Below the pieces are notes generated by a model. That model ran no database searches and had not been told where the DNA came from. It saw only the letters and a list, made by a program, of their open reading frames with translations. 64,000 nucleotides of DNA, taken from positions 1 through 64,000 of the forward strand of contig JAGBGO010000027.1 in assembly GCA_017935905.1 (NCBI GenBank), read 5' to 3'. Made by a program: the position numbers and the translations under genes. Shown here piece after piece: positions 1-64,000 of the stretch. Source of the DNA: Clostridia bacterium. GTDB lineage: Bacteria > Bacillota > Clostridia > UBA1212 > UBA1255. Position 1 is the first letter of the stretch. Every line of letters begins with the position of its first letter.

Positions 1-144
1 AACACACTCCCCGGCTTTACGGATATCAGTATGTATGCCAAACTTTGGAAAGCCAGCGGCCTTTCCTATTCAGATTTGCTGGACCGTTTGATTGACCTTG
101 CTTTTCGGCGGAAAGAAGAACACGAGAGGTGCTGCCATGAGTGA
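1..144 (+). CDS. 3' end of an unrecognised CDS (partial)
   Basis: An open frame runs from the window edge to a TGA at 142-144, giving 47 C-terminal residues that end in a charged segment ([13 protein letters not shown]). The stop overlaps the start of murI by 8 bases, so the two genes are probably translationally coupled in one operon. The visible piece looks like a soluble helical tail ([17 protein letters not shown]). I do not recognise the family from so short a fragment. Confidence 0.6.
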
Positions 145-964
145 CAACAGACCCATTGGTATTTTCGACTCCGGTTTAGGCGGTCTCACGGTACTCAAAG
201 CCGTGCAGGAACTCCTCCCTAACGAGTCTTTGGTGTATTTCGGTGACAGTGGACGGACGCCTTACGGTACCAAGTCTCCGGAAACCGTTTTGAAATATAC
301 CTTCCAGGATATCAACTTCCTTTTGGAACACGACGTAAAGATGATCGTCATTGCCTGCAACACCGCCAGCGCCTGCAGTTTAGATGCAGTTTTGAAGCAA
401 TATACCCTTCCCATTGTGGAAGTGGTAGGACCGGGTTCCCGGGCTGCGGTTCGCACGTCCAACACGGGACGCATCGGCGTGATCGGCACGCCTGCCACCG
501 TCGCCTCCGGCGTATATGAGCGGGCTATTCAAGCAGCGGCGGCGAGACTGACGCCGGACCAACCGGCCACCTATTTGGGTAAAGCCTGTCCCCTGTTTGT
601 GCCTTTGGTGGAAGAGGGCTGGTGGGACCGCGAAGTAACTGCGCTCACCGTACGGGAATATATGAAGCCTTTGCAGGAAGCCGACGTAGATACGGTAGTG
701 CTGGGCTGTACCCATTATCCCTTATTACAGTCTGCCATTCAGAAAGAAATGGGTGAGGGCGTGACCCTGGTGAATTCCGCATTGGAAGTTGCACGGGAAG
801 TACAGGCAGTGCTTACGGAGCGAAACATCGCTACCGGCTCTGACAGTACAGGCAGCGTTTCTTTCTTTACCAGCGACAGCGTGGAGAAGTTCTCCGAATT
901 GGGGAGCGTTTTCCTGGGGCACCCGCTGGAAAACGTTACAAAGATCGACATCGAAGCGCGATAA
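137..964 (+). CDS. murI: Glutamate racemase
   Basis: Converts L-glutamate to D-glutamate in the cytoplasm for peptidoglycan synthesis. The 275-residue product starts [16 protein letters not shown]. It has both catalytic cysteines of the Asp/Glu racemase family: Cys74 in IACNTASA and Cys191 in GCTHYPLL, with Asp11 and His193 as the usual partner residues. The ATG at 137 is chosen over an in-frame ATG at 92 because AGAGGT lies at the right distance and the homologous N-terminus starts here. It overlaps the preceding frame at its start. Its 3' end overlaps the convergent membrane glycosyltransferase gene by 29 bases, so there is no room for a separate terminator. Confidence 0.95.
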
Positions 965-2501
965 GGCGCCTTACCGTTTGCGCGATTCCCATCCATCCCA
1001 GTATACCGGCAATGATAAAGAACGGGCTGAAAGCAAACAAATAGCGTGCCCGTGCTTCAAATAAAGTTACAAACATAGTCACACCGATGAGCGCAAGGGG
1101 AACCGCCAACACAGGCGCAGAATTCTTGCGTTTTGTAAAATACAATCCAACCCCCACCGATCCCATCAGCAAAATCAGCCAAATCAGTTGTTGCAGATGC
1201 AAGAAATAGGTATGATACTGCCCGTCTCTGTAATAAATATCTTTCAAAAAGGGCGATAGCGTATGGTTTCGGTCTTCAAAAGTAGTATTGTAGAAAGTGC
1301 CCTCTCCGCTCCAGGCATAAGAGCCGTCCCCAAAATTAATCAGCACTTTCCGGGCATACTGTTTGGTCACGCCGGGAACGCCCATTTCTCGCAGGCGTTC
1401 TCGAATCACACGTTTATTGGCATCGCTCCGGCTTTCCACCGTATAGTAGGAATTAGAGAAATTCACGTCATCCGGGGCGTAGCCGCCTTGGTACTGCGTG
1501 TTTAATCCCATCATAAAATAGTGGTACAGCGTAAATTCTGCTTCGGTGCGATAGGTGAAGGGCATGGTGGGCAGTACGATCTGGGTAAAAAGCAGCAGCG
1601 CTGCAATTCCGCTTCCCCCGCAGACACAAACCTTCTTCGCAAAAGTGCGAACCGTTTCCCTGTTGACGTTGGAAAGAAAACACACAATTTCAATCAGCCC
1701 AATGGCAATGAGCACGATAATCACTTGGGGTTTCACCTTGTACCCGAAATACGAGAAAAAGGCGATGCCGCACCATTTTACCCACACCCGCTTGCCATTT
1801 ACCGTCAGTTGATACAAACGCAGTACGATCATGGGGAAACACAGTGCCAAAGGATCTGTGTACAAAATCATCAACCATGGGTGCAAACCTACGTGCACCA
1901 CGTATACCAACCAAGCCACCCAGGCAACCGTGGGTTTGGTTATATCTTTCATGATTTGAAACAGCAAATAGCCGCACAAGCAGGCCAAAGCGCTTTGGAG
2001 AACCATAATAGCCAGCGCGTCCCAGGCACCCAGTCCCAACCAAGACAGCACGCGAAAAATCACGCCATAGAACCACACCAGAAAAATATTATTGGGATAG
2101 CGGCCAAAGTAGTCTGTGGCAAAACCGGATTCCCCTGCACCAATTCGCCGAGCGATAGACACCACGTACCCGGAATCCCACCCGGTTTCGAAAAAGATAT
2201 TGTAGAATACAACGAGTTGCACCAAAAACAGTGCGCCCGTAAGAATCAAAATGGTATATCGAGGCAGTCCGGCGGTAAAACGGTCCACTGCCCCTTGCCA
2301 TCTACAATACAGGGCAATACCTACCGATACCGCAGCAATGCCGATCAAAAGCAACGCCCAATAAGGCAGGGCAAATACTTTCTTTCCATTGTATGAAACG
2401 CTTTGAGAGAAACAAATCAAGATAAACAAAATCAAGCCTGCAAACACAGACCAACCCACGGTAATACCCTTTTGCGTAATGCTGTTTAATTGATTTTTCA
2501 C
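936..2501 (-). CDS. Multi-pass membrane glycosyltransferase, GT-C fold (PMT/ArnT-like)
   Basis: A 521-residue integral membrane protein with about ten or more hydrophobic segments, the first three near residues 15-31, 45-66 and 83-103. The loop after the third contains ETGWDSGYV (Glu105, Asp109), followed by YFGRYPNN at 131-138. An acidic residue in the first outer loop and a YPNN/YPP motif are typical of lipid-phosphate-sugar dependent GT-C enzymes. The substrate is unknown. The start is GTG at 2501, six bases after an AAGGAG site, and it begins only three bases after the uvrC stop, so it is probably cotranscribed with uvrC. Its tail overlaps murI from the other strand. Confidence 0.75.
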   Translation of the reverse strand: MKNQLNSITQKGITVGWSVFAGLILFILICFSQSVSYNGKKVFALPYWALLLIGIAAVSVGIALYCRWQGAVDRFTAGLPRYTILILTGALFLVQLVVFYNIFFETGWDSGYVVSIARRIGAGESGFATDYFGRYPNNIFLVWFYGVIFRVLSWLGLGAWDALAIMVLQSALACLCGYLLFQIMKDITKPTVAWVAWLVYVVHVGLHPWLMILYTDPLALCFPMIVLRLYQLTVNGKRVWVKWCGIAFFSYFGYKVKPQVIIVLIAIGLIEIVCFLSNVNRETVRTFAKKVCVCGGSGIAALLLFTQIVLPTMPFTYRTEAEFTLYHYFMMGLNTQYQGGYAPDDVNFSNSYYTVESRSDANKRVIRERLREMGVPGVTKQYARKVLINFGDGSYAWSGEGTFYNTTFEDRNHTLSPFLKDIYYRDGQYHTYFLHLQQLIWLILLMGSVGVGLYFTKRKNSAPVLAVPLALIGVTMFVTLFEARARYLFAFSPFFIIAGILGWMGIAQTVRRLIALRCRSL

Positions 2502-2504
2502 GAT

Positions 2505-4343
2505 TTACTCCTTATGAAAATGGTTATAAATCAATTCCGCAATTTTCCGTCCAAAGCCCGGTACCTGCATTAGCGCTTCTACTGAAGCCTCCCGAATTTT
2601 GGCAATGCTGCCAAAGTAACGCAATAACTCCAGTTTTCTTTTATCGCCCAGGCCTTTAATTTCATCCAAAGCCGTTCGGCGATACCGTTTTTCAGTGAGT
2701 TTGCGGTTGTAAGACACCGCTACCCGGTGGGTTTCATTTTGCACCGCCGTGACAAGGCGCCAGATGCCCGGATCATCTTTCAAATTAAATTCCCGGTATT
2801 GTCCGTCCACTTCGCCCAGCAGCGCCCGCGAGCGGTGGCGGTCGTCTTTCACCATACCGATTACGGGGATATGGATGGACATTTTACCCAACACACCCCG
2901 AACGGCGCCTACTTGCCCAATTCCGCCGTCAATGAGCAGCAAATCCGGCAGCACCTCAAAGCCCTTGCTCCCTTCCTGATACCGGGTAAAACGCCTTGTG
3001 AGCGTCTCTTCCATGGAGTCCGTGTCGCTCTGCTGCTTGACTTGTTTCATCTTAAATAACCGATACTCGCTTTTGGCGGGCTTGCCCCCTACGAACACCA
3101 CCATGGAGGCGTTGATTTCGCTGTCCCCCAAGTTAGAGATATCGTAGGATTCAATCCGCTCCGGAAGTACGGGCAGATCGTAAATTTCCTGCAACCGGGA
3201 AAGGGTTTTATATTCCGCCTCGCCGCCGGTTCCCGTCATCATGGATTTCTCCCGATTGAGCAGGGCGAGGGCGGCATTTTCCCGGACAAGATCGCAAATC
3301 TTTCGCTTGTCCCCTCGCTGCGGCTGAAGGATTTCGCACTTGCGGCCCCGAAGCTCCGTGAGCCAGCCGGAAAGGGTCTCCCCTTCCAGGGCATCTCCTA
3401 CATATACTTTCGGGGGCACGTACTGATGTTCATTGTAAAATTGCTGAATAAAGGCGGTCAAAACCTCCCCCGGGGCTTCTTCCCCGGCGCCTTCGAAGAT
3501 AAAATATTCTCTGCCCAGGACTTTTCCCCCGCGGATAAAGAAGATCTGCACGCAGGCATCCACCTGATTCCGGGCCACCGCCACGGCGTCGAAGTCGTCT
3601 TCCGACAGAAGCGAAATTTTCTGTTTCTCTTGCAGGCGCTCCAAGGCTTTCAGCCGCTGCCGATAAGCGGCCGCCAATTCAAATTCCAGTTTACTTGCTG
3701 CCGCCTCCATCATCTCACGAAGTTTTCCTGCCACTGCGTCTTGCTTACCGGAAAGGAAATCCAGCACTTGATCCACCAAGATTTGGTATTCTTGCTCCGA
3801 AATCTTACCGCAGCAAGCCCCGCGGCACAGCCCGATGTGATAGTTGAGGCACGGCCGGTCGTGGGTTTTCTCTGTAATTTTCTTCTTGCAGGGGCGCAAG
3901 GGTAAAATATTCTTAATGGCTTCTAACGTCTGCTCCACGGTCCACCCGCTGAAATAAGGGCCAAAGTATTTCGCCCCATCTTTCTCAATCTTTCTTGCCA
4001 GCATCACTCTGGGGAAACGCTCGTTCACCGTTACTTTAATATACGGAAAGCCTTTGTCGTCTTTGAGAAGCACGTTGTATTTGGGTTTATATTTCTTAAT
4101 GAGATTGTTCTCCAGGAGCAGGGCTTCGTATTCGCTGTCGCAGAGAATGTATTCAAACCGGTGAATTTTAGAGATCATCACCGTGATTCTTTGGCTATGA
4201 GGAATATTCTGGAAATAAGAGCGCAAGCGATTCTTGAGGACTACGGCTTTGCCTACGTAAAGGACACCGTCTTCCTCGTCTCGCATAATATATACGCCGG
4301 GTTTCTCCGGAACTTTGGATAATTCTTCTTTAAAACGTTCCAT
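2505..4343 (-). CDS. uvrC: Excinuclease ABC subunit C
   Basis: Makes the dual incisions during nucleotide excision repair together with UvrA and UvrB. The 612-residue protein has a GIY-YIG nuclease domain at the N-terminus (GVY at 16-18, YVG at 29-31), a Cys-rich patch (RPCKKKITEK then RPCLNYHIGLCRGACC), a UVR motif in the middle, the RNase H-like half, and helix-hairpin-helix motifs at the end (LDEIKGLGDKRK, VPGFGRK). I place the start at 4343 because homologues begin MERFKEELSKVPEKPGVY; the 27 residues available upstream are unlike the family. No Shine-Dalgarno precedes this ATG, but a TATAAT box ends 9 bases before it, which suggests a leaderless mRNA. Confidence 0.95.
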   Translation of the reverse strand: MERFKEELSKVPEKPGVYIMRDEEDGVLYVGKAVVLKNRLRSYFQNIPHSQRITVMISKIHRFEYILCDSEYEALLLENNLIKKYKPKYNVLLKDDKGFPYIKVTVNERFPRVMLARKIEKDGAKYFGPYFSGWTVEQTLEAIKNILPLRPCKKKITEKTHDRPCLNYHIGLCRGACCGKISEQEYQILVDQVLDFLSGKQDAVAGKLREMMEAAASKLEFELAAAYRQRLKALERLQEKQKISLLSEDDFDAVAVARNQVDACVQIFFIRGGKVLGREYFIFEGAGEEAPGEVLTAFIQQFYNEHQYVPPKVYVGDALEGETLSGWLTELRGRKCEILQPQRGDKRKICDLVRENAALALLNREKSMMTGTGGEAEYKTLSRLQEIYDLPVLPERIESYDISNLGDSEINASMVVFVGGKPAKSEYRLFKMKQVKQQSDTDSMEETLTRRFTRYQEGSKGFEVLPDLLLIDGGIGQVGAVRGVLGKMSIHIPVIGMVKDDRHRSRALLGEVDGQYREFNLKDDPGIWRLVTAVQNETHRVAVSYNRKLTEKRYRRTALDEIKGLGDKRKLELLRYFGSIAKIREASVEALMQVPGFGRKIAELIYNHFHKE

Positions 4344-4352
4344 ACAGGTAGG

Positions 4353-4381
4353 ATTATAGCAGATATTGGAGCACAGGGCAA
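4353..4381 (-). promoter_or_regulatory. uvrC promoter, probably giving a leaderless transcript
   Basis: On the minus strand TTGCCC (4381-4376), 17 bases, then TATAAT (4358-4353). Only 9 bases separate the TATAAT from the uvrC ATG at 4343, so transcription should start at or within two bases of the start codon. The -35 box abuts the stop codon of the NYN gene. Confidence 0.6.
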
Positions 4382-5050
4382 TTACCCGGCCGCTTTTGTG
4401 CCCAAGCCGTTTTTCTTGTTCCAACAGGAATGGATGCCATCCACATGCTCGGATAGATTGTTTTTAATAGGTGCCCACATAGGATCTAAAATAAAATCAA
4501 TCCCTTCTCGTCTTGCCAGTTTAGCCGCAGGAACAAAATCACTGTCTCCCGAAATCAAAATAATTTGGTCCACTTGCTTTTTATAAGCCATGGAAGAAAT
4601 ATCAATTCCTAATTTCATATCCACACCTTTTTGTTCAATCGTAATGGAAAAATCATTCTCTGTGATATCATCTATCGTAATCTTCTCGGAAAATAATTTT
4701 TTGGTAGTGTCTCCCTTCAAATTATATCCTGCCGAAATTTCAGATAAAGAACCCAAACGAACTGCAAATTTCCGTGCCTTACGCAATTCATCAAGAAATT
4801 GATTGGACCATGTATATGTCTCTGTTTTCTTCAGATTAATATTTTTTTGTTTGAACGGATGATACACATGACCATCGAATGGCGCACAGTCATAATAGAA
4901 AACCCTATACAATTCAGCACCTTGATTCTTAATATGGGCCTGACAGTATGCGATCAATTCTTTTGCTCGTTCTTTCGCACTTCTTACACCCCACAGGGCT
5001 GCCGCACGTTTACGGTAGAACCCACCGTCTACTAAAATCGCTGTTTTCAT
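4382..5050 (-). CDS. NYN (PIN-like) domain protein, LabA/DUF88 family
   Basis: A 222-residue protein with the conserved acidic residues of the NYN nuclease-like fold: Asp8 in ILVDGGF, Asp144 in KGVDMKLGID, and Asp169/Asp171 in ISGDSDFVP. Members of this family are predicted or shown to be metal-dependent RNases acting on structured RNA or tRNA; the target here is unknown. The gene has lower GC than its neighbours (runs of AT-rich codons), as does the next gene, which hints at shared acquisition. A run AGGGGGAG precedes the ATG at 5050. A strong terminator-like hairpin ends about 13 bases upstream of the start codon, so expression may depend on readthrough. Confidence 0.85.
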   Translation of the reverse strand: MKTAILVDGGFYRKRAAALWGVRSAKERAKELIAYCQAHIKNQGAELYRVFYYDCAPFDGHVYHPFKQKNINLKKTETYTWSNQFLDELRKARKFAVRLGSLSEISAGYNLKGDTTKKLFSEKITIDDITENDFSITIEQKGVDMKLGIDISSMAYKKQVDQIILISGDSDFVPAAKLARREGIDFILDPMWAPIKNNLSEHVDGIHSCWNKKNGLGTKAAG

Positions 5051-5062
5051 AATACTCTCCCC

Positions 5063-5125
5063 CTAAAAAAAGACCCCTTGGTTTCAGATATCCCTTATGG
5101 GTGGGAACCTTACTATCAAGGGGTG
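5063..5125 (-). terminator. Terminator-like hairpin in the leader of the NYN gene
   Basis: On the minus strand CACCCCTTG (5125-5117) pairs with CAAGGGGT (5080-5073), and a run of T follows (5071-5064). The 36-base loop holds a second small helix, CCC-ATAA-GGG. The 5' arm can alternatively pair within itself as CCTT-GATAGT-AAGG. It may simply end the upstream XRE/RDD gene, whose stop lies about 60 bases before. The alternative pairing would also fit an attenuator for the NYN gene. Confidence 0.6.
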
Positions 5126-5185
5126 TTAAACAAATAACACGAAACTACGATGTTCCGTAAGAATATTATATGCTATTTCAAAACT

Positions 5186-6634
5186 TTATTCAAGTATTTT
5201 ATTTCTACTCGTTGGCTGTGCCACAATATCTTCTTTCCAAACAAACACGTCATCCATGAATTCAATCATTTCGGCTTCCAAATCGTCACCTTGCTCTGCA
5301 ATGTAATCGTAGTCATAACTGTAGTGGTAACAGTACACAATACAATTGTTTGCGTCACCAAAACCAATTAAACCAAAAGAATCGCAAGAATAAGGTCTAT
5401 ATCTGGTGTCCGGAACAATTTTCATCTGATAATTTTTATAAGAAAACGCGGTGACAGGAAGCCTATAATAATTAGCAATGACAACCGGCTCTTCCAAAAA
5501 AGTAGTGTTATTTAAAATCTCCGTCTTTTTCTCCGCATAAACCGTTGAGTCATATTCCACAAATAAAATCCAACCTTCGCTCTTAAATCCCATATGTTTT
5601 GAATAAATCATGGTTTTGTAAGCATAAGAAATATCCGTGTAGTCCGTGAGTGTTTCTAACGAAGGCATAAAATCAGATACATTGCAATAAGTCACAGCAC
5701 AATGCTCTTCGTATTTTGTAATATCTGTATCAATGATTTCTTCGCTGTAATCTCCCTCAAAAAAATACACAACTAAGCCCATACCCGCTGTCACAATTGC
5801 AGCAATAATACTGATCAGTACGATGACAAGTCTTTTGCTGGGCGCCGTGGAAGGCTTGTAGGCATTGATTTTTTGAAGGTCAACCTCTGTGTTTTGTACT
5901 GTATGAATTTCTTTTTTACGCGGTGTTTTCTCCACCACCACCGTATTCGCTGTTCGATCGCCAATAGCTTGGCCACTGAAAAGCATAACAAATCCATTCA
6001 CCGCAAGAAGAACCCCAGAAACCATCGTAGCGCCAAAGGTGGTTATGTTTCTTGAAAAAATTTGCTTCTTTCCGGCATCTTCTCCCGTCTTCTTATCCAA
6101 AATAATTAAACCCATTATTCTCTTACCCAGACTCCTGCCAAACCCAATGATATCATGCAATCCAAAAAACACGAAAAATGCAAACAGACCACTTAAGACA
6201 CAGCATGCCGCTTCTGTCCCCTCATCTCCACCGGCAAGAATGACGATTTTCTGTGCAAGAAACATAACCAGGTACACAAGTACACCGGCACTAGAAAGGT
6301 CAATGAAAGCGGATACCAGACGTTTTAATTTTACTTTTGTAGAAGCATACGCCTCCACCTTAGTTAAATATTCATACCGTTCGTTAATGCGCCGAGCAGA
6401 TTCGTCGCTGATGCCCTCTTCCGGTAAAAATTCACCTGCCAACAATTCCTCGGTGCGAACGCCCAGCAGCTTTGCCAATCTAAATAACATTTCTACCCGG
6501 GGTTTGGAACTGCCATTCTCCCATTTGGAAACGGCTGCCGGTGTAACGCCTAATATATCCGCAACGTCTTGCTGCGTCAGTCCCTTGCGCTCACGCAACA
6601 TACAAATAAAATTGCCAAAATTATAATCGTTCAT
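5186..6634 (-). CDS. XRE-type HTH regulator fused to an RDD membrane domain
   Basis: A 482-residue protein with three parts. Residues 8-65 are a Cro/C1-type helix-turn-helix (LTQQDVADILGVTPAAVSKW at 19-38). Residues about 100-235 are an RDD membrane domain with several TM segments and the family signatures RSLGKRIMGLIILD and AIGDRTANTVVV. A further TM segment near 275-295 leads to a C-terminal domain of about 180 residues that should lie outside the membrane (it has the acidic end of an extracellular domain and three Cys). The layout suggests a membrane-bound transcription factor that senses something outside the cell. The ligand and targets are unknown. GGGGG lies 8 bases before the ATG at 6634. 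Base composition is AT-rich relative to uvrC and murI. Confidence 0.8.
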   Translation of the reverse strand: MNDYNFGNFICMLRERKGLTQQDVADILGVTPAAVSKWENGSSKPRVEMLFRLAKLLGVRTEELLAGEFLPEEGISDESARRINERYEYLTKVEAYASTKVKLKRLVSAFIDLSSAGVLVYLVMFLAQKIVILAGGDEGTEAACCVLSGLFAFFVFFGLHDIIGFGRSLGKRIMGLIILDKKTGEDAGKKQIFSRNITTFGATMVSGVLLAVNGFVMLFSGQAIGDRTANTVVVEKTPRKKEIHTVQNTEVDLQKINAYKPSTAPSKRLVIVLISIIAAIVTAGMGLVVYFFEGDYSEEIIDTDITKYEEHCAVTYCNVSDFMPSLETLTDYTDISYAYKTMIYSKHMGFKSEGWILFVEYDSTVYAEKKTEILNNTTFLEEPVVIANYYRLPVTAFSYKNYQMKIVPDTRYRPYSCDSFGLIGFGDANNCIVYCYHYSYDYDYIAEQGDDLEAEMIEFMDDVFVWKEDIVAQPTSRNKILE

Positions 6635-6663
6635 AGGTATGCCCCCATCGATGTTCTGTCACA

Positions 6664-6693
6664 ATTATAGAAGAAATGGGCAAAAGAAGTCAA
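6664..6693 (-). promoter_or_regulatory. Promoter of the XRE/RDD gene
   Basis: On the minus strand TTGACT (6693-6688), 18 bases, TATAAT (6669-6664). The predicted start near 6657 leaves a leader of about 23 bases before the ATG at 6634. Confidence 0.75.
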
Positions 6694-6763
6694 CGAAATG
6701 CATGTTGAATATTGGTTGATATTGTATTAGAAAGGGAAAGTTATTCTCGTGAGACATGAAAAT

Positions 6764-6796
6764 ACAAAAAAAGAATCCGACTTTCATCGGATTCTT
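6764..6796 (-). terminator. Rho-independent terminator of the tRNA pair
   Basis: On the minus strand AAGAATCCGA, loop of six, TCGGATTCTT followed by a T run. It lies 9 bases after the tRNA-Glu CCA end. Confidence 0.92.
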
Positions 6797-6804
6797 CTTC
6801 ATAT

Positions 6805-6879
6805 TGGTGACCCCTACGAGAATCGAACTCGTGTCGCCGCCGTGAAAGGGCGATGTCTTAACCTCTTGACCAAGGGGCC
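6805..6879 (-). tRNA. tRNA-Glu (UUC)
   Basis: A 75-base cloverleaf including an encoded CCA. The acceptor begins GGCCCCT and pairs with AGGGGTC. The anticodon loop is CTTTCAC with anticodon TTC. The T loop is GAGTTCGATTCTC. It is the second gene of a two-tRNA unit, 3 bases after tRNA-Met. Confidence 0.97.
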
Positions 6880-6882
6880 TTA

Positions 6883-6959
6883 TGGTAGCGGTAGTGGGAT
6901 TTGAACCTACGACCTGCCGGGTATGAACCGGACGCTCTGGCCAACTGAGCTATACCGCC
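6883..6959 (-). tRNA. tRNA-Met (CAU), elongator-like
   Basis: A 77-base cloverleaf with encoded CCA. The acceptor GGCGGTA pairs with TACCGCT (G-U at the end pair), the D arm is GCTC-GAGC, and the anticodon loop TTCATAC gives CAU. The anticodon stem lacks the three G-C pairs of initiator tRNA, so I call it elongator; a tRNA-Ile2 with modified CAU is not excluded. Two stem positions do not pair: T27 with C43 in the anticodon stem, and A51 with C63 in the T stem (GTAGG against CCCAC). Confidence 0.93.
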
Positions 6960-7013
6960 ACAGAATCTCACCAAACGTACCAAGCTTGAAGCATCTGGCA
7001 AGAACGCTTGACA

Positions 7014-7042
7014 ATTCTATCCTATCTCGGCACATTTGTCAA
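7014..7042 (-). promoter_or_regulatory. Promoter of the tRNA-Met/tRNA-Glu unit
   Basis: On the minus strand TTGACA (7042-7037), 17 bases, TAGAAT (7019-7014). The tRNA-Met 5' end is about 55 bases downstream. Confidence 0.85.
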
Positions 7043-7096
7043 CTACTTTTTCAAAAAAAATCTTACTGTCTTGGCAGTTTGGATTTTTAAGCCACA

Positions 7097-7121
7097 AAAA
7101 TGGGTGGAAGCCACCCATTTT
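7097..7121 (-). terminator. Terminator of the feo operon
   Basis: Near-perfect hairpin AAAATGGGTGG - CTT - CCACCCATTTT on the minus strand, followed by TGTGG and a TTAAAAAT stretch. It lies about 20 bases after the stop of the small Cys-rich gene. The arms end in A/T runs on both sides, so it could work in either direction. Confidence 0.8.
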
Positions 7122-7141
7122 CGTAAGCAAAAAATCCAAAA

Positions 7142-7303
7142 TCATTCGTCTGCCTTGTGGGAGCAGCAGTTACAAGAACCACATTCTTTACTGTGGGGAC
7201 AGCCGATACATTTTACCCCGCGCCGCTTAGAACGAATCACGTAAGCCAACGCTCCCCCTATAATTAGAAGCACAATGCCAATGACTGCTAAAGTTTCCCA
7301 CAT
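7142..7303 (-). CDS. FeoB-associated Cys-rich membrane protein
   Basis: A 53-residue protein with one TM helix (about residues 5-25, LAVIGIVLLIIGGALAYVI) and a basic RSKRRG stretch. A Cys-rich tail follows with seven cysteines (CIGCPHSKECGSCNCC). This is the layout of the small FeoB-associated proteins found downstream of feoB in many Bacillota. They are thought to sit beside the iron channel; their role is not established. The ATG at 7303 begins two bases after the feoB stop, with GGGGTGAAG inside the feoB end as the ribosome site. The gene ends just before a terminator, so it closes the operon. Confidence 0.88.
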   Translation of the reverse strand: MWETLAVIGIVLLIIGGALAYVIRSKRRGVKCIGCPHSKECGSCNCCSHKADE

Positions 7304-7305
7304 AA

Positions 7306-9246
7306 TCACTTCACCCCAATAGACTTCCGCGCACTACGCATGCAAAGACCAACTGCAATGCCAACCATAATCAAAACTGCAACCAAACCGCAAATTGCGG
7401 GAACAAGCGCAAGACTCGCCGGTGCAGTGATTAAAGTACCAATCGTATAGACCAAATAACCCACGGTGAAACCAACACCCAGTTGAAGTCCGATGCCACC
7501 CAAAAGCCAACGGCTGCTCTTTAATTCAGCGCGCATAGCACCGATGGCGGCAAAACAAGGCGGTGTAAACAAGTTGAACATCAGGAACGCCAGGGCTGCC
7601 ACTTTGCCAACACCCAAAACGGAAGCATCCAGTTCAGCAACTGCAAAGCAAACAGCCAGCGTGCCCACCACATTCTCCTTGGCAATAAATCCGGTAATAC
7701 AAGCCGCCGTCAATTGCCACGAAAGCACCCCGAAAACCGGTATCAGCAAATAGGCAAAAGGTTGCGCAACAGAGGCCAAGATAGAGGTATCCGCTGTTTC
7801 TGCCACAGAAAAGCGCCAGGTAAAAGTCTGCATCAAATGCACCACTGTATTACACAGCAAAATTACCGTAGCCGCTTTCACAATAAACGCCCAACCGCGG
7901 CTGCACATTGACTTTACTGCGTTCCAAAGACCGGGAACTTTATACTCCGGAAGTTCAATAATAAAATAGGATTTCTTCACCTTATAACCGGTAATTTTGT
8001 TAATCAGCAAGGCACAGAAGAAAATAATTACAATTCCGGCAAGATACATCAAAGGACCCACCCAGGAAGCTTCTTTAAAGAAAGAACCTGCAATCAAGGC
8101 AATAATCGGCAGTTTTGCACCGCAAGGCATAAAAGGCGCCAGTAATGCCGTTGCTCTGCGCTCCCGTTCGTTTCGAATCGTTCTGCAGGCCATAACACCA
8201 GGGACAGCGCAACCGGTTCCGATAACAAAAGCAATGACCGATTTACCGGAAAGACCGACTTTCTTGAAAATAGGATCCAGTACCACTGATACACGAGCCA
8301 TATAGCCGCAATCTTCCAGCAAGGCGATTAAGAAATACATAACCATCACCAAAGGCAAGAAGCCGATAACGGCAACAACACCGCCGATCACGCCGTCTAC
8401 CAGCAAAGCGGAAATTAGCGGATTCGCGTTTTCAAAGAATCCGCCCACCCAGCCTTGGAAATCTTCCAACCGCGCCGTAAGCCAATCTGCGATCCAAACG
8501 CCGGGGCCCACTTGGGAAATCCAAAACACCAAGAACATAACCACGGCAAAAATAGGAATTCCCGCCCATTTATTCGTCAAAATATTGTCAATCTTATCTT
8601 GGAAATTGTGTTCCTTTGTCAAAACTTTTCTGGTTTCAACTTCCTTTACAATGGCATTTACAAAAGCAAATCGTTTCTTGTCCGCTTCCACAACAATAGC
8701 CTTATTGGATAGATCGATATTTCCTTGCACGTAAGGCGCCTTTTGTGCTTTACCCTTTAAAGAAACAGCCTTCTCCACAACTGCTTTGAGGCCCTCATGG
8801 GAAGTGGAAACCGTTTCCAATACGGGACAGCCTAATTTCTTAGACAACTTCACTGTATCAATTTGGGTTTCTTTCTTGGCATTCACATCCGACTTATTTA
8901 AAGCCACCACCGTAGGAATCCCCAGTTCCAGCAACTGGGTCGTAAAGAAAAGGCTTCGGCTCAAATTCGTGGCATCCACAATATTAATAATACAATCCGG
9001 TTTCTCCGTCTTTACGTAGTCGCTGGTAATGCTCTCTTCCGAAGTAAAAGGAGACATAGAATACGCACCGGGAAGATCCACGACAGTCAACGTCTCTTCA
9101 CCGTCATAATAACCCTTCTTAATCGCACTTTCTTTCTTCTCCACCGTAACGCCCGCCCAGTTTCCTACTTTCTCGTTCCGTCCGGTCAAAGCATTATACA
9201 TAGTTGTCTTACCGCTGTTTGGGTTTCCCGTTAATGCAATTCTCAT
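7306..9246 (-). CDS. feoB: Ferrous iron transport protein B
   Basis: GTPase-coupled Fe2+ transporter of the inner membrane, 646 residues. The N-terminal G domain shows G1 GNPNSGKT (7-14), G2 Thr34 in AGVTVE, G3 DLPG (57-60) and G4 NKSD (117-120). The membrane part holds both Gate motifs with their conserved Cys: GTGCAVPGVMACRTIRNERE and TPPCFAAIGAMRAE. AAGGAG lies 8 bases before the ATG at 9246. The gene follows feoA at 82 bases, and a hairpin and a second copy of the feo palindrome occupy that gap, so feoB may be tuned separately from feoA. Confidence 0.97.
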   Translation of the reverse strand: MRIALTGNPNSGKTTMYNALTGRNEKVGNWAGVTVEKKESAIKKGYYDGEETLTVVDLPGAYSMSPFTSEESITSDYVKTEKPDCIINIVDATNLSRSLFFTTQLLELGIPTVVALNKSDVNAKKETQIDTVKLSKKLGCPVLETVSTSHEGLKAVVEKAVSLKGKAQKAPYVQGNIDLSNKAIVVEADKKRFAFVNAIVKEVETRKVLTKEHNFQDKIDNILTNKWAGIPIFAVVMFLVFWISQVGPGVWIADWLTARLEDFQGWVGGFFENANPLISALLVDGVIGGVVAVIGFLPLVMVMYFLIALLEDCGYMARVSVVLDPIFKKVGLSGKSVIAFVIGTGCAVPGVMACRTIRNERERRATALLAPFMPCGAKLPIIALIAGSFFKEASWVGPLMYLAGIVIIFFCALLINKITGYKVKKSYFIIELPEYKVPGLWNAVKSMCSRGWAFIVKAATVILLCNTVVHLMQTFTWRFSVAETADTSILASVAQPFAYLLIPVFGVLSWQLTAACITGFIAKENVVGTLAVCFAVAELDASVLGVGKVAALAFLMFNLFTPPCFAAIGAMRAELKSSRWLLGGIGLQLGVGFTVGYLVYTIGTLITAPASLALVPAICGLVAVLIMVGIAVGLCMRSARKSIGVK

Positions 9247-9270
9247 CTGCTGCTCTCCTTCGTATGTAAC

Positions 9271-9290
9271 TAGTTAGTCGCCGCTAACTA
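9271..9290. promoter_or_regulatory. Palindromic operator between feoA and feoB
   Basis: TAGTTAG-TCGCCG-CTAACTA, a 20-bp palindrome that shares AGTTAG-N6-CTAACT with the site in front of feoA. The half sites resemble the TTAG/CTAA arms of DtxR/MntR/IdeR-family metal repressor boxes. It sits about 25 bases before the feoB start codon. Confidence 0.65.
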
Positions 9291-9296
9291 CTGTTT

Positions 9297-9330
9297 AAAA
9301 ATAAAAAGGCACTTTGTTGCGATTGCCTTT
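9297..9330 (-). terminator. Hairpin with T-rich tail between feoA and feoB
   Basis: On the minus strand AAAGGCA (9330-9324, overlapping the feoA stop), a 12-base loop, TGCCTTT (9311-9305), then a T-rich run with one A. It could lower feoB transcription relative to feoA. Confidence 0.55.
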
Positions 9331-9544
9331 ATTCAACTATAATAACTTCCGCCAATTGGTTATCAATGCTATACCGACCATCTTTAATAGATACAACACA
9401 AGTCCCTTTCCGGCGTGCAATCACCGTAATCGGCTCCCCTGCGTAACATCCCAGCGAAAACAGGAACGCATCTACCTCTTCATCCTCTGTATGCATCTCG
9501 CGGATGATATATTCTTTACCTTCCTCTGCCTGCAACAACGTCAT
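9329..9544 (-). CDS. feoA: Ferrous iron transport protein A
   Basis: A 71-residue SH3-like FeoA domain protein of the cytoplasm that supports FeoB. It shows the family pattern of a short beta barrel with LGCYAGEPITVIARRKG (a variant of the usual LG-x-xxG-xxI segment) and a C-terminal IDNQLAEVIIVE strand in place of the usual ALR-xxAxxIxV. It is first in the feo operon, directly behind a promoter with a metal-repressor-like palindrome. GAGTGATC upstream of the ATG at 9544 is a modest ribosome site. Confidence 0.9.
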   Translation of the reverse strand: MTLLQAEEGKEYIIREMHTEDEEVDAFLFSLGCYAGEPITVIARRKGTCVVSIKDGRYSIDNQLAEVIIVE

Positions 9545-9572
9545 AGACGATCACTCAATTTCCGTAAAATTA

Positions 9573-9625
9573 AGTTAGCCATCGCTAACTTTTGTTAGAA
9601 TAAACTTTTTCTCGCCAATTGTCAA
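9573..9625 (-). promoter_or_regulatory. feo operon promoter with palindromic operator
   Basis: On the minus strand TTGACA (9625-9620), 17 bases, TATTCT (9602-9597). The perfect palindrome AGTTAGC-GATG-GCTAACT (9590-9573) lies just after it and covers the expected start site, as for a repressor. The site matches the one at 9271-9290. No gene for a DtxR/Fur-type regulator is in this window. Confidence 0.8.
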
Positions 9626-9652
9626 TACATAAATATGGAAATTCACAAAAAA

Positions 9653-10420
9653 TTATAACTTTTGTTGTTTCATCCAGAACCACATCACGAATCGGTGTGG
9701 GAGCATTTTAGCCAGCATCGCCTGAAAGCGGGCCACGAAGCCGAACTTACTCACCTGACGGCCTCTCTTCATATCCCGCCATGCACGACTTACAATCTGC
9801 TCCGGCAAGTACATAGCCGTGTATTTCTTCACAACGGCATCTTGGTCAGCAGCCACCGCCCGATTGAAAAATTCCGTTTTGGTCCAGAACGGACACACCG
9901 CTGTTACGGTAATCCCTTTCGGCCGAAGTTCGCAGTATAAGCCGCGGCTGTAACTGAGCACAAAAGCCTTGGTGGCCGCATACACGTTAATATACGGCAC
10001 CGGCTGGAACGCCGCCACGGAGGCAATATTGATAATATTGGACCCTGCCGTCATATAGGGAATGGTCATTTGGCACATGGCCATCAAAGCTTTGCAATTT
10101 AAGTCCACCATGCCGAAATTTTCCTCCAGGGGAAGATCTACCGTCGCTTGGAATTTGCCAAAACCGCTGGCATTGATCAGAAGCAAGACTTGGGGCTGTT
10201 CTGCCGCCAAAAGGGCTGCGTACCGCGCCAGATCAGCGCTGTCGGTTAAGTCAAGGGGAATCGGACGCGCAGGTAAAATAGTTTTTACCGTTTCCAACCG
10301 ATCTTTCCTTCTGGCAATCACCCATACTTCATCCAAATCTTTTCCCGATTTAGACAAAGTTTCCGCAAAATGACGTCCCATACCACTGGAAGCACCGGTA
10401 ATCACTGCAATTTTCTTCAT
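9653..10420 (-). CDS. Short-chain dehydrogenase/reductase
   Basis: A 255-residue classical SDR. The cofactor motif TGASSGMG is at residues 8-15, the NNAG element appears as NASGFG, and the active-site Tyr and Lys are in VYAATK with the Ser in NIASVA. Arg after strand 2 (ARRKDR) suggests NADP(H). The C-terminus carries an amphipathic, Trp/Met-rich tail (FVMWFWMKQQKL) that might touch the membrane. The substrate cannot be told. The ATG at 10420 overlaps the stop of the TVP38-type gene by one base (TGATG). It is the last gene of the glycosyltransferase operon. Confidence 0.85.
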   Translation of the reverse strand: MKKIAVITGASSGMGRHFAETLSKSGKDLDEVWVIARRKDRLETVKTILPARPIPLDLTDSADLARYAALLAAEQPQVLLLINASGFGKFQATVDLPLEENFGMVDLNCKALMAMCQMTIPYMTAGSNIINIASVAAFQPVPYINVYAATKAFVLSYSRGLYCELRPKGITVTAVCPFWTKTEFFNRAVAADQDAVVKKYTAMYLPEQIVSRAWRDMKRGRQVSKFGFVARFQAMLAKMLPHRFVMWFWMKQQKL

Positions 10421-11103
10421 CAAATCCCATCCACCTTTCTAAATTTACGTCTCAAAAAAGATTCAACGCGATCGCCGTACCGAAGTCCCAGCACGAAAAT
10501 CGCCACCGCCAACACCCCCAGTACAATCAGCCAAGGAAGAGGAAGCGTCAAGCCCACGTCCCCTAAGATACTGGCAGCGATCAGGCCCCAGGGCTTTGCC
10601 ACCACCAAAATACAGGCAAAGCGGCCAAAAGAAATGGTGGTCAATCCCGCCAGCATGCAAATAATGTCATCCGGGAAGAATGGAAACAAAATGGTTAAAA
10701 ACAAAAAGCTGTCTCGCTTCCGGGTGAAAAGTTCGTAGTACTTATTGGTACTGTGTTTTCCCATAAATTTCTGTGCAAAAGACTTGCCCAGCAGCCGGCA
10801 CAGGCCGAAGACCAGAAAGGAGGCCGCATAATTTGCGGTAAGACTGAGCAAGATGCTGGTAAAAGTGCCGAACATCACCCCGCCGGCTAAAGTAATCACG
10901 TTTCCCGGAATCGGGGCAAGTACCACGGCAAGAAATTGGGCCAGCCAGTAAACCACGTGGGCCCAGCCACCGTAGCCGGATACGTAAGCGCGAAATTCTT
11001 CCAAAGAACCCATAGCCTTGAATCCTCCCGAAAGCCACAGGAAGAGAATCAAGGCCAGGGTTGGCACAATCAACGTGCAAGCAAGAAGAATCTTACGTTT
11101 CAT
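10420..11103 (-). CDS. TVP38/TMEM64 (VTT, DedA-related) membrane protein
   Basis: A 227-residue inner membrane protein with about six hydrophobic segments and VTT-domain signatures GNVITLAGGVMFG and FPFFPDDIICMLAGL. Proteins of this superfamily have been linked to lipid scrambling or to recycling of lipid carriers; the function here is not shown. The first in-frame start is a TTG at 11118. I prefer the ATG at 11103, which has GAGGG six bases upstream. Position between membrane glycosyltransferases and an SDR suggests a role with their lipid-linked substrates (inference). Confidence 0.8.
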   Translation of the reverse strand: MKRKILLACTLIVPTLALILFLWLSGGFKAMGSLEEFRAYVSGYGGWAHVVYWLAQFLAVVLAPIPGNVITLAGGVMFGTFTSILLSLTANYAASFLVFGLCRLLGKSFAQKFMGKHSTNKYYELFTRKRDSFLFLTILFPFFPDDIICMLAGLTTISFGRFACILVVAKPWGLIAASILGDVGLTLPLPWLIVLGVLAVAIFVLGLRYGDRVESFLRRKFRKVDGI

Positions 11104-11118
11104 AACGTCCCTCGCCAA

Positions 11119-13629
11119 TCAGAAGGACCAGGTGGAGAACCAGCGAAGGGCGTCGATATACGCTTCTTTCACAGGAATACCCACCATAACCGGGTAGAAC
11201 AGGATATAGAGCAATAGCGTGATCCCCAGGTATACCCCGATCACCCAACGATTGATGATCTTATCTTCGTACAGACACTTGATCACGTACACAATCATCA
11301 AAATCAGGAAGGGAACGGCGGTAAAATAGTGGTAAATAAACGTACACCGCGTTACCAGAATCCAGGGGAATAACTGGCACGCATAGCCAATGAAGGCCAC
11401 CAGCATCATTTTTTCTTTCCGCTTCCAAGCAAAGTACAAAGCAGGTACGATGCAAGCAAGGCCGGTCCACCAGATGGCGGGATTACCCATGGAAACCACG
11501 GAAGCCCGAATGCCTGCAGGAAGGCCTGCGGAGGCGCTGGAATAATAGTAAATCGGTCTGCCATCGATAATCCAGGAATACCAGGAAGACTGGTAAGAGT
11601 GGGTGGCATTCAGATTCGCATGGTAACTGTACATATATTCCTGATTATCCAGTACAACTTCAATCAAGGATTTATCCGGATTGGAAGGCATATACGGAAT
11701 ATAGGACAATACGTAAATGGTCAGCGGGATCACAATAAAGAATACCACGCACATTAGGCAGGTCGGAACAAAGTTCCCCACAAACCAGGACTTCTTCCCT
11801 TCCGGCACTTTGTAGCGACCGGAGGAAACATCCATGCCCTCTGCAATCTTTGCCATAAAGAACAACACCGCAAGACCTACACCCGCATAGATACTGGTCC
11901 ATTTTGCCGCGGCGCCCAATCCGAAGCACAAACCGGAAAGTCCCAGGGAAACCATCCCTTTCCAGAAAGGCTGCTCGTAAGAACGCTGTGAGAAATAATC
12001 GTACATAAAATAGTACATCAGCAAAATAAAGAACACGGAATAGGTATCAATGGTGGCCAAACGGGTCTGGGTGGTACGCATAAAGTCCGTCATCATCAGG
12101 AATGCCGCAACAAAAGCGTAACCCCGCTTCTTAAACAACTTAAATGCAAGCAGGTACATAATGGGCACCAAGCAAACGCCCATCAGCGTACCCATAAAAC
12201 GCCAGCCAAAGGGATTCATACCAAAGATGGAAATACCAATGGAAATAATGGTTTTTCCAAGAGGCGGATGGGTGACTTCGTAAATGGGCAAGCCGTGGAT
12301 ATGCTCGTAGGCCGTTCTGGGGAAGTAAATCTCATCAAAGTAGGTACCGTTTTCAAAAGTCCGGTAAACTTGCGCCAATTCCTGCTCGTCGAAGAGTTTC
12401 TCCGGGGTGTGGGGATTGGTTTTGTCCGTACTGTGGGTTTCGACCACAGTTACCGGCACAAGGGTATAGGTGCCGTCTGCATCTTTCTCCCAGAATGCCA
12501 TTTCGTTCAATCCCAAACCGCGTACGTCCACCTTTACGCGTACTTTCTTCGCCGTAAAAGTAACGTTTTGCAAATGCCATTCAAAGAAAGCAATGTCGTC
12601 CCGGTCAAAGGAAAATGCAGTCTGGTATTCTCCTGCGTCATTTTCGTAGGAAACGGTATATGCCGCATTGCTGGTATTGGGAACGTTGGGATTAAAGGTC
12701 ACACGGGAAATGGTGGTCTTCTCCGGGAATTCAACGGTAACGTATTCCCCGGAAGCAGCCGGCTTCCAGTGAGAACTAACGCCTTCTGCGTTCCCCAATT
12801 TATAGAAAGAGGTAAATGCGCACACCACCGTGAGCACTGCCAGTAAAATGTAATCCTGTTTCCCCATACGGGCCCGAGGCTCCGAAAGAGACTGACCCAA
12901 GGCAACTTTATGATCGTCGTGGCGCATAATGGTGGCCATCACGTACATCACAAGCCCCACAACCAAAGCAAGGAACAGGGCTTGGAAATACCAAGGCGTA
13001 TCGCTTCCCGTCTCTTCTTGCTGCGTTTCGTAAGATTCCACGGAGAACGCTTCCAGTCCGGCGGGAACACTTACCATCTTCTCTACTTTGACGTCATCAA
13101 TATATACGATGCCGGAAGATTCATTGCTGTATCCGCCAAGGCCCAAACTCAGTTCCAAAGAAGTCTGTTTCGCGCCGGTCTTAAAATAGGCCGTTTGCTG
13201 TTGCCATTTTCCGTCGGTGGTATACACACCCTCCGAGTGACCGAACGTATTGATTCCGGAAACGTTGAAACCCGTACCACCGGTGAGGGTACCCTCAATT
13301 TTGACCATCACCGTAACTTTGTAGGTGCTGTTCTTCTTCACCGCAATTTTCTGATAAATACGGGCGTCGTTGGAAGAACGGCTTTCGATTTTTACACCTT
13401 TTCCCGAATACCCTGCCGCATCCAAAGAAATGGTAGTACAGGCCGCATCCCCCGCACTCTTTTGGTAATTGTACTGACTCCAATTGCCAATCTTGGAACC
13501 GCTTCCGCTCTCAAAATTGCCATTCAGCAAATCCTGATTGCCGCTGCAACCCACCAGCGTGGTGAGGGACACCAAGACTACAAGAATCAGGAGCCAGACT
13601 TTCTTATTCAAACAAAGAAATTTCTTCAT
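11119..13629 (-). CDS. PMT-family mannosyltransferase-like enzyme with N-terminal lipobox and CBM-like domain
   Basis: An 836-residue protein. Residues 1-30 form a signal with a lipobox (TLVGC, Cys28). Residues about 32-175 look like a CBM4/9-type beta sandwich (LLNGNFESGSG, GGYSNESSGIVYIDDVKVE). A TM helix near 200-222 and another near 248-265 follow, then an outer loop with a second beta-rich insert. Next comes the PMT catalytic stretch FDEIYFPRTAYEH and THPPLGKTI, then some ten TM helices. PMT enzymes move a sugar from a lipid carrier to Ser/Thr of exported proteins. GGAGG lies about 10 bases before the ATG at 13629, which fixes the start; a longer frame to 13719 lacks these features. It overlaps the preceding gene by 26 bases. 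Confidence 0.85.
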   Translation of the reverse strand: MKKFLCLNKKVWLLILVVLVSLTTLVGCSGNQDLLNGNFESGSGSKIGNWSQYNYQKSAGDAACTTISLDAAGYSGKGVKIESRSSNDARIYQKIAVKKNSTYKVTVMVKIEGTLTGGTGFNVSGINTFGHSEGVYTTDGKWQQQTAYFKTGAKQTSLELSLGLGGYSNESSGIVYIDDVKVEKMVSVPAGLEAFSVESYETQQEETGSDTPWYFQALFLALVVGLVMYVMATIMRHDDHKVALGQSLSEPRARMGKQDYILLAVLTVVCAFTSFYKLGNAEGVSSHWKPAASGEYVTVEFPEKTTISRVTFNPNVPNTSNAAYTVSYENDAGEYQTAFSFDRDDIAFFEWHLQNVTFTAKKVRVKVDVRGLGLNEMAFWEKDADGTYTLVPVTVVETHSTDKTNPHTPEKLFDEQELAQVYRTFENGTYFDEIYFPRTAYEHIHGLPIYEVTHPPLGKTIISIGISIFGMNPFGWRFMGTLMGVCLVPIMYLLAFKLFKKRGYAFVAAFLMMTDFMRTTQTRLATIDTYSVFFILLMYYFMYDYFSQRSYEQPFWKGMVSLGLSGLCFGLGAAAKWTSIYAGVGLAVLFFMAKIAEGMDVSSGRYKVPEGKKSWFVGNFVPTCLMCVVFFIVIPLTIYVLSYIPYMPSNPDKSLIEVVLDNQEYMYSYHANLNATHSYQSSWYSWIIDGRPIYYYSSASAGLPAGIRASVVSMGNPAIWWTGLACIVPALYFAWKRKEKMMLVAFIGYACQLFPWILVTRCTFIYHYFTAVPFLILMIVYVIKCLYEDKIINRWVIGVYLGITLLLYILFYPVMVGIPVKEAYIDALRWFSTWSF

Positions 13630-15718
13630 AGACTTCTTCCTCCAACGTCCAAATTTCATACCGTTTATGTCGAATCTGTCGGTTTCCGGCAACGTATGCC
13701 ACCGTAACCGCAATAACAAGAATACACAAAATCAAATTTCCGGCTGCCAGTAAATCTCGGTGAACCGCTTCTCCTGCCCAGTAATACCAGCCGTATACCG
13801 TAGAATTTGCACCGGCATCTTTCAAGGCGCCACCGGTTTCTAAGCCCATCATAACCGAAAGCACCGACAGGAAACTAACACCGGAAATGCCGCCGAAAAG
13901 CCACAGCAATATTTTATTGTTCAGAATAAGGGCTGCAATCAGCAAGAACGCAATGGCCGGGAAGAAATAACGCTCGTGCATACGCGGTCCAAACATAGTA
14001 ACCCCCAGCACCAGGGCAGACGCCAGCAAGAAGGGCGTTCCGTCCTCCATCTTTCCGAACAAATAGAGACCGCCGATCAGCAAGCAAATCAGTACAATAA
14101 ACAGGAAGCCCCACTGGAAATAAGTCATACCAAAGAGCCACTTGGTGCTGTCGTTGGTCCAGTTGGCACCGAACAAATAATAGAAATTGTAGCTGTTTAC
14201 CGTAGCGCCTTTGTAACCGTTGGCCGTGCCGATGTACAGTTCCACAATCCACTTAAAGAAGCCGGTACCCCGGTGGATGCCAAAGGGAAGGGCAACCAGG
14301 GAGAGGGTTCCCGCAAAAGTGCCCAATATTCCGAAGAAGCTGCCGATTTTCTTGCCCACGGACATCTCTCGGTTCCGGATCAATCGACGGAGCCAAGCAA
14401 AGCCCAGAATGGGAATCAGGAAAATTCCCTGAGGTTTCAAAATCACCGCAAACGCCACGCATACGGAAGCGGGTACCAAACGGTCTTTCATAATAAAGTA
14501 CAACATCAAGCACAAAGGCAGGGCTTGCAAACTGTCCACCTGACCCCATGCAGCAGAATCCAACAATACCATCGGATTAAACATCCAAGCAGATACAATA
14601 AACAATACCCATTTTCGAGGCATGCGGGGATTACAAATTTTGTAGAGCAAGAAACCAATTGCGCAGTCCGCCAACATAGAGGGCAGTTTCAAAAGCAGCG
14701 TGTGGCCCAAGGTGCCCGTAATGTGAAGGGCTCTTGCTAAAATGGTATTAAACCACAAGAAATAAATATACAGCGGCGGATAATCCACGTTGTACTGTTC
14801 TGCATTTTTATAGAAATTCAAGATGCCGTCGTCGGCGCATTTTTCGCCCCAATAACGGAACAGACTGACGTCAATACTGCACTGAGGCGCCGTCACGGAC
14901 AAGACGAGGCGAAGTAAAAGGCCCGCACCGATGATCGTCAACACCCATGCCAGTAATTGACGGTTGCGCGCGGATCGTTCCGTCGGCACGATCACCTCCA
15001 AGGGTGCCCGGCGGCAGTACCGATACATCACAATAAACACAATGGCAGAAAGCACGGTAAGGGCTGCGCCGATCTTCATGGCATCCCAATACAAATTTTC
15101 CTCTTCATAATTGGAAGCAGAAGAACCGCCCATAGCGTTTTTGAAAGAAAGCACTTCTGCGCCGGCAGGTTTGCCGGAAAGTTGCTGTACTTCTACATTG
15201 TCAAACCAGGCCGTTCCGGTACAAATACCGCTGTAGAAACCAAGTCGCAGGCAAAGCGTCATTTCTTTTTGATCTTCTCCGGTGCAGCCGTAGAGTTCCA
15301 CGTAGGTCCAGTCCTGGTCTCCAAATAAACCGCCGCCATATTCAAACGTATTCAGCACGGAAAGATTGGCGCCTACTGCAGAACCGCTTTGCACAACGCC
15401 CTGCGTCTTCACCCAACCGCTGATTTTGTAATAAGTATTCGGACGCACGTCTAAGCGCAGCACGTACCGGGCGTCATTGTCCTGCGTATTGACAATGCGC
15501 ACGCAGCCGCTGCCGTCGATGCCCCCCTCTTTGTCCCACGTAAACTCGGAAAGTTCGGAGGAATAAGCTTGCGAATGAAATACGCCGATGCCCTTGTTAA
15601 AATCCCAACTTCCCAGCACTTTCTCTTCGGCTTTCTCTCCTGCGCAACCGGTAGCAAACACCAGCAGCACCAAAAGACAGCACAAAAACATTTTACGAAT
15701 CCAAGTACCCTTCCTCAT
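13604..15718 (-). CDS. GT39/GT-C membrane glycosyltransferase with N-terminal lipobox and CBM-like domain
   Basis: A 704-residue protein built like its downstream neighbour. There is a lipobox signal (VFATGC, Cys25) and a carbohydrate-binding-like beta sandwich at about 33-195 (LGSWDFNKGIG, GTAWFDNVEVQQL). After a TM helix come roughly eleven further helices, with SIDVSLFRYWGEKC and NVDYPPLYIYF in outer loops, as in GT-C enzymes that use polyprenyl-phosphate sugars. The ATG at 15718 overlaps the preceding stop as ATGA, which decides the start. The shared layout suggests the two enzymes arose by duplication or act on the same surface polymer. Confidence 0.82.
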   Translation of the reverse strand: MRKGTWIRKMFLCCLLVLLVFATGCAGEKAEEKVLGSWDFNKGIGVFHSQAYSSELSEFTWDKEGGIDGSGCVRIVNTQDNDARYVLRLDVRPNTYYKISGWVKTQGVVQSGSAVGANLSVLNTFEYGGGLFGDQDWTYVELYGCTGEDQKEMTLCLRLGFYSGICTGTAWFDNVEVQQLSGKPAGAEVLSFKNAMGGSSASNYEEENLYWDAMKIGAALTVLSAIVFIVMYRYCRRAPLEVIVPTERSARNRQLLAWVLTIIGAGLLLRLVLSVTAPQCSIDVSLFRYWGEKCADDGILNFYKNAEQYNVDYPPLYIYFLWFNTILARALHITGTLGHTLLLKLPSMLADCAIGFLLYKICNPRMPRKWVLFIVSAWMFNPMVLLDSAAWGQVDSLQALPLCLMLYFIMKDRLVPASVCVAFAVILKPQGIFLIPILGFAWLRRLIRNREMSVGKKIGSFFGILGTFAGTLSLVALPFGIHRGTGFFKWIVELYIGTANGYKGATVNSYNFYYLFGANWTNDSTKWLFGMTYFQWGFLFIVLICLLIGGLYLFGKMEDGTPFLLASALVLGVTMFGPRMHERYFFPAIAFLLIAALILNNKILLWLFGGISGVSFLSVLSVMMGLETGGALKDAGANSTVYGWYYWAGEAVHRDLLAAGNLILCILVIAVTVAYVAGNRQIRHKRYEIWTLEEEVYEEISLFE

Positions 15719-16437
15719 GCCTTTAATAACCTTTCTACAACAGCACCGCTGTCGATTTCCACGCCTTTCCGGTAAATCAGTTCCTGGATATGACATCCTC
15801 TTCCAATTACAGCCGAATCACAGAATAATTCTTCCACGTGGGTATATTCCAAATCCGCCTCCGTCACGTCCATAAAAGAAACGGTCAGAATCGGCGCCGC
15901 ACACGTCATTTCCAACTGGCCAGCAGGGGTCACGTAACGCACCTTCACGTGATCACTGTTCACCTCATGTACACGGGACGGAAAACAGGACAGCACTTCC
16001 AGCTCCCGGCAATTCACCTGCTCATTAGCAAGCAATTGTCCCTGTACCGTAATCCGGTCTCCTTTCAGTTTCTGGGTGGCCTCCAAAGTAGCGGCGCTCT
16101 TTACCAGCAGACGGCCGGTGGAAAAAGTGCCCTGTACGTTTCCCTGCTTTTCAAACACTGCAACGTCCGCCCAGCAGCGGCCAAGCACCGTCAAAATGCC
16201 CGGCACCTGAATGGTTTCCGCCAGCAAGTTCTGCATAAAACGGGCCTCTCCCGAAATCCACAAACGGTCACAAGTAGCAAACTCCCGGAAAATCGCCCCG
16301 CCTGTAATTTCAATGCGATCCGCTTCCACCGTTTCCATAAAATAGCACTCCCCCGTCACTTGCAAATTCTGCAGATGCAAAGGTTGCGTAGCGGTATGCT
16401 GATCTTCAATGACAAGGCCGTTAAAACTGTTATTCAC
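15715..16437 (-). CDS. Beta-helix, polymer-forming (bactofilin-like) protein
   Basis: A 240-residue protein without TM segments or signal. It consists of repeating short beta strands with alternating hydrophobic residues and turns (VTGECYF, ITGGAIF, ISGEARF, VPGILTV, VQGTFST, VQGQLLA), the pattern of a right-handed beta helix as in bactofilins. The end CDSAVIGRGCHIQEL is also typical of such coils. Bactofilins form cytoplasmic filaments that place cell-wall or polymer enzymes. The gene starts GTG at 16437 with GGAGG seven bases upstream, overlaps pepF by 8 bases, and is coupled by ATGA to the membrane glycosyltransferase. A scaffold role is inference. Confidence 0.6.
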   Translation of the reverse strand: MNNSFNGLVIEDQHTATQPLHLQNLQVTGECYFMETVEADRIEITGGAIFREFATCDRLWISGEARFMQNLLAETIQVPGILTVLGRCWADVAVFEKQGNVQGTFSTGRLLVKSAATLEATQKLKGDRITVQGQLLANEQVNCRELEVLSCFPSRVHEVNSDHVKVRYVTPAGQLEMTCAAPILTVSFMDVTEADLEYTHVEELFCDSAVIGRGCHIQELIYRKGVEIDSGAVVERLLKA

Positions 16438-18247
16438 GGAAAGCCTCCTCCAGTTGCTTTACATATTCTTGGAAAATCCCCAAAGCGGCTTCCACCGGTT
16501 TCGGCGTGGATAAATCCACCCCGGCAATCTTGAGTAATTCAATGGGATAATCGCTGCCGCCGGAAGACAAAAATTGCAAGTAGCGGTCTACTGCCCCGTC
16601 CCGACCCTCTTGAATACCTTTTGCAATCAGCGCTGCCGACGAGAAGCCCGTTGCATACTGGTACACGTAGAATGCCGAATAGAAATGAGGAATTCTCGCC
16701 CATTCCAACCCGATTTCTTTGTCCACCTTCACGGAAGCCCCGTAATATTTGCGGTTTAATTTAAGATATTGCTTGCAAAGATGCTCCGCTGTAAGCGGCA
16801 CGCCCTTCTCACAGTCCTTGTGGGCAATCTGCTCAAATTCCGCAAACATGGTCTGACGGTACACGGTGGTACGGAATTCTTCTAAATAGTGATTGATTAA
16901 ATACGTGCGCGTGGCTTGGTCGTCGCAATGCTCCAGCAAGTACGCCATGAGCAAATTCTCATTCACCGTAGAGGCTACTTCCGCTACGAAAATCTTATAA
17001 GACGCATACTGATAGGGCTGGGTGCGGTTGCTGTAGTACGAATGCATGGCGTGTCCCAGCTCGTGGGCCAAAGTAAACAAATCCTCCAAACGTCCCTGCC
17101 AGTTGAGCAGCACGTAAGGGTGCGTCCCGTAACAGCCCCAGGAATACGCACCGGTGGTCTTCCCCCGATTCTCATACACGTCAATCCAACCCTCTTGGAA
17201 GGCTTTGGACAAGTCTTCAATATATTGGGCGCCCAGAGGTGCCAATGCTTTCAGCACAATTTCTTTACCCTCTTGGAAGGTGTAGGTCTTGTGGGGTACC
17301 TGCACCATGGGCACGTACAAATCGTACATGTGAAGGGTGGGCAGATTCAGGGCTTTCTTGCGGATTTCTAAATATCGGTTCAACGTGGGCAAGCCATCAT
17401 GGACCGTATCAATTAAATTGGTATAGACCGACGTGGGAATATTGCCTCCGGACAGTTTTGCCTCCAAGCAAGAGGGGTACTTTCGGGTGCGGGCATAGAA
17501 CCAATCGGTCTGCACGTTGCCGCCATAGCAAGCCGCCAGCGTATTGCGATACGTTCCGTAGGTGGCGTAAAGAGCCTTGAAGGCACGCCGGCGTACGTTT
17601 CGGTCATAGCTGTGGAGGAAGCGGGTAAAACGTCCAATGGTCAACTCCGTCTTGTTCCCTTCTTCGTCTTTAATAGCGGGAAAACGCACGTCCGCATTGT
17701 CAAACATCGTAAATACGTTATCTCCCGTTTGCAAGGCATCCGCCGCTCCGGAGAGCAGCGCTTCCTCTTTGTCAGAAAGCACGTGTTCTTTCTGTCTTCG
17801 TAAATCTTCCAATAAGAAACGGTACGCTTCCAGTTCCGGTGTGGCTCGGATGAAATCATCTAGTTTCTCCGCCCCGGAAAGTACTTCCGGTTCAAAGAAA
17901 GACCAGGCAGTCATCAGTTTGGTGCCCAGCATTTCGCTTCTTGCTGCCAAGTTCTGGTAAAATGCATTCCCGTTGTCTTCGTCCCTTCGCATGCGGGCAT
18001 ACACGTACACCCGCTCAAAGGCAAGGCTGAGGGCATGTTGAAATTCCAGAGCTTTGAGCAAATGCTCGCCCTTTCCCTGCATAAGTTTACCTTGGAAAGC
18101 CGGTATTTTCTTCAGGTCTTTCTCTACCTGATTAAAAGCACGCTCCCAAAGGGCATCCGTTTCAAACAGATCCTCTAATTTCCATTTATATAAATCTTCG
18201 ATTTCATTTCGCTCCGGCAATGCGTTCCGGTTACTTGTGGTCGCCAC
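16430..18247 (-). CDS. pepF: Oligoendopeptidase F (M3 family)
   Basis: A zinc peptidase of the cytoplasm that cuts short peptides. The 605-residue protein has the HELGH zinc motif at about 395-399 and the downstream Glu ligand in FVAEVAS (about 423). Its length is normal for the family. The frame can start at TTG 18253, but GTG at 18247 is better spaced (9 bases) from AGGAGG. It is the first gene of the long operon that continues with the beta-helix protein and the glycosyltransferases. Its promoter lies back to back with that of the FabG-like gene. Confidence 0.95.
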   Translation of the reverse strand: MATTSNRNALPERNEIEDLYKWKLEDLFETDALWERAFNQVEKDLKKIPAFQGKLMQGKGEHLLKALEFQHALSLAFERVYVYARMRRDEDNGNAFYQNLAARSEMLGTKLMTAWSFFEPEVLSGAEKLDDFIRATPELEAYRFLLEDLRRQKEHVLSDKEEALLSGAADALQTGDNVFTMFDNADVRFPAIKDEEGNKTELTIGRFTRFLHSYDRNVRRRAFKALYATYGTYRNTLAACYGGNVQTDWFYARTRKYPSCLEAKLSGGNIPTSVYTNLIDTVHDGLPTLNRYLEIRKKALNLPTLHMYDLYVPMVQVPHKTYTFQEGKEIVLKALAPLGAQYIEDLSKAFQEGWIDVYENRGKTTGAYSWGCYGTHPYVLLNWQGRLEDLFTLAHELGHAMHSYYSNRTQPYQYASYKIFVAEVASTVNENLLMAYLLEHCDDQATRTYLINHYLEEFRTTVYRQTMFAEFEQIAHKDCEKGVPLTAEHLCKQYLKLNRKYYGASVKVDKEIGLEWARIPHFYSAFYVYQYATGFSSAALIAKGIQEGRDGAVDRYLQFLSSGGSDYPIELLKIAGVDLSTPKPVEAALGIFQEYVKQLEEAFRE

Positions 18248-18268
18248 AGGCAATCGCCTCCTTATGCT

Positions 18269-18297
18269 ATTGTAAACAAAATGGGAAGGAAATACAA
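18269..18297 (-). promoter_or_regulatory. pepF operon promoter
   Basis: On the minus strand TTGTAT (18297-18292), 17 bases, TACAAT (18274-18269). Transcription should start just before the AAGGAGG site. Confidence 0.7.
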
Positions 18298-18306
18298 GTC
18301 TTCAAA

Positions 18307-18336
18307 TTGCAAAACCTCCCCTTTTCGTGTTATACT
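18307..18336 (+). promoter_or_regulatory. Promoter of the FabG-like gene
   Basis: TTGCAA (18307-18312), 18 bases, TATACT (18331-18336), with AAAGGAGG at 18342-18349 ahead of the ATG at 18358. Confidence 0.7.
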
Positions 18337-18357
18337 GAAATAAAGGAGGCTTTTCCT

Positions 18358-19089
18358 ATGCCCTATGTGATTATTACCGGCGCGTCCCGGGGAATCGGTG
18401 CCGCCACTGCAAAAGTTTTTGCGCAAAAAGGTTATGATATTGTACTCAATTATTGCCACTCCCAACAAAAAGCGGAGGATTTGGCAGCATTTTTACGAAA
18501 AGAATACCACGTACAAGTACTGCCCATGCAGGCGGACGTGTCCAATCCCAAAGAAGCAGAAACTTTTATTCGTTCCGCTATGGTGGTGTGGGGCACCCCT
18601 TCGGTACTGGTCAACAACGCCGGGATTGCCCAACAAAAACTTTTCACCGACATTACGTGGGAAGAATACCAAACCATGATGAATACCAATGCAGGCGGCG
18701 TATTCTCCTGCTGCAAAGCGGTGCTGCCCGCTATGATTCACGTAAAGAAAGGCGCCATTGTAAACGTTTCTTCCATGTGGGGCGTATCCGGCGCTTCGTG
18801 CGAAGTGCATTACAGCGCTTCTAAAGCGGCGGTGATCGGACTTACCAAAGCCCTTGCCAAAGAAGTCGGCCCTTCCGGCATTACCGTAAACTGTGTAGCC
18901 CCCGGTGTGATTGATACGGATATGAACGGGATCCTCTCCCAAGAAACGTTAAACGGCCTTGCAGAGGAAACTCCGCTCAGCCGTTTAGGTACACCGGAAG
19001 ATATTGCCCGGGCAATTTATTTCTTGGCATCCGCCGATGCCGCTTTCATTACAGGTCAGGTATTAACCGTGGACGGAGGCATCCTTTAA
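18358..19089 (+). CDS. 3-oxoacyl-ACP reductase-like SDR (FabG-like)
   Basis: A 243-residue classical SDR with TGASRGIG (8-15), NNAGIA, the catalytic Ser in NVSSMWG, and Tyr/Lys in HYSASKAA. It ends FITGQVLTVDGGIL, as FabG proteins do. It would reduce a 3-oxoacyl group with NADPH. It is not in a fatty-acid gene cluster here, so another 3-oxo substrate is possible and I give no symbol. The ATG at 18358 is fixed by AAAGGAGG. The 3' end overlaps the convergent C-GCAxxG-C-C gene by 27 bases. Confidence 0.88.
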   Translation: MPYVIITGASRGIGAATAKVFAQKGYDIVLNYCHSQQKAEDLAAFLRKEYHVQVLPMQADVSNPKEAETFIRSAMVVWGTPSVLVNNAGIAQQKLFTDITWEEYQTMMNTNAGGVFSCCKAVLPAMIHVKKGAIVNVSSMWGVSGASCEVHYSASKAAVIGLTKALAKEVGPSGITVNCVAPGVIDTDMNGILSQETLNGLAEETPLSRLGTPEDIARAIYFLASADAAFITGQVLTVDGGIL

Positions 19090-19569
19090 TTCCTCCATCT
19101 TGGCAGCCACAATGCCTGCCGCTTCATAAACCAACTCACTGCAAGGGCGCTTCTTATAGAATTGAGGCGTCCTTTCTGATACGTTGGCAGGGACCACGTC
19201 TTTTGCTGCTTCCGAATTCTCGGATAAAGCCAACAACTCTCTGCAAACAATACTGCCGTTCATTTGACGGAAATCCTCACAGACGGCTTGCACGTGGGCG
19301 TAATTCTCCATTTTACCCGCCTTGTCGGAAGGGTCCGAAGAACCGCTGAACAGCCCCAAAGTAAGGGCCATGCCGGAAACCGCGCCGCACACTTCCCGAA
19401 GCCGTCCTAAGCCGCCGCCAAAAGAGGCAGAAAGACGAAGGGCTGTATCCAAGTCCATCCCGAAATCTTCTGCGAATGCGCCAAACACCGCTTGGCAGCA
19501 GTTGAGACCGCTTTCAAACAGTGCTTTCGCCTTCACCTTTTTTGCTTCAATATAAGCCGTATCCATCAT
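19063..19569 (-). CDS. C-GCAxxG-C-C family protein
   Basis: A 168-residue protein with the spaced cysteines of this redox-protein family: NCCQAVFGAF near residue 23, REVCGAVSGMAL near 60, VCEDF, CRELL and a late RPCSELV. Members are thought to bind metal or act in electron transfer; no reaction is known. There is no signal peptide. The start overlaps the stop of the Mrp gene (ATGATGA; start at 19569 or 19566), so the two are cotranscribed, which hints at an iron-sulfur link (inference). Its tail overlaps the FabG-like gene from the other strand. Confidence 0.8.
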   Translation of the reverse strand: MMDTAYIEAKKVKAKALFESGLNCCQAVFGAFAEDFGMDLDTALRLSASFGGGLGRLREVCGAVSGMALTLGLFSGSSDPSDKAGKMENYAHVQAVCEDFRQMNGSIVCRELLALSENSEAAKDVVPANVSERTPQFYKKRPCSELVYEAAGIVAAKMEELKDASVHG

Positions 19570-20390
19570 AACTTCTCAATCTTGTCCATCATATTGGTGA
19601 GCCAGTCCCCTTCAAAGAGTTCAATGAGACCCTTGTCGCAGGCGCCTGCCAATTTGGAGTCCATAGGCAATCTGGAAATCTCGGAAATACCGTACTGAGC
19701 GGCTACTTCTTCTAAATGGCTCTCGCCGAATACAGCAATCTTCTTGCCGCAGTCGGGGCAAGTTACGTAGCTCATATTCTCCACAATGCCCAAAATGGGG
19801 ATATTCATCATCTGCGCCATCTTAACGGCTTTGCCCACGATCATGGAAACCAACTCTTGAGGGCTGGTAACGATAATGATGCCGTCTACCGGCAAGGACT
19901 GGAAAACGGTCAAGGGCACGTCGCCGGTTCCGGGAGGCATATCCACAAACATATAGTCTACGTCGGACCAAATCACGTCAGTCCAGAACTGCTTCACCGT
20001 ACCTGCAATAACGGGACCTCTCCATACAACAGGATCGGTTTCGTCTTCCAATAAAAGGTTAATGGACATTACGTCAATGCCGGTCTTGGTCTTCACCGGG
20101 AAGATTCCCGCATCGCTGCCCGTGGCTTTCTCTGTAAGGCCGAATGCCTTGGGAATAGACGGGCCCGTAATATCCGCGTCTAAAATGGCGGTCTTGTAAC
20201 CGGCTCTTTGTGCCGATACGGCCAGCAAAGAGGTTACCATAGATTTACCTACGCCGCCTTTACCGGATACAACACCGATGACTTTCTTAATTTTGCTGAG
20301 TTCGTTGGGTTTCTCTTGGAAGTCCTGAGGACTCTTCCGCTCGCCGCAATTCTGGGAGCAAGAGGAACAATCGTGATTACATTCACCCAC
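19566..20390 (-). CDS. mrp: Mrp/NBP35-type iron-sulfur carrier ATPase
   Basis: A cytoplasmic P-loop ATPase that holds and passes on Fe-S clusters. The 274-residue protein starts with a Cys cluster (Cys4, 8, 11, 15), then the deviant Walker A SGKGGVGKS near residue 42, DADITGPSIPKAFG, DMPPGTGD, and the bridging CPDC motif near residue 212. GTG at 20390 is the start; AAAGGAG lies about 11 bases upstream, and the only nearby ATG (20400) runs into a stop. A 12-bp inverted repeat built on the motif GGTAAAATGGTG lies in its 5' region. Confidence 0.9.
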   Translation of the reverse strand: MGECNHDCSSCSQNCGERKSPQDFQEKPNELSKIKKVIGVVSGKGGVGKSMVTSLLAVSAQRAGYKTAILDADITGPSIPKAFGLTEKATGSDAGIFPVKTKTGIDVMSINLLLEDETDPVVWRGPVIAGTVKQFWTDVIWSDVDYMFVDMPPGTGDVPLTVFQSLPVDGIIIVTSPQELVSMIVGKAVKMAQMMNIPILGIVENMSYVTCPDCGKKIAVFGESHLEEVAAQYGISEISRLPMDSKLAGACDKGLIELFEGDWLTNMMDKIEKL

Positions 20391-20408
20391 GCTGAAACAT
20401 CTCCTTTT

Positions 20409-20458
20409 GGTAAAATGGTGCGTTCAATGCGCACGTTGTTATCTTACACCATTTTACC
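20409..20458. repeat. 12-bp inverted repeat upstream of mrp
   Basis: GGTAAAATGGTG (20409-20420) and its exact complement CACCATTTTACC (20447-20458), with an inner hairpin GTGCG/CGCAC. In the mrp mRNA the second arm would lie next to the ribosome site. Each arm holds one copy of the GGTAAAATG motif that recurs across the window. No clear -35/-10 pair for mrp was found here, although TAAAAT in either arm resembles a -10 box. Confidence 0.7.
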
Positions 20459-20542
20459 CAAAAAAGAAACCCTTTTGAAATTAAGGCTTTTTTGTGTTAT
20501 TTATGACTAATTTTCGACAAATTTGTATTATATAATAACTTT

Positions 20543-20680
20543 TAATTGGGGACGGCGACTCTTCCGAATACTTTTGTTCTTTTTCCCGACGCACAAGACG
20601 ATGCAACGATGTTGGTGTGTTCGGAAGAACCGCACTATTATAAGTTCAGGATGCATATCAGGTATGCATCTTGTTTTTTT
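20543..20680 (+). ncRNA. Candidate small structured RNA upstream of the aquaporin gene
   Basis: No ORF fits this stretch. A TATAAT at 20531-20536 is followed by a 12-bp helix, TCTTCCGAATAC (20560-20571) with GTGTTCGGAAGA (20617-20628, one G-U). A textbook terminator, GATGCATA-TCAGG-TATGCATC plus a T run, ends at 20680. The aquaporin gene has its own -10 box just after, so this looks like an independent RNA of about 140 bases or a leader with terminator. No good -35 was found, and it matches no riboswitch I know. Confidence 0.45.
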
Positions 20681-20691
20681 GAGCGGTGTCA

Positions 20692-20700
20692 TGCTATAAT
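20692..20700 (+). promoter_or_regulatory. Extended -10 promoter of the aquaporin gene
   Basis: TGC-TATAAT (20692-20700), the extended -10 form. The -35 region is T-rich and overlaps the tail of the preceding terminator. The ribosome site CAGGAGG follows at 20713-20719. Confidence 0.65.
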
Positions 20701-20726
20701 AAAAGAAAAAAACAGGAGGTTTTTGT

Positions 20727-21395
20727 ATGAACTCGATTCGAAAGTATCTTGCAGAATTTATCGGCACGTTGGTACTGGTTTTGTTTGCCTGCGGCACGGC
20801 AGCCGTTGTGGGTTGCTCCGCGGAGAACGGCACCGGCTACTTGCTCACCGCCTTGGCATTCGGTTTAGTGATCGTGGCCATGGCGTATTCCATCGGCAAC
20901 GTTTCCGGCTGTCATATTAATCCCGCCGTTTCTATCGCGATGTTGGTCAGCGGAAAGATGTCCTGGAAGGATTTCATCGGCTATTTGGTTGCACAGTTTG
21001 CAGGTGCCATTGCCGGCGCTGCTTTGCTGATGGCCTTTGTGGGCAAAGAGTCCGGTTTGGGTGCCAACGGCTTGTACAAAGACAATATTTGGTTGTCTTT
21101 GCTCATCGAAGTGATTTTGACCTTCGTATTCGTGTTGGCAATTTTGGGTGTTACTTCTAAAGAAAGCAACGGCAGCGTTGCCGGCATTGTGATCGGCTTG
21201 TCCTTGACTTTGGTGCACATTTTGGGCATCTCTTTTACCGGCACTTCCGTAAACCCGGCCAGAAGTTTTGGTCCGGCCTTGTTTGTAGGCGGCGACGCTT
21301 TGGCAAACGTTTGGGTATTCTTGGTTGCCCCCTTGGTAGGCGGCGTGTTGGCGGCTTTGGTGTATAAATTCTTAGCCGGCAAGAAAGCGGAGTAA
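20727..21395 (+). CDS. aqpZ: Aquaporin (MIP family, water-type)
   Basis: A 222-residue, six-helix channel with both NPA boxes (HINPAVS at 63-69; SVNPARS at 174-180). The selectivity-filter positions fit a water channel rather than a glycerol facilitator: His164 in TLVHILG, a small residue in FTGTS, and Arg179 after the second NPA. The length is normal for bacterial AqpZ. AGGAGG lies 7 bases before the ATG. A terminator follows the stop at once, so the gene is monocistronic. Confidence 0.9.
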   Translation: MNSIRKYLAEFIGTLVLVLFACGTAAVVGCSAENGTGYLLTALAFGLVIVAMAYSIGNVSGCHINPAVSIAMLVSGKMSWKDFIGYLVAQFAGAIAGAALLMAFVGKESGLGANGLYKDNIWLSLLIEVILTFVFVLAILGVTSKESNGSVAGIVIGLSLTLVHILGISFTGTSVNPARSFGPALFVGGDALANVWVFLVAPLVGGVLAALVYKFLAGKKAE

Positions 21396-21422
21396 ACTTT
21401 TATTGCAATTTCAAACGGCAGT

Positions 21423-21464
21423 GGCTCTAAATCTCAAAAAATTGGGATTTAGAGCCTCTTGTTA
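21423..21464 (+). terminator. Terminator of the aquaporin gene
   Basis: GGCTCTAAATC (21423-21433) and GATTTAGAGCC (21446-21456) around a 12-base loop, then TCTTGTTATTTT. The T-rich tail merges with the -35 box of hpf. Confidence 0.88.
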
Positions 21465-21487
21465 TTTTACGAAAAATGTGATACACT
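21459..21487 (+). promoter_or_regulatory. hpf promoter
   Basis: TTGTTA (21459-21464), 17 bases, TACACT (21482-21487). It overlaps the end of the aquaporin terminator. Confidence 0.65.
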
Positions 21488-21525
21488 ATAGCCATAAGAA
21501 AAACTACACACGAGGAGGAATGGTT

Positions 21526-22065
21526 ATGCTGGTGAAGTTTAACATGAAGGATTCCCAGATTCCCGAGAAGACGATGGAACAAATGGAGAAGAAACTCCAA
21601 GCGCGGTTTCACCGTTATTTTGCCGATGAGCCCGAGAACAAAACGACGGTGCTTACGAAGATTGCCGATCAGAAACACGGTTTCAAGGCAGAATTGACAC
21701 TTTCGTATCAAGGCTATTTGCTTCGGGCAGAGACCTCCGATGACAAGGCGGCTACCGCCGCACTGGATAAGGCCATTGACATTTTGGAACGCCAGTTGGT
21801 GAAATGCAAGAATAAATTGGCGCAGGTTCGTCATCAGCCGATTCCGGAAGTGCCGGACGCTCCGGCGATCGAGGAAGAGCCGGCAGAGTATCCGGTTGTG
21901 CGGGTGAAACGTTTAGAGGTCAAACCCATGAACGTCCAAGAAGCCATTTTGAATATGAATATGTTGGGACACGATTTCTATATGTTTGAAAATGGCGATT
22001 CCGGCAAGATTGCCACCGTTTACAAGCGGGCGGACGGCGCGTACGGATTAATTGAAGTGGAATAA
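21526..22065 (+). CDS. hpf: Ribosome hibernation promoting factor, long form
   Basis: Binds 30S subunits and dimerises ribosomes into 100S particles in stationary phase. The 179-residue protein has an N-terminal S30AE domain (about 1-100: MLVKFNMKDSQ, ALDKAIDILERQL) and an acidic Pro-rich linker. The long-form C-terminal dimerisation domain follows (VVRVKRLEVKPMNVQEAILNM, then HDFYMFENGDSGKIATVYKR). An ATG at 21520 is too close to GAGGAGG; the ATG at 21526 is 7 bases away and is chosen. It is the last gene before the AT-rich island. Confidence 0.95.
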   Translation: MLVKFNMKDSQIPEKTMEQMEKKLQARFHRYFADEPENKTTVLTKIADQKHGFKAELTLSYQGYLLRAETSDDKAATAALDKAIDILERQLVKCKNKLAQVRHQPIPEVPDAPAIEEEPAEYPVVRVKRLEVKPMNVQEAILNMNMLGHDFYMFENGDSGKIATVYKRADGAYGLIEVE

Positions 22066-22178
22066 TTAAATAACAAGGCCGCCTCTATGCGTTGTACGTT
22101 TGGGGTCAGCGCCCGGTTTGTCGCCACGCAAGCTACCATCAAGGATATGAAATAAGTCATAACCGAATAAACAATTTA

Positions 22179-22246
22179 GGGGCTGCCAAAAAACAGTCTA
22201 AAAAATCCGAGGTTCACGGTAATCCGTGAGTCTCGGATAATTTTTT
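22179..22246 (+). repeat. Terminator-like repeat, copy 1 (left side of island)
   Basis: It starts GGGGCTGCC, then an AAAAAACAGTC run. A two-part hairpin follows: ATCCGAG-gt-TCACGG, loop TAAT, CCGTGA-gt-CTCGGAT, then a T run. A shorter copy in the same orientation lies at 26140-26187. Copy 2 lacks 17 bases (AGGTTCACGGTAATCCG) bounded by a TCCG direct repeat. It would also terminate hpf transcripts. Confidence 0.8.
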
Positions 22247-22275
22247 CATCAAAAATCATTATTTAAGAAGAAATT

Positions 22276-22476
22276 TCAAAAGAGTTCTGTTTTTAGTGTA
22301 TAAAGAAAAGGCCGTCCGTTTTTCGGTCGGTTAATATTTTTAATAACTTTTTTAGTTTTTAAGCCGCAAGAAATCATTGAAATCTCTAAAATTACATTTT
22401 TTAGACCTCTTCCGCGCACTCTTGAATATGCCTTGTTCCACTCAATTGTCCCAAACGCTCCTTCTGCTTGAATGCT
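22276..22476 (-). pseudogene. C-terminal remnant of an IS1182-type transposase
   Basis: The minus strand encodes 66 residues from an AGC codon at 22476 to a TGA at 22276. The stretch SIQAEGAFGTIEWNKAYSRV, then RGRGLKNVILEISMISCG, is the end of the DDE domain of IS1182-family transposases (E in VEGAFG is the last catalytic acid). A TGA stands directly in front of the Ser codon and no start or N-terminal part remains. The rest of the element was lost. It lies inside the AT-rich left edge of the island. Confidence 0.75.
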
Positions 22477-22651
22477 TCACACCGGGACCGTAAATGTGGG
22501 CTTCATCCATATGAACCGCAGGAATGCCAAAGCTCCCTACTGGGTGTGCTGTATCTATATGACCCGATAGGGTTATAGGCTGTTTTTTGCATCGGGTTTC
22601 ATTGTAACAGACACAATATTACATCAAAAAGATTACGGTAATCGCTCATTG

Positions 22652-23315
22652 TTACACATCCTCTTCAAAGGCTTTTATCTGCTCAACATAGCTTCTGGCA
22701 ATATTTTCAATAGCGGTAAAATCGTTTGCCTCTACCAACTGTTTGTTTGCTATATTTGAGCCAATTCCAACGCCGCAAGCGCCTGCATTTAGGAATTCAT
22801 ATATATTATTGATATTTACACCGCCAACTGCGAGAAATCTGATATGCGCAAGGGGTGCTTTGACATCTTTTATATATTTTGCCCCCATATAACTAACGGG
22901 AAACAGCTTTACAAAATCCGCACCCGCATTATGAGCGACAACTGCTTCGGTGGGGGTTAAGGCTCCGGGAATGGATACCAAGCCTGATTTTTTTTGTTTT
23001 GGCTATAACCGCCGGATTTGTGTCAGGAGAAATAATAAATTTCCCGCCTGCGTTTTTTGTAAGCTCCACCTGTTTTTCGGTAAGAACTGTGCCTGCGCCG
23101 ATTACCATTCTGCCTTCAAAATGTTCTGCGAGTATTTTAATAGTAGATGCTATCTCTTCATCAGGGGTATTACCGGTTGCATCGTATGTACATTCAAGTA
23201 GTCTTATTCCTCCCTTGTATGCCGCTTCGGCAAAGGGTAATATTTTATTATTACTCATGCCCCTTACAATAACGATGATTTTTTCTTTTATTACTGTATC
23301 AATTGTGGTTTGCAT
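22652..23315 (-). pseudogene. KDPG/KHG-type aldolase, split by a frameshift in an A8 run
   Basis: A class I aldolase of the Eda family. An internal ATG at 23315 with GGAGG 8 bases upstream begins MQTTIDTVIKEKIIVIVRGM, followed by the Glu of GIRLLECTYDA and TVLTEKQVEL. At the run of eight A (minus strand, 22995-22988) the frame breaks. One base less would continue SGLVSIPGALTPTEA and reach the Schiff-base Lys in GADFVKLFPVSYMG and the phosphate loop FLAVGGVN. All parts are otherwise intact (220 residues in sum). It could be a recent pseudogene, a sequencing error, or be rescued by slippage. The usual Arg of the active site is replaced in TYDATGNT. Confidence 0.75.
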
Positions 23316-24125
23316 CGCATTTTCCTCCGCAATGATCAAATTAAGGTGTTTTATCCGTCCATCTAAAAACTCCTGCCATTCGTAGGGGCTGTAAAAAGCA
23401 TTTTTTTCGCCCCGCGCAACCCGTTTTAATTTTTCTTCGGTATTATTATTTCCTATATGATTGCCAAGGAAGATTTCAACTTTTTGTTTTTTTGCACGGT
23501 TAATTCCCTCGACATACTTTTCTCTGTTTGAAAAAGAAAGCCCCTTCTTTTTTAAAAAATCCGCTGTCAGTGTATTTGTACCTACACCGCCGTGCATACC
23601 CGCCGTATATGTGTTTTCTCCATCTGTAGCAGAAAAGAAAAAAGACATAGTACCATCGGTATGACCGGGTGTGGAAAGACATAAAACAGTCGTGTTGCCA
23701 AGTGTGACCTTGTCCCCATCCTCAAGCAAAACATCAGGAGTGAAAAAATCTGTGTATTGCACACCAAAAAGCTCAGCTAAAGAGGTGTTTTCTTCACCAT
23801 TTACCATTTTCAAATCGGCTTTTCCAATATAGGTTTTTGCGCCTGTAAGTTTCGATAATTTTAAGGTGGCACCCGCGTGGTCATAGTGACCGTGGGATAT
23901 AAGTATAATTTTTATATCCTTTGGGCTGAAACCAAGTTCTTTAATATTATCCAAAACTATCCCCAATGTTTCGGGCATACCCGGATCAATTAGTATAAGT
24001 CCGTTTTGGGTATCGATAATGTGTGTAGAAGCAGGGCGGGTGCCTACAAAATATATATTGCGGAAAACCCTTCCGGGCTCAATAAATCCGTCATACAGTT
24101 GTTTATTAATTATTTCAGTTGCCAT
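22929..24125 (-). CDS. Metallo-beta-lactamase fold hydrolase running in frame into the aldolase N-terminus
   Basis: A 398-residue frame. Residues 1-265 are an MBL-fold hydrolase with the metal motif HGHYDH (78-83), a second His in STPGHTDG, and GNHIGNNN near 245; this looks like the B3-like branch. No stop separates it from the aldolase: residues 271-398 are the aldolase N-terminal part, ending out of frame after the A8 run. Either the two domains are made as one chain, or the aldolase starts independently at 23315. The ATG at 24125 overlaps the dehydrogenase gene by 16 bases. AT-rich codons mark it as foreign to the flanks. Confidence 0.75.
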   Translation of the reverse strand: MATEIINKQLYDGFIEPGRVFRNIYFVGTRPASTHIIDTQNGLILIDPGMPETLGIVLDNIKELGFSPKDIKIILISHGHYDHAGATLKLSKLTGAKTYIGKADLKMVNGEENTSLAELFGVQYTDFFTPDVLLEDGDKVTLGNTTVLCLSTPGHTDGTMSFFFSATDGENTYTAGMHGGVGTNTLTADFLKKKGLSFSNREKYVEGINRAKKQKVEIFLGNHIGNNNTEEKLKRVARGEKNAFYSPYEWQEFLDGRIKHLNLIIAEENAMQTTIDTVIKEKIIVIVRGMSNNKILPFAEAAYKGGIRLLECTYDATGNTPDEEIASTIKILAEHFEGRMVIGAGTVLTEKQVELTKNAGGKFIISPDTNPAVIAKTKKIRLGIHSRSLNPHRSSCRS

Positions 24126-25201
24126 AAATAATCTAGTCCTTCTTGTAGTTTTTTCAACTCTTCGGGGTTGTTTTCATCTATTGCACTGCCGGATTTTAGC
24201 TTTTCAAAATACAGCTTTTTAGCAGTATCGTTAGCCGGAATGCCAACATCTTCAATGCAACAGGGCATATTATATCTTTTCATAAGCGATAACAAGAAAT
24301 CATTATTTTCCGGCTCGCCATTGAAAAAGTTTTGTAACAATAGTCCTACGCCCACAATTTCCCCATGAAGATATTGGCAGCTTTTTTCAAAGAACATTGC
24401 CCGTGTGCCCTCGTAAAACTTATGTGCCAGAGCCGTTTGATTTGAACCCCTTGCAATTCCGCTTATAACACCGGTTACGGCAATGATGTTAAAGATTATC
24501 TGCTCAACTGTATTGGTAATGTTACCTGCGCGAATATCATCAATACATTTTTCGGCATCCTCAACTAATTTTTTAAAGCTTTTTACAGAAATTGTATATG
24601 CCCAGTCCAGCCCCAACGGATACTCGGTACATTCTTCGTTAAAGCGTTGTTTTATCTCTATAAACTTAGCAAGGGAATCAAATATTCCGGAAATTAAAAG
24701 TCTGTTGGGCTGTGTGGCGATAATTTTGCTATCTGCAATCACTGCATTCACTTCATACCCGTAATGCAGACTTCCCACTGTGCGACCGTCAGGGGTATAG
24801 CGAACACTTAACGGAGTGTATGCTGCGCAGGTAGCTGAGGAGGTTGGCACATTTATTACCGGCAGCTTTGCGTAATATCCAATAAGCTTTGAAAAATCCA
24901 TTATAACTCCACCACCAACACCGACTATAACGTCAAGACCCTTGTTTTGGGCAAGTGTTGCCAGCCGTTGGGCATCTTCCTCATTACAACTTCTACGGTG
25001 CTCTATTATTTCATATTTATCGCAAGCAGCACCTAAACTGCCTTCTATTGCATTTTTGGTGATTGAAAGGGCTGTTTTCCCACCCACAACAATAGGGGCG
25101 GTTCCCAACCTTTTGACCTCTTCGCCCAGCGCTGATATGATTCCATTCTCCTGCAAATATCTTCCGCAGCCTATTCTGAAAGATTTTTCCTTAATCGGCA
25201 T
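24110..25201 (-). CDS. Glycerol dehydrogenase-family (iron-containing ADH superfamily) enzyme
   Basis: A 363-residue dehydroquinate-synthase-like fold protein. The dinucleotide-binding part shows VIVGVGGGVIMDFSK and PTSSATCAAYTPLSV. Metal ligands are expected from Asp in GIFDSLAKFIE and the two His of LAHKFYEG and YLHGEIVGVG. It would oxidise or reduce a small polyol, aldehyde or sugar derivative with NAD(P). It is first in a minus-strand operon with the MBL protein and the aldolase, opposite an AraC gene, which looks like a small catabolic unit for a sugar acid or polyol (inference). Confidence 0.82.
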   Translation of the reverse strand: MPIKEKSFRIGCGRYLQENGIISALGEEVKRLGTAPIVVGGKTALSITKNAIEGSLGAACDKYEIIEHRRSCNEEDAQRLATLAQNKGLDVIVGVGGGVIMDFSKLIGYYAKLPVINVPTSSATCAAYTPLSVRYTPDGRTVGSLHYGYEVNAVIADSKIIATQPNRLLISGIFDSLAKFIEIKQRFNEECTEYPLGLDWAYTISVKSFKKLVEDAEKCIDDIRAGNITNTVEQIIFNIIAVTGVISGIARGSNQTALAHKFYEGTRAMFFEKSCQYLHGEIVGVGLLLQNFFNGEPENNDFLLSLMKRYNMPCCIEDVGIPANDTAKKLYFEKLKSGSAIDENNPEELKKLQEGLDYLWQLK

Positions 25202-25314
25202 AAAATACTCCTTTCCAGTTTACGTATTTTAATTTTAGTGTTATAATTGCACCAAATCAATCAATAAAATTGCGAAAAACTTTAGAAATATTGCGGTAAA
25301 TGTGAGGTGAAGGT

Positions 25315-26151
25315 ATGATTTACAGCGCTTATGCAGAACAAAATGAGCAGGTGTTAGGTTTCAAGCTTGTAAGCTGCGGACACATTTTTGCTAAGCACGG
25401 AAGGGAAATTAACCGTCCTTATGGCAGAGAGGACTGGTTGTTGTTTTATGTTGTCAAAGAAAGCGAAACCTTTTATTTAAAGAATACAGTTATTGCTTCC
25501 GCCGGCGCATTCATACTTTTTGCTCCCGGTGAAAAACAGCACCATATTTACGAGGGCAATAAAACGGCGGAATTTTATTACATTCACTTTAAATGTAAAG
25601 AGCTCCCATCTGATATCTCTCTTTTGACTTCAACGGTTTATAACGCACCTTTTAATCGTCAGATATGTGATCTGTTTGATGATATTATTGAAAAGACCTT
25701 GTGTAAGCAACTCTTTTATGAAAGGCTTTGCATTTATAAAATGCTGTATCTTTTAACCTTGCTCGAGCGTAATGTTTTGTATGAGAACCGCCAAAATAAA
25801 GAAAACTTCGAGCGTATTGCCTATGTAGTTCAACATATGAATCAGCATTACGATAGCAATTTAAACTTAGAGGATTATGCCAATATGTGTACAATGAGCA
25901 AATATCATTTTATTAAGGTGTTTGAAAGCATAGTTGGCTGCACACCCATTGAATACCGTAACAATATACGTCTGCAGCATGCCGCAGACCTGCTTTCGGA
26001 AGAAAAGCTTACGGTTGAAAAAATAAGCAATATATTGGGTTACACCTCTGCGGCCTATTTCAGCTCGGCATTTAAACAAAAATACGGTCTTTCACCCAAA
26101 CAGTATCAAAAGCAACCGTTTAGTGTTGGCTTCAAAAAAGGGGCTGTATAA
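25315..26151 (+). CDS. AraC-family transcriptional regulator
   Basis: A 278-residue regulator with an N-terminal cupin-like sensor half (about 1-150, with GEKQHHIYEG and EFYYIHF) and two HTH motifs at about 170-270 (LEDYANMCTMSKYHFIKVF; VEKISNILGYTSAAYFSSAF). It ends with the family tail KYGLSPKQYQKQ. It is divergent from the dehydrogenase-MBL-aldolase operon, 113 bases away, and very likely controls it. On the minus side TTGATT-17-TAAAAT could be the operon promoter. The last codons and the TAA (26149-26151) lie inside the right-hand copy of the terminator-like repeat. Confidence 0.88.
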   Translation: MIYSAYAEQNEQVLGFKLVSCGHIFAKHGREINRPYGREDWLLFYVVKESETFYLKNTVIASAGAFILFAPGEKQHHIYEGNKTAEFYYIHFKCKELPSDISLLTSTVYNAPFNRQICDLFDDIIEKTLCKQLFYERLCIYKMLYLLTLLERNVLYENRQNKENFERIAYVVQHMNQHYDSNLNLEDYANMCTMSKYHFIKVFESIVGCTPIEYRNNIRLQHAADLLSEEKLTVEKISNILGYTSAAYFSSAFKQKYGLSPKQYQKQPFSVGFKKGAV

Positions 26152-26187
26152 AACAGTCTAAAAATCCGTGGGTCTCGGATAATTTTT
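26140..26187 (+). repeat. Terminator-like repeat, copy 2 (after the AraC gene)
   Basis: GGGGCTGTATAAAACAGTC, then AAAAATCCGTGGGTCTCGGAT and a T run. It is the same element as 22179-22246 but lacks 17 bases of the central hairpin. Its first 12 bases form the end of the AraC coding region. It can still fold ATCCG/CGGAT before the T run. Confidence 0.8.
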
Positions 26188-26197
26188 ATGTAACGAA

Positions 26198-26220
26198 AAC
26201 CACCAGTCCGGCCGGTGGTT
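26198..26220. repeat. Hairpin resembling an IS200/IS605 end
   Basis: AACCACC-AGTCCGGCC-GGTGGTT, an imperfect hairpin preceded by TAACGAA. IS200/IS605 elements have such subterminal hairpins in place of inverted repeats, and a tnpA remnant starts about 50 bases downstream in the same orientation. Confidence 0.55.
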
Positions 26221-26272
26221 CCAAAAACCTTTAGCTATGAGTAGAAAAAATATCCTCCTTTGTATAGAATAA

Positions 26273-26477
26273 AGTGGGTTTGCCAACCACGAAGGGAAAA
26301 GTATCTTGATGATATTCGAAAAGTATGCAAATTTGAAATACAAATATGGAAACCGACTTTTTTTGGTGTAGAGGATTTTACATGGATACGGTAGAAAGCA
26401 ACAAAAAAGCAATTGCAGAACGCACAGAATCCGATATAAACAAAAAACATTTTACTTCATACCGTTTTATGCTATAA
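26273..26477 (+). pseudogene. IS200/IS605 TnpA remnant, frameshifted
   Basis: Two frames join at a run of seven T (26358-26364). The first gives SGFANHEGKSILMIFEKYAN, then LKYKYGNR. The second gives FWCRGFYMDTVESNKKAIAE and ends TSYRFML at a TAA at 26475-26477. Together these are the C-terminal third of an IS200-type Y1 transposase (GKSxLMIFEKYANLKYKYGNR-FWCRGFY is characteristic). The catalytic HUH part is missing. The final codons overlap the promoter of the next gene. Confidence 0.8.
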
Positions 26478-26478
26478 T
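26451..26478 (+). promoter_or_regulatory. Promoter inside the IS200 remnant, reading into the D-threonine-aldolase-like gene
   Basis: TTTACT (26451-26456), 16 bases, TATAAT (26473-26478) with the extended TGC in front. The TATAAT overlaps the last codons and stop of the transposase remnant. A leader of about 46 bases follows, with AAAGGA before the ATG at 26531. Confidence 0.6.
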
Positions 26479-26530
26479 CCGCTTGTTAGACAAAATAGAG
26501 TTTTGGAATATTTTTCGAAAGGATGACCAT

Positions 26531-27592
26531 ATGAAAGTTTCCGGTTTAACCACGCCCGCATTAGTATTAGACGTCAATATCCTTAATTCCAATATCTCCG
26601 CGATGAATCGCATTCTCGAAGATAGCACTTTAAAACTCCGCCCTCATTACAAATCGCATAAATGTGCCGCGCTTGCAAAAATGCAGATCAAGAACGGCGC
26701 GATCGGTATGACTTGTGCAAAGCTGAGCGAGGCAGAAGATCTGTGCGATATCGGGGTTGAAGATATTTTAATCGCAAATCAAATTGTTGATCCCGCAAAA
26801 ATTCACAAGCTTGCTGATCTGGCGAACAATTGCCGTCTTACAGTTTGTGTAGATAACATCGACAATATAACCGCCCTTTCTGTCGCTGCCAAAAGCTGCG
26901 GCTCAATCATTCACTGTTTAGTCGAATACGATATTGGGATGCAAAGGTGCGGCGTTCTAACAAAAGAAGATGTTTTGGCACTTGCAAAACACATTTTGAA
27001 TTGTGACAATCTTGAATTTGACGGTTTACAAGCCTATGCAGGACATATTTCACACATTGAGGATATGAACATCCGCAAACAAATGACCGCAGAAAATTAT
27101 AATAAATTAAGAGAACTTATTTCGTACTTAACTGAAAACGGCGTTCCGGTTAAAACGGTTTCAGGGGGAAGCACTGGAACTTCTGAAATAAAAGCCGCCG
27201 AAGGACTTTATAACGAATTGCAAGCAGGCAGTTATTTGTTTATGGATGCAACTTACCGTTCATTATCCTTGCCGTTTAAGAATTCGCTTTTTATTCTTAC
27301 CACGGTTGTTAGCCAAAGAGAAGGACTGACGGTTGTTGATGCCGGTGTTAAGACTTGCGGAACAGACCAAGGAATGCCCGTTCTTTATAAAGGCAGTGCC
27401 GGTGAAATCGTTGCCAGCGAAGAGCATTTTCAAATTCATCATTACACAGAGAATACCAACGTTGGAGACAAGATGCTGATTGTTCCCGCCCACTGCTGCT
27501 CTACCATAAATCTTTATGACAAAATTTACTTGATAGACGGAGATCAAGTCATTGACCGAATCCCGATAACCGCAAAGGGAATCGGAAGATAA
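26531..27592 (+). CDS. D-threonine aldolase / D-serine dehydratase-like PLP enzyme
   Basis: A 353-residue protein of the alanine-racemase-N fold group. Lys41 in LRPHYKSHK is the expected PLP lysine. The C-terminal DSD1 domain has the metal site VPAHCCSTINLYD (His and Cys or Asp). Typical members cleave D-threonine or D-3-hydroxy amino acids, or dehydrate D-serine, with PLP and a divalent metal. The start at 26531 is used because AAAGGA precedes it and the 16 residues available upstream have no similarity. GC is lower than in the flanks. It is downstream of the IS200 remnant and convergent with the AMP-ligase gene. Confidence 0.82.
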   Translation: MKVSGLTTPALVLDVNILNSNISAMNRILEDSTLKLRPHYKSHKCAALAKMQIKNGAIGMTCAKLSEAEDLCDIGVEDILIANQIVDPAKIHKLADLANNCRLTVCVDNIDNITALSVAAKSCGSIIHCLVEYDIGMQRCGVLTKEDVLALAKHILNCDNLEFDGLQAYAGHISHIEDMNIRKQMTAENYNKLRELISYLTENGVPVKTVSGGSTGTSEIKAAEGLYNELQAGSYLFMDATYRSLSLPFKNSLFILTTVVSQREGLTVVDAGVKTCGTDQGMPVLYKGSAGEIVASEEHFQIHHYTENTNVGDKMLIVPAHCCSTINLYDKIYLIDGDQVIDRIPITAKGIGR

Positions 27593-27605
27593 CTCCCCTT
27601 TCTAT

Positions 27606-27655
27606 GAAAATGGCGCATCCGCTTCATCGCAGATACGCCAAATACAGCCATTTTC
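27606..27655. terminator. Bidirectional stem between convergent genes
   Basis: GAAAATGGC (27606-27614) pairs with GCCATTTTC (27647-27655), with inner GGCG/CGCC pairs. It lies in the 71-base gap between two convergent genes. The loop is large, so it is a weak terminator call. Confidence 0.4.
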
Positions 27656-27663
27656 CCCAGACC

Positions 27664-29427
27664 TTATTTATGCTCTAACTTGTACCGCTTAATCTTATGG
27701 GTGGTAGTCTTCTCGAACTCCTCCATCCGAAGTTCCATACGCTTGATACGCTTGTAGGTAACCAACTCTTTGTTGATCTTCTTAACTTCCTCCCAAAGCA
27801 TCTTCTCCATGACTTCAGTAGAAGGATCCTCAATGCCGGCCTCTTTGAAACCGTCCGGATTCGGCACGATGGTCACGCAAATATCCGTATCGGATTCCAT
27901 ACCGCCGTCGGCACCCCAAACAACACTTTCCTTTACAAAAGGAACCTTGTTAATCAATACTTCCAACTCTTCCGGGAAAATATTCTTACCCGTCTTGGTA
28001 ACGATCAAGTTCTTAATACGGCCCGTGATATGGAAACAACCGTTCTTGTCCATATACGCCTGGTCGCCGGTCTTAAACCAACCGTCTTCGGTAAATACAG
28101 CCTTGGTGGCTTCTTCGTTCTCATAGTAGCCAAGCATAATGTTGGGGCCTTTGGCTAAGATTTCGCCACGGCCTTCTTCATCCGGATTACCTAATTTAAT
28201 GGTAACACCGGGCATTGCAGGACCCACGGAAGCATAATCGTTCTTCACTTCCTGATTTACGCAAAGAATGGGAGAACACTCGGTAAGACCGTAGCCTTGG
28301 CGAATCTTAATACCCATACGAGCCAAGTCCTTGGAAACCGAAGGGCTCATAGCCGCAGCGCCGGCAATCAGCAAACGAAGTTTGCCACCCAACGTCTTAT
28401 GCACTTGAGGGAACAATTTCTTACCCGCGTCAATACCGAAGAAATTCAGCACACCGGAAAGACCCATCAAGAACTTAAAGCCAATATATTTCATCTTACT
28501 GGACTTGGCATTCTTCAAAATCTTGGCATGCACATTCTCAATAATCAAGGGAACCAACATAATAATGGTGGGTTGATACTCTTGAATATTCTTGGCAATG
28601 TAACGAAGGCCCTCGCAGAAGGATACACAAGCACCCATTCGAACGGATACCAAGAAGGTACACGTACATTCGAAAGTGTGGTGGTTGGGTAAAATGGAAA
28701 GCATAGAATCTTCGGGACCGTGATCTAAACACTGCACAACGCTGTTGATGTTGCTGCAAATATTCTTCTGGGAAAGCATAACGCCCTTTGCAACACCGGT
28801 AGTACCGGAAGTGAAGATCAACACCGCCAATTTCTCCGGATCAATCACAACGGAATCAAAGCGGGTGTCGCCGCCCTCTAACAATTCTTTACCCCGGGCC
28901 AACAAAGCACTAAGTGCCGTGTGTTTCCGGGCTTCCAATTCTTCGCCCAAATCATCCATGCAAATGCGGTTGGTGATCTCGGGAATTTCATCCAAAACCT
29001 GATTCAAGCCCTTGGCGTAAATCTTATCCGAATAGAGAATACCAACGGAATGAGATGCCGTAAGAACCATTTTCACTTCGTCCGCCTTCAATTCCTTATC
29101 TACAGGAACCACAACGTGGCCGGCACAAGTTACCGCCAAATAGGAAAGACACCATTCATAACGGCTGTCGCCCATGACGGCAATGTGAGTGCGCTCCGGA
29201 TACAATTCCATCAAAGCGGTTCCCAACATACGAATTTCTTCCCAGAACTCAATAAAAGATACGTGGCGAATGGTATCGCCGTCTTGTCCTTTGATCTTTA
29301 CTAAATAAGCATCCTTGGGACCTACGTGCTTCACGGTGGTCTGCACCAAATCTCTGAAGTCAACCAGCGGCGGCGCCGTTAAGTCAAAGGCTTCCCAAAC
29401 TTGCTCTTTCATTTCTTTCTCTGCCAA
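27664..29427 (-). CDS. AMP-forming acyl-CoA ligase (long-chain type)
   Basis: A 587-residue adenylate-forming enzyme. It shows the P-loop LIFTSGTTGVAKG near 200, the A5 motif YGLTECSPI, and the hinge GWFKTGDQAYMDKNGCF, then ITGRIKNLIV and the late catalytic Lys region KTTTHKIKR. It would activate a fatty acid with ATP and CoA at the inner face of the membrane. The start is TTG at 29427, about ten bases after GAGAGG; ATG at 29412 is the alternative. It has a consensus promoter, an adjacent palindrome, and an array of inverted repeats upstream, so it looks tightly regulated. Confidence 0.9.
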   Translation of the reverse strand: MAEKEMKEQVWEAFDLTAPPLVDFRDLVQTTVKHVGPKDAYLVKIKGQDGDTIRHVSFIEFWEEIRMLGTALMELYPERTHIAVMGDSRYEWCLSYLAVTCAGHVVVPVDKELKADEVKMVLTASHSVGILYSDKIYAKGLNQVLDEIPEITNRICMDDLGEELEARKHTALSALLARGKELLEGGDTRFDSVVIDPEKLAVLIFTSGTTGVAKGVMLSQKNICSNINSVVQCLDHGPEDSMLSILPNHHTFECTCTFLVSVRMGACVSFCEGLRYIAKNIQEYQPTIIMLVPLIIENVHAKILKNAKSSKMKYIGFKFLMGLSGVLNFFGIDAGKKLFPQVHKTLGGKLRLLIAGAAAMSPSVSKDLARMGIKIRQGYGLTECSPILCVNQEVKNDYASVGPAMPGVTIKLGNPDEEGRGEILAKGPNIMLGYYENEEATKAVFTEDGWFKTGDQAYMDKNGCFHITGRIKNLIVTKTGKNIFPEELEVLINKVPFVKESVVWGADGGMESDTDICVTIVPNPDGFKEAGIEDPSTEVMEKMLWEEVKKINKELVTYKRIKRMELRMEEFEKTTTHKIKRYKLEHK

Positions 29428-29464
29428 ATCAAGTCATCCTCTCTTGGTTTTTTCAACTACGTAA

Positions 29465-29482
29465 ATGTTGATAGTTCAACAT
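29465..29482. promoter_or_regulatory. Palindromic operator of the acyl-CoA ligase gene
   Basis: ATGTTGA-TAGT-TCAACAT, a perfect 18-bp palindrome just downstream of the expected transcription start (about 29489). Position and size suit a TetR- or GntR-type repressor, as is common for fatty-acid genes; no such regulator is in the window. Confidence 0.6.
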
Positions 29483-29495
29483 CTCTACAGGCGGT

Positions 29496-29524
29496 ATTAT
29501 ACATTTATTCCGGTTTGGTGTCAA
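29496..29524 (-). promoter_or_regulatory. Consensus promoter of the acyl-CoA ligase gene
   Basis: On the minus strand TTGACA (29524-29519), exactly 17 bases, TATAAT (29501-29496). Both boxes are full matches. Confidence 0.9.
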
Positions 29525-29535
29525 CAGGAAAAATC

Positions 29536-29710
29536 TTTTGGGCAATACAGCTTATTTTTACACCCTACTGCCCAAATATTTTATAAAAACACCAGTCCAG
29601 AGCCATTTTCCCGTGTTTTGAGACGTTTTTTGGGCAATAGCCAGGTAAAAAACGTCTTTATACCCAAACCTTGGGCAATAACCCTTAAAAAACAAGTTTG
29701 ATGCCCAAAC
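29536..29710. repeat. Three inverted-repeat units with TTGGGCA arms and 24-bp spacing
   Basis: TTGGGCA occurs at 29538, 29630 and 29671. Each is followed after exactly 24 bases by its complement TGCCCAA (29569, 29702) or TACCCAA (29661). Each left arm continues ATA, and each spacer contains an A or T tract of five to six. The array fills the 200 bases between the -35 box of the acyl-CoA ligase gene and the end of folD; no ORF is present. Confidence 0.8.
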
Positions 29711-29726
29711 CGGCATCTTTACACCT

Positions 29727-30575
29727 TTATACGCCCCACATCTTCTCCGCCGCCTGCACCGACTGCTCCATTAAGGTACAAATGGTCATGGGCCCTACGC
29801 CGCCGGGCACCGGCGTGTACGCAGAACACTTGGAAATACAATTTTCCAAGTCGATATCTCCCACGTTTCCGGCATTGTAACCGGCATCCACCAAAACAGC
29901 GCCTTCCTTCACCCAGTCAGCCTGCACGAAACGGGGCTTGCCCACCGCAGCCACAACCACGTCGGCGCGTCGCACAATTTCCGGCAGATTCTCTGTTCTG
30001 GAATGGGCAATGGTCACCGTAGCATCTTCATTCAGCAAAAGCATAGCCACAGGCTTCCCTAAAATAGGACTGCGACCGATCACCACAACCTCTTTGCCTG
30101 CAAGCTCTACGCCGTAATGTTTCAAAATTCGGATAATACCACCGGGGGTAGCACTGCGATAGCCCTCTTGTTTCATAGTTACAGCACCGAAGCTGGCCAC
30201 GTTCACGCCGTCTACGTCCTTCACGGGAGCGATTGCGTTAAAGCACCGTGCTTCATCAATATGACGGGGAACGGGATGCTGGAGCAGGATACCACATACG
30301 TCAGGATCCTCATTCAACGCTTCAATCTGTGCCAGCAGTTCTTCCGTAGTCGTCTCCGCGGGCATTTCCACGCGGCGAGGTTCTAAACCAACCCGGCGGC
30401 AAGCCTTTCCCTTCATAGTAACGTACGTAACGGAGGCCGGGTTGTCCCCCACCAAAATCGTTGCCAGAACAGGGGTTCTGCCCGTCTTCTCTACTAGCTT
30501 CTGTACGCGGACAGAAAGTTCCGCCTCAATTTCCGTCGCCAATGCTTTTCCATTCAAAATAAGAGGTTCTGCCAT
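29727..30575 (-). CDS. folD: Methylenetetrahydrofolate dehydrogenase / methenyltetrahydrofolate cyclohydrolase
   Basis: A bifunctional cytoplasmic enzyme of one-carbon metabolism, 282 residues. Motifs include the catalytic Lys in SVTYVTMKGKACRRVGL (about 50-65), VCGILLQHPVPRH, the NADP loop VVIGRSPILGKPVA, and the ending PGGVGPMTICTLMEQ. The length is normal. AAAGGA lies 11 bases before the ATG. Upstream, GGTAAAAT and ATTTTACC face each other over 30598-30631, one of several inverted pairs of this motif in the window. Confidence 0.97.
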   Translation of the reverse strand: MAEPLILNGKALATEIEAELSVRVQKLVEKTGRTPVLATILVGDNPASVTYVTMKGKACRRVGLEPRRVEMPAETTTEELLAQIEALNEDPDVCGILLQHPVPRHIDEARCFNAIAPVKDVDGVNVASFGAVTMKQEGYRSATPGGIIRILKHYGVELAGKEVVVIGRSPILGKPVAMLLLNEDATVTIAHSRTENLPEIVRRADVVVAAVGKPRFVQADWVKEGAVLVDAGYNAGNVGDIDLENCISKCSAYTPVPGGVGPMTICTLMEQSVQAAEKMWGV

Positions 30576-30631
30576 TTATCTCAAATCCTTTCTTTCGGGT
30601 AAAATACGTATATATCTTACCACATTTTACC

Positions 30632-30952
30632 TTACGAGAACAACCCTAATATCAATTCCGCAATGTACACGCTTGCGCAGGCACAAAGGGCTACCGTAAT
30701 CAACTTTTTACCCAGAAGCGCCAGCACAGCCGCCACTGCAAGCCCCACCACCGCTGACCAAATGCAGGAAGTGGCAAACAACATATCCGGCAGCACCATA
30801 GCCGCCAGCACCGTGTAGGGAATATAGTACAAGAACGAACGCACGAATTGGTTCTCAATCTTCCTTCGCACAAGCACGAAGGGCAGCATACGAATCAGGT
30901 ACGTAACCAGGGCCATCACGGCAATTCTGGAGAGCAAATAAGGTACCGACAT
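30632..30952 (-). CDS. azlD: Branched-chain amino acid exporter small subunit (AzlD)
   Basis: A 106-residue protein with three to four TM helices and the AzlD signature TYLIRMLPFVL near residue 17, then FLYYIPYTVLAAMVLPD. It pairs with AzlC to export branched-chain amino acids or analogues. It starts one base after the azlC stop with GGAGG eight or nine bases ahead, so the two are translated together. Confidence 0.88.
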   Translation of the reverse strand: MSVPYLLSRIAVMALVTYLIRMLPFVLVRRKIENQFVRSFLYYIPYTVLAAMVLPDMLFATSCIWSAVVGLAVAAVLALLGKKLITVALCACASVYIAELILGLFS

Positions 30953-30953
30953 C

Positions 30954-31637
30954 CTACACCTCCTTCTTGGGGAACAGCCACGCGCCCACGCAGGCCGCAG
31001 CTACCGCACACAAAATCAAAGCGAATCCGGGGGAAAGTGCCCGAATCCCCGGTGCCAAACGAACTACGCAGTGAAGGCCGGCACTAAGTCCTGCCACCCA
31101 AAAAACAGCCCGCTCTTTCTTGGCTTGGGGCAGTACGATGGCGATAAACATGGCGTAGAGGGCAGGATTGAGGGCAATTCGAACGGTTTCGGGTAAAATG
31201 CCCCCTGCAAGTGCCCCTAAAGTCGTTCCCAGTCCCCACCCGAAGGCGGAAATCAAACCAACACCATACATATAACGGTTGGAAACCGGTTTTTCCTGGG
31301 CACGGCACAGGGCGAAAATCTCGTCGGTCATAAAGAAGGCACACAAAAGGCGGTGCCCGGTGGTCATGGACGCATCCACGTGCTGGGACAAAGAAAGGGA
31401 CATCAAAGCATAACGAATATTAATAATCAACTGAGTCAGTGCCAGTTCCCCGATGCCGGCGAAAACGGCAATTAGAGAAACCCCGGCAAGTTGCCCTGCC
31501 GAGGTTAAATTTGTTAATGACGTAAGAATTACACTCCATACGGGAAGGGCCTTGCTGACGGCCGCAATGCCGAAGGAGAAGGATACGGACAGGTATCCTA
31601 AGAAAATGGGAATTCCATCCCGAAGTCCGCGTTTCAT
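30954..31637 (-). CDS. azlC: Branched-chain amino acid exporter large subunit (AzlC)
   Basis: A 227-residue inner membrane protein of the AzlC family with GIPIFLGYLSVSFSFGI at the start, NIRYALMSLSLSQHV and FFMTDEIFALC in the middle, and about six helices. It forms a two-component permease with AzlD. It follows ppa by three bases and has no strong ribosome site of its own, so it may be translated by coupling to ppa. Confidence 0.88.
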   Translation of the reverse strand: MKRGLRDGIPIFLGYLSVSFSFGIAAVSKALPVWSVILTSLTNLTSAGQLAGVSLIAVFAGIGELALTQLIINIRYALMSLSLSQHVDASMTTGHRLLCAFFMTDEIFALCRAQEKPVSNRYMYGVGLISAFGWGLGTTLGALAGGILPETVRIALNPALYAMFIAIVLPQAKKERAVFWVAGLSAGLHCVVRLAPGIRALSPGFALILCAVAAACVGAWLFPKKEV

Positions 31638-31640
31638 AAA

Positions 31641-32177
31641 TTACTTACAAAATACCTCAATGTAATTGGTAATACATTCCTGAATAATCCGAATGGCTTC
31701 TGCACGGTTCTGTACCTCTCCGTCTACCGCCGTTTGCTTATGCTCCAGATTCTTGTAAACGGTAAAGAAGTGAGACATTTCTTCAAACAAGTGGCTGGGA
31801 AGTTCCGAAATATCCTGGTACATATTGTAGTTGGGATCGCTGAAAGGAATAGCAATAATCTTCTCATCCCTGCGACCGCTGTCGATCATGGTGATTACCC
31901 CGATGGGATAGCAGCGAACCAACGTCATCGGCTCGATTTCTTCAGAACAAATAATCAGCACGTCCAAGGGGTCCAGGTCGTCGCCGTAGGTACGGGGGAT
32001 AAAGCCGTAGTTTGCCGGATAGTGGGTGGACGTATGTAAAATTCTGTCCAGACTCAACATACCGGTTGCCTTGTCCAGCTCGTACTTCTTCTTGCTTCCC
32101 TTGGGAATCTCAACAACTGCCACAAAATCTTCCGGATTAATCCGTTTCGGACTAATGTCATGCCAAATATTACTCAT
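31641..32177 (-). CDS. ppa: Inorganic pyrophosphatase, family I
   Basis: A soluble Mg2+-dependent enzyme that splits pyrophosphate. The 178-residue protein has the family signature as DDLDPLDVLI (about 66-75), the Lys/Tyr core (KKKYELDKATG; HYPANYGFIPRTYGD) and the acidic SGRRDEKIIAI. It is the first gene of a ppa-azlC-azlD string, downstream of the phospholipid operon. Confidence 0.93.
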   Translation of the reverse strand: MSNIWHDISPKRINPEDFVAVVEIPKGSKKKYELDKATGMLSLDRILHTSTHYPANYGFIPRTYGDDLDPLDVLIICSEEIEPMTLVRCYPIGVITMIDSGRRDEKIIAIPFSDPNYNMYQDISELPSHLFEEMSHFFTVYKNLEHKQTAVDGEVQNRAEAIRIIQECITNYIEVFCK

Positions 32178-32207
32178 AGCAAACTCCTTTTTCTATTGTC
32201 AATAAAA

Positions 32208-33113
32208 TTATAGCACAGGCGGCGCGGTTTCGCAACCAAGGTCTATGGCGGCGGTGCGACCCAGCACTTCTCCCATGCGAATTAACGTTTCGTACCCGTC
32301 CTGGGTATTTTGCAATAAATCCTGCCGGATTTCTACCCGTCCCGGCTCCAACAAAAGCACCACGGTAGAACCGCCGAACTCAAAGCGGCCTTTCTCCGTG
32401 CCCCGCACCACGTCGCAGGAACCTTGCTGGTAATTTACGATTCTGCCCACCATCAGCGCCCCCACTTCCATTTGTACCACGGTGCCAAAAGTTTCAGAAT
32501 CAATCACGCAAAATTCCCGGCAATTTTCTTTGTAAATGGGCACGTAATCGTTGGCAACCGGGTTTACCGTATGGAAAATGCCCTTGATATACTTTTGCTG
32601 GCTCTTCTGCCCGCTGACTGCATAGGCATACCGATGGTAATTATCCACCGTAAGGCGAAGCACCACGCAATAGCCTCCTGCAAACTTCTTGGCCAGTTCC
32701 TCGTCTCGCAGGAGGGAGGCAACCGTATAAGGAGTATGTTTAATGGTAAAATGGGTGTTCTCTTTAATAGGATACACGGATACTTTACTGTCGCAAGGGC
32801 TGATCAAACTGTTTGGATCCGGAGAAATTTCCCGTTGATCCGGTTTGATCTGCCGCATAAAGAAAGCATTGTAGGACCGGTATTTACAAGGCACGTAAGC
32901 GCTCATATCAATTTGATTTTTGCGCACGAACCGCTTGATCATAGGCTTGGACAAAGGGCTGTTCATAAAAACTCTGCACGCACCTGTAACCGGTCTTGCC
33001 GCCAGCACGCGAATCACGGCGCGGCCGCTTTTCTTTCCATACATCCGGGCCAAGAAACGATCTTGTTTGGTGTTGATTTCAATAAACTTGCCGTTTCCGT
33101 CCCGATATTTCAT
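32208..33113 (-). CDS. psd: Phosphatidylserine decarboxylase (proenzyme)
   Basis: A membrane-associated pyruvoyl enzyme that makes phosphatidylethanolamine. The 301-residue proenzyme has conserved DNYHRYAYA and the self-cleavage motif as GGST in FEFGGSTVVLL (about 248-251), where Ser becomes the pyruvoyl group. GGST in place of LGST is a known variant of the PSD-II type. The ATG overlaps the pssA stop (ATGA), so both are made together. The previous gene in the operon is a MprF-type membrane domain protein. Confidence 0.94.
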   Translation of the reverse strand: MKYRDGNGKFIEINTKQDRFLARMYGKKSGRAVIRVLAARPVTGACRVFMNSPLSKPMIKRFVRKNQIDMSAYVPCKYRSYNAFFMRQIKPDQREISPDPNSLISPCDSKVSVYPIKENTHFTIKHTPYTVASLLRDEELAKKFAGGYCVVLRLTVDNYHRYAYAVSGQKSQQKYIKGIFHTVNPVANDYVPIYKENCREFCVIDSETFGTVVQMEVGALMVGRIVNYQQGSCDVVRGTEKGRFEFGGSTVVLLLEPGRVEIRQDLLQNTQDGYETLIRMGEVLGRTAAIDLGCETAPPVL

Positions 33114-33754
33114 AATAAAACTCCTACTACGATCAGTGCGCCGATTACGCCCATCACAATGGCTTCTTTCAAGCCGGGTTTCTTCACTTTAATGTCCCAA
33201 ACCATCAAGAAGGCAGCCACGTAGAGCATCACCACGTAGGCGACGCTGGCTTTAGCAGGCGTCTGGTCCATAACGTTGGTAATGGCGTAAATCAGGGGGA
33301 AGATCAAGGCAGAAGAAGTAACGGGAAGTCCTTGGAAATATTTCCGGTTCTCGTCCGTTTCCTTCTGACGTTGCATTTCTTTCACGTTGTAGAATCCAAG
33401 TCGAATGACGGCAGCCAGCACGAACAAAGCGCCGCCAATCTTCACGATCCAGTGGCCACCTTTGTCCCACAAAGGACCGGATACAACGTAGTTTGCCAAG
33501 ATTGCCGGAAATACGCCGAAACAAATCAAATCGCAAAGAGAGTCGATCTGAATACCGAAAACTTTCGCTTCCTCACTGCGATTGGGATGATGACGGGCAA
33601 TCTTTCCGTCGAACATATCGCACACGCCGGAGAAGATCAAGCATAAAAAAGCAATTTTAAAATGCCCGCTCACCGCACACGTAATTCCGTACAAGGAAGA
33701 ACACAATCCGATATACGTCAGAATGACGGAATAGTTGTAGAAACCGATTAACAT
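33110..33754 (-). CDS. pssA: CDP-diacylglycerol-serine O-phosphatidyltransferase
   Basis: Joins serine to CDP-diacylglycerol to give phosphatidylserine in the membrane. The 214-residue protein with about seven TM helices has the CDP-alcohol phosphotransferase motif: D-G-KIA-R in MFDGKIARHH, then G-IQI-D-SLC-D, with a longer gap between the two halves than in many members. It overlaps psd downstream (ATGA) and the upstream membrane-protein gene by 7 bases. Confidence 0.95.
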   Translation of the reverse strand: MLIGFYNYSVILTYIGLCSSLYGITCAVSGHFKIAFLCLIFSGVCDMFDGKIARHHPNRSEEAKVFGIQIDSLCDLICFGVFPAILANYVVSGPLWDKGGHWIVKIGGALFVLAAVIRLGFYNVKEMQRQKETDENRKYFQGLPVTSSALIFPLIYAITNVMDQTPAKASVAYVVMLYVAAFLMVWDIKVKKPGLKEAIVMGVIGALIVVGVLL

Positions 33755-34836
33755 CTTTCTTCATCTCTCTTTCTTTGTTTCCCAATTCTTCTCTGTCCAA
33801 GAAGATAGGAGACGACCGTAATGATCGCTCCGATAATTACAAGCAAATAATAGTTAATACCCCGGCTCAGCAGCATGCCCGGCACCACCAAAGATGCACC
33901 GAACACCTGGGTGTACATCACCAGGAAACCGCCTTCGTTGGCACCAATTCCCCCGGGGAACGGCAGAATGTCCAATGCAAGGGACAATACCACTTGCAAG
34001 GCAATAATCTGGAAGAAACTGGTCCCGGAAAGGCCGAATGCCTCGTAAACCATAAACGTAATGGCAAAGAAGCACAGCCGCTGGAATACCGTAATCCCGA
34101 ACACTTCCCAAAGAAGTTCCTTTCTGCCCAAAAGCAAATCAGCGCCCCGGCTGTACCGTTCGATCACGTCTTCCACTTTCGCATCCCATTGTTCCCGATT
34201 GCGCACCAACCGGAATTTACACAAAAGGTTTAATCCGCCTTTGGCGATCTTCCGCGCAGGATTGGGACGAAAAATCACAACCACCAAAAATGCGCAAAAC
34301 GCCAGATTCAGTACAAGTCCCAATAGAAACACGTACAGCATGAACCCCAAGTTATCCAAAACGAACCCGGCGTTAAAAATAAACAACACCAAAGAAAGTA
34401 CGACCAATGCCAATTTGTACGCTAGCGTTACCACCAGCAGTACCAACGAGGATACACCGAAATCTAAACCGTCTCGTTTCATCCAAACCAGTTGCACCGG
34501 TTGACCGCCGGAAGCCGATGGGGTAATCGCACTGAAGAAAAAGCCCACGTAAGAATATGCAATACACCGACGAAATTTCGCCGGCACACGGAGTTTCCGG
34601 AATAAGTAATATAGGATAACCGATTCACAGCACACAAACACCGTGAGCAACACCACGCCGCCCAGAAGCCACCAAGGATTCGCCTTTCGCATATAGTGCC
34701 AAATTTGGGGCAATTCCTGCTTACTCAGCACCAAATATGCAGTAAAAATCAACAATACTGCAACCAACAACACATTCAGCAGTACTTTCAATACCTTACT
34801 CCATTTCGATGCGGTTTTCTTCGGTGCCGTTTCCAA
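33748..34836 (-). CDS. MprF/AglD-type (LPG flippase, UPF0104) membrane protein
   Basis: A 362-residue protein with about eight TM helices and the marks of the lysylphosphatidylglycerol synthetase TM region: FFFSAITPSASGGQPVQLVW near residue 95-120 and ILPFPGGIGANEGGF near 305. It has no C-terminal synthetase domain, so it is the flippase-like half alone. In this operon it may move phosphatidylserine/ethanolamine or another lipid; this is inference from position. The start is TTG at 34836 behind AAGGAAAG. Confidence 0.85.
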   Translation of the reverse strand: METAPKKTASKWSKVLKVLLNVLLVAVLLIFTAYLVLSKQELPQIWHYMRKANPWWLLGGVVLLTVFVCCESVILYYLFRKLRVPAKFRRCIAYSYVGFFFSAITPSASGGQPVQLVWMKRDGLDFGVSSLVLLVVTLAYKLALVVLSLVLFIFNAGFVLDNLGFMLYVFLLGLVLNLAFCAFLVVVIFRPNPARKIAKGGLNLLCKFRLVRNREQWDAKVEDVIERYSRGADLLLGRKELLWEVFGITVFQRLCFFAITFMVYEAFGLSGTSFFQIIALQVVLSLALDILPFPGGIGANEGGFLVMYTQVFGASLVVPGMLLSRGINYYLLVIIGAIITVVSYLLGQRRIGKQRKRDEERC

Positions 34837-34916
34837 AAAGGCTCTTTCCTTCCGTCGTTCTCTAACCTATTTAGTATACTCCAACCCCTAAGACTTGTCA
34901 AAGAAAAAACATAGAA

Positions 34917-34945
34917 AAGCCCCTTCTTATCCAAGGAAGAGGCTT
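34917..34945 (-). terminator. Terminator after the ispD/DUF3343 pair
   Basis: On the minus strand AAGCCTCTTC, nine-base loop, GAAGGGGCTT (one U-G pair), then TTTCTATG and a further T run. It lies 15 bases after the stop at 34960. Confidence 0.8.
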
Positions 34946-34959
34946 ATATTCAAACTGCT

Positions 34960-35184
34960 TTATTCAAAATAACTTTTCAGTTCCACATAAATCCCTTTGC
35001 GCCGGAGGATTTTTTCCGCTGTCTCCCGAAAATGCTCCGGGAATTGCACGCTGTATCCACAGCCCATTTTACCGGACTTTAACGCCTCCGGAGTGTTCAC
35101 AACTCCCGCCGGAACGCCCGCCGACCGCAAAAGTTGCTGCACTTGCAGCGCTTTGCTCTGGGGACCCAAATTAACGTAAATCAC
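34960..35184 (-). CDS. DUF3343-like small protein (putative Se/S carrier-like)
   Basis: A 74-residue protein with the layout of the DUF3343 family: an N-terminal strand, a helix with QSKALQVQQLLRSAGVP, and a single conserved Cys in KMGCGYSVQF. Family members occur near selenium/sulfur and cysteine-desulfurase genes, but no function is proven. The start is GTG at 35184, overlapping ispD by 14 bases with GAGGAGG inside the ispD end. A terminator follows. Confidence 0.6.
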   Translation of the reverse strand: MIYVNLGPQSKALQVQQLLRSAGVPAGVVNTPEALKSGKMGCGYSVQFPEHFRETAEKILRRKGIYVELKSYFE

Positions 35185-35929
35185 CTGTTTGAGAAGCCTC
35201 CTCTTCGCTTTGCAGTATACTTAACAATATGCGCAAATCCGACCGATTGGTGACTTTCAAATTGCCCGGATTGCCCGGACAGATGCCAACCTGCTGTCCT
35301 TCCGGCAAACATTCTTCCATATACAAAACCAAACCGGTGTCGTCCGTAATTTCCGGAACGTCGGCGGCCTCTTTGGAAAGGGCATTCTCGTAAAATAGAT
35401 GGGCTTTATGAATCACGCCGTAGCGGAAGCTTTGGGGCGTTTGCACGTTCCACAAAAATTTCCTGGGCGGAATGGAAGCAAGGTTCTCCCCATCGCTGCT
35501 GATCACAATGGTATCCACCGTCTTCTCTGCGGTGACACATGCGCCTTTGGATTTCGCCATGGCGATATTGGCACTGACGGTTGCCGGTGTAATATTGGGT
35601 CGCACGCCGTCGTGAATCAACACAACGTCTTCGGCGGCGCAAACTTCTGCCAGCGCCTCAACGCCTTGATAAGAAGATTCTCTCCGGGTGGCACCCCCGG
35701 GAAGCACTTTTTGTAATTTAGAGATTTCATAATCCCGAACGATTTCCCATACCGTATCCCGGCTTTCTTCCGGGCAAACTACGTAGATGGCATCAATTTC
35801 CGGATGATGCTGAAAAACCTCCAAGGTGTAGGCAAGAATGGGTTTGCCGCCTACGTGTAAAAATTGTTTCGGGATTTCCGTTCCCATACGGCGGCCCATA
35901 CCGGCTGCCAGAACAAGTGCTACGTTCAT
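35171..35929 (-). CDS. ispD: 2-C-methyl-D-erythritol 4-phosphate cytidylyltransferase
   Basis: Third step of the MEP isoprenoid pathway, transferring CMP from CTP. The 252-residue protein has the nucleotide loop LAAGMGRRMG with KQF, the metal Asp in LIHDGVRPN, QTPQSFRY, ITDDTGLVL and the substrate loop GNLKVTNRSDL. TarI-type ribitol-5-phosphate enzymes are similar, but no teichoic acid genes are nearby. AAAGGAG precedes the ATG. Its promoter is divergent from that of ileS. Confidence 0.93.
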   Translation of the reverse strand: MNVALVLAAGMGRRMGTEIPKQFLHVGGKPILAYTLEVFQHHPEIDAIYVVCPEESRDTVWEIVRDYEISKLQKVLPGGATRRESSYQGVEALAEVCAAEDVVLIHDGVRPNITPATVSANIAMAKSKGACVTAEKTVDTIVISSDGENLASIPPRKFLWNVQTPQSFRYGVIHKAHLFYENALSKEAADVPEITDDTGLVLYMEECLPEGQQVGICPGNPGNLKVTNRSDLRILLSILQSEEEASQTGDLR

Positions 35930-35963
35930 CGTGTACGTTCTCCTTTAAGTTCTACTCGGTTCT

Positions 35964-35992
35964 ATTATACACGGAAATGGTTTTATCGACAA
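35964..35992 (-). promoter_or_regulatory. ispD promoter
   Basis: On the minus strand TTGTCG (35992-35987), 17 bases, TATAAT (35969-35964). Confidence 0.8.
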
Positions 35993-35996
35993 GATT

Positions 35997-36158
35997 GGAC
36001 ACACAGGGGGATAAAATGACTGTTACGTGTCCGGCATTTTACCGATTTCCGGACACAAAACCCTTGCAAGCACCTCTATGTGTCCAAAATAAGCAAATTC
36101 GACCTGTCCAAGAGCACTTTTCCGGACACATATCGCCCTAAAAAGGTCGTTTGTGTCC
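35997..36158. repeat. Three inverted-repeat units with GGACAC arms and 23-24 bp spacing
   Basis: GGACAC at 35997, 36051 and 36124 is followed after 24, 23 and 23 bases by GTGTCC at 36027, 36080 and 36153. A lone TGTCC lies at 36105. Units 1 and 2 also face each other as GTGTCCGG-N14-CCGGACAC. The array fills the gap between the -35 boxes of ispD and ileS. The first and third spacers contain A-rich tracts (ATAAAATG, CTAAAAAGG). Confidence 0.8.
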
Positions 36159-36194
36159 ACGCGCTTCCGCGCAAAGTTCTCTATCCTTTTTACA

Positions 36195-36223
36195 TTGACT
36201 TTCGGGGCCTTTTGCGGTATTAT
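36195..36223 (+). promoter_or_regulatory. ileS promoter
   Basis: TTGACT (36195-36200), 17 bases, TATTAT (36218-36223). The leader is only about 25 bases, with GGAGGG before the ATG at 36255, so there is no room for a T-box. Confidence 0.85.
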
Positions 36224-36254
36224 GAACTGAACTATGTTTTATTGGAGGGACTGT

Positions 36255-39200
36255 ATGTACGAGAAAGTATCTACGGACTTAAATTTTGTTGAGCGCGAGA
36301 AGAAAGTACAGAAATATTGGGAAGACAACGATATCTTCCGCAAGAGCATTGAAGAACGGGCGCAAGGTGAGACGTACACCTTCTACGACGGCCCTCCCAC
36401 GGCCAACGGAAAGCCGCATATCGGACACGTTTTAACCCGTGTTATTAAAGATATGATTCCCCGTTACCGCACTATGAAAGGCTACAAAGTCCTGCGCAAG
36501 GCCGGTTGGGATACCCACGGACTTCCTGTTGAATTGGAAGTCGAGAAGATGCTGGGTTTGGACGGCAAAGAGCAGATTGAAGAGTACGGTATGGATCCGT
36601 TTATTCAGAAGTGCAAGGAAAGCGTTTGGAAATACAAGGGTATGTGGGAAGATTTTTCCGGCACCGTTGGTTTCTGGGCGGATATGGATGATCCTTACGT
36701 AACCTATGATAATAACTTTATCGAATCCGAGTGGTGGGCACTGAAGCAAATTTGGGAGAAGGGTCTTTTGTACAAAGGCTTTAAGATTGTTCCCTACTGC
36801 CCCCGTTGCGGAACACCCCTCTCCTCTCACGAAGTGGCGCAAGGGTACAAATCCGTGAAAGAGCGTTCTGCTATCGTTCGTTTTAAGGTAAAGGGCGAAG
36901 ACGCCTACTTCCTGGCGTGGACAACCACGCCCTGGACGCTGCCTTCCAACGTAGCCCTTTGTGTAAACCCCGCAGACGAATACTGCAAAGTAAAGGCTGC
37001 CGACGGCTACACTTACTATATGGCGAAAGCATTGTTGGATACCGTACTGGGCAAACTTGCAACAGACGGACAAGCCGCTTATGAAATTTTGGATTCTTTC
37101 CCCGGCACCGCTTTAGAACACAGAGAGTATGAGCCTTTGTTTGCTTGCGCAGGCGTTTGTGCCGACAAACAAAAGAAGAAAGGCTTCTTCGTAACCTGTG
37201 ACAGCTACGTTACCATGTCCGACGGTACCGGTATCGTACACATTGCACCGGCCTTCGGTGAAGATGACGCCCGGGTTGGCCGCAACTACGACCTTCCTTT
37301 CGTACAGTTTGTAGATGGACAAGGTAATATGACGGAAGAGACGCCCTATGCAGGCGTATTCGTAAAGAAAGCCGATCCCTTGGTATTGGTAGATTTAGAC
37401 AAAGAAGGCAAACTCTTTGACGCGCCTAAGTTCGAGCATGACTATCCCCACTGCTGGAGATGTGACACGCCTTTGATTTACTACGCAAGAGAGTCCTGGT
37501 TCATCAAGATGACCGCCGTACGGAATGACTTGATCAAGAACAACAATACCATTAACTGGATTCCCGAGAGCATTGGTAAAGGCCGTTTCGGCGACTGGCT
37601 GAACAACGTACAGGATTGGGGTATCAGCCGAAACCGTTATTGGGGTACGCCTTTGAATATTTGGGAATGTCCTTGCGGACACCGCCATGCCATCGGTTCT
37701 ATTGCCGAGCTCAAAGAGATGTCGGATAACTGTCCCGATGACATCGAACTGCACCGCCCTTATATTGACGCGGTAACCCTTCGCTGCCCTGAGTGCGGCG
37801 GTGAGATGACCCGTGTAAAGGAAGTAATCGACTGCTGGTTCGACTCCGGTGCTATGCCTTTTGCACAATGGCACTATCCTTTTGAGAACAAAGAAATTTT
37901 CGACGACAACTTCCCGGCAGACTTTATTAGTGAAGCCGTAGACCAGACGAGAGGTTGGTTCTATTCCTTGCTGGCCATTTCGACGCTCCTCTTTGACAAA
38001 GCGCCCTACAAGAACGTTATTGTATTGGGCTTAGTGCAAGATGAGAACGGACAGAAGATGTCTAAATCCAAAGGCAACGCGGTAGATCCTTTCGACGCCC
38101 TCAATACCTTTGGTGCCGATGCCATTCGTTGGTATTTCTATTCCAACTCTGCGCCTTGGCTTCCCAACCGTTTCTACGCAAAAGCCGTTACGGAAGGTCA
38201 GAGAAAGGTACTTGGCACGCTGTGGAACACCTACGCATTCTACGTACTGTACGCCAACATCGACAAGTTCAATCCTTTGGAGTACAAGTTGGAATACGAC
38301 AAACTTTCCGTGATGGACAAATGGATGCTTTCCCGTCTCAATACGTTAGTAAAGACGGTAGACGGTTGCTTAAACGACTACAAGATTACGGAAACCGCCC
38401 GCGCTTTGTCTGATTTCATTGACGAACTCAGTAACTGGTACGTGCGCTGCTCCAGAGAACGTTTCTGGGCAAAAGGGATGCCGCAGGATAAGATCAACGC
38501 CTATATGACGCTGTACACCACCATCGTAACCTACTGTAAGTTGGCAGCGCCTATGCTTCCGTTTATGACCGAGGATATTTACCTTAATCTGGTAGCCGGC
38601 ATCGATGCAAATGCACCCAAGAGCATTCACCTTTGCGACTTCCCCGTAGCAGACGAAGCGCTGATCGACGCAGATTTGGAAGCCGGTATGGAGAAAGTTC
38701 TGGAAATCGTCGTACTTGGCAGAAGTGCCAGAAACAACGCTGCGATCAAGAACCGCCAGCCCCTTGCAAACATGTACGTGAAGGCAGAGGGGACGTTGGA
38801 CGGCTATTTTACCGAGATTATTAAGAACGAGCTGAACGTACAGAACGTTGCCTTCGTAGACAACACCGATGCGTTCCTCACCTACTCCTTTAAGCCCCAG
38901 CTTCGTACTTTGGGCCGCAAGTTCGGCAAGGACATCGGGCGTGTGAAGGAATATTTGGCTGCCCTTACCGGCAAGGATGCGGCAGAGGCTATGAAGACGC
39001 TGAAAGAAACCGGTTCTATGGATATCGTGTTAGACGGCGTTGCAACTCCCGTTACGGAAGAAGATCTGCTTATTGAATCTGCCAAGTTGCCGGGCTTCGA
39101 GGCACAAGAAGATAAGGGAATTACGGTAATCTTAGATACCACCTTGACGCCGGAGTTGATCGAGGCAGGTTTCGTGCGTGAATTGATCAGCCGTATCCAG

Positions 39201-39422
39201 ACCATGCGGAAAGAGGCCGGTTTCGAAGTAACGGATCACATCGAAATCTTCGAGACAGGCAGCGAGGAAATCCGCAAGGTGCTTCTTGCAAACGAAGCGG
39301 AGATCAAAGCAGAGACGTTGTCCGAGGCTTTGACGGTGGATGCGGAAATTCCCGCAGATGCTTATGCCAAGGAATGGGATATTAACGGCAAGAACGTAAC
39401 TTTGGCGGTGCGCCGGGTTTAA
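36255..39422 (+). CDS. ileS: Isoleucyl-tRNA synthetase (IleS2-like)
   Basis: Charges tRNA-Ile in the cytoplasm. The 1055-residue protein has HIGH at 55-58 (NGKPHIGHVL) and KMSKS at 601-605 (GQKMSKSKGN), an editing domain between them with WTTTPWTLPSN, and zinc-type Cys pairs (CPRCG; CPECGG). A length above 1000 residues and the PPTANGKPHIGH form point to the IleS2 type seen in many Clostridia, which is often less sensitive to mupirocin (family knowledge, not tested). ATG 36255 follows GGAGGG. The gene stands alone, with its own promoter and terminator. Confidence 0.97.
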   Translation: MYEKVSTDLNFVEREKKVQKYWEDNDIFRKSIEERAQGETYTFYDGPPTANGKPHIGHVLTRVIKDMIPRYRTMKGYKVLRKAGWDTHGLPVELEVEKMLGLDGKEQIEEYGMDPFIQKCKESVWKYKGMWEDFSGTVGFWADMDDPYVTYDNNFIESEWWALKQIWEKGLLYKGFKIVPYCPRCGTPLSSHEVAQGYKSVKERSAIVRFKVKGEDAYFLAWTTTPWTLPSNVALCVNPADEYCKVKAADGYTYYMAKALLDTVLGKLATDGQAAYEILDSFPGTALEHREYEPLFACAGVCADKQKKKGFFVTCDSYVTMSDGTGIVHIAPAFGEDDARVGRNYDLPFVQFVDGQGNMTEETPYAGVFVKKADPLVLVDLDKEGKLFDAPKFEHDYPHCWRCDTPLIYYARESWFIKMTAVRNDLIKNNNTINWIPESIGKGRFGDWLNNVQDWGISRNRYWGTPLNIWECPCGHRHAIGSIAELKEMSDNCPDDIELHRPYIDAVTLRCPECGGEMTRVKEVIDCWFDSGAMPFAQWHYPFENKEIFDDNFPADFISEAVDQTRGWFYSLLAISTLLFDKAPYKNVIVLGLVQDENGQKMSKSKGNAVDPFDALNTFGADAIRWYFYSNSAPWLPNRFYAKAVTEGQRKVLGTLWNTYAFYVLYANIDKFNPLEYKLEYDKLSVMDKWMLSRLNTLVKTVDGCLNDYKITETARALSDFIDELSNWYVRCSRERFWAKGMPQDKINAYMTLYTTIVTYCKLAAPMLPFMTEDIYLNLVAGIDANAPKSIHLCDFPVADEALIDADLEAGMEKVLEIVVLGRSARNNAAIKNRQPLANMYVKAEGTLDGYFTEIIKNELNVQNVAFVDNTDAFLTYSFKPQLRTLGRKFGKDIGRVKEYLAALTGKDAAEAMKTLKETGSMDIVLDGVATPVTEEDLLIESAKLPGFEAQEDKGITVILDTTLTPELIEAGFVRELISRIQTMRKEAGFEVTDHIEIFETGSEEIRKVLLANEAEIKAETLSEALTVDAEIPADAYAKEWDINGKNVTLAVRRV

Positions 39423-39438
39423 TTCTTCGGGTAAAATG

Positions 39439-39467
39439 AGCTGCCTCGCTTGGAGGCAGCTTTTTTT
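39439..39467 (+). terminator. ileS terminator
   Basis: AGCTGCCTC-GCTTG-GAGGCAGCT followed by seven T. It begins right after a GGTAAAATG motif at 39430. Confidence 0.93.
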
Positions 39468-39486
39468 ATGACCTGATAGCGTGTGC

Positions 39487-39546
39487 GGGGTTAAATTCCA
39501 TAAAAAAGCGGGGTTTAAACCCCGCATTTGCAGGAATTTTAACCCC
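39487..39546. repeat. Nested palindromes with GGGGTT arms
   Basis: The perfect 18-bp palindrome GCGGGGTTTAAACCCCGC (39508-39525) is flanked by GGGGTTAAATTCC (39487-39499) and GGAATTTTAACCCC (39533-39546). GGGGTT at 39487 and 39510 each have AACCCC 25 bases after their end (39518, 39541). The region lies between the ileS terminator and a convergent gene. A TATAAT at 39557 has no partner -35 box and no ORF. Confidence 0.75.
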
Positions 39547-39614
39547 CGGGTTGTCGTATAATCGTGCTAATAGCAGCCTGTGGCGCAACAAAGCAAGCAC
39601 ACATCTCCATTTTT

Positions 39615-41165
39615 CTATTCCGGCCCCCGCATATCCAGCTCCACCGGATAGGTGCAAATATCATTGCCTAATCGCTCCGTATACACCGCCCCAAAGGCCG
39701 CCAATTCCGGCGCAATTCCGCGCAAAGCCTTGCGCACGTTCACTTTATGGAAGACCACAAAGTCGAAATAAACGCCCTCCGGCCCTTCGCAAATGTCAAT
39801 CGCTTCCGCATAGAAGGATTCCACCAACGCCCTTTTCAAAAGTGCAGTCAAATAAGCCACGTCGTCCTCGTAAGAAAGGTGATGCTCCGGCACAAATAAA
39901 CTGCCCAAAGAGAAACCGCCCTCCCACAAATATTGAGAAGGTCCTTCAAACCCTAAAATAAAATCAAAAGAAAGTTGCTCGCAGTACGTGCGCAAATGGG
40001 AAACCGGGCGCTGTTCCTGCATCCCTTCCATATCTAAACTTCTGTAATTGCACCGTTCCGGCGCCAACCTGGACTTGTCCTGAATTTGCTCGTCAATCAT
40101 CCGGGAAAACTCTTCCGCCGTTACGCAATCTCCTTCGAAAACCATTTCCGACTTAGGAAAAGGCACCAATTCCAGTACCGCGCCCCGAAGCCGTTCCTCG
40201 CCGATCACCTGGCACAAATACATATAGTTGGCACAATAAATATTCGTGGGAATTTCCTCGTCGTTCTTGCGCAATTCCGGGGGCAGGAACATCGCCTCAG
40301 GACTGCTTGCATCCCAGCGGACAAACATCCGTACCGTAAACAAATCCTGCTGCTCTAAGTACGTTACTTGCAGAAGGGGCGGGTCCATTTCCGGATTGCA
40401 GCCGGTAAAAAGGGGAAATTGCCGATAAAAACCCCGTACCCCGTACGGATACACGTCCCAGCGGTTCTTAATCACATCCGGCATCTTTCGGATAAAATGT
40501 TTCGCAATCAATTCAGCGCACATAATACCGCCACCCGTAAGCATCAGCACGTAGCGGGTAATCCCCTGTCCCTTTAAATCCCGATATTCGTATTTCGACA
40601 GGGCAGGGAAAATGTATTCTTGCATTTCCATTTCCGCCAGCAAGGCGCTGATCTGCGTGGTAGCTTCTAAAATATCGCCCGCGGAAAGTGCCGCCACCAG
40701 TGCCTCTTCAATCTTAATGAAACCCCACCAGAAATCTTCCACAGCGTACGTGGGTTCGTACGGTGAAAGCAGCCCTTCAGTGGCGCTTTGCTCCTCACGT
40801 TCCAAACAAATGCCGGACAGGGAAATCTCATCAAAATGGCCGGTAAGATCCTGTGCATCGTTTCCATACCGCCCGCAGCCGGGACATTTAGAAATCACCG
40901 CTTCCCGCAAATGGGTTTCATACGTCTTGCGCGGCAGTACGTATACAGTTACCGGATAGATTCGTCGGCAGTCTGCGATGGTAAGCGATCGCTCCCGAAT
41001 TTCTTCTTCAATGAAATAAGGCGGAATGCATCCTGTGGACGGAAGTTTGCGCAGGCGCAAAGAAACGCCGTCTGCAATACGGGCCCGAAATTGGGAGAAC
41101 GTAGGTGCATCCGGGGGAAGCAAATAATATTCACCTTGATAGTAAAATGCCTCTGTTTCAATCAT
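39615..41165 (-). CDS. Unrecognised 516-residue protein
   Basis: I do not recognise this family. The product is soluble-looking, acidic and rich in Tyr, Phe and Leu, without signal peptide or clear TM segment. A possible half zinc site is CPGCGRYG near residue 94 with a later Cys in SGICLE. Other marks are a GGGIMCAELIAKHFIRK helix and a Trp/Phe-rich LWEGGFSLGSLF stretch near 445. It has no Shine-Dalgarno; a promoter ends 9 bases before the ATG, so it is probably leaderless. It lies just downstream of the metallophosphoesterase gene. Confidence 0.8.
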   Translation of the reverse strand: MIETEAFYYQGEYYLLPPDAPTFSQFRARIADGVSLRLRKLPSTGCIPPYFIEEEIRERSLTIADCRRIYPVTVYVLPRKTYETHLREAVISKCPGCGRYGNDAQDLTGHFDEISLSGICLEREEQSATEGLLSPYEPTYAVEDFWWGFIKIEEALVAALSAGDILEATTQISALLAEMEMQEYIFPALSKYEYRDLKGQGITRYVLMLTGGGIMCAELIAKHFIRKMPDVIKNRWDVYPYGVRGFYRQFPLFTGCNPEMDPPLLQVTYLEQQDLFTVRMFVRWDASSPEAMFLPPELRKNDEEIPTNIYCANYMYLCQVIGEERLRGAVLELVPFPKSEMVFEGDCVTAEEFSRMIDEQIQDKSRLAPERCNYRSLDMEGMQEQRPVSHLRTYCEQLSFDFILGFEGPSQYLWEGGFSLGSLFVPEHHLSYEDDVAYLTALLKRALVESFYAEAIDICEGPEGVYFDFVVFHKVNVRKALRGIAPELAAFGAVYTERLGNDICTYPVELDMRGPE

Positions 41166-41174
41166 AACAAAACA

Positions 41175-41203
41175 AGTATACCGAAATCATCTCTTTAAGA
41201 CAA
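41175..41203 (-). promoter_or_regulatory. Promoter of the 516-residue protein gene, probably leaderless
   Basis: On the minus strand TTGTCT (41203-41198), 17 bases, TATACT (41180-41175), then 9 bases to the ATG at 41165. The geometry is the same as at uvrC, and the -35 box touches the stop of the upstream gene. Confidence 0.6.
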
Positions 41204-42049
41204 GTGAAAGATGGCAATTTCGGCAAAAGATCCGAATCGAATGGGAAGCAAGGAGCAACCTAATCCGCTGGTAACGTAGAGGGGGAAACCTTTATAATCG
41301 TGCAACCCGTAAATGTAGCCCTCTTTGGGCAGCCGGTCTTCTTTCAGGAGCGTAAATTCCAAATTAAAAGGCGTACGAATCTGACCGCCGTGGGTGTGAC
41401 CGCACACGGTAATATGGGGGCGCAATTCTGCCGGCACAGATTCCAGTCGAAGCAGCATATCGGCGTTGTGAGTCGCCAGTACGAAAGATAGATTGTTTTC
41501 TTGAGCCATTTTACCCCACTTTGAAACCAGTGCTGCCACGTCCGCCGCATTGGTGCGTACGTCGTTTAAGCCACCGATGAGCGCGTTTCCGTACGTCACA
41601 GCCTCCTCCTCTAATATCTTAATGCGAGGAGACAGCAGGGACAGCTCCCGAATATACGCTTTGCGCAAATCCGGCTTCCCTTCAAAAATTTTATTTTCAT
41701 GATTGCCAAACGTGATAAAGATCGGTACTTGCACGCTTTGGGCGACGTTTTCCACAAAATAAGCTGCGCGCCCAGTTTCTTCCAGACGATTACATAAATC
41801 GCCGGTAATGACGATAAAATCAGGATTGACGTTTTTCACCGCAGCAGCAATTTGACGCACGGGGATGGGCATATTCGCAATGTGAATATCTGAAAGCAGC
41901 ACAAAAGTGCAAGGCTCCCCGCTGCCGTTGATTTCTTTGCGGGTGGCAATCAGTTTCCGGGCGCGTTGCATCATCACCATGCATGCCATCATAATCAAGG
42001 CGCAAAGTATACATACCCCTATTAAGATCATTTGAATCCATTCCCGCAT
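41195..42049 (-). CDS. Membrane-anchored metallophosphoesterase
   Basis: A 284-residue calcineurin-like phosphoesterase with an N-terminal TM anchor (about residues 7-28) and the metal motifs in order: LSDIHI, VITGDLCN, FGNHENKI, LATHNAD, CGHTHGGQ. This layout matches the YkuE-type enzymes that act on lipid or nucleotide phosphates near the membrane; the substrate is not known. It starts 15 bases after the Pro/Thr-rich protein gene, with GAGG before the ATG, as the last gene of the surface-protein operon. Confidence 0.87.
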   Translation of the reverse strand: MREWIQMILIGVCILCALIMMACMVMMQRARKLIATRKEINGSGEPCTFVLLSDIHIANMPIPVRQIAAAVKNVNPDFIVITGDLCNRLEETGRAAYFVENVAQSVQVPIFITFGNHENKIFEGKPDLRKAYIRELSLLSPRIKILEEEAVTYGNALIGGLNDVRTNAADVAALVSKWGKMAQENNLSFVLATHNADMLLRLESVPAELRPHITVCGHTHGGQIRTPFNLEFTLLKEDRLPKEGYIYGLHDYKGFPLYVTSGLGCSLLPIRFGSFAEIAIFHLS

Positions 42050-42064
42050 ATCGCTGTAAGCCTC

Positions 42065-42970
42065 TTATTTCCAATTCCAATCGTCTTTGTGAATCTGATA
42101 GTCTTCTTGAGAAATATCCGTTTGGATAATTTTATTCTCCTTCTCCGCTTCCTTGCGCAATTTCTCTGCCTTGGCTTTCTCCCGTTCTTTCTTAGAAGGC
42201 AAGATATCTACTTTCAAAAGCATCAAAATTGCGATGCGCGCCAAACCAAAAAGTAAGAACGTGCCGGCCAGCGCATAGGCAATCCAGCATAGAATCTCAA
42301 TAAAATCAGACATACGGAAACCCGCGTCCAACTCCACCTGTTCCACGTGCTCTACACGGGGTGTAGACGTCATTTCCGCCGTGGCACCGGGGAGAATTTC
42401 CTCATCCAAACCGGTGTCTGCCGGTGGCATGGTTTCCTCAGCAGGGGCCGTTGTGGCCGGTTGCGCCGTGATGCCGGGCGGTGTAAGAATTTCCAATTTA
42501 GGCGGTGTGGTAGGAACCACCGGTGTAGGCTTCTTGGTAGGGGTTGGTGCCTTGGTAGGCGCCGGCGTCTTCGTTGCCGCAGGCTTCGTGGTGTTCGGGG
42601 CTTTGCTTCCCGATGGCGAGGGAGATCCTGTGGCTGCAGGCGCTGTGGTCGCAGCCGGGGTTCCGGATGGAGAGGCCGATGTTTCCGGTGTCTCGCTTGC
42701 CTCCGGAGACGAACTGGTTTCCGGTGCCTGGCTTACGTCCGCCGTAGGTGAAGATTCCGCTGTAGCCGCTGCCGATTGAGCAGGCGATGGACTGGGCACT
42801 GTCGCTTCCCCGGAGCTTGCAGGTAAAGTAGCAGACGATTCCGTTGCCGAAGTGAACTGCACCGGGGCAAAATGCCACAGGACAGCCAGTACCGCTATAC
42901 ATATTACGATCATCCAAGCGGTGGAAAAAATCTTCCGCCAAAATACTTTATCCATTTTAGAATTCATCAT
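42065..42970 (-). CDS. Pro/Thr/Ser-rich protein with two TM helices
   Basis: A 301-residue protein with a TM helix near 15-31 and a long low-complexity outer region of about 185 residues rich in Thr, Pro, Ser and Ala (TKTPAPTKAPTPTKKPTPVV). A second TM helix follows near 226-248, then a Lys/Glu-rich inner tail (KKEREKAKAEKLRKEAEKEN). Such regions are commonly O-glycosylated in exported proteins, and the window has two PMT-like enzymes. It overlaps the cohesin gene by 14 bases; ATG 42970 or 42967 is the likely start, with AGGA very close. Confidence 0.75.
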   Translation of the reverse strand: MMNSKMDKVFWRKIFSTAWMIVICIAVLAVLWHFAPVQFTSATESSATLPASSGEATVPSPSPAQSAAATAESSPTADVSQAPETSSSPEASETPETSASPSGTPAATTAPAATGSPSPSGSKAPNTTKPAATKTPAPTKAPTPTKKPTPVVPTTPPKLEILTPPGITAQPATTAPAEETMPPADTGLDEEILPGATAEMTSTPRVEHVEQVELDAGFRMSDFIEILCWIAYALAGTFLLFGLARIAILMLLKVDILPSKKEREKAKAEKLRKEAEKENKIIQTDISQEDYQIHKDDWNWK

Positions 42971-43850
42971 TTCCTATAATCTTCGACCGACGAACAGCGC
43001 GGCCTTTCTTTCTTCCCCAAATGAGGAATCCAATAGCAATACCGATCCAAATACCCACGATCAATACCACCATCATCCAAAAGCCCAATGCACCGGTCTT
43101 AATCAAAAGTGACTGTGCCTCCGGGGTGGGGGTAGGCGTCGCTTTCTGTGTAGCCTCCGGCGTCACGGTAGGAATCACTTCCGGCGTTTTGGAAGGTTCC
43201 AACGTTTCCTCCTCACCGGGGGTTCCGTCCGGCGTAGCACTGGGATCTACTTCATCCGTGCCGATAGGTGTCTGCTGGCCGGGGGTGGTAGCGCCGGGCG
43301 TCCACGAGGGCGTCTTGGTGGGTGTAGGCGTAGGCGTTGGGGTAGGTACGTTCGCCACTTCAATCTGCTTTGAAACCACTGCACTGCCAAAGATTTGGCT
43401 GGGCGTCAGTTCGGTAAAATTACCGTCTGCTGCACGGGTCACTGTGGCCGTCACAGTGCTCTTGCTTCCGGGTTTGCTATTATTGGTAACGGCAAACACC
43501 AATTTCTGTGTGGCCTGTTTTGCGGTGAAATCTTCCGGTGCAAAAATAATGGTAATCTTAGAATTGGCTTCATCTACCGTAATGGTGTCCGTCACACCTT
43601 CCGTCTTCGTGCTGGAATTCTTGGAAAACCAAAGCATACCGGCATCGTAGGTAACCTCAATCTGGCCGCCGGACACACCGTTATCTAATGAAAGACCCAC
43701 GGTGATCGTAATGGATTTACCGGGCTGCGCAGCATCCGCCGAAGACGTTAGAATAATTCCGTTGGCAGCCGAAACCGGTAATGCCATAGCAGAAACGCAA
43801 ATCACGATAAAAAGAAAGCATACAACTATTTTCTTTGATAATTTTCTCAT
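42957..43850 (-). CDS. Membrane-anchored cohesin-domain protein
   Basis: A 297-residue protein with a signal peptide (about 1-29, ending PVSA) and a cohesin-like beta sandwich (about 32-165: AQPGKSITITVGLSLDNGVS, GGQIEVTYDAGMLWF). A linker of PTPTPTPT type and a C-terminal TM helix (GFWMMVVLIVGIWIGIAIGF) with a basic stop-transfer tail follow. Cohesins bind dockerins. The gene directly upstream encodes a dockerin, 13 bases away, so the two products probably bind each other on the cell surface. The ATG at 43850 has GAGGG 8 bases upstream; the TTG at 43877 is rejected. Confidence 0.82.
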   Translation of the reverse strand: MRKLSKKIVVCFLFIVICVSAMALPVSAANGIILTSSADAAQPGKSITITVGLSLDNGVSGGQIEVTYDAGMLWFSKNSSTKTEGVTDTITVDEANSKITIIFAPEDFTAKQATQKLVFAVTNNSKPGSKSTVTATVTRAADGNFTELTPSQIFGSAVVSKQIEVANVPTPTPTPTPTKTPSWTPGATTPGQQTPIGTDEVDPSATPDGTPGEEETLEPSKTPEVIPTVTPEATQKATPTPTPEAQSLLIKTGALGFWMMVVLIVGIWIGIAIGFLIWGRKKGRAVRRSKIIGNDEF

Positions 43851-43863
43851 ACGCACAACCCTC

Positions 43864-45777
43864 TTATTTTTGTTCAATCTTTATCTTACCCAATAAATAT
43901 TGCCGAAGTTTGGCAAAATCCGCAATACCCACCTGACCGTCATAATTGACATCCGCAGCATTTTGGTAAATGCCCGTAACCAAATCGCCCCGCAGCATTT
44001 CCTGCCTTAATTTCGCAAAGTCAGCAATGCCCACCTGGCCGTCTCCATTGATATCGCCGTAAATCAACACCGTATAGGAAATCTGCTCTACGCCGCTGTC
44101 CAAAATGGAAACCACTGTGCCGGAGGCAACCAAATCCGTATCCGCCAAAGCGCCGCCTTGGGCATTCTTAAACGCCAAGGTGACTTCTCCGGTGTTCCCC
44201 GTAACGGTCATCGCTTCCTTCAAGGAAAGGACCGTGGTTCCCGGTTCAATCTTGTGCATCCACTGCAGGCCGTGATCCACCATAAACCCACTTTGGGGCT
44301 TAAAAGAAACCACAAGTGTATTATACACAAAAATTTGCTTGTCCGCCACCATTATATTCAATTCCGAAGTCCGGTAGACCCCGCCGTTTTCATTGTAAAT
44401 CACCACACGGACGGTGGTGTCTCCCGCTTGCACCGGATTCCACAGCAGCGTATTTTGATTGCGAACGACGGTGGTCCGGATTCCGTTTGGATTTTGGATG
44501 GTAAAATGGTACGTTGCACCCTCCAAAAGGCTGCACTGCAGTTTCAAATGCCCGTCTGCCCGGGGTTCTTCCCCCGTAAGGGTTGCCACGGTCAGCCCTG
44601 CACCTTGGGCATCCTGCGCAGCAATATGATACGTGGCTGATTGCACAGAAACCGGTAGCAAAACCGTCTTTGTAAGACCGTAAACGTTTGTGACTGTAAC
44701 GGAAACCGTTGTTTCTTCGGTAATTTGTTCCGGCCGCAAGTACAAAGGCTTGGTTTCCACAGAGGCAATGCCGTATTGGTCCGAGGCCTGTACGTATTTA
44801 GAAAGATGCCAAAATTCCCCTTGGGGAATCTCCGGAAGTAAAAGTGTTTCCGTCAAAATCATAGGCAGCGTAGGCGTTGCCACCTGCACGGTTACGTTGC
44901 AGTCCGTTTCATTTCCTGCAGGATCTTTGACTTTCACAAGAAGCGTTTGCGCCCCTTCTGCCCGGGTGTCAATTTGGGTTAAATCGTATGTAAGGGAAGG
45001 CGTCTGTCCCCGTTCATCCCGAATGTGCAGTGCATCTTGGACTTGCGCGTCAGAAAGCGCCGTTCCCGCCGCCACGTAGATTTTTCGGCTCTCTACTTGC
45101 GGCGCCTGGGTATCTTTGGTTAAAATATCTTGAGGAATTAAACTTTGTATTTGCGTTACCGGATTCTTGGCACTGCAAAAAACGCCGCAGGTAACGGTTT
45201 TTCCGTCAAATTCACCTCGCACCAAGGCAACACCCACCACTTGAATATCGTTTTTCAAAATAGCGCCGGATGCGTTGGTGTGGTTCAGTACCATTTTACA
45301 GAAATATTCCGCCCCCAAAGCGGGCTGGGTGCAGGTGTAATCTGTGGCATAAATGGACGCCGTTACCGTAAGGTACGACAGTTGCCCTGAAAGAAGTTGG
45401 GCTTTCGTCTGCGCCGCCGCGGCATCCGGTTGCGTCAGCATGGCAATTGCAATATACGCAGCGTTCTTGGAAAGCACGTCGGAATTCGTTACGGTGCTCA
45501 GACCTTGAATTTGGCGAATATCCGCAATTTCGGTTAAAATCGCCGCTTCTGTCGCCTTCAAATGGGCATCTTCATTGGCGGTATAAATCGGAAAAGACGC
45601 GTCTAAAGACGGAAGAGTGGTCGTTTGCGCACCCGCTACCTTCTGCGCTGAGAAAAAGCCACCTACTATGACAAAGATTCCCAACAAAAAAGCCACTGCA
45701 AGCAGAACCGAGCCGGTAAAACCGTTTCGCTTCTCCCCAGTAGCATACTTTCGTTGTGGTGTTCTATCTTGTTTCAT
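43864..45777 (-). CDS. Membrane-anchored CAP-like protein with C-terminal type I dockerin
   Basis: A 637-residue protein. An N-terminal anchor lies at about 21-43. A CAP/SCP-like domain follows (about 70-210: ILTEIADIRQIQGLS, LSKNAAYIAIAML), then several Ig-like beta regions (DPAGNETDCNVTV). At the end is a dockerin with two calcium loops, DINGDGQVGIADF (about 575-587) and DVNYDGQVGIADF (about 609-621), each followed by AKLRQ. No catalytic glycosidase domain is present, so this is not a classical cellulosome enzyme. It is the first gene of the operon leading to the cohesin, the Pro/Thr-rich protein and the phosphoesterase. Confidence 0.82.
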   Translation of the reverse strand: MKQDRTPQRKYATGEKRNGFTGSVLLAVAFLLGIFVIVGGFFSAQKVAGAQTTTLPSLDASFPIYTANEDAHLKATEAAILTEIADIRQIQGLSTVTNSDVLSKNAAYIAIAMLTQPDAAAAQTKAQLLSGQLSYLTVTASIYATDYTCTQPALGAEYFCKMVLNHTNASGAILKNDIQVVGVALVRGEFDGKTVTCGVFCSAKNPVTQIQSLIPQDILTKDTQAPQVESRKIYVAAGTALSDAQVQDALHIRDERGQTPSLTYDLTQIDTRAEGAQTLLVKVKDPAGNETDCNVTVQVATPTLPMILTETLLLPEIPQGEFWHLSKYVQASDQYGIASVETKPLYLRPEQITEETTVSVTVTNVYGLTKTVLLPVSVQSATYHIAAQDAQGAGLTVATLTGEEPRADGHLKLQCSLLEGATYHFTIQNPNGIRTTVVRNQNTLLWNPVQAGDTTVRVVIYNENGGVYRTSELNIMVADKQIFVYNTLVVSFKPQSGFMVDHGLQWMHKIEPGTTVLSLKEAMTVTGNTGEVTLAFKNAQGGALADTDLVASGTVVSILDSGVEQISYTVLIYGDINGDGQVGIADFAKLRQEMLRGDLVTGIYQNAADVNYDGQVGIADFAKLRQYLLGKIKIEQK

Positions 45778-45927
45778 AGTTGCTTCTTTTGGTTCCTGCC
45801 TTTATCTTTCGTATAAATACCACGTACTGTTGTATTTTATCATATCAGGGGTATGCCACGCAAGTGGAATATATTCTCAGCGGGAGGCGTGGCGCGAACC
45901 TGCCGCCTGATGCAAATTACAACGAAA

Positions 45928-45958
45928 AACGCCCCGCAGTCCGCAGACCCAGGGCGTT
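45928..45958 (-). terminator. Terminator of the ribosomal operon
   Basis: On the minus strand AACGCCC (45958-45952), GC-rich loop, GGGCGTT (45934-45928) followed by TTT. It lies 34 bases after the rplL stop. The remaining 150 bases up to the dockerin gene hold only a short CCAC-GCAA-GTGG hairpin and AT-rich promoter-like sequence. Confidence 0.85.
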
Positions 45959-45992
45959 CTCCTATGCATTCAGTCTCGATGTAAGACTTGAA

Positions 45993-46382
45993 TTATTTCA
46001 CTTCAACAGTAGCGCCTGCTTCTTTAAGCTTAGCTTCGATAGCAGCAGCATCGTCTTTGGAAATCTTCTCTTTGATAGCCTTAGGAGCTTCGTCAACCAA
46101 CTTCTTAGCGTCCATCAAGGAAGCGCCGGTGATTTCCTTAACAACCTTGATAACGTTCATCTTGTTAGCGCCTGCATCCTTAAGGATTACGTCGAATTCA
46201 GTCTGCTCAGCTTCAGCAGCAGGAGCAGCACCAGCAGCTGCAGGAGCAGCTACCATAGCCATAGCAGGAGCTGCAGCGGATACGCCGAACTCTTCCTCAA
46301 GAGCTTTAACAAGCTCAGACAACTCCATAACAGAGAGAGCCTTAACATCTTCAATTAACTTTGTAACTTTTTCGCTAGCCAT
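45993..46382 (-). CDS. rplL: Ribosomal protein L7/L12
   Basis: A 129-residue stalk protein of the 50S subunit. It has the N-terminal dimerisation helix ([17 protein letters not shown]), an Ala-rich hinge ([17 protein letters not shown]) and the conserved C-terminal domain ([13 protein letters not shown], then [18 protein letters not shown]) that recruits GTPase factors. It is the last gene of the operon; its 54-base distance from rplJ is usual. Confidence 0.98.
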
Positions 46383-46436
46383 TTTAAATTACCTCCATAA
46401 ATTTTAAATATTTGTTTAATGGCGTGCCGTTTCTAC

Positions 46437-46967
46437 TTAGGCACTTTGCTTTTCTGCGATTGCGTTGAGGGCAACCACAAGACCACGGATATTTCCGTTG
46501 AGTACGTTGACAAGACCACTGATCGGTGCATTCAAGCCACCAAGTACTCTTGCAACCAGTTCTTCCTTCGAAGGCATCTTCGAAAGATCTTTGACTTCCG
46601 CTGCGGAAATCACCTTTCCGTCCAGAATACCACCCTTTACTTCCAGCTTGTCGAATTTAGCTTCGTACTCGCAAAGAATCTTGGCAGCATCTGTATAGGA
46701 GTCTGCAGACGTAGCGATGGCCGTAGGACCTTTGAACATATCCTCTGTACCGTCGATACCGATTTCCTTCGCTGCTCTTAAAGCAAGCGTGTTCTTTCTT
46801 ACTGCAAACTTAACACCTGCTTTACGAAGTGCATTACGCAGTTCTGTATCCTGCTCTACGGTCAAACCTCTGGTAGATACCATTACGGTTGCCAAAGAAG
46901 CTTTCATTTCCTCTGCAATTTGTGCAACTTCAGCCTGCTTTGTTTGTAAAATTTTCTCACTGGGCAT
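46437..46967 (-). CDS. rplJ: Ribosomal protein L10
   Basis: A 176-residue stalk base protein that binds 23S rRNA and L7/L12. It begins MPSEKILQTKQAEVAQIAEE and keeps STRGLTVEQDTELRNALR, KNTLALRA, GPTAIATS and LGGLNAP. The ATG at 46967 is chosen from the AGGAGG about ten bases upstream; a longer frame to 47024 reads through the leader hairpin. Its expression should be set by the L10 leader RNA just upstream. Confidence 0.97.
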   Translation of the reverse strand: MPSEKILQTKQAEVAQIAEEMKASLATVMVSTRGLTVEQDTELRNALRKAGVKFAVRKNTLALRAAKEIGIDGTEDMFKGPTAIATSADSYTDAAKILCEYEAKFDKLEVKGGILDGKVISAAEVKDLSKMPSKEELVARVLGGLNAPISGLVNVLNGNIRGLVVALNAIAEKQSA

Positions 46968-46984
46968 CCAATAAACACCTCCTC

Positions 46985-47125
46985 TCGAGAATTGAACGCA
47001 TATATCAAAAACCCTTCTGCACACAAAGACACAGAAGGGTTTACGATCATTGTTTCCGTAAAATCTCTCCTCGGCGGGACTTACGTGAGATCCTGTTGGA
47101 TTTCAATGCCTGCTGTCTTTGGTTC
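46985..47125 (-). promoter_or_regulatory. L10 leader (autoregulatory mRNA element) with attenuator
   Basis: The minus strand carries the conserved core of the ribosomal L10 leader: AAAGACAGCAGGCATTGAAA, then CAACAGGATC and CCGCCGAGGAGAGA. A strong terminator hairpin follows, AAACCCTTCTG (47042-47032) with CAGAAGGGTTTT (47018-47007). In Bacillota the L10-L12 complex binds this RNA to limit rplJ-rplL expression. It occupies the rplA-rplJ gap. Confidence 0.88.
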
Positions 47126-47162
47126 AATCTTGGCTTTCAATATTAAATTGAAACTTTCCGGA

Positions 47163-47843
47163 TTAGCCTTTGAAGCGAACTCCGGGGCCCATGGTAGAAG
47201 TTACCACGATGCTCTTAATATACTGGCCTTTCGCAGAAGCGGGTTTTGCCTTTACGATTGCATCGTACAACGTAGTGTAGTTCTCACCCAACTTCTCCGG
47301 TCCGAAGGAAGCCTTACCGATTACACAGTGGATAATGTTTGTCTTGTCCAATCTGTACTCGATCTTACCTGCTTTCAGATCGTCAATAGCCTTCTTAACG
47401 TCCATTGTAACGGTTCCGGCTTTGGGGTTCGGCATCAAGCCCTTAGGACCTAATACTTTACCGAGACGGCCTACAAGACCCATCATATCCGGTGTTGCAA
47501 CGATAACGTCAAATTCAAACCAGTTCTCGCCCTGGATCTTTGCAACAAGATCCTCAGCACCTACATAATCAGCACCTGCTGCTTCTGCCTCGTCTGCCTT
47601 TGCACCTTTTGCAAAAACAAGTACGCGAACCTTCTTACCGGTTCCGTGGGGCAGTACAACTGCACCTCTAACCTGCTGGTCAGCATGTCTGGAGTCAACG
47701 CCGAGTCTGAAATGTGCCTCGATCGTCTCGTCAAACTTTGCTTTCGCTGTCTGTACGACAACGTTAAGACCTTCTGCAGGATCATAGAGTTTTGCTTTAT
47801 CTACCAGCTTAGCGCTGTCTTGATATTTCTTACCTCTAAACAC
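47163..47843 (-). CDS. rplA: Ribosomal protein L1
   Basis: A 226-residue 50S protein at the E-site stalk. It shows the family core [29 protein letters not shown] and [20 protein letters not shown]. It starts with GTG at 47843, with AAGGAG upstream, 42 bases after rplK. It ends PGVRFKG as expected. Confidence 0.98.
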
Positions 47844-47885
47844 AACAATTCACGCTCCTTATCACAAAATCTTAACCTTGCCGAA

Positions 47886-48311
47886 TTAGTCGACAACAAC
47901 GATGCCCATGCTTCTCGCAGTACCTGCGATCATGCTTGCTGCGGCCTCTACAGACGCAGCATTCATATCTGCTTGCTTCTGCTCTGCCAGTTTCAACAGG
48001 TCTGCCTTAGAAATCTTAGCGACCTTGTCACGGTTGGGCTTACCGGATCCCTTCTCGACCTTGCATGCTTTCTTGAGCAATACAGCAGCCGGAGGAGTCT
48101 TTGTGATAAACGTAAACGTTCTGTCTGCGTAGACAGTGATAACAACAGGAATAATCAATCCTGCGTCCGCTTTCGTCTTCTCATTGAACTCTTTACAGAA
48201 TCCCATGATGTTCAGGCCATGCTGACCTAAAGCTGGTCCAACCGGTGGTGTAGGTGCAGCCTTACCTGCAGGAATCTGCAGCTTAATCAATGCTACTACC
48301 TTCTTTGCCAT
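47886..48311 (-). CDS. rplK: Ribosomal protein L11
   Basis: A 141-residue 50S protein of the GTPase centre. It begins [18 protein letters not shown] with [13 protein letters not shown] and FCKEFN and ends [21 protein letters not shown] precedes the ATG. Order and spacing in the nusG-rplK-rplA string are standard. Confidence 0.98.
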
Positions 48312-48392
48312 AAACGTCCACCTCCCAAAATAATTAGAAAAAAAATCTATGCAGTCAATTTCGCATTGGCGAAACTGTACAGCCTAAGTAAA

Positions 48393-48932
48393 TTAGAATA
48401 TTCTTTGGATTTGAGAATATTCCAGTTCCGCGGAAATCTCGCGGCCAAACATGGATACTTTAACCTTAACCTGAGCCTTCTCGGGGTTGATGCTCTCAAC
48501 CACACCGGTGAAGTTCTCCAAAGGTCCGGAAAGAATCCGTACGGAATCGTTGATTTCGTAATCCACAACTGCCTTTGCAGTAGCATCTACACCCAAAGCA
48601 GCAATTTCTTGCTCCGTAAGGGGTGTGGGTTTGTTGCCAAGACCAACAAAGCCTGTTACTCCACGGATATTCCGAACAACATACCACGTATCGTCGGTCA
48701 TAATCATCTTCAACAAAATATATCCGGGGAAGATTTTCTTCAACGCAGACTTCTCGCGACCTTCTTTAATCTCAACTTCCTCGAGCATCGGGATAACGAT
48801 TTCAAAGAAATAGTCCTGCATGCCACGATTCTCAATGACACGCTCTAAGCTTGCCTTCACTTTGTTCTCATAGCCGGAATAAGTATGCACAACGTACCAA
48901 AGCGGTTCACTGGAAACACCTTCTATAAACAT
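48393..48932 (-). CDS. nusG: Transcription termination/antitermination factor NusG
   Basis: A 179-residue elongation factor that binds RNA polymerase and links it to ribosomes or Rho. It has the NGN domain (PLWYVVHTYSGYENKVKASL, PGYILLKM, WYVVRNIRGVTGFVG) and a C-terminal KOW domain (DSVRILSGPLENFTGVVESI). It ends with SQIQRIF. It follows secE and precedes rplK, as in most bacteria. Confidence 0.98.
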   Translation of the reverse strand: MFIEGVSSEPLWYVVHTYSGYENKVKASLERVIENRGMQDYFFEIVIPMLEEVEIKEGREKSALKKIFPGYILLKMIMTDDTWYVVRNIRGVTGFVGLGNKPTPLTEQEIAALGVDATAKAVVDYEINDSVRILSGPLENFTGVVESINPEKAQVKVKVSMFGREISAELEYSQIQRIF

Positions 48933-48978
48933 GCTGCTGTCCTCCCTTCAAGTAAAATACTTCTCGTCCGAACTGATA

Positions 48979-49215
48979 TTAACTCCAACGCTCGATCAGC
49001 GTCATCAGCGCCTTCATTCCCGAATCACACAGGAAAATAATCAGTCCAACGACCAGGCAGAACGCAAGAACGGAAAGCGTGTTGATTAAAACCTGCTTCT
49101 TGGTAGGCCACGTAACTTTCTTTAACTCCGATACGATACCACGGAAGAAGCCGCCAATCTTAGAGCCGACTCTAACAAAAATATTCGGTTTCTTTTGCTT
49201 GACGTCATTCGCCAT
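48979..49215 (-). CDS. secE: Preprotein translocase subunit SecE
   Basis: A 78-residue inner membrane part of the SecYEG channel. It has the family signature GIVSELKKVTWPTKKQVLIN ahead of one TM helix (TLSVLAFCLVVGLIIFLC). The frame can start at 49224, but that ATG sits on the ribosome site. The ATG at 49215 (MANDVKQ) has AGGA at a proper distance and is chosen. Confidence 0.95.
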   Translation of the reverse strand: MANDVKQKKPNIFVRVGSKIGGFFRGIVSELKKVTWPTKKQVLINTLSVLAFCLVVGLIIFLCDSGMKALMTLIERWS

Positions 49216-49265
49216 AATCCACATCCTAACTGTTAGTCAACCTAACGTTCCCTAAACAAACCGGA

Positions 49266-49415
49266 TTACTTCGTTTCTTTGTGAGCAGTATGCTTCTTAC
49301 AGAACTTACAATACTTGCTCATTTCGATTCTGTCCGGATCGTTCTTCTTGTTCTTTAACGTTGTATAATTACGCTGTTTGCACTCTGTGCATGCCATAGT
49401 AACCTTTACTCTCAT
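49266..49415 (-). CDS. rpmG: Ribosomal protein L33
   Basis: A 49-residue zinc-ribbon 50S protein, [20 protein letters not shown] and then [18 protein letters not shown], with all four Cys (CTEC, CKFC). This is the zinc-binding (C+) form. GGAGG lies 9 bases before the ATG. It is the first gene of the secE-nusG-ribosomal operon. Confidence 0.97.
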
Positions 49416-49451
49416 GCCGTAACACCTCCATTGCTTAAAAGCGCATTGTCT

Positions 49452-49480
49452 AATTTACCATACCGAAGGGAACTTGTCAA
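49452..49480 (-). promoter_or_regulatory. Promoter of the rpmG-secE-nusG operon
   Basis: On the minus strand TTGACA (49480-49475), 17 bases, TAAATT (49457-49452), about 37 bases before the rpmG start. Confidence 0.8.
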
Positions 49481-49535
49481 CAACATTTTTCCACTTGCAC
49501 GAAAATATTTGTAAACTTTTTACGAACATCGCCCA

Positions 49536-50207
49536 TCACCCGACAAACAGTCCGATTAAAAGTCCCAAAAAGTTGTGACTGTAGAAGAATCCGCCTACGT
49601 AAGACGTTTGAATGGCGTTCATCAGCGTGCCGCCAATGCCTCCGGTGCCAAACAAAGACAGGCCCAACATCACCGTGCTGACAATCAGCACGCCCTGGCA
49701 AAGTCCGAAAGCGATACCGCCGATCGTATCCACCTGATGTAGCACCGGCATCTTTCGAATCCCTTTCCAAATAGACTTCACGGAAAGCAACACGATCCAC
49801 GTAATCACCGCCACAAGTAAAATAGACGTTGCTTTCACGACCAGGTCTGCAACGGTTTTGGCAGCTTTGCGCACACCCTGCTCCACCGCATCCTGTTTGT
49901 GGGATTCCGCTAAAATATCCACCACTTTGTCTTGCAGGAACCCCGGCAGTTCACTCTTTGCAAGCGCCTTTTCATAGCCCTCTTCCGAAGTGACCGCCTC
50001 CGAGACATACGTGTAAACCGTCTGCTCCGTAGAAGTGGCAAGAGGCGTGCGTGCCAGCACACCACCCACAACCGGCATCAGCAAATAGCCCAGCATCAGT
50101 GCAATCACCAAAGACAGGGCAGAAATCAAGGAAAGTACCAAGCCTCGCTTGGCACCCAGAAAAATACAAATACCAATCAGTGCAAGAATAATCAAATCGA
50201 CGATCAT
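49536..50207 (-). CDS. CvpA family membrane protein
   Basis: A 223-residue inner membrane protein with four hydrophobic segments. The CvpA pattern is clear: IVDLIILALIGICIFLGAKRGL at the start and DTIGGIAFGLCQGVLIV near residue 160. CvpA proteins are linked to colicin V export and purine genes in Proteobacteria, but the molecular role is unknown. The ATG at 50207 is favoured over GTG 50210 by its distance from GGAGG. It follows the DUF5711-like gene by 17 bases. Confidence 0.85.
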   Translation of the reverse strand: MIVDLIILALIGICIFLGAKRGLVLSLISALSLVIALMLGYLLMPVVGGVLARTPLATSTEQTVYTYVSEAVTSEEGYEKALAKSELPGFLQDKVVDILAESHKQDAVEQGVRKAAKTVADLVVKATSILLVAVITWIVLLSVKSIWKGIRKMPVLHQVDTIGGIAFGLCQGVLIVSTVMLGLSLFGTGGIGGTLMNAIQTSYVGGFFYSHNFLGLLIGLFVG

Positions 50208-50224
50208 CACAGGGCCTCCGGATC

Positions 50225-51463
50225 CTATCCTTCAAAAGACACTCGGTAAATACCGTCCTGACACGCCACCATTACGTTCCGGTCGTCCAGATACGACACT
50301 GTACGAATATCCGAAGAAAGTTCTTGTTTACCAATATAATTCCCGACAACGTTATACATATATACGTTGCGGTCTGTATATGCCACCACCGTGTTCCCCA
50401 GGGACAAAACTTTTTCGATTCGCCCCTCTACCTCTACGCGATGTTTTTCCTTGCCCGATTTATTATAATATATTAAGGAAGAAACCGTGCAGGAAGATTC
50501 CGTTACGTTCTCCTCACGGAAGGCAGCGACGCAATACCGTTCGTCTGCACAAACCGCATCCGCAAGCGCCAACCGCCCGCCGCCGGCAGACCACACTTCA
50601 AGATTCACGTCTTTGTCAGAAGAAGCCGTGCCAACTCTGCGCAACAATCGAAGCGATTGGGAATTCGCTGCAAAAAGCGTGTCCTTATTCAAATATTGCA
50701 AAATCGGGTAAACCTGCCCTTCCGTAACTGCCGTAGAGATGACTTCGCCGTCCCGTGTGCGCATAAATACCACGCTGCCGGTCATCTCGCCACCGGATTC
50801 ATAAACGCCGGAGAGCGCCAAAAAGTCCGGATACGCAGACTGGGCGCCGGCAATCATGTGGTACGTGCCAAACTTACGGGTAAAAACTTCATTCAGAATA
50901 CCGTCGTTGCAGGTTAAATAAGTCGCGGAGGTTTCAAAGTCGTTTTGCCGGCAAAGCACGATTAAAGAAGCGCCGGAATCCCCGGAAAAGGCGCCGATCA
51001 CCGGCACCGCAGAATCATAGCGGAAGCGCTGACCGTTTGCATCAAAAGCCCAAATGCATTTCCCCCCGTATTCAGAGATCAGCACGAAAGATTCGCCGCA
51101 GCGCATAAGCGGCTTTTCAATGGTGCAACGTACGTTCCACTTCCACACGCCGTCCCGATCCAAACCGGTTACGCCGTTCTCATCACAAAGAATAATGCAG
51201 TCTTGGACCGCGCCGATGACATAATCTCCCCTAGGTTCGTACTCAATTTGCGTCAGCACCGGCGTAACGGAAATATCCCGCTTAATGCCCATAGCGTCCA
51301 GTAATTTCTCATAAATGCCAAAACTGTATCCAAGAATCAAAATCAACACAAAAGCAAGAACACCCAAAACGGTATACGTAATACGTCTCCTGCGTCGCTG
51401 CTGTTGCTTCAATGCTTCAAATTTCTTACGGCTGATGACCTTTTTCTCTTTTGTATCGCTCAT
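50225..51463 (-). CDS. DUF5711-like single-TM protein with beta-propeller-like outer domain
   Basis: A 412-residue protein with a very basic cytoplasmic start (KKFEALKQQQRRRRRITYT), a TM helix near 30-50, and a 350-residue outer part. That part is made of repeating WD/PQQ-like blades (CIILCDENGVTGLDRDGVWKW, KCIWAFDANGQRF). This matches the DUF5711 family of Clostridia, which has no known function. It is cotranscribed with cvpA; the pairing of the two is common, and a role in cell envelope upkeep is only inference. Confidence 0.75.
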   Translation of the reverse strand: MSDTKEKKVISRKKFEALKQQQRRRRRITYTVLGVLAFVLILILGYSFGIYEKLLDAMGIKRDISVTPVLTQIEYEPRGDYVIGAVQDCIILCDENGVTGLDRDGVWKWNVRCTIEKPLMRCGESFVLISEYGGKCIWAFDANGQRFRYDSAVPVIGAFSGDSGASLIVLCRQNDFETSATYLTCNDGILNEVFTRKFGTYHMIAGAQSAYPDFLALSGVYESGGEMTGSVVFMRTRDGEVISTAVTEGQVYPILQYLNKDTLFAANSQSLRLLRRVGTASSDKDVNLEVWSAGGGRLALADAVCADERYCVAAFREENVTESSCTVSSLIYYNKSGKEKHRVEVEGRIEKVLSLGNTVVAYTDRNVYMYNVVGNYIGKQELSSDIRTVSYLDDRNVMVACQDGIYRVSFEG

Positions 51464-51505
51464 ATAAATCTGTAACCTTTCCGGTATAATGGTCCTTAAA
51501 GCTTA

Positions 51506-52564
51506 TTATACAATTTTTCGCCGTGTTTGTGCAAGGGTTAACAGGAACAAAATTCCCACAAAACCAAAAAGCGGATAAACAACCGAAATTACAGAATCAA
51601 AACCAATATAAGAAAGGGGAATACCAAGAATGGCAAACACGGAACCGTACAGCGTCTTTTTACCGAACAAGCTGCCCACCGCGCCCAAATTGCAAGCCGC
51701 ACAAAGGAGCATTGCGAAGGACAGTATGCAGGAAAAAATGCGACCTAACGCAGCACTCCATGCGTAGATTGCCGCAGGCAAGGGCAAATTCTGCGCAGCA
51801 AGTTCCGGCGGAAGAATCCCCAGACCGACAAAAATGCAAAGACCGCACGCCAAAAACATTCCGGCACCCAGCAGACTTCCCCGGCGAATGGCGTCTTCAT
51901 CCGCAGATAAATCGCCGGCTCTTCCCAAAACGCCCAGCAGGAATAGCACGTTGTAGCCGGTATAGAGGCCGCTTTTCAAGATCAGGGTGGCCATTTTAGG
52001 GATTGTAAAATGGTGCGTTGTGTGCGCGTTTGGCGTTATAAAGGCGGCAAAGATGGAAACCAAGGCAACGAAAAAGATTATGACGGGCGTGACGATTGCG
52101 CAAACCCGGGCAAATGCAGAGAAATTGCCTGTCAGCATCAGCATTGAAAAGGCTGCCACGATGCCACCGGTAAGAATGCCGAACAAAAGGGGAAAACGCC
52201 TGCAAACTGCAGGGAAAACGGGTTCCAGCACTTCCCGAATGCCGGATAGCATTGCCACGTACCCGATAAAGGCAAACATCAGGGTGGTAAGGGTAAAAAG
52301 TTTTTTCATTTTCCCCTTTGCCACGAATCCCGCCACTTGATCCACACGGGTAAATTTGCCGCGACATACAAGGGCAAGCACCCGCGCGGAAGCCAGCCCC
52401 AAAAGCAGACAAGAAGACACCCATCCAAAAGCCCCAACCGGACCTAGCGATGCAAAATAAACGAAAACCTCCCGGCCGCTGCCAAAACCCGCGCCCACCA
52501 ACGCCGACAAGAATAAACCGGCAATGATAAAAGTATTCTTGAATTTTGATTTTCGCAAAAACAT
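51506..52564 (-). CDS. YkvI-like membrane protein
   Basis: A 352-residue protein with ten TM helices and a LeuT/APC-like first helix, FIIAGLFLSALVGAGFGSGREVFVYFA, as in the YkvI family of putative transporters. The substrate is not known. The ATG at 52564 has no Shine-Dalgarno and is part of the closing stem of a 14-bp hairpin. A TTG two codons on is the only other start that keeps the first TM helix. An internal inverted repeat, CCATTTTA-N7-TAAAATGG, lies at 51991-52013. Confidence 0.75.
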   Translation of the reverse strand: MFLRKSKFKNTFIIAGLFLSALVGAGFGSGREVFVYFASLGPVGAFGWVSSCLLLGLASARVLALVCRGKFTRVDQVAGFVAKGKMKKLFTLTTLMFAFIGYVAMLSGIREVLEPVFPAVCRRFPLLFGILTGGIVAAFSMLMLTGNFSAFARVCAIVTPVIIFFVALVSIFAAFITPNAHTTHHFTIPKMATLILKSGLYTGYNVLFLLGVLGRAGDLSADEDAIRRGSLLGAGMFLACGLCIFVGLGILPPELAAQNLPLPAAIYAWSAALGRIFSCILSFAMLLCAACNLGAVGSLFGKKTLYGSVFAILGIPLSYIGFDSVISVVYPLFGFVGILFLLTLAQTRRKIV

Positions 52565-52596
52565 AGAGGGAACGCCTTTCCCGGCACTCCCTCTAT
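52563..52596 (-). terminator. 14-bp hairpin covering the YkvI-like start codon
   Basis: On the minus strand ATAGAGGGAGTGCC, loop GGGAAA, GGCGTTCCCTCTAT, then GTTTTTG. The last AT of the stem are the first bases of the ATG at 52564, and the T run is codons 2-3. As a terminator it would end the ABC operon; as a folded leader it would hide the start. Confidence 0.75.
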
Positions 52597-52622
52597 AAAT
52601 ATTCTTCCTATATATATCTTAT

Positions 52623-54056
52623 TCAAGCCAATTTCATAATCTTCATTAAAGAATCCAGACAACCTTGCACACCGTATTTCTCGGCAGAGGAAGTGAGATA
52701 ATACTGCGGACCGTATCCGCCAACGTATTTGCCGTTCACGTAGTAGTACATCGTGGTTTCATCCCGCTTGGCACAAACCACCGTATTCTTCGTGCCGTCC
52801 CGCAATTCATACTCGATTTCGCAAAGAATCTCCCCCGGAACTTCCGGTGCGCCGGACAATTCCAGTGTCTTGATTTCCAAGAAGTAAAGAGAAGTAAGCA
52901 AACGGGTAAAACCCTCTCCGGCTTCCGAAAGATTATCCGAAATACGGTGACCTTCGAAAATATACGTAGGCTTGTTGTCCTTATCAAATTCATACTGCAT
53001 CGTACGCGTTACACCGTTCATCGTAATACGCACGGCGGAAAGTTCCGTATACATAACCATATAGACGACTTTATCTGCGTACGTAAGCGGATCCAAATCC
53101 TTAAACGTAACCGAGCTTTCATTGATCAAGTATACGTCCCGGCCGTCGTCTACAGTAGCATAATATTGAGTGCCATCTTTCGTTTTGTTCCCGATATGAA
53201 GCGTAATGGTCTTCTCCGGAGATGTAAACGATACGCTGTAGGCAGACGGAGATAATCCGTAAGTGGCCAGATCTTCGCACTGAACCTCTGCAATATCTTT
53301 AATGCTGATCGCCAGCACTTTACTCAGCCAGGTTTCAATATTTTCGTTATTGCCTTTGCGCTGCAGCGGATAGGACATGGTCCAAACGCGTGAAGCGTCA
53401 ACTTCACCGCTGATCTTAGCAGACAACTCCAAAGTGCGCTGATTGTCTTTCCATACTGTAGCCCGCACAACTTGTCCCGGATCTGAAAAATCAAAAATGG
53501 TCTTTGAAATGAGTGCGCCCTTGTTCAGCAACACGCCGTTTTGAAAACCTTTTGCATATAAATAGATGGTTTCCGAACCTTCAAGCCAAATATAGTGAGC
53601 CGTAGACGCAGTATTCATTCCTCCGAAAATGGCGGTATATACCGTGCCGTCTTTCATCGTGATCGCTAACCTGGTCTGACCATCCAAACCAAAATCTGTC
53701 CGAACAGCGTCCGTCACAACGCCTTCATAAACAATCGCACCGTCATAGGCATACAATTTTGCAATCAAGGACTTGACGTTGGCTTCTACGATCGTAATTT
53801 CCGGATAGGTGGTGCACGTCCAACGGTCATTGTTCTTCTCCAAAACCAAATGATCCGTACCCACACATTCAATGCCTACAATTTGGCTTTGCGTCTCTTG
53901 ATCTGCACTAAACGGAAACACGTAGCCGCTGTTGTTTTCTTCAGGAGGCTGTGTAGCACCGGGATCGTCGCTTCCTACGTTCTTAACGAGCAAAAACGCC
54001 GCCACCGCCGCAACAATCAATACAATCGCAATAATCGCAGTCTTATATTGTTTCAT
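52623..54056 (-). CDS. DUF4340 domain protein of a Gld-type ABC operon
   Basis: A 477-residue protein with one N-terminal TM helix (KTAIIAIVLIVAAVAAFLLV) and an outer region made of two related beta-rich halves, as in DUF4340 (LEKNNDRWTCTTYPEITIVE; TDFGLDGQTRLAITMKDGTVY). These proteins sit beside GldG-like genes and may be accessory parts of the exporter; no substrate is known. It begins one base after the upstream stop. Confidence 0.8.
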   Translation of the reverse strand: MKQYKTAIIAIVLIVAAVAAFLLVKNVGSDDPGATQPPEENNSGYVFPFSADQETQSQIVGIECVGTDHLVLEKNNDRWTCTTYPEITIVEANVKSLIAKLYAYDGAIVYEGVVTDAVRTDFGLDGQTRLAITMKDGTVYTAIFGGMNTASTAHYIWLEGSETIYLYAKGFQNGVLLNKGALISKTIFDFSDPGQVVRATVWKDNQRTLELSAKISGEVDASRVWTMSYPLQRKGNNENIETWLSKVLAISIKDIAEVQCEDLATYGLSPSAYSVSFTSPEKTITLHIGNKTKDGTQYYATVDDGRDVYLINESSVTFKDLDPLTYADKVVYMVMYTELSAVRITMNGVTRTMQYEFDKDNKPTYIFEGHRISDNLSEAGEGFTRLLTSLYFLEIKTLELSGAPEVPGEILCEIEYELRDGTKNTVVCAKRDETTMYYYVNGKYVGGYGPQYYLTSSAEKYGVQGCLDSLMKIMKLA

Positions 54057-54057
54057 C

Positions 54058-55539
54058 TTACAGATGTCTCCTTCTCATCCATACTACAACACCGCCGCCG
54101 ATAATCAAAGCAGGGATCACCGCCATAGAAACAATTGCAAGCATATTGCTCTTGTTTTTGTCAATTACAATCGACGTATTGTCGTAAATCTTCGCTTCAA
54201 TCAAGTTGCCTTCATTGCTTCCGTAGTCGCTGACCATCCAGTGAACCGTGTAGCCGAAGGTGGTAATTGCATTGCGCAAACCGTATTGTTGGTAATATGC
54301 GTCCGAGAAGCCCAGTGTAGATCCGAATACGGCCGCATGGGTTACCATGCCACGGGTGCCGCTGTTCATAGCCGCTGCCGCAACCACCTGTACACCTTCT
54401 TGAACGTTCCCGTCAAAATCCGTACTCTTGGCAGTTTGCGCCGTTTGAATCAGCGGGTAATTCTCAATCATAGTAATCGCAGAATCCTGAGAATGTACTT
54501 TCACACTGCGCGTCGAAAACAACGAAATATCGTAAGGAACTGAAAATCCCGCAAGAGGTCCTTTTGAAACCGTGCTGCCAATAAAGGCGCTGGCTTTGTT
54601 TTCTTTATTGATTTTGTTGCGATCATCCGTTTCCTCTACTAAATCTAAGTTAATGGAAAGTCCGTACAGTTTGGTGAGAATCCGATTCATATTCTCAAAC
54701 TTCTCACCTCTTTGGTCATAGTCTGCACAGAAAATCATCTGACCGCCGTCTTGTTCCAGCCATTTCTCCACCATAGAAGCTTCCGAATTCGTCAAATCAT
54801 ACTTGGGACCCAAGAAAACAATAAGAGAAGCATCTTCCGGAATTGTTTCAATTTGAGTAAGATCCAGATCCCGAATATCGCAACCTAAAGACTCAATGCC
54901 GTTGAATACGTTCGTAAATTCAGCGCGGCTCTTTTCCTCATGACCGGTTGTACAATACACTACCGGGAATTCGTCCGAAGTTACAAATAAAATCGCAGAA
55001 GTTAACTTTTGCTCCACTTGAATTGCAGATTTGTACTTATAGAACAACTGGTACGTCTGGTAGACAAACATATCCGACGAGGCAATGCGCCGTGTCTTGT
55101 CGCCGCTCTTTACAATGTAGTCACCTTCAGAATAGGAAGCCGCATCCGTTTCCCCTACTAATTTACGAATCAATCCGGGATTGCTGTCCGGATCTTTGTA
55201 CGAAACCGTTACCCGGTCATACTCTGCATATTGGTCCAGCACGCGAATGACCTCTGCGCGGTCCGTATCCGACTCGCTTTTGGTGCGGTCGTACAACGCC
55301 ACGATTTCCACGTCTTGTTTGAGGGCTTTTAAATTCTTATCCGTAATATCTCCGATGGTATACAATTTTTCTTTGGTCATATCCAACGTAAGCTTCGTAG
55401 AGAATTGCTCCAAAATCAAGTTTGTCACTGCGAAAACAACCAATACCGCCGCAACTAAAATAATGGCGTTGGTGCCGTACCGAAAATCACGACGCAGACG
55501 AGCTGAAATGACCTTTTTTTCTTTCTTCTCCTTTTTCAT
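54058..55539 (-). CDS. GldG-like ABC transporter accessory protein
   Basis: A 493-residue protein with an N-terminal TM helix (about 24-45), a large outer domain of the GldG/ABC_transp_aux type (TLDMTKEKLYTIGDITDKNL near 55-75; LIVFLGPKYDLTNSEASMV near 235), and a C-terminal TM helix followed by RRRHL. In gliding Bacteroidetes GldG is part of an exporter; in Clostridia its cargo is unknown. It lies 16 bases after the permease gene. Confidence 0.85.
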   Translation of the reverse strand: MKKEKKEKKVISARLRRDFRYGTNAIILVAAVLVVFAVTNLILEQFSTKLTLDMTKEKLYTIGDITDKNLKALKQDVEIVALYDRTKSESDTDRAEVIRVLDQYAEYDRVTVSYKDPDSNPGLIRKLVGETDAASYSEGDYIVKSGDKTRRIASSDMFVYQTYQLFYKYKSAIQVEQKLTSAILFVTSDEFPVVYCTTGHEEKSRAEFTNVFNGIESLGCDIRDLDLTQIETIPEDASLIVFLGPKYDLTNSEASMVEKWLEQDGGQMIFCADYDQRGEKFENMNRILTKLYGLSINLDLVEETDDRNKINKENKASAFIGSTVSKGPLAGFSVPYDISLFSTRSVKVHSQDSAITMIENYPLIQTAQTAKSTDFDGNVQEGVQVVAAAAMNSGTRGMVTHAAVFGSTLGFSDAYYQQYGLRNAITTFGYTVHWMVSDYGSNEGNLIEAKIYDNTSIVIDKNKSNMLAIVSMAVIPALIIGGGVVVWMRRRHL

Positions 55540-55555
55540 CCCTTTGCACCTCCCA

Positions 55556-56263
55556 TCAATTCCAGCGTTTCCGCTCTACGTTCATCACCGTCAGAAATAC
55601 ACCGACAAAAGTAAACGACACGTAGTAGAACAAGGAGGCTAAATTGAAACCGCCCATAGCAAAATCCGAATACCGTTTAAGGGGGGATAACCACTGAAGC
55701 ACGGCACCGAAAGTACCACCCAGTGTTCCGCCAATCGACTGCATAAAGTAGAAGATCAGCAGTACCACAACGCCGGAAACTGCCGCAACCACTTGGTTCT
55801 CCGTAAAAGAGGACACGAACAAACTAATGGCCAAATAACAAGCACCCAGCAGAATAAAAGCCACGTAACCGCTGACGTTCTTTCCCGCAGGAATACCGCC
55901 GTCGATCAAAAACGTGAGGATGACCGGATAAATAAACGTAATCCCCACCATAATCAAGAAAAGGGTAAGTCCGGCGAAATATTTTCCCACCACAATCTTG
56001 CGCATGGGAATCGGTGCAGTACGAAGAAGCACTTCCGTTCCGTTCTTCTTCTCATCAGCCAGCAAACGCATGGTGATCAGCGGTGCGAAGAACGTCATAT
56101 ACGTAACCAAATTGGATAACACATCGGAAAAATAAATCGACCCGTAAATCAAGTTCCGCACCCAGAAGAACATGCCCACCAGTACCATAAAGAAACCGAT
56201 GATACAATACGCTACCGGAGAACGGAAATAAGAACTCATTTCTCTTTTATAAATCGTCCACAT
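55556..56263 (-). CDS. ABC-2 type permease (GldF-like)
   Basis: A 235-residue permease with six TM helices that begins MWTIYKREMSSYFRSPVAY, the usual start of this permease group, and carries the conserved LADEKKNGTEVLLRTAPIP loop. The ATG at 56263 is taken because the 19 residues available upstream do not fit the family and overlap the ATPase gene. It forms the membrane channel with the ATPase encoded just upstream. Confidence 0.88.
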   Translation of the reverse strand: MWTIYKREMSSYFRSPVAYCIIGFFMVLVGMFFWVRNLIYGSIYFSDVLSNLVTYMTFFAPLITMRLLADEKKNGTEVLLRTAPIPMRKIVVGKYFAGLTLFLIMVGITFIYPVILTFLIDGGIPAGKNVSGYVAFILLGACYLAISLFVSSFTENQVVAAVSGVVVLLIFYFMQSIGGTLGGTFGAVLQWLSPLKRYSDFAMGGFNLASLFYYVSFTFVGVFLTVMNVERKRWN

Positions 56264-56279
56264 ACTATCTTCCGTCCTT

Positions 56280-57230
56280 TCACTGATCCGCACTGTTCTT
56301 ATCTTTGTTGACGATGTCAATAAAGATTTCTTCCAATGTTCTGCCCATGGGACGCAGTTCCAAAATCGCCATAGAATTGTGGCTCAACTCGTTAAAGAGA
56401 GGTCTGCGCACGTCTACGTCGTGACCGGATTCCACCATAAATACGGAAGCATCTTTGTCCATGCGAATGAAATCCGTCTTGCGCACGCCGGGCGTTTGGC
56501 TGATCACTTTCTGTACAGAAGATTTGTCCCCCACAACGTGAATGGTGAACTTGCGCACCGTGCCTTCCGTTGCCGAGAAATCAGAAACGCTGCCGGAAGC
56601 GGCAATCTTACCGTGGTTGATCACCACAACGGAACTACACACTGCCGTTACTTCGGACAAAATATGGGTACTCAATATAATGGTGTGATCATGACGAAGG
56701 GCACTGATCAATTTTCGAATCTCAATAATTTGGCTTGGGTCTAAACCTACCGTAGGCTCGTCCAAAATCAAAATAGGCGGATTACCTACCAGTGCTTGCG
56801 CCACACCCACACGTTGTTTATAACCTTTAGACAAGTTGCGAACCAAACGCTTGCGAATATCACCGATCTTGACCATATATAAAATATCATCCAGTTGGGC
56901 TTTCCGTGCCCGGTGGGGTACGCTCTTTAAGTCGCAAATGAAATTCAAGTATTCCAATACAGTCATATCCTGATACAAAGGCGGAAGCTCCGGCAGATAA
57001 CCAATCTGTTTCTTCACCGCTTCCGGATTCTCCATAATTTCAAATCCGCCTACCTTTACAGAACCTTCTGTATAAGGAATATATCCCGTGAGAATATTCA
57101 TCGTAGTAGACTTGCCGGCACCATTCGGTCCCAAGAAGCCCAGGATTTCACCTTTCTTTACGTTAAACGAGACGTCGTTCAGCGCTTTAATCTGGCCGTA
57201 CCGTTTCGTCAGATTCGTAATTTCAATCAT
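56280..57230 (-). CDS. ABC transporter ATP-binding protein (GldA-like)
   Basis: A 316-residue ATPase with Walker A GPNGAGKST (34-42), a Q loop in GYLPELPP, the signature LSKGYKQRVGVAQAL, Walker B LILDEPTVGLDP and the switch His in ILSTHILSE. A C-terminal regulatory extension of about 90 residues follows. It is the first gene of the four-gene exporter operon. GGAGG precedes the ATG. No sharp promoter was seen in the 100 bases upstream. Confidence 0.93.
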   Translation of the reverse strand: MIEITNLTKRYGQIKALNDVSFNVKKGEILGFLGPNGAGKSTTMNILTGYIPYTEGSVKVGGFEIMENPEAVKKQIGYLPELPPLYQDMTVLEYLNFICDLKSVPHRARKAQLDDILYMVKIGDIRKRLVRNLSKGYKQRVGVAQALVGNPPILILDEPTVGLDPSQIIEIRKLISALRHDHTIILSTHILSEVTAVCSSVVVINHGKIAASGSVSDFSATEGTVRKFTIHVVGDKSSVQKVISQTPGVRKTDFIRMDKDASVFMVESGHDVDVRRPLFNELSHNSMAILELRPMGRTLEEIFIDIVNKDKNSADQ

Positions 57231-57334
57231 AGTAATACCTCCGAAGTATGAAAACGCATACGCAGCGTAGTGTATATTCTATAAACAAACCGTGGCTTTC
57301 TCGTGGGTGGTCTGTGAACAAACCGCAAACAAGC

Positions 57335-59233
57335 TCAGCAATACTCCTTCTTTTTGAACTGCTGATCCGGACAGTACGTCGGCACGTACTCTTTCAATTT
57401 CTCCACTACCAAGGCGTCATCCCCCGTATTTAACACGGCGCCAAGGTCTTGGAGCATCCGCTCAACCTGTGTCCACTCAAGAACAAAGGGTTGTGCCACC
57501 AAAATACCGTCGTGTTCCGTCTTTGTGGTTTCCTCTACGCTTTGAAGCAATTCTTCGTAGAGTTTCTCTCCGGGCCGCAAGCCCACGTATTTGATCTTAA
57601 TATCCACGTCCGGTGTATAACCGGATAAACGAATCATATTTCTCGCCAAATCGGCAATCTTGACCGGTGCACCCATATCCAAGATAAAGATTTCGCCACC
57701 TTTGGCCATAGCACCTGCCTGAATCACCAGACGGGAAGCTTCCGGAATGGTCATAAAGAACCGGGTCACTTCCGGGTGGGTTACCGTAATCGGTCCCATC
57801 TGCGCAATCTGCTTCTTAAACAAGGGGACCACACTTCCGTTGCTGCCCAGTACGTTTCCAAAGCGAACCGCTACGTATTTAGTCTTACTTTGGGTTGAAA
57901 AGGCTTGTACAATCATTTCTGCCATGCGCTTGGTGGTACCCATTACGTTGGTAGGATTCACGGCCTTGTCCGTAGAAATCAACACGAAATTCTTAACTTG
58001 ATGACAGTCGCACGCCCGCGCCACGTTGTAGGTGCCAAAAACGTTGTTCTTAACTGCCTCTCCCGGGCTGTCCTCCATCAAAGGCACGTGCTTATGGGCG
58101 GCCGCATGGAAAACAACGCCCGGCTTTTCTTTGCCGAAAATCTTCTCCACACGACCGTAGTCCCGAACGGAACCGATATACGTATCCACAGGGATCTCCG
58201 GGCCATACTCGCATTTCAGGTCATTTACCAAATCATAGACGTTGTTTTCATAAATATCAAACAGCACTAATTTCTTCGGGGAAAAGCGAAGAATCTGGCG
58301 ACAGATTTCAGATCCGATAGAGCCGCCGGCACCGGTCACCAGTACCGTCTCCCCTTTCAGATACGCACTGACTTTGTCAATATCCAAACAGTTCTCATTT
58401 CTCTGTAAAATGTCGTTAATATCTACGTCCCGCACCTGCTGGAAGGATACTTCGTCCGCAATAACCATATCGTAAAGTGCCGGAAGCGTCTTAATCTTAC
58501 AATTCGTAACTTTGCAGCGAAGAATCGCATCCCGCCTTGCTTCATTAGAAGCAGACGGCACTGCAAAAATAATGGTATCTACCTTTAATTTGTTTGCCGT
58601 GTTCTTAATCACGTTCTCATCAGAGGCGTAAATACGAATGTTATTGATCTTTCCACCCACTTTGGCGGGATCGTCATCAATAAAGCCTACGATTTCATAG
58701 CCTTTCTGCGGGTTACGCGATAAGTCGTTCATTAAAGAAATGCCCGCATTGCCGGCACCGTAAATTAAAATGCGCGTCTTGTCTGCACCGTAATGCCGAG
58801 CCTCTCTCAATTCACGGAACATCGCATACGTTCGCGGAAGTGCGCGGACACCAATGGTTCCCACCAACTCCATAGCAACCATAATCAGCAAAACACGAAC
58901 GGAAAAACGCCAATGCCATACGCCGCGGAAAATACCGTCCATTGCCAAAAAGATCAACGCTGCACCGAGATTCGCCACAACACATTTGAACATATCTTCA
59001 AAGCAAATGCGGCTCAGCATAATCGTATACATATCCAAAAGCACGAAACAGACCAAGTATATGCAAACACCCAGGATTAAAAACAGAACGTTCTGCGGCA
59101 AGAGAATCAATCCTTGCGCCTGCTTACCGTTTAGCAAGAACAGTCCCAGTACGTATCCTACCGTAAGTACAAGAATATCCGTTGCCAGTAAAAGAATTTT
59201 CTTTAATTTAGATTTTGAGAACAAACAACTCAT
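57335..59233 (-). CDS. Nucleoside-diphosphate-sugar dehydratase/epimerase, CapD/FlaA1/PglF type
   Basis: A 632-residue enzyme with four TM helices (about 10-110), a first nucleotide-binding segment (LIYGAGNAGISLMND near 155) and a second Rossmann domain with VLVTGAGGSIGSEICRQIL (near 290). The active site has STDKAVNPTNVMGTTKRMAE, where Met stands in place of the usual Tyr; this is typical of the long membrane 4,6-dehydratases that act on UDP-HexNAc. It would start synthesis of a modified amino sugar for a surface glycan, which fits the glycosyltransferases elsewhere in the window. Confidence 0.92.
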   Translation of the reverse strand: MSCLFSKSKLKKILLLATDILVLTVGYVLGLFLLNGKQAQGLILLPQNVLFLILGVCIYLVCFVLLDMYTIMLSRICFEDMFKCVVANLGAALIFLAMDGIFRGVWHWRFSVRVLLIMVAMELVGTIGVRALPRTYAMFRELREARHYGADKTRILIYGAGNAGISLMNDLSRNPQKGYEIVGFIDDDPAKVGGKINNIRIYASDENVIKNTANKLKVDTIIFAVPSASNEARRDAILRCKVTNCKIKTLPALYDMVIADEVSFQQVRDVDINDILQRNENCLDIDKVSAYLKGETVLVTGAGGSIGSEICRQILRFSPKKLVLFDIYENNVYDLVNDLKCEYGPEIPVDTYIGSVRDYGRVEKIFGKEKPGVVFHAAAHKHVPLMEDSPGEAVKNNVFGTYNVARACDCHQVKNFVLISTDKAVNPTNVMGTTKRMAEMIVQAFSTQSKTKYVAVRFGNVLGSNGSVVPLFKKQIAQMGPITVTHPEVTRFFMTIPEASRLVIQAGAMAKGGEIFILDMGAPVKIADLARNMIRLSGYTPDVDIKIKYVGLRPGEKLYEELLQSVEETTKTEHDGILVAQPFVLEWTQVERMLQDLGAVLNTGDDALVVEKLKEYVPTYCPDQQFKKKEYC

Positions 59234-59266
59234 CTCGCAATTCTATTTATCATTCCATACGGATAA

Positions 59267-59295
59267 ATTGTATCATATCCAAAGTTTGATGTCAA
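59267..59295 (-). promoter_or_regulatory. Promoter of the CapD-type gene
   Basis: On the minus strand TTGACA (59295-59290), 17 bases, TACAAT (59272-59267). The leader is about 27 bases and has only a weak ribosome site. Confidence 0.82.
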
Positions 59296-59333
59296 AATTT
59301 CTTAACATAATTGCAAAAGTTTTGATTTAGAAA

Positions 59334-59379
59334 TAAAAAACCCATTCCAAAATTTATTTTTCTAAAAATTGGAATGGGT
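59334..59379 (-). terminator. Terminator of the SH3b/C39-like gene
   Basis: On the minus strand ACCCATTCCAA, A/T-rich loop, TTGGAATGGGT and a run of T. It lies 17 bases after the stop at 59397. Confidence 0.9.
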
Positions 59380-59396
59380 GGATTCAATTCACTATC

Positions 59397-60443
59397 TCAT
59401 TTGTAATACACAAAACTGTGTATCCAGGAGCAACTGTTCAAATACGCCTCTAAATTCGTCTTGTCCGACCCCGGATCGTTAATGGTGAAATTCCGGGGAG
59501 AAAGGGAGCCCGCACTTCCCGTATAACCGGTGATCACAATCCAGTGATTGGTGCCCCTGTACGTCTTGCCGCCAATGAGAACCGGCCTCCCGGACTTAAG
59601 CATCTCGTACGCCCTTTGCATACAATCGGTCCGATCCGAAACTGAGGTCTTCACGTAGTTAGACGGCCAGTAAAGGGCGCCTCCCGGCGTAAAGCTCATT
59701 TTGGAGGCCTGTACGTCCGGCGTGATCACGGTGCCCAATCGGTAGGACTCCATCATAGAAATACCCGTGAGGGTGCAACCACTGCTGCCGATGGTATCTC
59801 CCTGCACACCGAGGGGATAATGCTTCCACCTTGCATCCATCTGTTTGTACGACGGAACGTTTAGTTGAATCGCCGCATATTGCGTGGCAGACTGCGGTTT
59901 CGGTGTCGTTTGCGGTTTTGGCGTTGTGGTGGGTTTTGGCGTCGTTGTGGGCTTCGGTGTCCCTACGTATGTATGACTTACGTAACCTACTTTCACACCG
60001 TTGTACAAAATCCTCGCCCAGCCATTCTCCGCAGCCAGCATCACGAAAATCGTACCTTTCTCCAAAACTGCATCTATGCCGTATCGGGTCCCGGGACCTT
60101 TGCGCACGTTCAACCCGGTCTGTTGGGTATTGACGTATCCCACGATGCACTTCATATCTTTTGTAATATACTGAGCAGCACAGTAGCCGTACTTTCCCTT
60201 CCCGTACTCTACGTACCACCAGTCTCCCCGCTTCTCCAAGATGGTCACGTAAGACCCCTTGGGGAGCACCGTCAGGCGTTTACTGCTTGTCGATGCTTCT
60301 TCCCGGACGTTCAGTCCGGTACTTTGTGTCGTTACAATTCCTGCTCCAGACGATTGGGTAGCAGCATGAAAACGGGGCACGGAAAGAACAGCAAGCAGGC
60401 ATACAATGGCGCAGCCGACGATGATCTTCCTTCTCTGTTTCAT
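59397..60443 (-). CDS. Secreted SH3b-C39-like cysteine peptidase
   Basis: A 348-residue exported protein. It has a signal peptide (about 1-28), two bacterial SH3 domains (about 35-95 with STGLNVREEASTSSKRL; about 102-160 with TGLNVRKGPGTRYGID) and a TPKPTTTPKP linker. The C-terminal peptidase-like domain has Cys in IGSSGCTLTGISMMESY, His in NHWIVITGY and Asp in FTINDPGS. This is the C39_2-type triad, likely acting on cell-wall or surface proteins. ATG 60443 is used; the longer frame to 60497 lacks a signal-like start. Confidence 0.87.
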   Translation of the reverse strand: MKQRRKIIVGCAIVCLLAVLSVPRFHAATQSSGAGIVTTQSTGLNVREEASTSSKRLTVLPKGSYVTILEKRGDWWYVEYGKGKYGYCAAQYITKDMKCIVGYVNTQQTGLNVRKGPGTRYGIDAVLEKGTIFVMLAAENGWARILYNGVKVGYVSHTYVGTPKPTTTPKPTTTPKPQTTPKPQSATQYAAIQLNVPSYKQMDARWKHYPLGVQGDTIGSSGCTLTGISMMESYRLGTVITPDVQASKMSFTPGGALYWPSNYVKTSVSDRTDCMQRAYEMLKSGRPVLIGGKTYRGTNHWIVITGYTGSAGSLSPRNFTINDPGSDKTNLEAYLNSCSWIHSFVYYK

Positions 60444-60541
60444 GGTTCTTCTCACTCCTCTATCACATACAATCTGTCTGCAGACAAGTAGAAGCATAAC
60501 ACATTCAAATCAAAAAAGAAAGTCCCGATCGGCTGGTAAAT

Positions 60542-63022
60542 TCACCCACGCTTTTGCTTGCGTTCTTTGGAAAACGTCAGACTCACGGCACCGGCGAGAG
60601 GGCCGAGCAGCGTAAAGCCCAGTATAATCGGCAAGTGGGAAAGGGCAAGAGGTACGGTGCGGAAAATGCTTTGCAGCCACGGCACGTAAATCACCGCCCC
60701 CATCATCAACAAAGAAAGACCTGCGGAAATCACCAACAAACTATTTTCTCGAGGATCCATTTCCAGCAAAGACTTATCGTAGGAACGGCACTCGAAAGCA
60801 TGCACCAGCTGAATCAGCACCAGCGTAAGGAATGCCGCCGTCCGTCCCGCCTCCACGCCGGATATGTGCAGAATGCTGATAAACGCACCCAAGGTACACA
60901 ATCCCGTCAAAATACCGCGAAAAACGATCTGGAACACCAATTTCTTCGTAAAAATCCCCGCTTCCGGCCTAATAGGCGGCCGTTTCATTACGTCTTCGTC
61001 CGGCGGATCCAGTCCCAGAGCAATGCCCGGCAAACCGTCCGTCACCAAATTCACCCATAAAATTTGAATAGGAAACAACGGCAAGGGCAATCCCGCCAGC
61101 ACGCCGATAAACATGGTAATCACTTCGCCTAAATTACAGGCTAACATATATCGGATAAATTTTCGGATATTGTCAAATATGGCTCTGCCCTGCCGCACCG
61201 CTTCGGAAATGGTGACAAATCGGTCGTCCACCAGCACCATGGCGGCAGCTTCCCGGGTAACGTCACTGCCGGTACTGCCCATACAAATGCCGATATCGGC
61301 TTCTTTCACGGCAGGGGCATCGTTAACACCGTCTCCGGTCATTGCCACCACGTGGCCCAGACGCTTGAAAGCCTGCACAATCCGCAATTTGTGAATAGGT
61401 TTTACCCGGGCGAAAACAGACACTTGAGAAACGGCACAGGCAAGTTGATCGTCGTCCATTCCCTCGATTTCATCTCCCGTAAGCACGTGGCGGCCTTTTC
61501 CCGGGATGCCTAATTCTGTTGCAATGGCGGAGGCGGTTCGCTTGTGGTCACCGGTAATCATAACGGTGCGAATGCCGGCAGTGCGGCACTGTTCAATGGC
61601 CTCTTTCGCCTCCGGCCTGGGCGGGTCCGCAAGGCCGCAAAAACCGGCAAAATGAAGTTCCCGTTCAAACGCCTCCGGGCGCAGTGCGCCTTCCTTGGCG
61701 GTCGCAATTGTATGTACTTCTTGAGCCGTTAACCGCCGCCAACCGCAGCCGATCACCCGAAGGGCCTCTCCCGCCATGCGATTGTAGCCGGCGGTCATCC
61801 TTTGGGCATATTGAGGATATTCCACGCACTTCTTCGCCACAATATCCGCGCCGCCCTTTAATAACAGCAGCGTCTCCCCTTGCCCGGTTTTCACCACCAC
61901 GGACATACATTTTCGGCTAGAATCAAAGGGAAATTCGTACAAGCGGGTAAAATGGGGCGCCGGCTGATTCAAATAAGTACCGATTTGTACTAAAGCCCGT
62001 TCCGTGGCATCGCTTTCGTTGTTGCAAGCGGTAGCAATTAAAACCATTTTACCGGCATCCCCCGCCTCCCGGCCCGGCAATATTTCCCCGGGCAACACCA
62101 CTTTCCGAAGGGTCATTTTGTTTTGCGTTAAAGTGCCGGTTTTGTCGGAGCAAATCACGGTGGTGCCGCCAAGCGTTTCCACGGCACTGAGTTTGCGCAC
62201 CAAGGCACCTTGCCGGCAAAGGCGCTGCACCCCTAAAGCAAGAGAAATGGTTACGATGGCCGTTAGTCCCTCGGGCACAGCCGCCACCGCCAGAGAGATG
62301 CCGGACAGCAACATATCCAGCACCGGTTCGCCTTTGAGAATGCCGGAAACGGTTACGATCAGGCACACGGCAAGGCAGGCGAAGACGATGTATTTGCCTA
62401 GTTTGGAAAGCCTTTTCTGCAGAGGCGTTTCTTCCTCGGAAACGTTGGAAAGGAGGGCGGATATTTTACCCATTTCCGTCTGCATCCCCGTTGCGGTAAT
62501 CTCCACCACGGCGTTTCCGCCCACCACTTGGGTACCTCCGTACACCGGTCCCTGATTCTTGGAGACCGGCTCCGATTCGCCGGTGAGCATAGATTCGTCC
62601 GCCCGGAAGTCCGTGGCTTTCCGCAAGGTTCCGTCAGCGGGTAAAATGTCCCCTGCTTTGACACAAACGTAGTCTCCCGGTACGACCCTTTCTGCAGGGA
62701 TTTCCTGCACTTGCCCGTCCCGAAGCACGTGGGCCTTGGGCGCAGACATGGTGGCCAGGGCTTCTATGGTTTTCTCCGTTCTAAATTCTTGAATGAAGCC
62801 TAATATGCCGTTGGCAAGGACGATCCCCACCATGACGACGGCTTCGATTTCGTCTCCCATAAAAATGGACACGCCGGTACAGCCCAGGAGAATGAGGGTC
62901 ATTACGTCTGCGAATTGCCGCAGGAACAGGAGAATCACCGATCGCTTCTTTCCTCGGGTGATCACGTTCTTGCCGTATTGGGCCAGTCTTCCCGCCGCTT
63001 CCTTGGAACTGAGTCCTTCCAT
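60542..63022 (-). CDS. P-type ATPase, Ca2+-transporting type (PIIA-like)
   Basis: An 826-residue cation pump with ten TM helices. The phosphorylation motif is ICSDKTGTLTQNKM, the actuator loop LTGESEPVSK, and the hinge GDGVNDAPAVKEADIG. The TM4 stretch AAVPEGLTAIV holds the PEGL motif of calcium pumps, and the N-terminal cation ATPase domain starts GLSSKEAAGRLAQYGKN. ATG 63022 is 8 bases from GGGAG and is preferred to GTG 63031. A hairpin with a T run sits in its leader, just before the ribosome site. Confidence 0.94.
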   Translation of the reverse strand: MEGLSSKEAAGRLAQYGKNVITRGKKRSVILLFLRQFADVMTLILLGCTGVSIFMGDEIEAVVMVGIVLANGILGFIQEFRTEKTIEALATMSAPKAHVLRDGQVQEIPAERVVPGDYVCVKAGDILPADGTLRKATDFRADESMLTGESEPVSKNQGPVYGGTQVVGGNAVVEITATGMQTEMGKISALLSNVSEEETPLQKRLSKLGKYIVFACLAVCLIVTVSGILKGEPVLDMLLSGISLAVAAVPEGLTAIVTISLALGVQRLCRQGALVRKLSAVETLGGTTVICSDKTGTLTQNKMTLRKVVLPGEILPGREAGDAGKMVLIATACNNESDATERALVQIGTYLNQPAPHFTRLYEFPFDSSRKCMSVVVKTGQGETLLLLKGGADIVAKKCVEYPQYAQRMTAGYNRMAGEALRVIGCGWRRLTAQEVHTIATAKEGALRPEAFERELHFAGFCGLADPPRPEAKEAIEQCRTAGIRTVMITGDHKRTASAIATELGIPGKGRHVLTGDEIEGMDDDQLACAVSQVSVFARVKPIHKLRIVQAFKRLGHVVAMTGDGVNDAPAVKEADIGICMGSTGSDVTREAAAMVLVDDRFVTISEAVRQGRAIFDNIRKFIRYMLACNLGEVITMFIGVLAGLPLPLFPIQILWVNLVTDGLPGIALGLDPPDEDVMKRPPIRPEAGIFTKKLVFQIVFRGILTGLCTLGAFISILHISGVEAGRTAAFLTLVLIQLVHAFECRSYDKSLLEMDPRENSLLVISAGLSLLMMGAVIYVPWLQSIFRTVPLALSHLPIILGFTLLGPLAGAVSLTFSKERKQKRG

Positions 63023-63041
63023 CTGCCACACTCCCTGTTTA

Positions 63042-63071
63042 GAAAAATCAGGCAGTCGCTACGTACTGCCT
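63042..63071 (-). terminator. Attenuator-like hairpin in the leader of the P-type ATPase gene
   Basis: On the minus strand AGGCAGT (63071-63065), eight-base loop, ACTGCCT (63056-63050), then GATTTTTC. It ends about 20 bases before the start codon. A likely promoter, TTGTCA-18-CATACT, lies just upstream on the same strand, so the hairpin would be inside the mRNA. Confidence 0.55.
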
Positions 63072-63076
63072 GTTTC

Positions 63077-63138
63077 AAAGTATGTCAGATTGTCCGAAAG
63101 TATGACAAGGGTTGCGTCTGCTGTTCGGCGAAAGTATG
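63077..63138. repeat. Three direct copies of AAAGTATG
   Basis: AAAGTATG at 63077, 63097 and 63131, the last two preceded by CG (CGAAAGTATG). The third copy is also part of GTATGT-N24-ACATAC (63134-63139 and 63164-63169). They overlap the probable ATPase promoter. Confidence 0.65.
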
Positions 63139-63165
63139 TAAACCGGCTTTTTTTACCGCAAAAAC

Positions 63166-63202
63166 ATACCGGATTCCGGCTCAAAACACATAAATCCGGT
63201 AT
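63166..63202 (-). terminator. Inverted repeat after chrA, probable terminator
   Basis: ATACCGGATT (63166-63175) and AATCCGGTAT (63193-63202), a perfect 10-bp pair with a 17-base gap. On the minus strand it is followed by GTTTTTG, and it lies 25 bases after the chrA stop. Confidence 0.6.
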
Positions 63203-63226
63203 ATAAAAGTCGAAAAACGAAAGATT

Positions 63227-63808
63227 TTATACAATCAGCGCTTGTGCCCCGCAAACACCCAAGCCTAAACCAGCAGAAATCAAAATCAACTGAATGGCAG
63301 ACAACTTTTTCTTAAATACTTTCAGTGCCAGCCAATAAATGCCAATCAACAACCCCAAAATAATCACGGAAATCCAGTCCGGGTTGAACTCCGTCAAACT
63401 GACGTAACCCAAGGCTTTGGCAAATAAAATCACACCGGTAGACAGAATTAAACCGATAACCACCGGTTGTACGCCGCGGACAAAGCCCTTAAAGATCGGA
63501 TGATCGGTAAAATTCTTCAAAACCGCCGCAATCAGCAAAATAATGATAAAAGACGGCAACACCACACCTACCGTTGCAACGATGCTGCCCAAGAAGCCAC
63601 CCTGTACGGAACCAATATATGTCGCCATGTTGATTGCAACGGGGCCCGGGGTGGATTCGCACACGCCCAGCATTTCGGAAAATCCAACAGTCTCAAGCCA
63701 GCCGTATTTCAGCACCGTTTCCTCGATCAAAGGAATCATGGCGTAGCCGCCGCCAAAAGTAAAGAGACCCATTTTGAAGAATTCCAAGAAAAGCGTCAAA
63801 TAAATCAT
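63227..63808 (-). CDS. chrA: Chromate transporter, half-size (second gene of pair)
   Basis: A 193-residue half of a CHR-family transporter with TFGGGYAMIPLIEETVL near residue 17-33 and CESTPGPVAINMATYIG near 50-66, both family signatures, and about five to six TM helices. Bacillota often carry two half-size chr genes in tandem that work as a pair. True chromate transport is not implied for every member. Its ATG overlaps the stop of the upstream half (ATGA), and a GGTAAAATG motif covers that start. Confidence 0.9.
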   Translation of the reverse strand: MIYLTLFLEFFKMGLFTFGGGYAMIPLIEETVLKYGWLETVGFSEMLGVCESTPGPVAINMATYIGSVQGGFLGSIVATVGVVLPSFIIILLIAAVLKNFTDHPIFKGFVRGVQPVVIGLILSTGVILFAKALGYVSLTEFNPDWISVIILGLLIGIYWLALKVFKKKLSAIQLILISAGLGLGVCGAQALIV

Positions 63809-64000
63809 TTTACCGCTCCCTTCTTAGCACCCATTATGCCGTACACCACGATACCAATCAAACCGCCTGCCAAAATCAGGAACACAGAACTAAAAGACAC
63901 GGAGAACAGCTCTAATGCCAGCATAATGCCCATCACTACGACAAACATACTCATAGGAAGCACTTTACGGGGCAGTTTTTTGAATAATCCGTAGCCGGCA
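63805..64000 (-). CDS. chrA: Chromate transporter, half-size (first gene of pair, partial)
   Basis: The last 64 residues of an upstream chr half, cut by the window end. Hydrophobic helices are seen (SMFVVVMGIMLALELFSVSF; FLILAGGLIGIVVYGIMG) before the tail AKKGAVK. It ends in ATGA with the next chr gene, which fits the tandem pair. The assignment depends on the partner gene and on the general helix pattern. Confidence 0.75.
   Translation of the reverse strand, partial: AGYGLFKKLPRKVLPMSMFVVVMGIMLALELFSVSFSSVFLILAGGLIGIVVYGIMGAKKGAVK

Follow-up and report, generated by a model that had tools for sequence, protein, structure and literature searches.

The gap between ispD and ileS in the genome studied here, from a genus of gut Clostridia, carries a three-unit array of widely spaced inverted repeats, one member of a family of intergenic arrays whose arms fall into several sequence classes. 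We consider it probable that these arrays are REP-like intergenic elements that arose by mobility and are retained as platforms for putative dimeric DNA-binding proteins, with which the sites co-evolve. An earlier note on this DNA had favored a family of sites, or else small mobile units, with varying arms over a single operator, a reading supported by the several arm classes and the unrelated flanks described below. What that note missed were the fixed layouts of two to four units, their helical phasing, the constraint on the arms in place and the changes of class by whole arrays.

The window, a stretch of 64,000 nucleotides from Clostridia bacterium (contig JAGBGO010000027.1), belongs to a genome of 1.88 Mb in 84 contigs that is 92% complete (G000). 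Six exact GGACAC/GTGTCC sites lie in the gap between ileS and a gene that we take to be ispD from sequence similarity, at positions 35997, 36027, 36051, 36080, 36124 and 36153. The coordinates confirm the earlier claim that these sites pair as three units (36, 35 and 35 bp long, with 24, 23 and 23 bp between arms), and the units are separated by gaps of 18 bp and 38 bp. The features of the region are as follows.

35171 to 35929, minus strand: ispD, the left neighbour, with its start at 35929; at the DNA level it is 83% identical to its orthologous counterpart in G001, a sister species in the same genus
35964 to 35992, minus strand: probable ispD promoter, read from the sequence, with -35 TTGTCG at 35992-35987, -10 TATAAT at 35969-35964 and a 17-bp spacer
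35997 to 36032: unit 1, GGACAC-N24-GTGTCC, with a central A-tract (ATAAAAT) and one base more than the usual 35-bp unit
36033 to 36050: gap between units 1 and 2, 18 bp and T-rich, of fixed length in the GGACAC and GGGTAC classes
36051 to 36085: unit 2, GGACAC-N23-GTGTCC
36086 to 36123: gap between units 2 and 3, 38 bp (37-38 bp in all copies), holding a nonconserved CTGTCC at 36104-36109
36124 to 36158: unit 3, GGACAC-N23-GTGTCC
36195 to 36223, plus strand: probable ileS promoter, with -35 TTGACT at 36195-36200, -10 TATTAT at 36218-36223 and a 17-bp spacer
36255 to 39422, plus strand: ileS, the right neighbour, with GGAGGG before the ATG at 36255; an in-frame upstream ATG is listed at 36234

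On its left, the array begins 5 bp upstream of the -35 element of the probable ispD promoter; on its right, 37 bp separate its end from the -35 element of the probable ileS promoter. None of 5,000 dinucleotide shuffles of the 311-bp ispD-ileS region contained three units of the same word and only one contained two, and these shuffles, together with the reversed-pattern controls below, exclude a chance origin of the window array. A seventh, partial site had also been counted with the array. The CTGTCC in question is present, but it is probably a coincidence rather than part of the array, since the 38-bp gap that holds it varies among copies and none of the others shows an equivalent site.

Across the window's own genome, GGACAC-N20-27-GTGTCC matched 13 times, while the reversed control pattern did not match at all. 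Twelve of the 13 matches fall in five three-unit arrays, and the remaining match is a single unit close to the end of a contig. The window array and one on contig C58 are exact in all three units, and each of the other three has a further unit with one arm mismatch. The layout is constant at 35-18-35-37/38-35 bp (the first unit of the window being 36 bp), in either orientation. Elsewhere among GTDB species genomes, an exact GGACAC double unit occurs only in a metagenome-assembled genome of the same genus, Clostridia bacterium RGIG7274 from water-buffalo cecum, and no IMG/VR contig carried one. A phage origin was rejected after arrays of five classes were searched for in IMG/VR and none was found. 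Samples of G002, G003, G007, G008 and G018 (~60 to 120 kb each), too small to speak against arrays in these genomes, contained no comparable array.

A scan for inverted-repeat clusters, run blind to arm sequence over ~630 kb of stretches of G000, about one third of the genome, returned 17 clusters of repeated inverted 6-mers, compared to 0 in reversed and 3 in complement controls. The majority of these clusters belong to four arm classes, GGACAC, GGGTAC, TTGGGCA and GGTCGT. Counts in G000 and G001, respectively, were 25 and 11 for GGGTAC units (controls 0), 58 and 36 for TGGGC-N24-27-GCCCA, the pattern of the TTGGGCA class (controls 5 and 2), and 12 and 22 for GGTCGT (controls 1 and 0). In G006, which represents a sister genus, AAGACA-N22-TGTCTT occurred 40 times (control 0), and three further species of that genus had 0 to 1. 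Also seen were units of 36 bp that are almost complete palindromes, TTGGGCGTATAC...GTATACGCCCAA, which form a sub-class and occur in pairs 39 bp apart (L046:314-388, L055:3874-3948, L109:1500-1575 and L147:1551-1625); its deviations from a palindrome resemble G-T/A-C pairs.

The window holds a second array, of the TTGGGCA class, at 29.5 kb (29538-29708), which consists of three 38-bp units with one imperfect arm.

29538 to 29575: unit A, TTGGGCA-N24-TGCCCAA
29630 to 29667: unit B, 54 bp beyond unit A, with one mismatch in its right arm (ACCCAA)
29671 to 29708: unit C, 3 bp beyond unit B

The earlier note had likened the two arrays to each other. They do share a general architecture, but their unit spacings differ, at 92 and 41 bp centre to centre here and 53.5 and 73 bp in the ispD-ileS gap.

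Written as alternating unit and gap lengths in base pairs, the layouts are 35-18-35-38-35 for GGACAC and GGGTAC arrays, 38-3-38-54-38 for TTGGGCA, 35-7-35-39-35-7(17)-35 for GGTCGT and 34-29-34-40-34 for AAGACA. Arrays of the GGACAC and GGGTAC classes can be aligned with one another, the T-rich 18-bp gap and the central A-tracts being common to both. Centre-to-centre unit spacings cluster at 39, 41-42, 52-53, 62-63, 72-74, 84-85 and 92-93 bp. Tested against a 10.5-bp period, they give a mean resultant length R of 0.82 to 0.84 with a phase near 0 (P = 0.008 on seven spacing classes, which is few independent classes), with the 92-93-bp spacing fitting only roughly. Spacings near multiples of 10.5 bp suggest that the units lie on one face of the helix.

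Sequence conservation is concentrated in the arms, whose six bases carry ~2 bits of information each; the value falls to ~0.3 within 2 to 3 bases inward or outward. Measured against shuffled sequences, interior complementarity is at expectation in the GGACAC and GGGTAC classes and slightly lower than that in TTGGGC and GGTCGT, and since the interiors are no more self-complementary than shuffles, simple RNA hairpins are unlikely. An element acting at the RNA level, with arms pairing as stems in the transcript, could account for the compensatory pairs by which GGACAC and GGGTAC arms differ, and both array strands fold better than shuffles (z of -2.8 and -2.7), as is expected of any inverted repeat. 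We nevertheless regard this explanation as very improbable. The predicted plus-strand fold joins arms from different units, the interiors lack complementarity, the single-arm variant ATGTCC is seen on either strand, arrays stand in either orientation to genes, and all units of one locus change alike. An Rfam search gave no family match, and a riboswitch or hairpin was likewise rejected.

The key comparisons are between two species of one genus, G000 and G001, both metagenome assembled, which are 83 to 89% identical at ispD/ileS. In three pairs of orthologous arrays, differences fall largely outside the arms: 2 of 36 arm positions versus 42 of 69 interior positions in the first pair (Fisher's exact test, P = 1.5e-8), 3 of 36 versus 38 of 69 in the second (P = 1.8e-6) and 1 of 36 versus 15 of 69 in the third (P = 0.01). 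Copies of the AAGACA element in G006 have arms that are 95% identical, compared to 72% for the rest. Near-fixed arms next to diverging interiors at orthologous sites show that the arms are constrained where they sit, a pattern not explained by the passive decay of a dead element. The same constraint points, if indirectly, to a benefit of the arrays for the cell.

Arms also change in concert. At two orthologous loci, the rubrerythrin locus and L037/L018, the sequence to either side of the array aligns collinearly, yet in G000 every one of the six half-sites is GGGTAC and in G001 every one is of the GGACAC type. Class is kept at other orthologous loci, both for GGACAC (L006/L021 and L007/L022) and for GGGTAC (L045/L085, L133/L229 and L134/L230). 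In the TTGGGC class, base 7 of the half-site, which the search pattern left free, is almost always A in G000 (59 of 60 half-sites) and mostly G in G001 (27 of 34), orthologous arrays included. A trans-acting reader with a shifted specificity would explain such concerted changes. Separately, a GGTCGT array in G001 (L227:1688-1849, contig C114) and a GGACAC array in G000 (L043:14079-14239, contig C18) apparently occupy one intergenic region, and as the two classes differ in geometry, this suggests replacement of one class by another rather than base-by-base change.

Mobility, the other part of the earlier reading, gains support from empty orthologous sites. The ispD-ileS array is absent from G001, where 77 bp separate the ispD and ileS alignments, compared to 258 in the window, and the TTGGGC array on contig C87 of G001 is absent from the orthologous site in G000. 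Such presence and absence at orthologous sites is the behavior expected of MITEs. Near-duplicate arrays are found in both species; in G001, a four-unit GGTCGT array occurs twice (L020:3269-3481 and 4126-4338, contig C79) with 87% identity over 213 bp. This pair flanks a gene for a 194-amino-acid membrane protein, as if array and gene had been duplicated together. In G000, three near-identical GGTCGT arrays (L028:1890-2320, L036:360-790 and L038:3640-4050) end alike in GAGACAGCCCC, which suggests that a miniature transposon carries them. On their opposite side stands GGGGCTGTCTC, whole or decayed. The AAGACA elements of G006, which are younger copies, are ~225 bp long and 73 to 80% identical, with recurring similar ends; a search with these ends for an autonomous partner led mostly back to array copies already known, and it turned up no element of greater length. 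Around the window array no terminal inverted repeats were seen, and the ispD-ileS site shows no clear target duplication.

One possibility is that the arrays are passive miniature transposons (MITE- or TIME-like), their arms being transposase or resolvase sites and their copies decaying remnants without a role. The empty sites, the near-duplicates and the shared ends in G006 and among the three GGTCGT copies all favor this, and the three-site layout recalls the res sites of Tn3 and the TIMEs derived from Tn3 (PMC4133298). Decay should strike arms and interior equally, yet orthologous arms are kept while interiors have diverged, whole classes shift arm bases together, and G000 yielded no resolvase gene. 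On balance, this explanation appears unlikely.

Genomic context bears on whether the arrays are conventional operators, that is, the regulon of a transcription factor with multidimer operators. Several GGACAC arrays do lie between divergent promoters (ispD-ileS, asnB-like/ABC and rubrerythrin), and the closeness of the window array to the likely ispD -35 element would suit an operator. However, arrays occupy divergent, tandem and convergent gaps, many of them 4 to 30 bp after stop codons. The flanking genes, among them those for a tRNA synthetase, an aldolase, an EF-G-like protein, rubrerythrin and permeases, have no common function, and orthologous genes in the sister species do without the array, the ileS promoter being conserved there all the same. 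We therefore judge conventional operators to be distinctly unlikely.

These data favor the model of REP-like elements kept as protein platforms. Each array would be a platform of two to four sites for a dimeric, sequence-specific DNA-binding protein. One dimer would occupy each unit, its two DNA-reading domains contacting the 6- to 8-bp arms (TGGACACA) ~29 bp apart centre to centre, while the exact sequence of the A-tract-centred interior would matter little. Units on the same face would let adjacent dimers touch and assemble into a single higher-order complex. Each arm class would have its own reader, the readers probably being related to one another. A shift in the specificity of one protein would drag all of its sites along, and a locus could move from one arm class to another. 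A protein that reads RNA stems is a less likely alternative to a DNA-binding reader. More tentatively, and with a probability that we place below even, the arrays could be a previously undescribed class of chromosomal nucleoprotein platform, defined by helically phased pairs of half-sites with wide spacing, in several orthogonal classes per genome, with a family of proteins of rapidly shifting specificity and dozens of dispersed sites changing in concert, up to six-half-site swaps in which position and geometry are kept.

A search for the sequence-reading protein among resolvase, Y1 transposase, WYL and PD-(D/E)XK-like candidates identified none. Serine recombinases/resolvases (PF00239) had no match in the 92%-complete G000 and two each in G001 and G006, with positive controls matched. 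Y1 transposases (PF01797) had no match in G000, at the same completeness, or in G001 and one in G006. In G006, a lone AAGACA unit (L128, C12:19686) lies ~0.6 kb from a stop-interrupted resolvase gene (C12:18627-19061), which may be a coincidence. WYL regulators were rejected as readers, as G000 has only one and the WYL loci of G001 and G006 lack an array of the matching class; a TTGGGCA array (L045:3059-3230, contig C16) lies directly upstream of that sole G000 gene.

A PD-(D/E)XK-like protein, which has no Pfam or NCBIfam match, is encoded at L037:6743-7549 (G000, contig C12) and L018:611-1399 (G001, contig C45), with an array ~50 bp upstream of the start in both. A paralogous fragment in G001 (L091:3-212, contig C53; 41% identity over 71 amino acids) has a two-unit GGGTACC array at a similar distance. 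As the reader, this protein was rejected on the grounds that a distant homologue has no array and no homologue lies near other array loci, leaving it a possible cognate protein and a lead. Should the arrays indeed serve co-evolving proteins as platforms, this genus would provide a natural experiment in which a regulator and dozens of sites shift specificity together, and a specific hunt for the protein becomes possible.

Several known systems invite comparison. Noc, MatP and SlmA each bind, as a dimeric protein, many palindromes across the chromosome, and those sites are generally single palindromes, short and with half-sites close together; the arrays described here are instead phased, multi-unit and of several arm classes. 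In a Tn3 res site, three dimer sites with outer palindromic arms follow one another, an anatomy that the arrays resemble; as small noncoding mobile elements they are also like TIMEs. The centres of res sites I and II are ~53 bp apart. Three units and a 53-bp spacing occur in the GGACAC and GGGTAC classes, but other classes have spacings of 39-42, 63 or 92 bp and two or four units. The arrays differ in that their units are of equal length; arms are conserved in place, G000 has no serine resolvase match, and no Tn3 terminal inverted repeats of ~38 bp were seen by eye around array copies.

BOX, RUP and SPRITE elements are modular sequence repeats. The arrays are likewise dispersed short intergenic repeats in a Gram-positive genome, as described for these small interspersed repeats of streptococci (PMC3049150), but by description they differ, as here only half-sites and spacing are conserved and several arm classes are interchangeable.

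The closest parallel in behavior is with REP/BIME and REPIN sequences, short extragenic palindromic repeats with several classes per genome and a proposed co-evolution of repeat and protein (RAYT, TnpA-REP) (PMC3116915). The arrays share with them an extragenic position, several sequence classes per genome, class-specific sequences and an absence of coding capacity. Membership in the REP/REPIN group through a RAYT (Y1) transposase nevertheless has next to no probability. The units are not hairpin-forming palindromes but 6- to 8-bp arms around a noncomplementary interior of ~23 bp, set in fixed layouts of two to four units in helical phase and present in tens, not hundreds, of copies. Since neither Y1 transposase nor resolvase genes were found in the 92%-complete G000, the arrays are judged to be neither REP/RAYT elements nor Tn3 res sites. 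The system is REP-like in its dynamics, yet on these features it falls outside the REP elements proper, and if our model is correct, the RAYT transposase to which REP-like intergenic populations are commonly attributed is not needed for such populations to exist.
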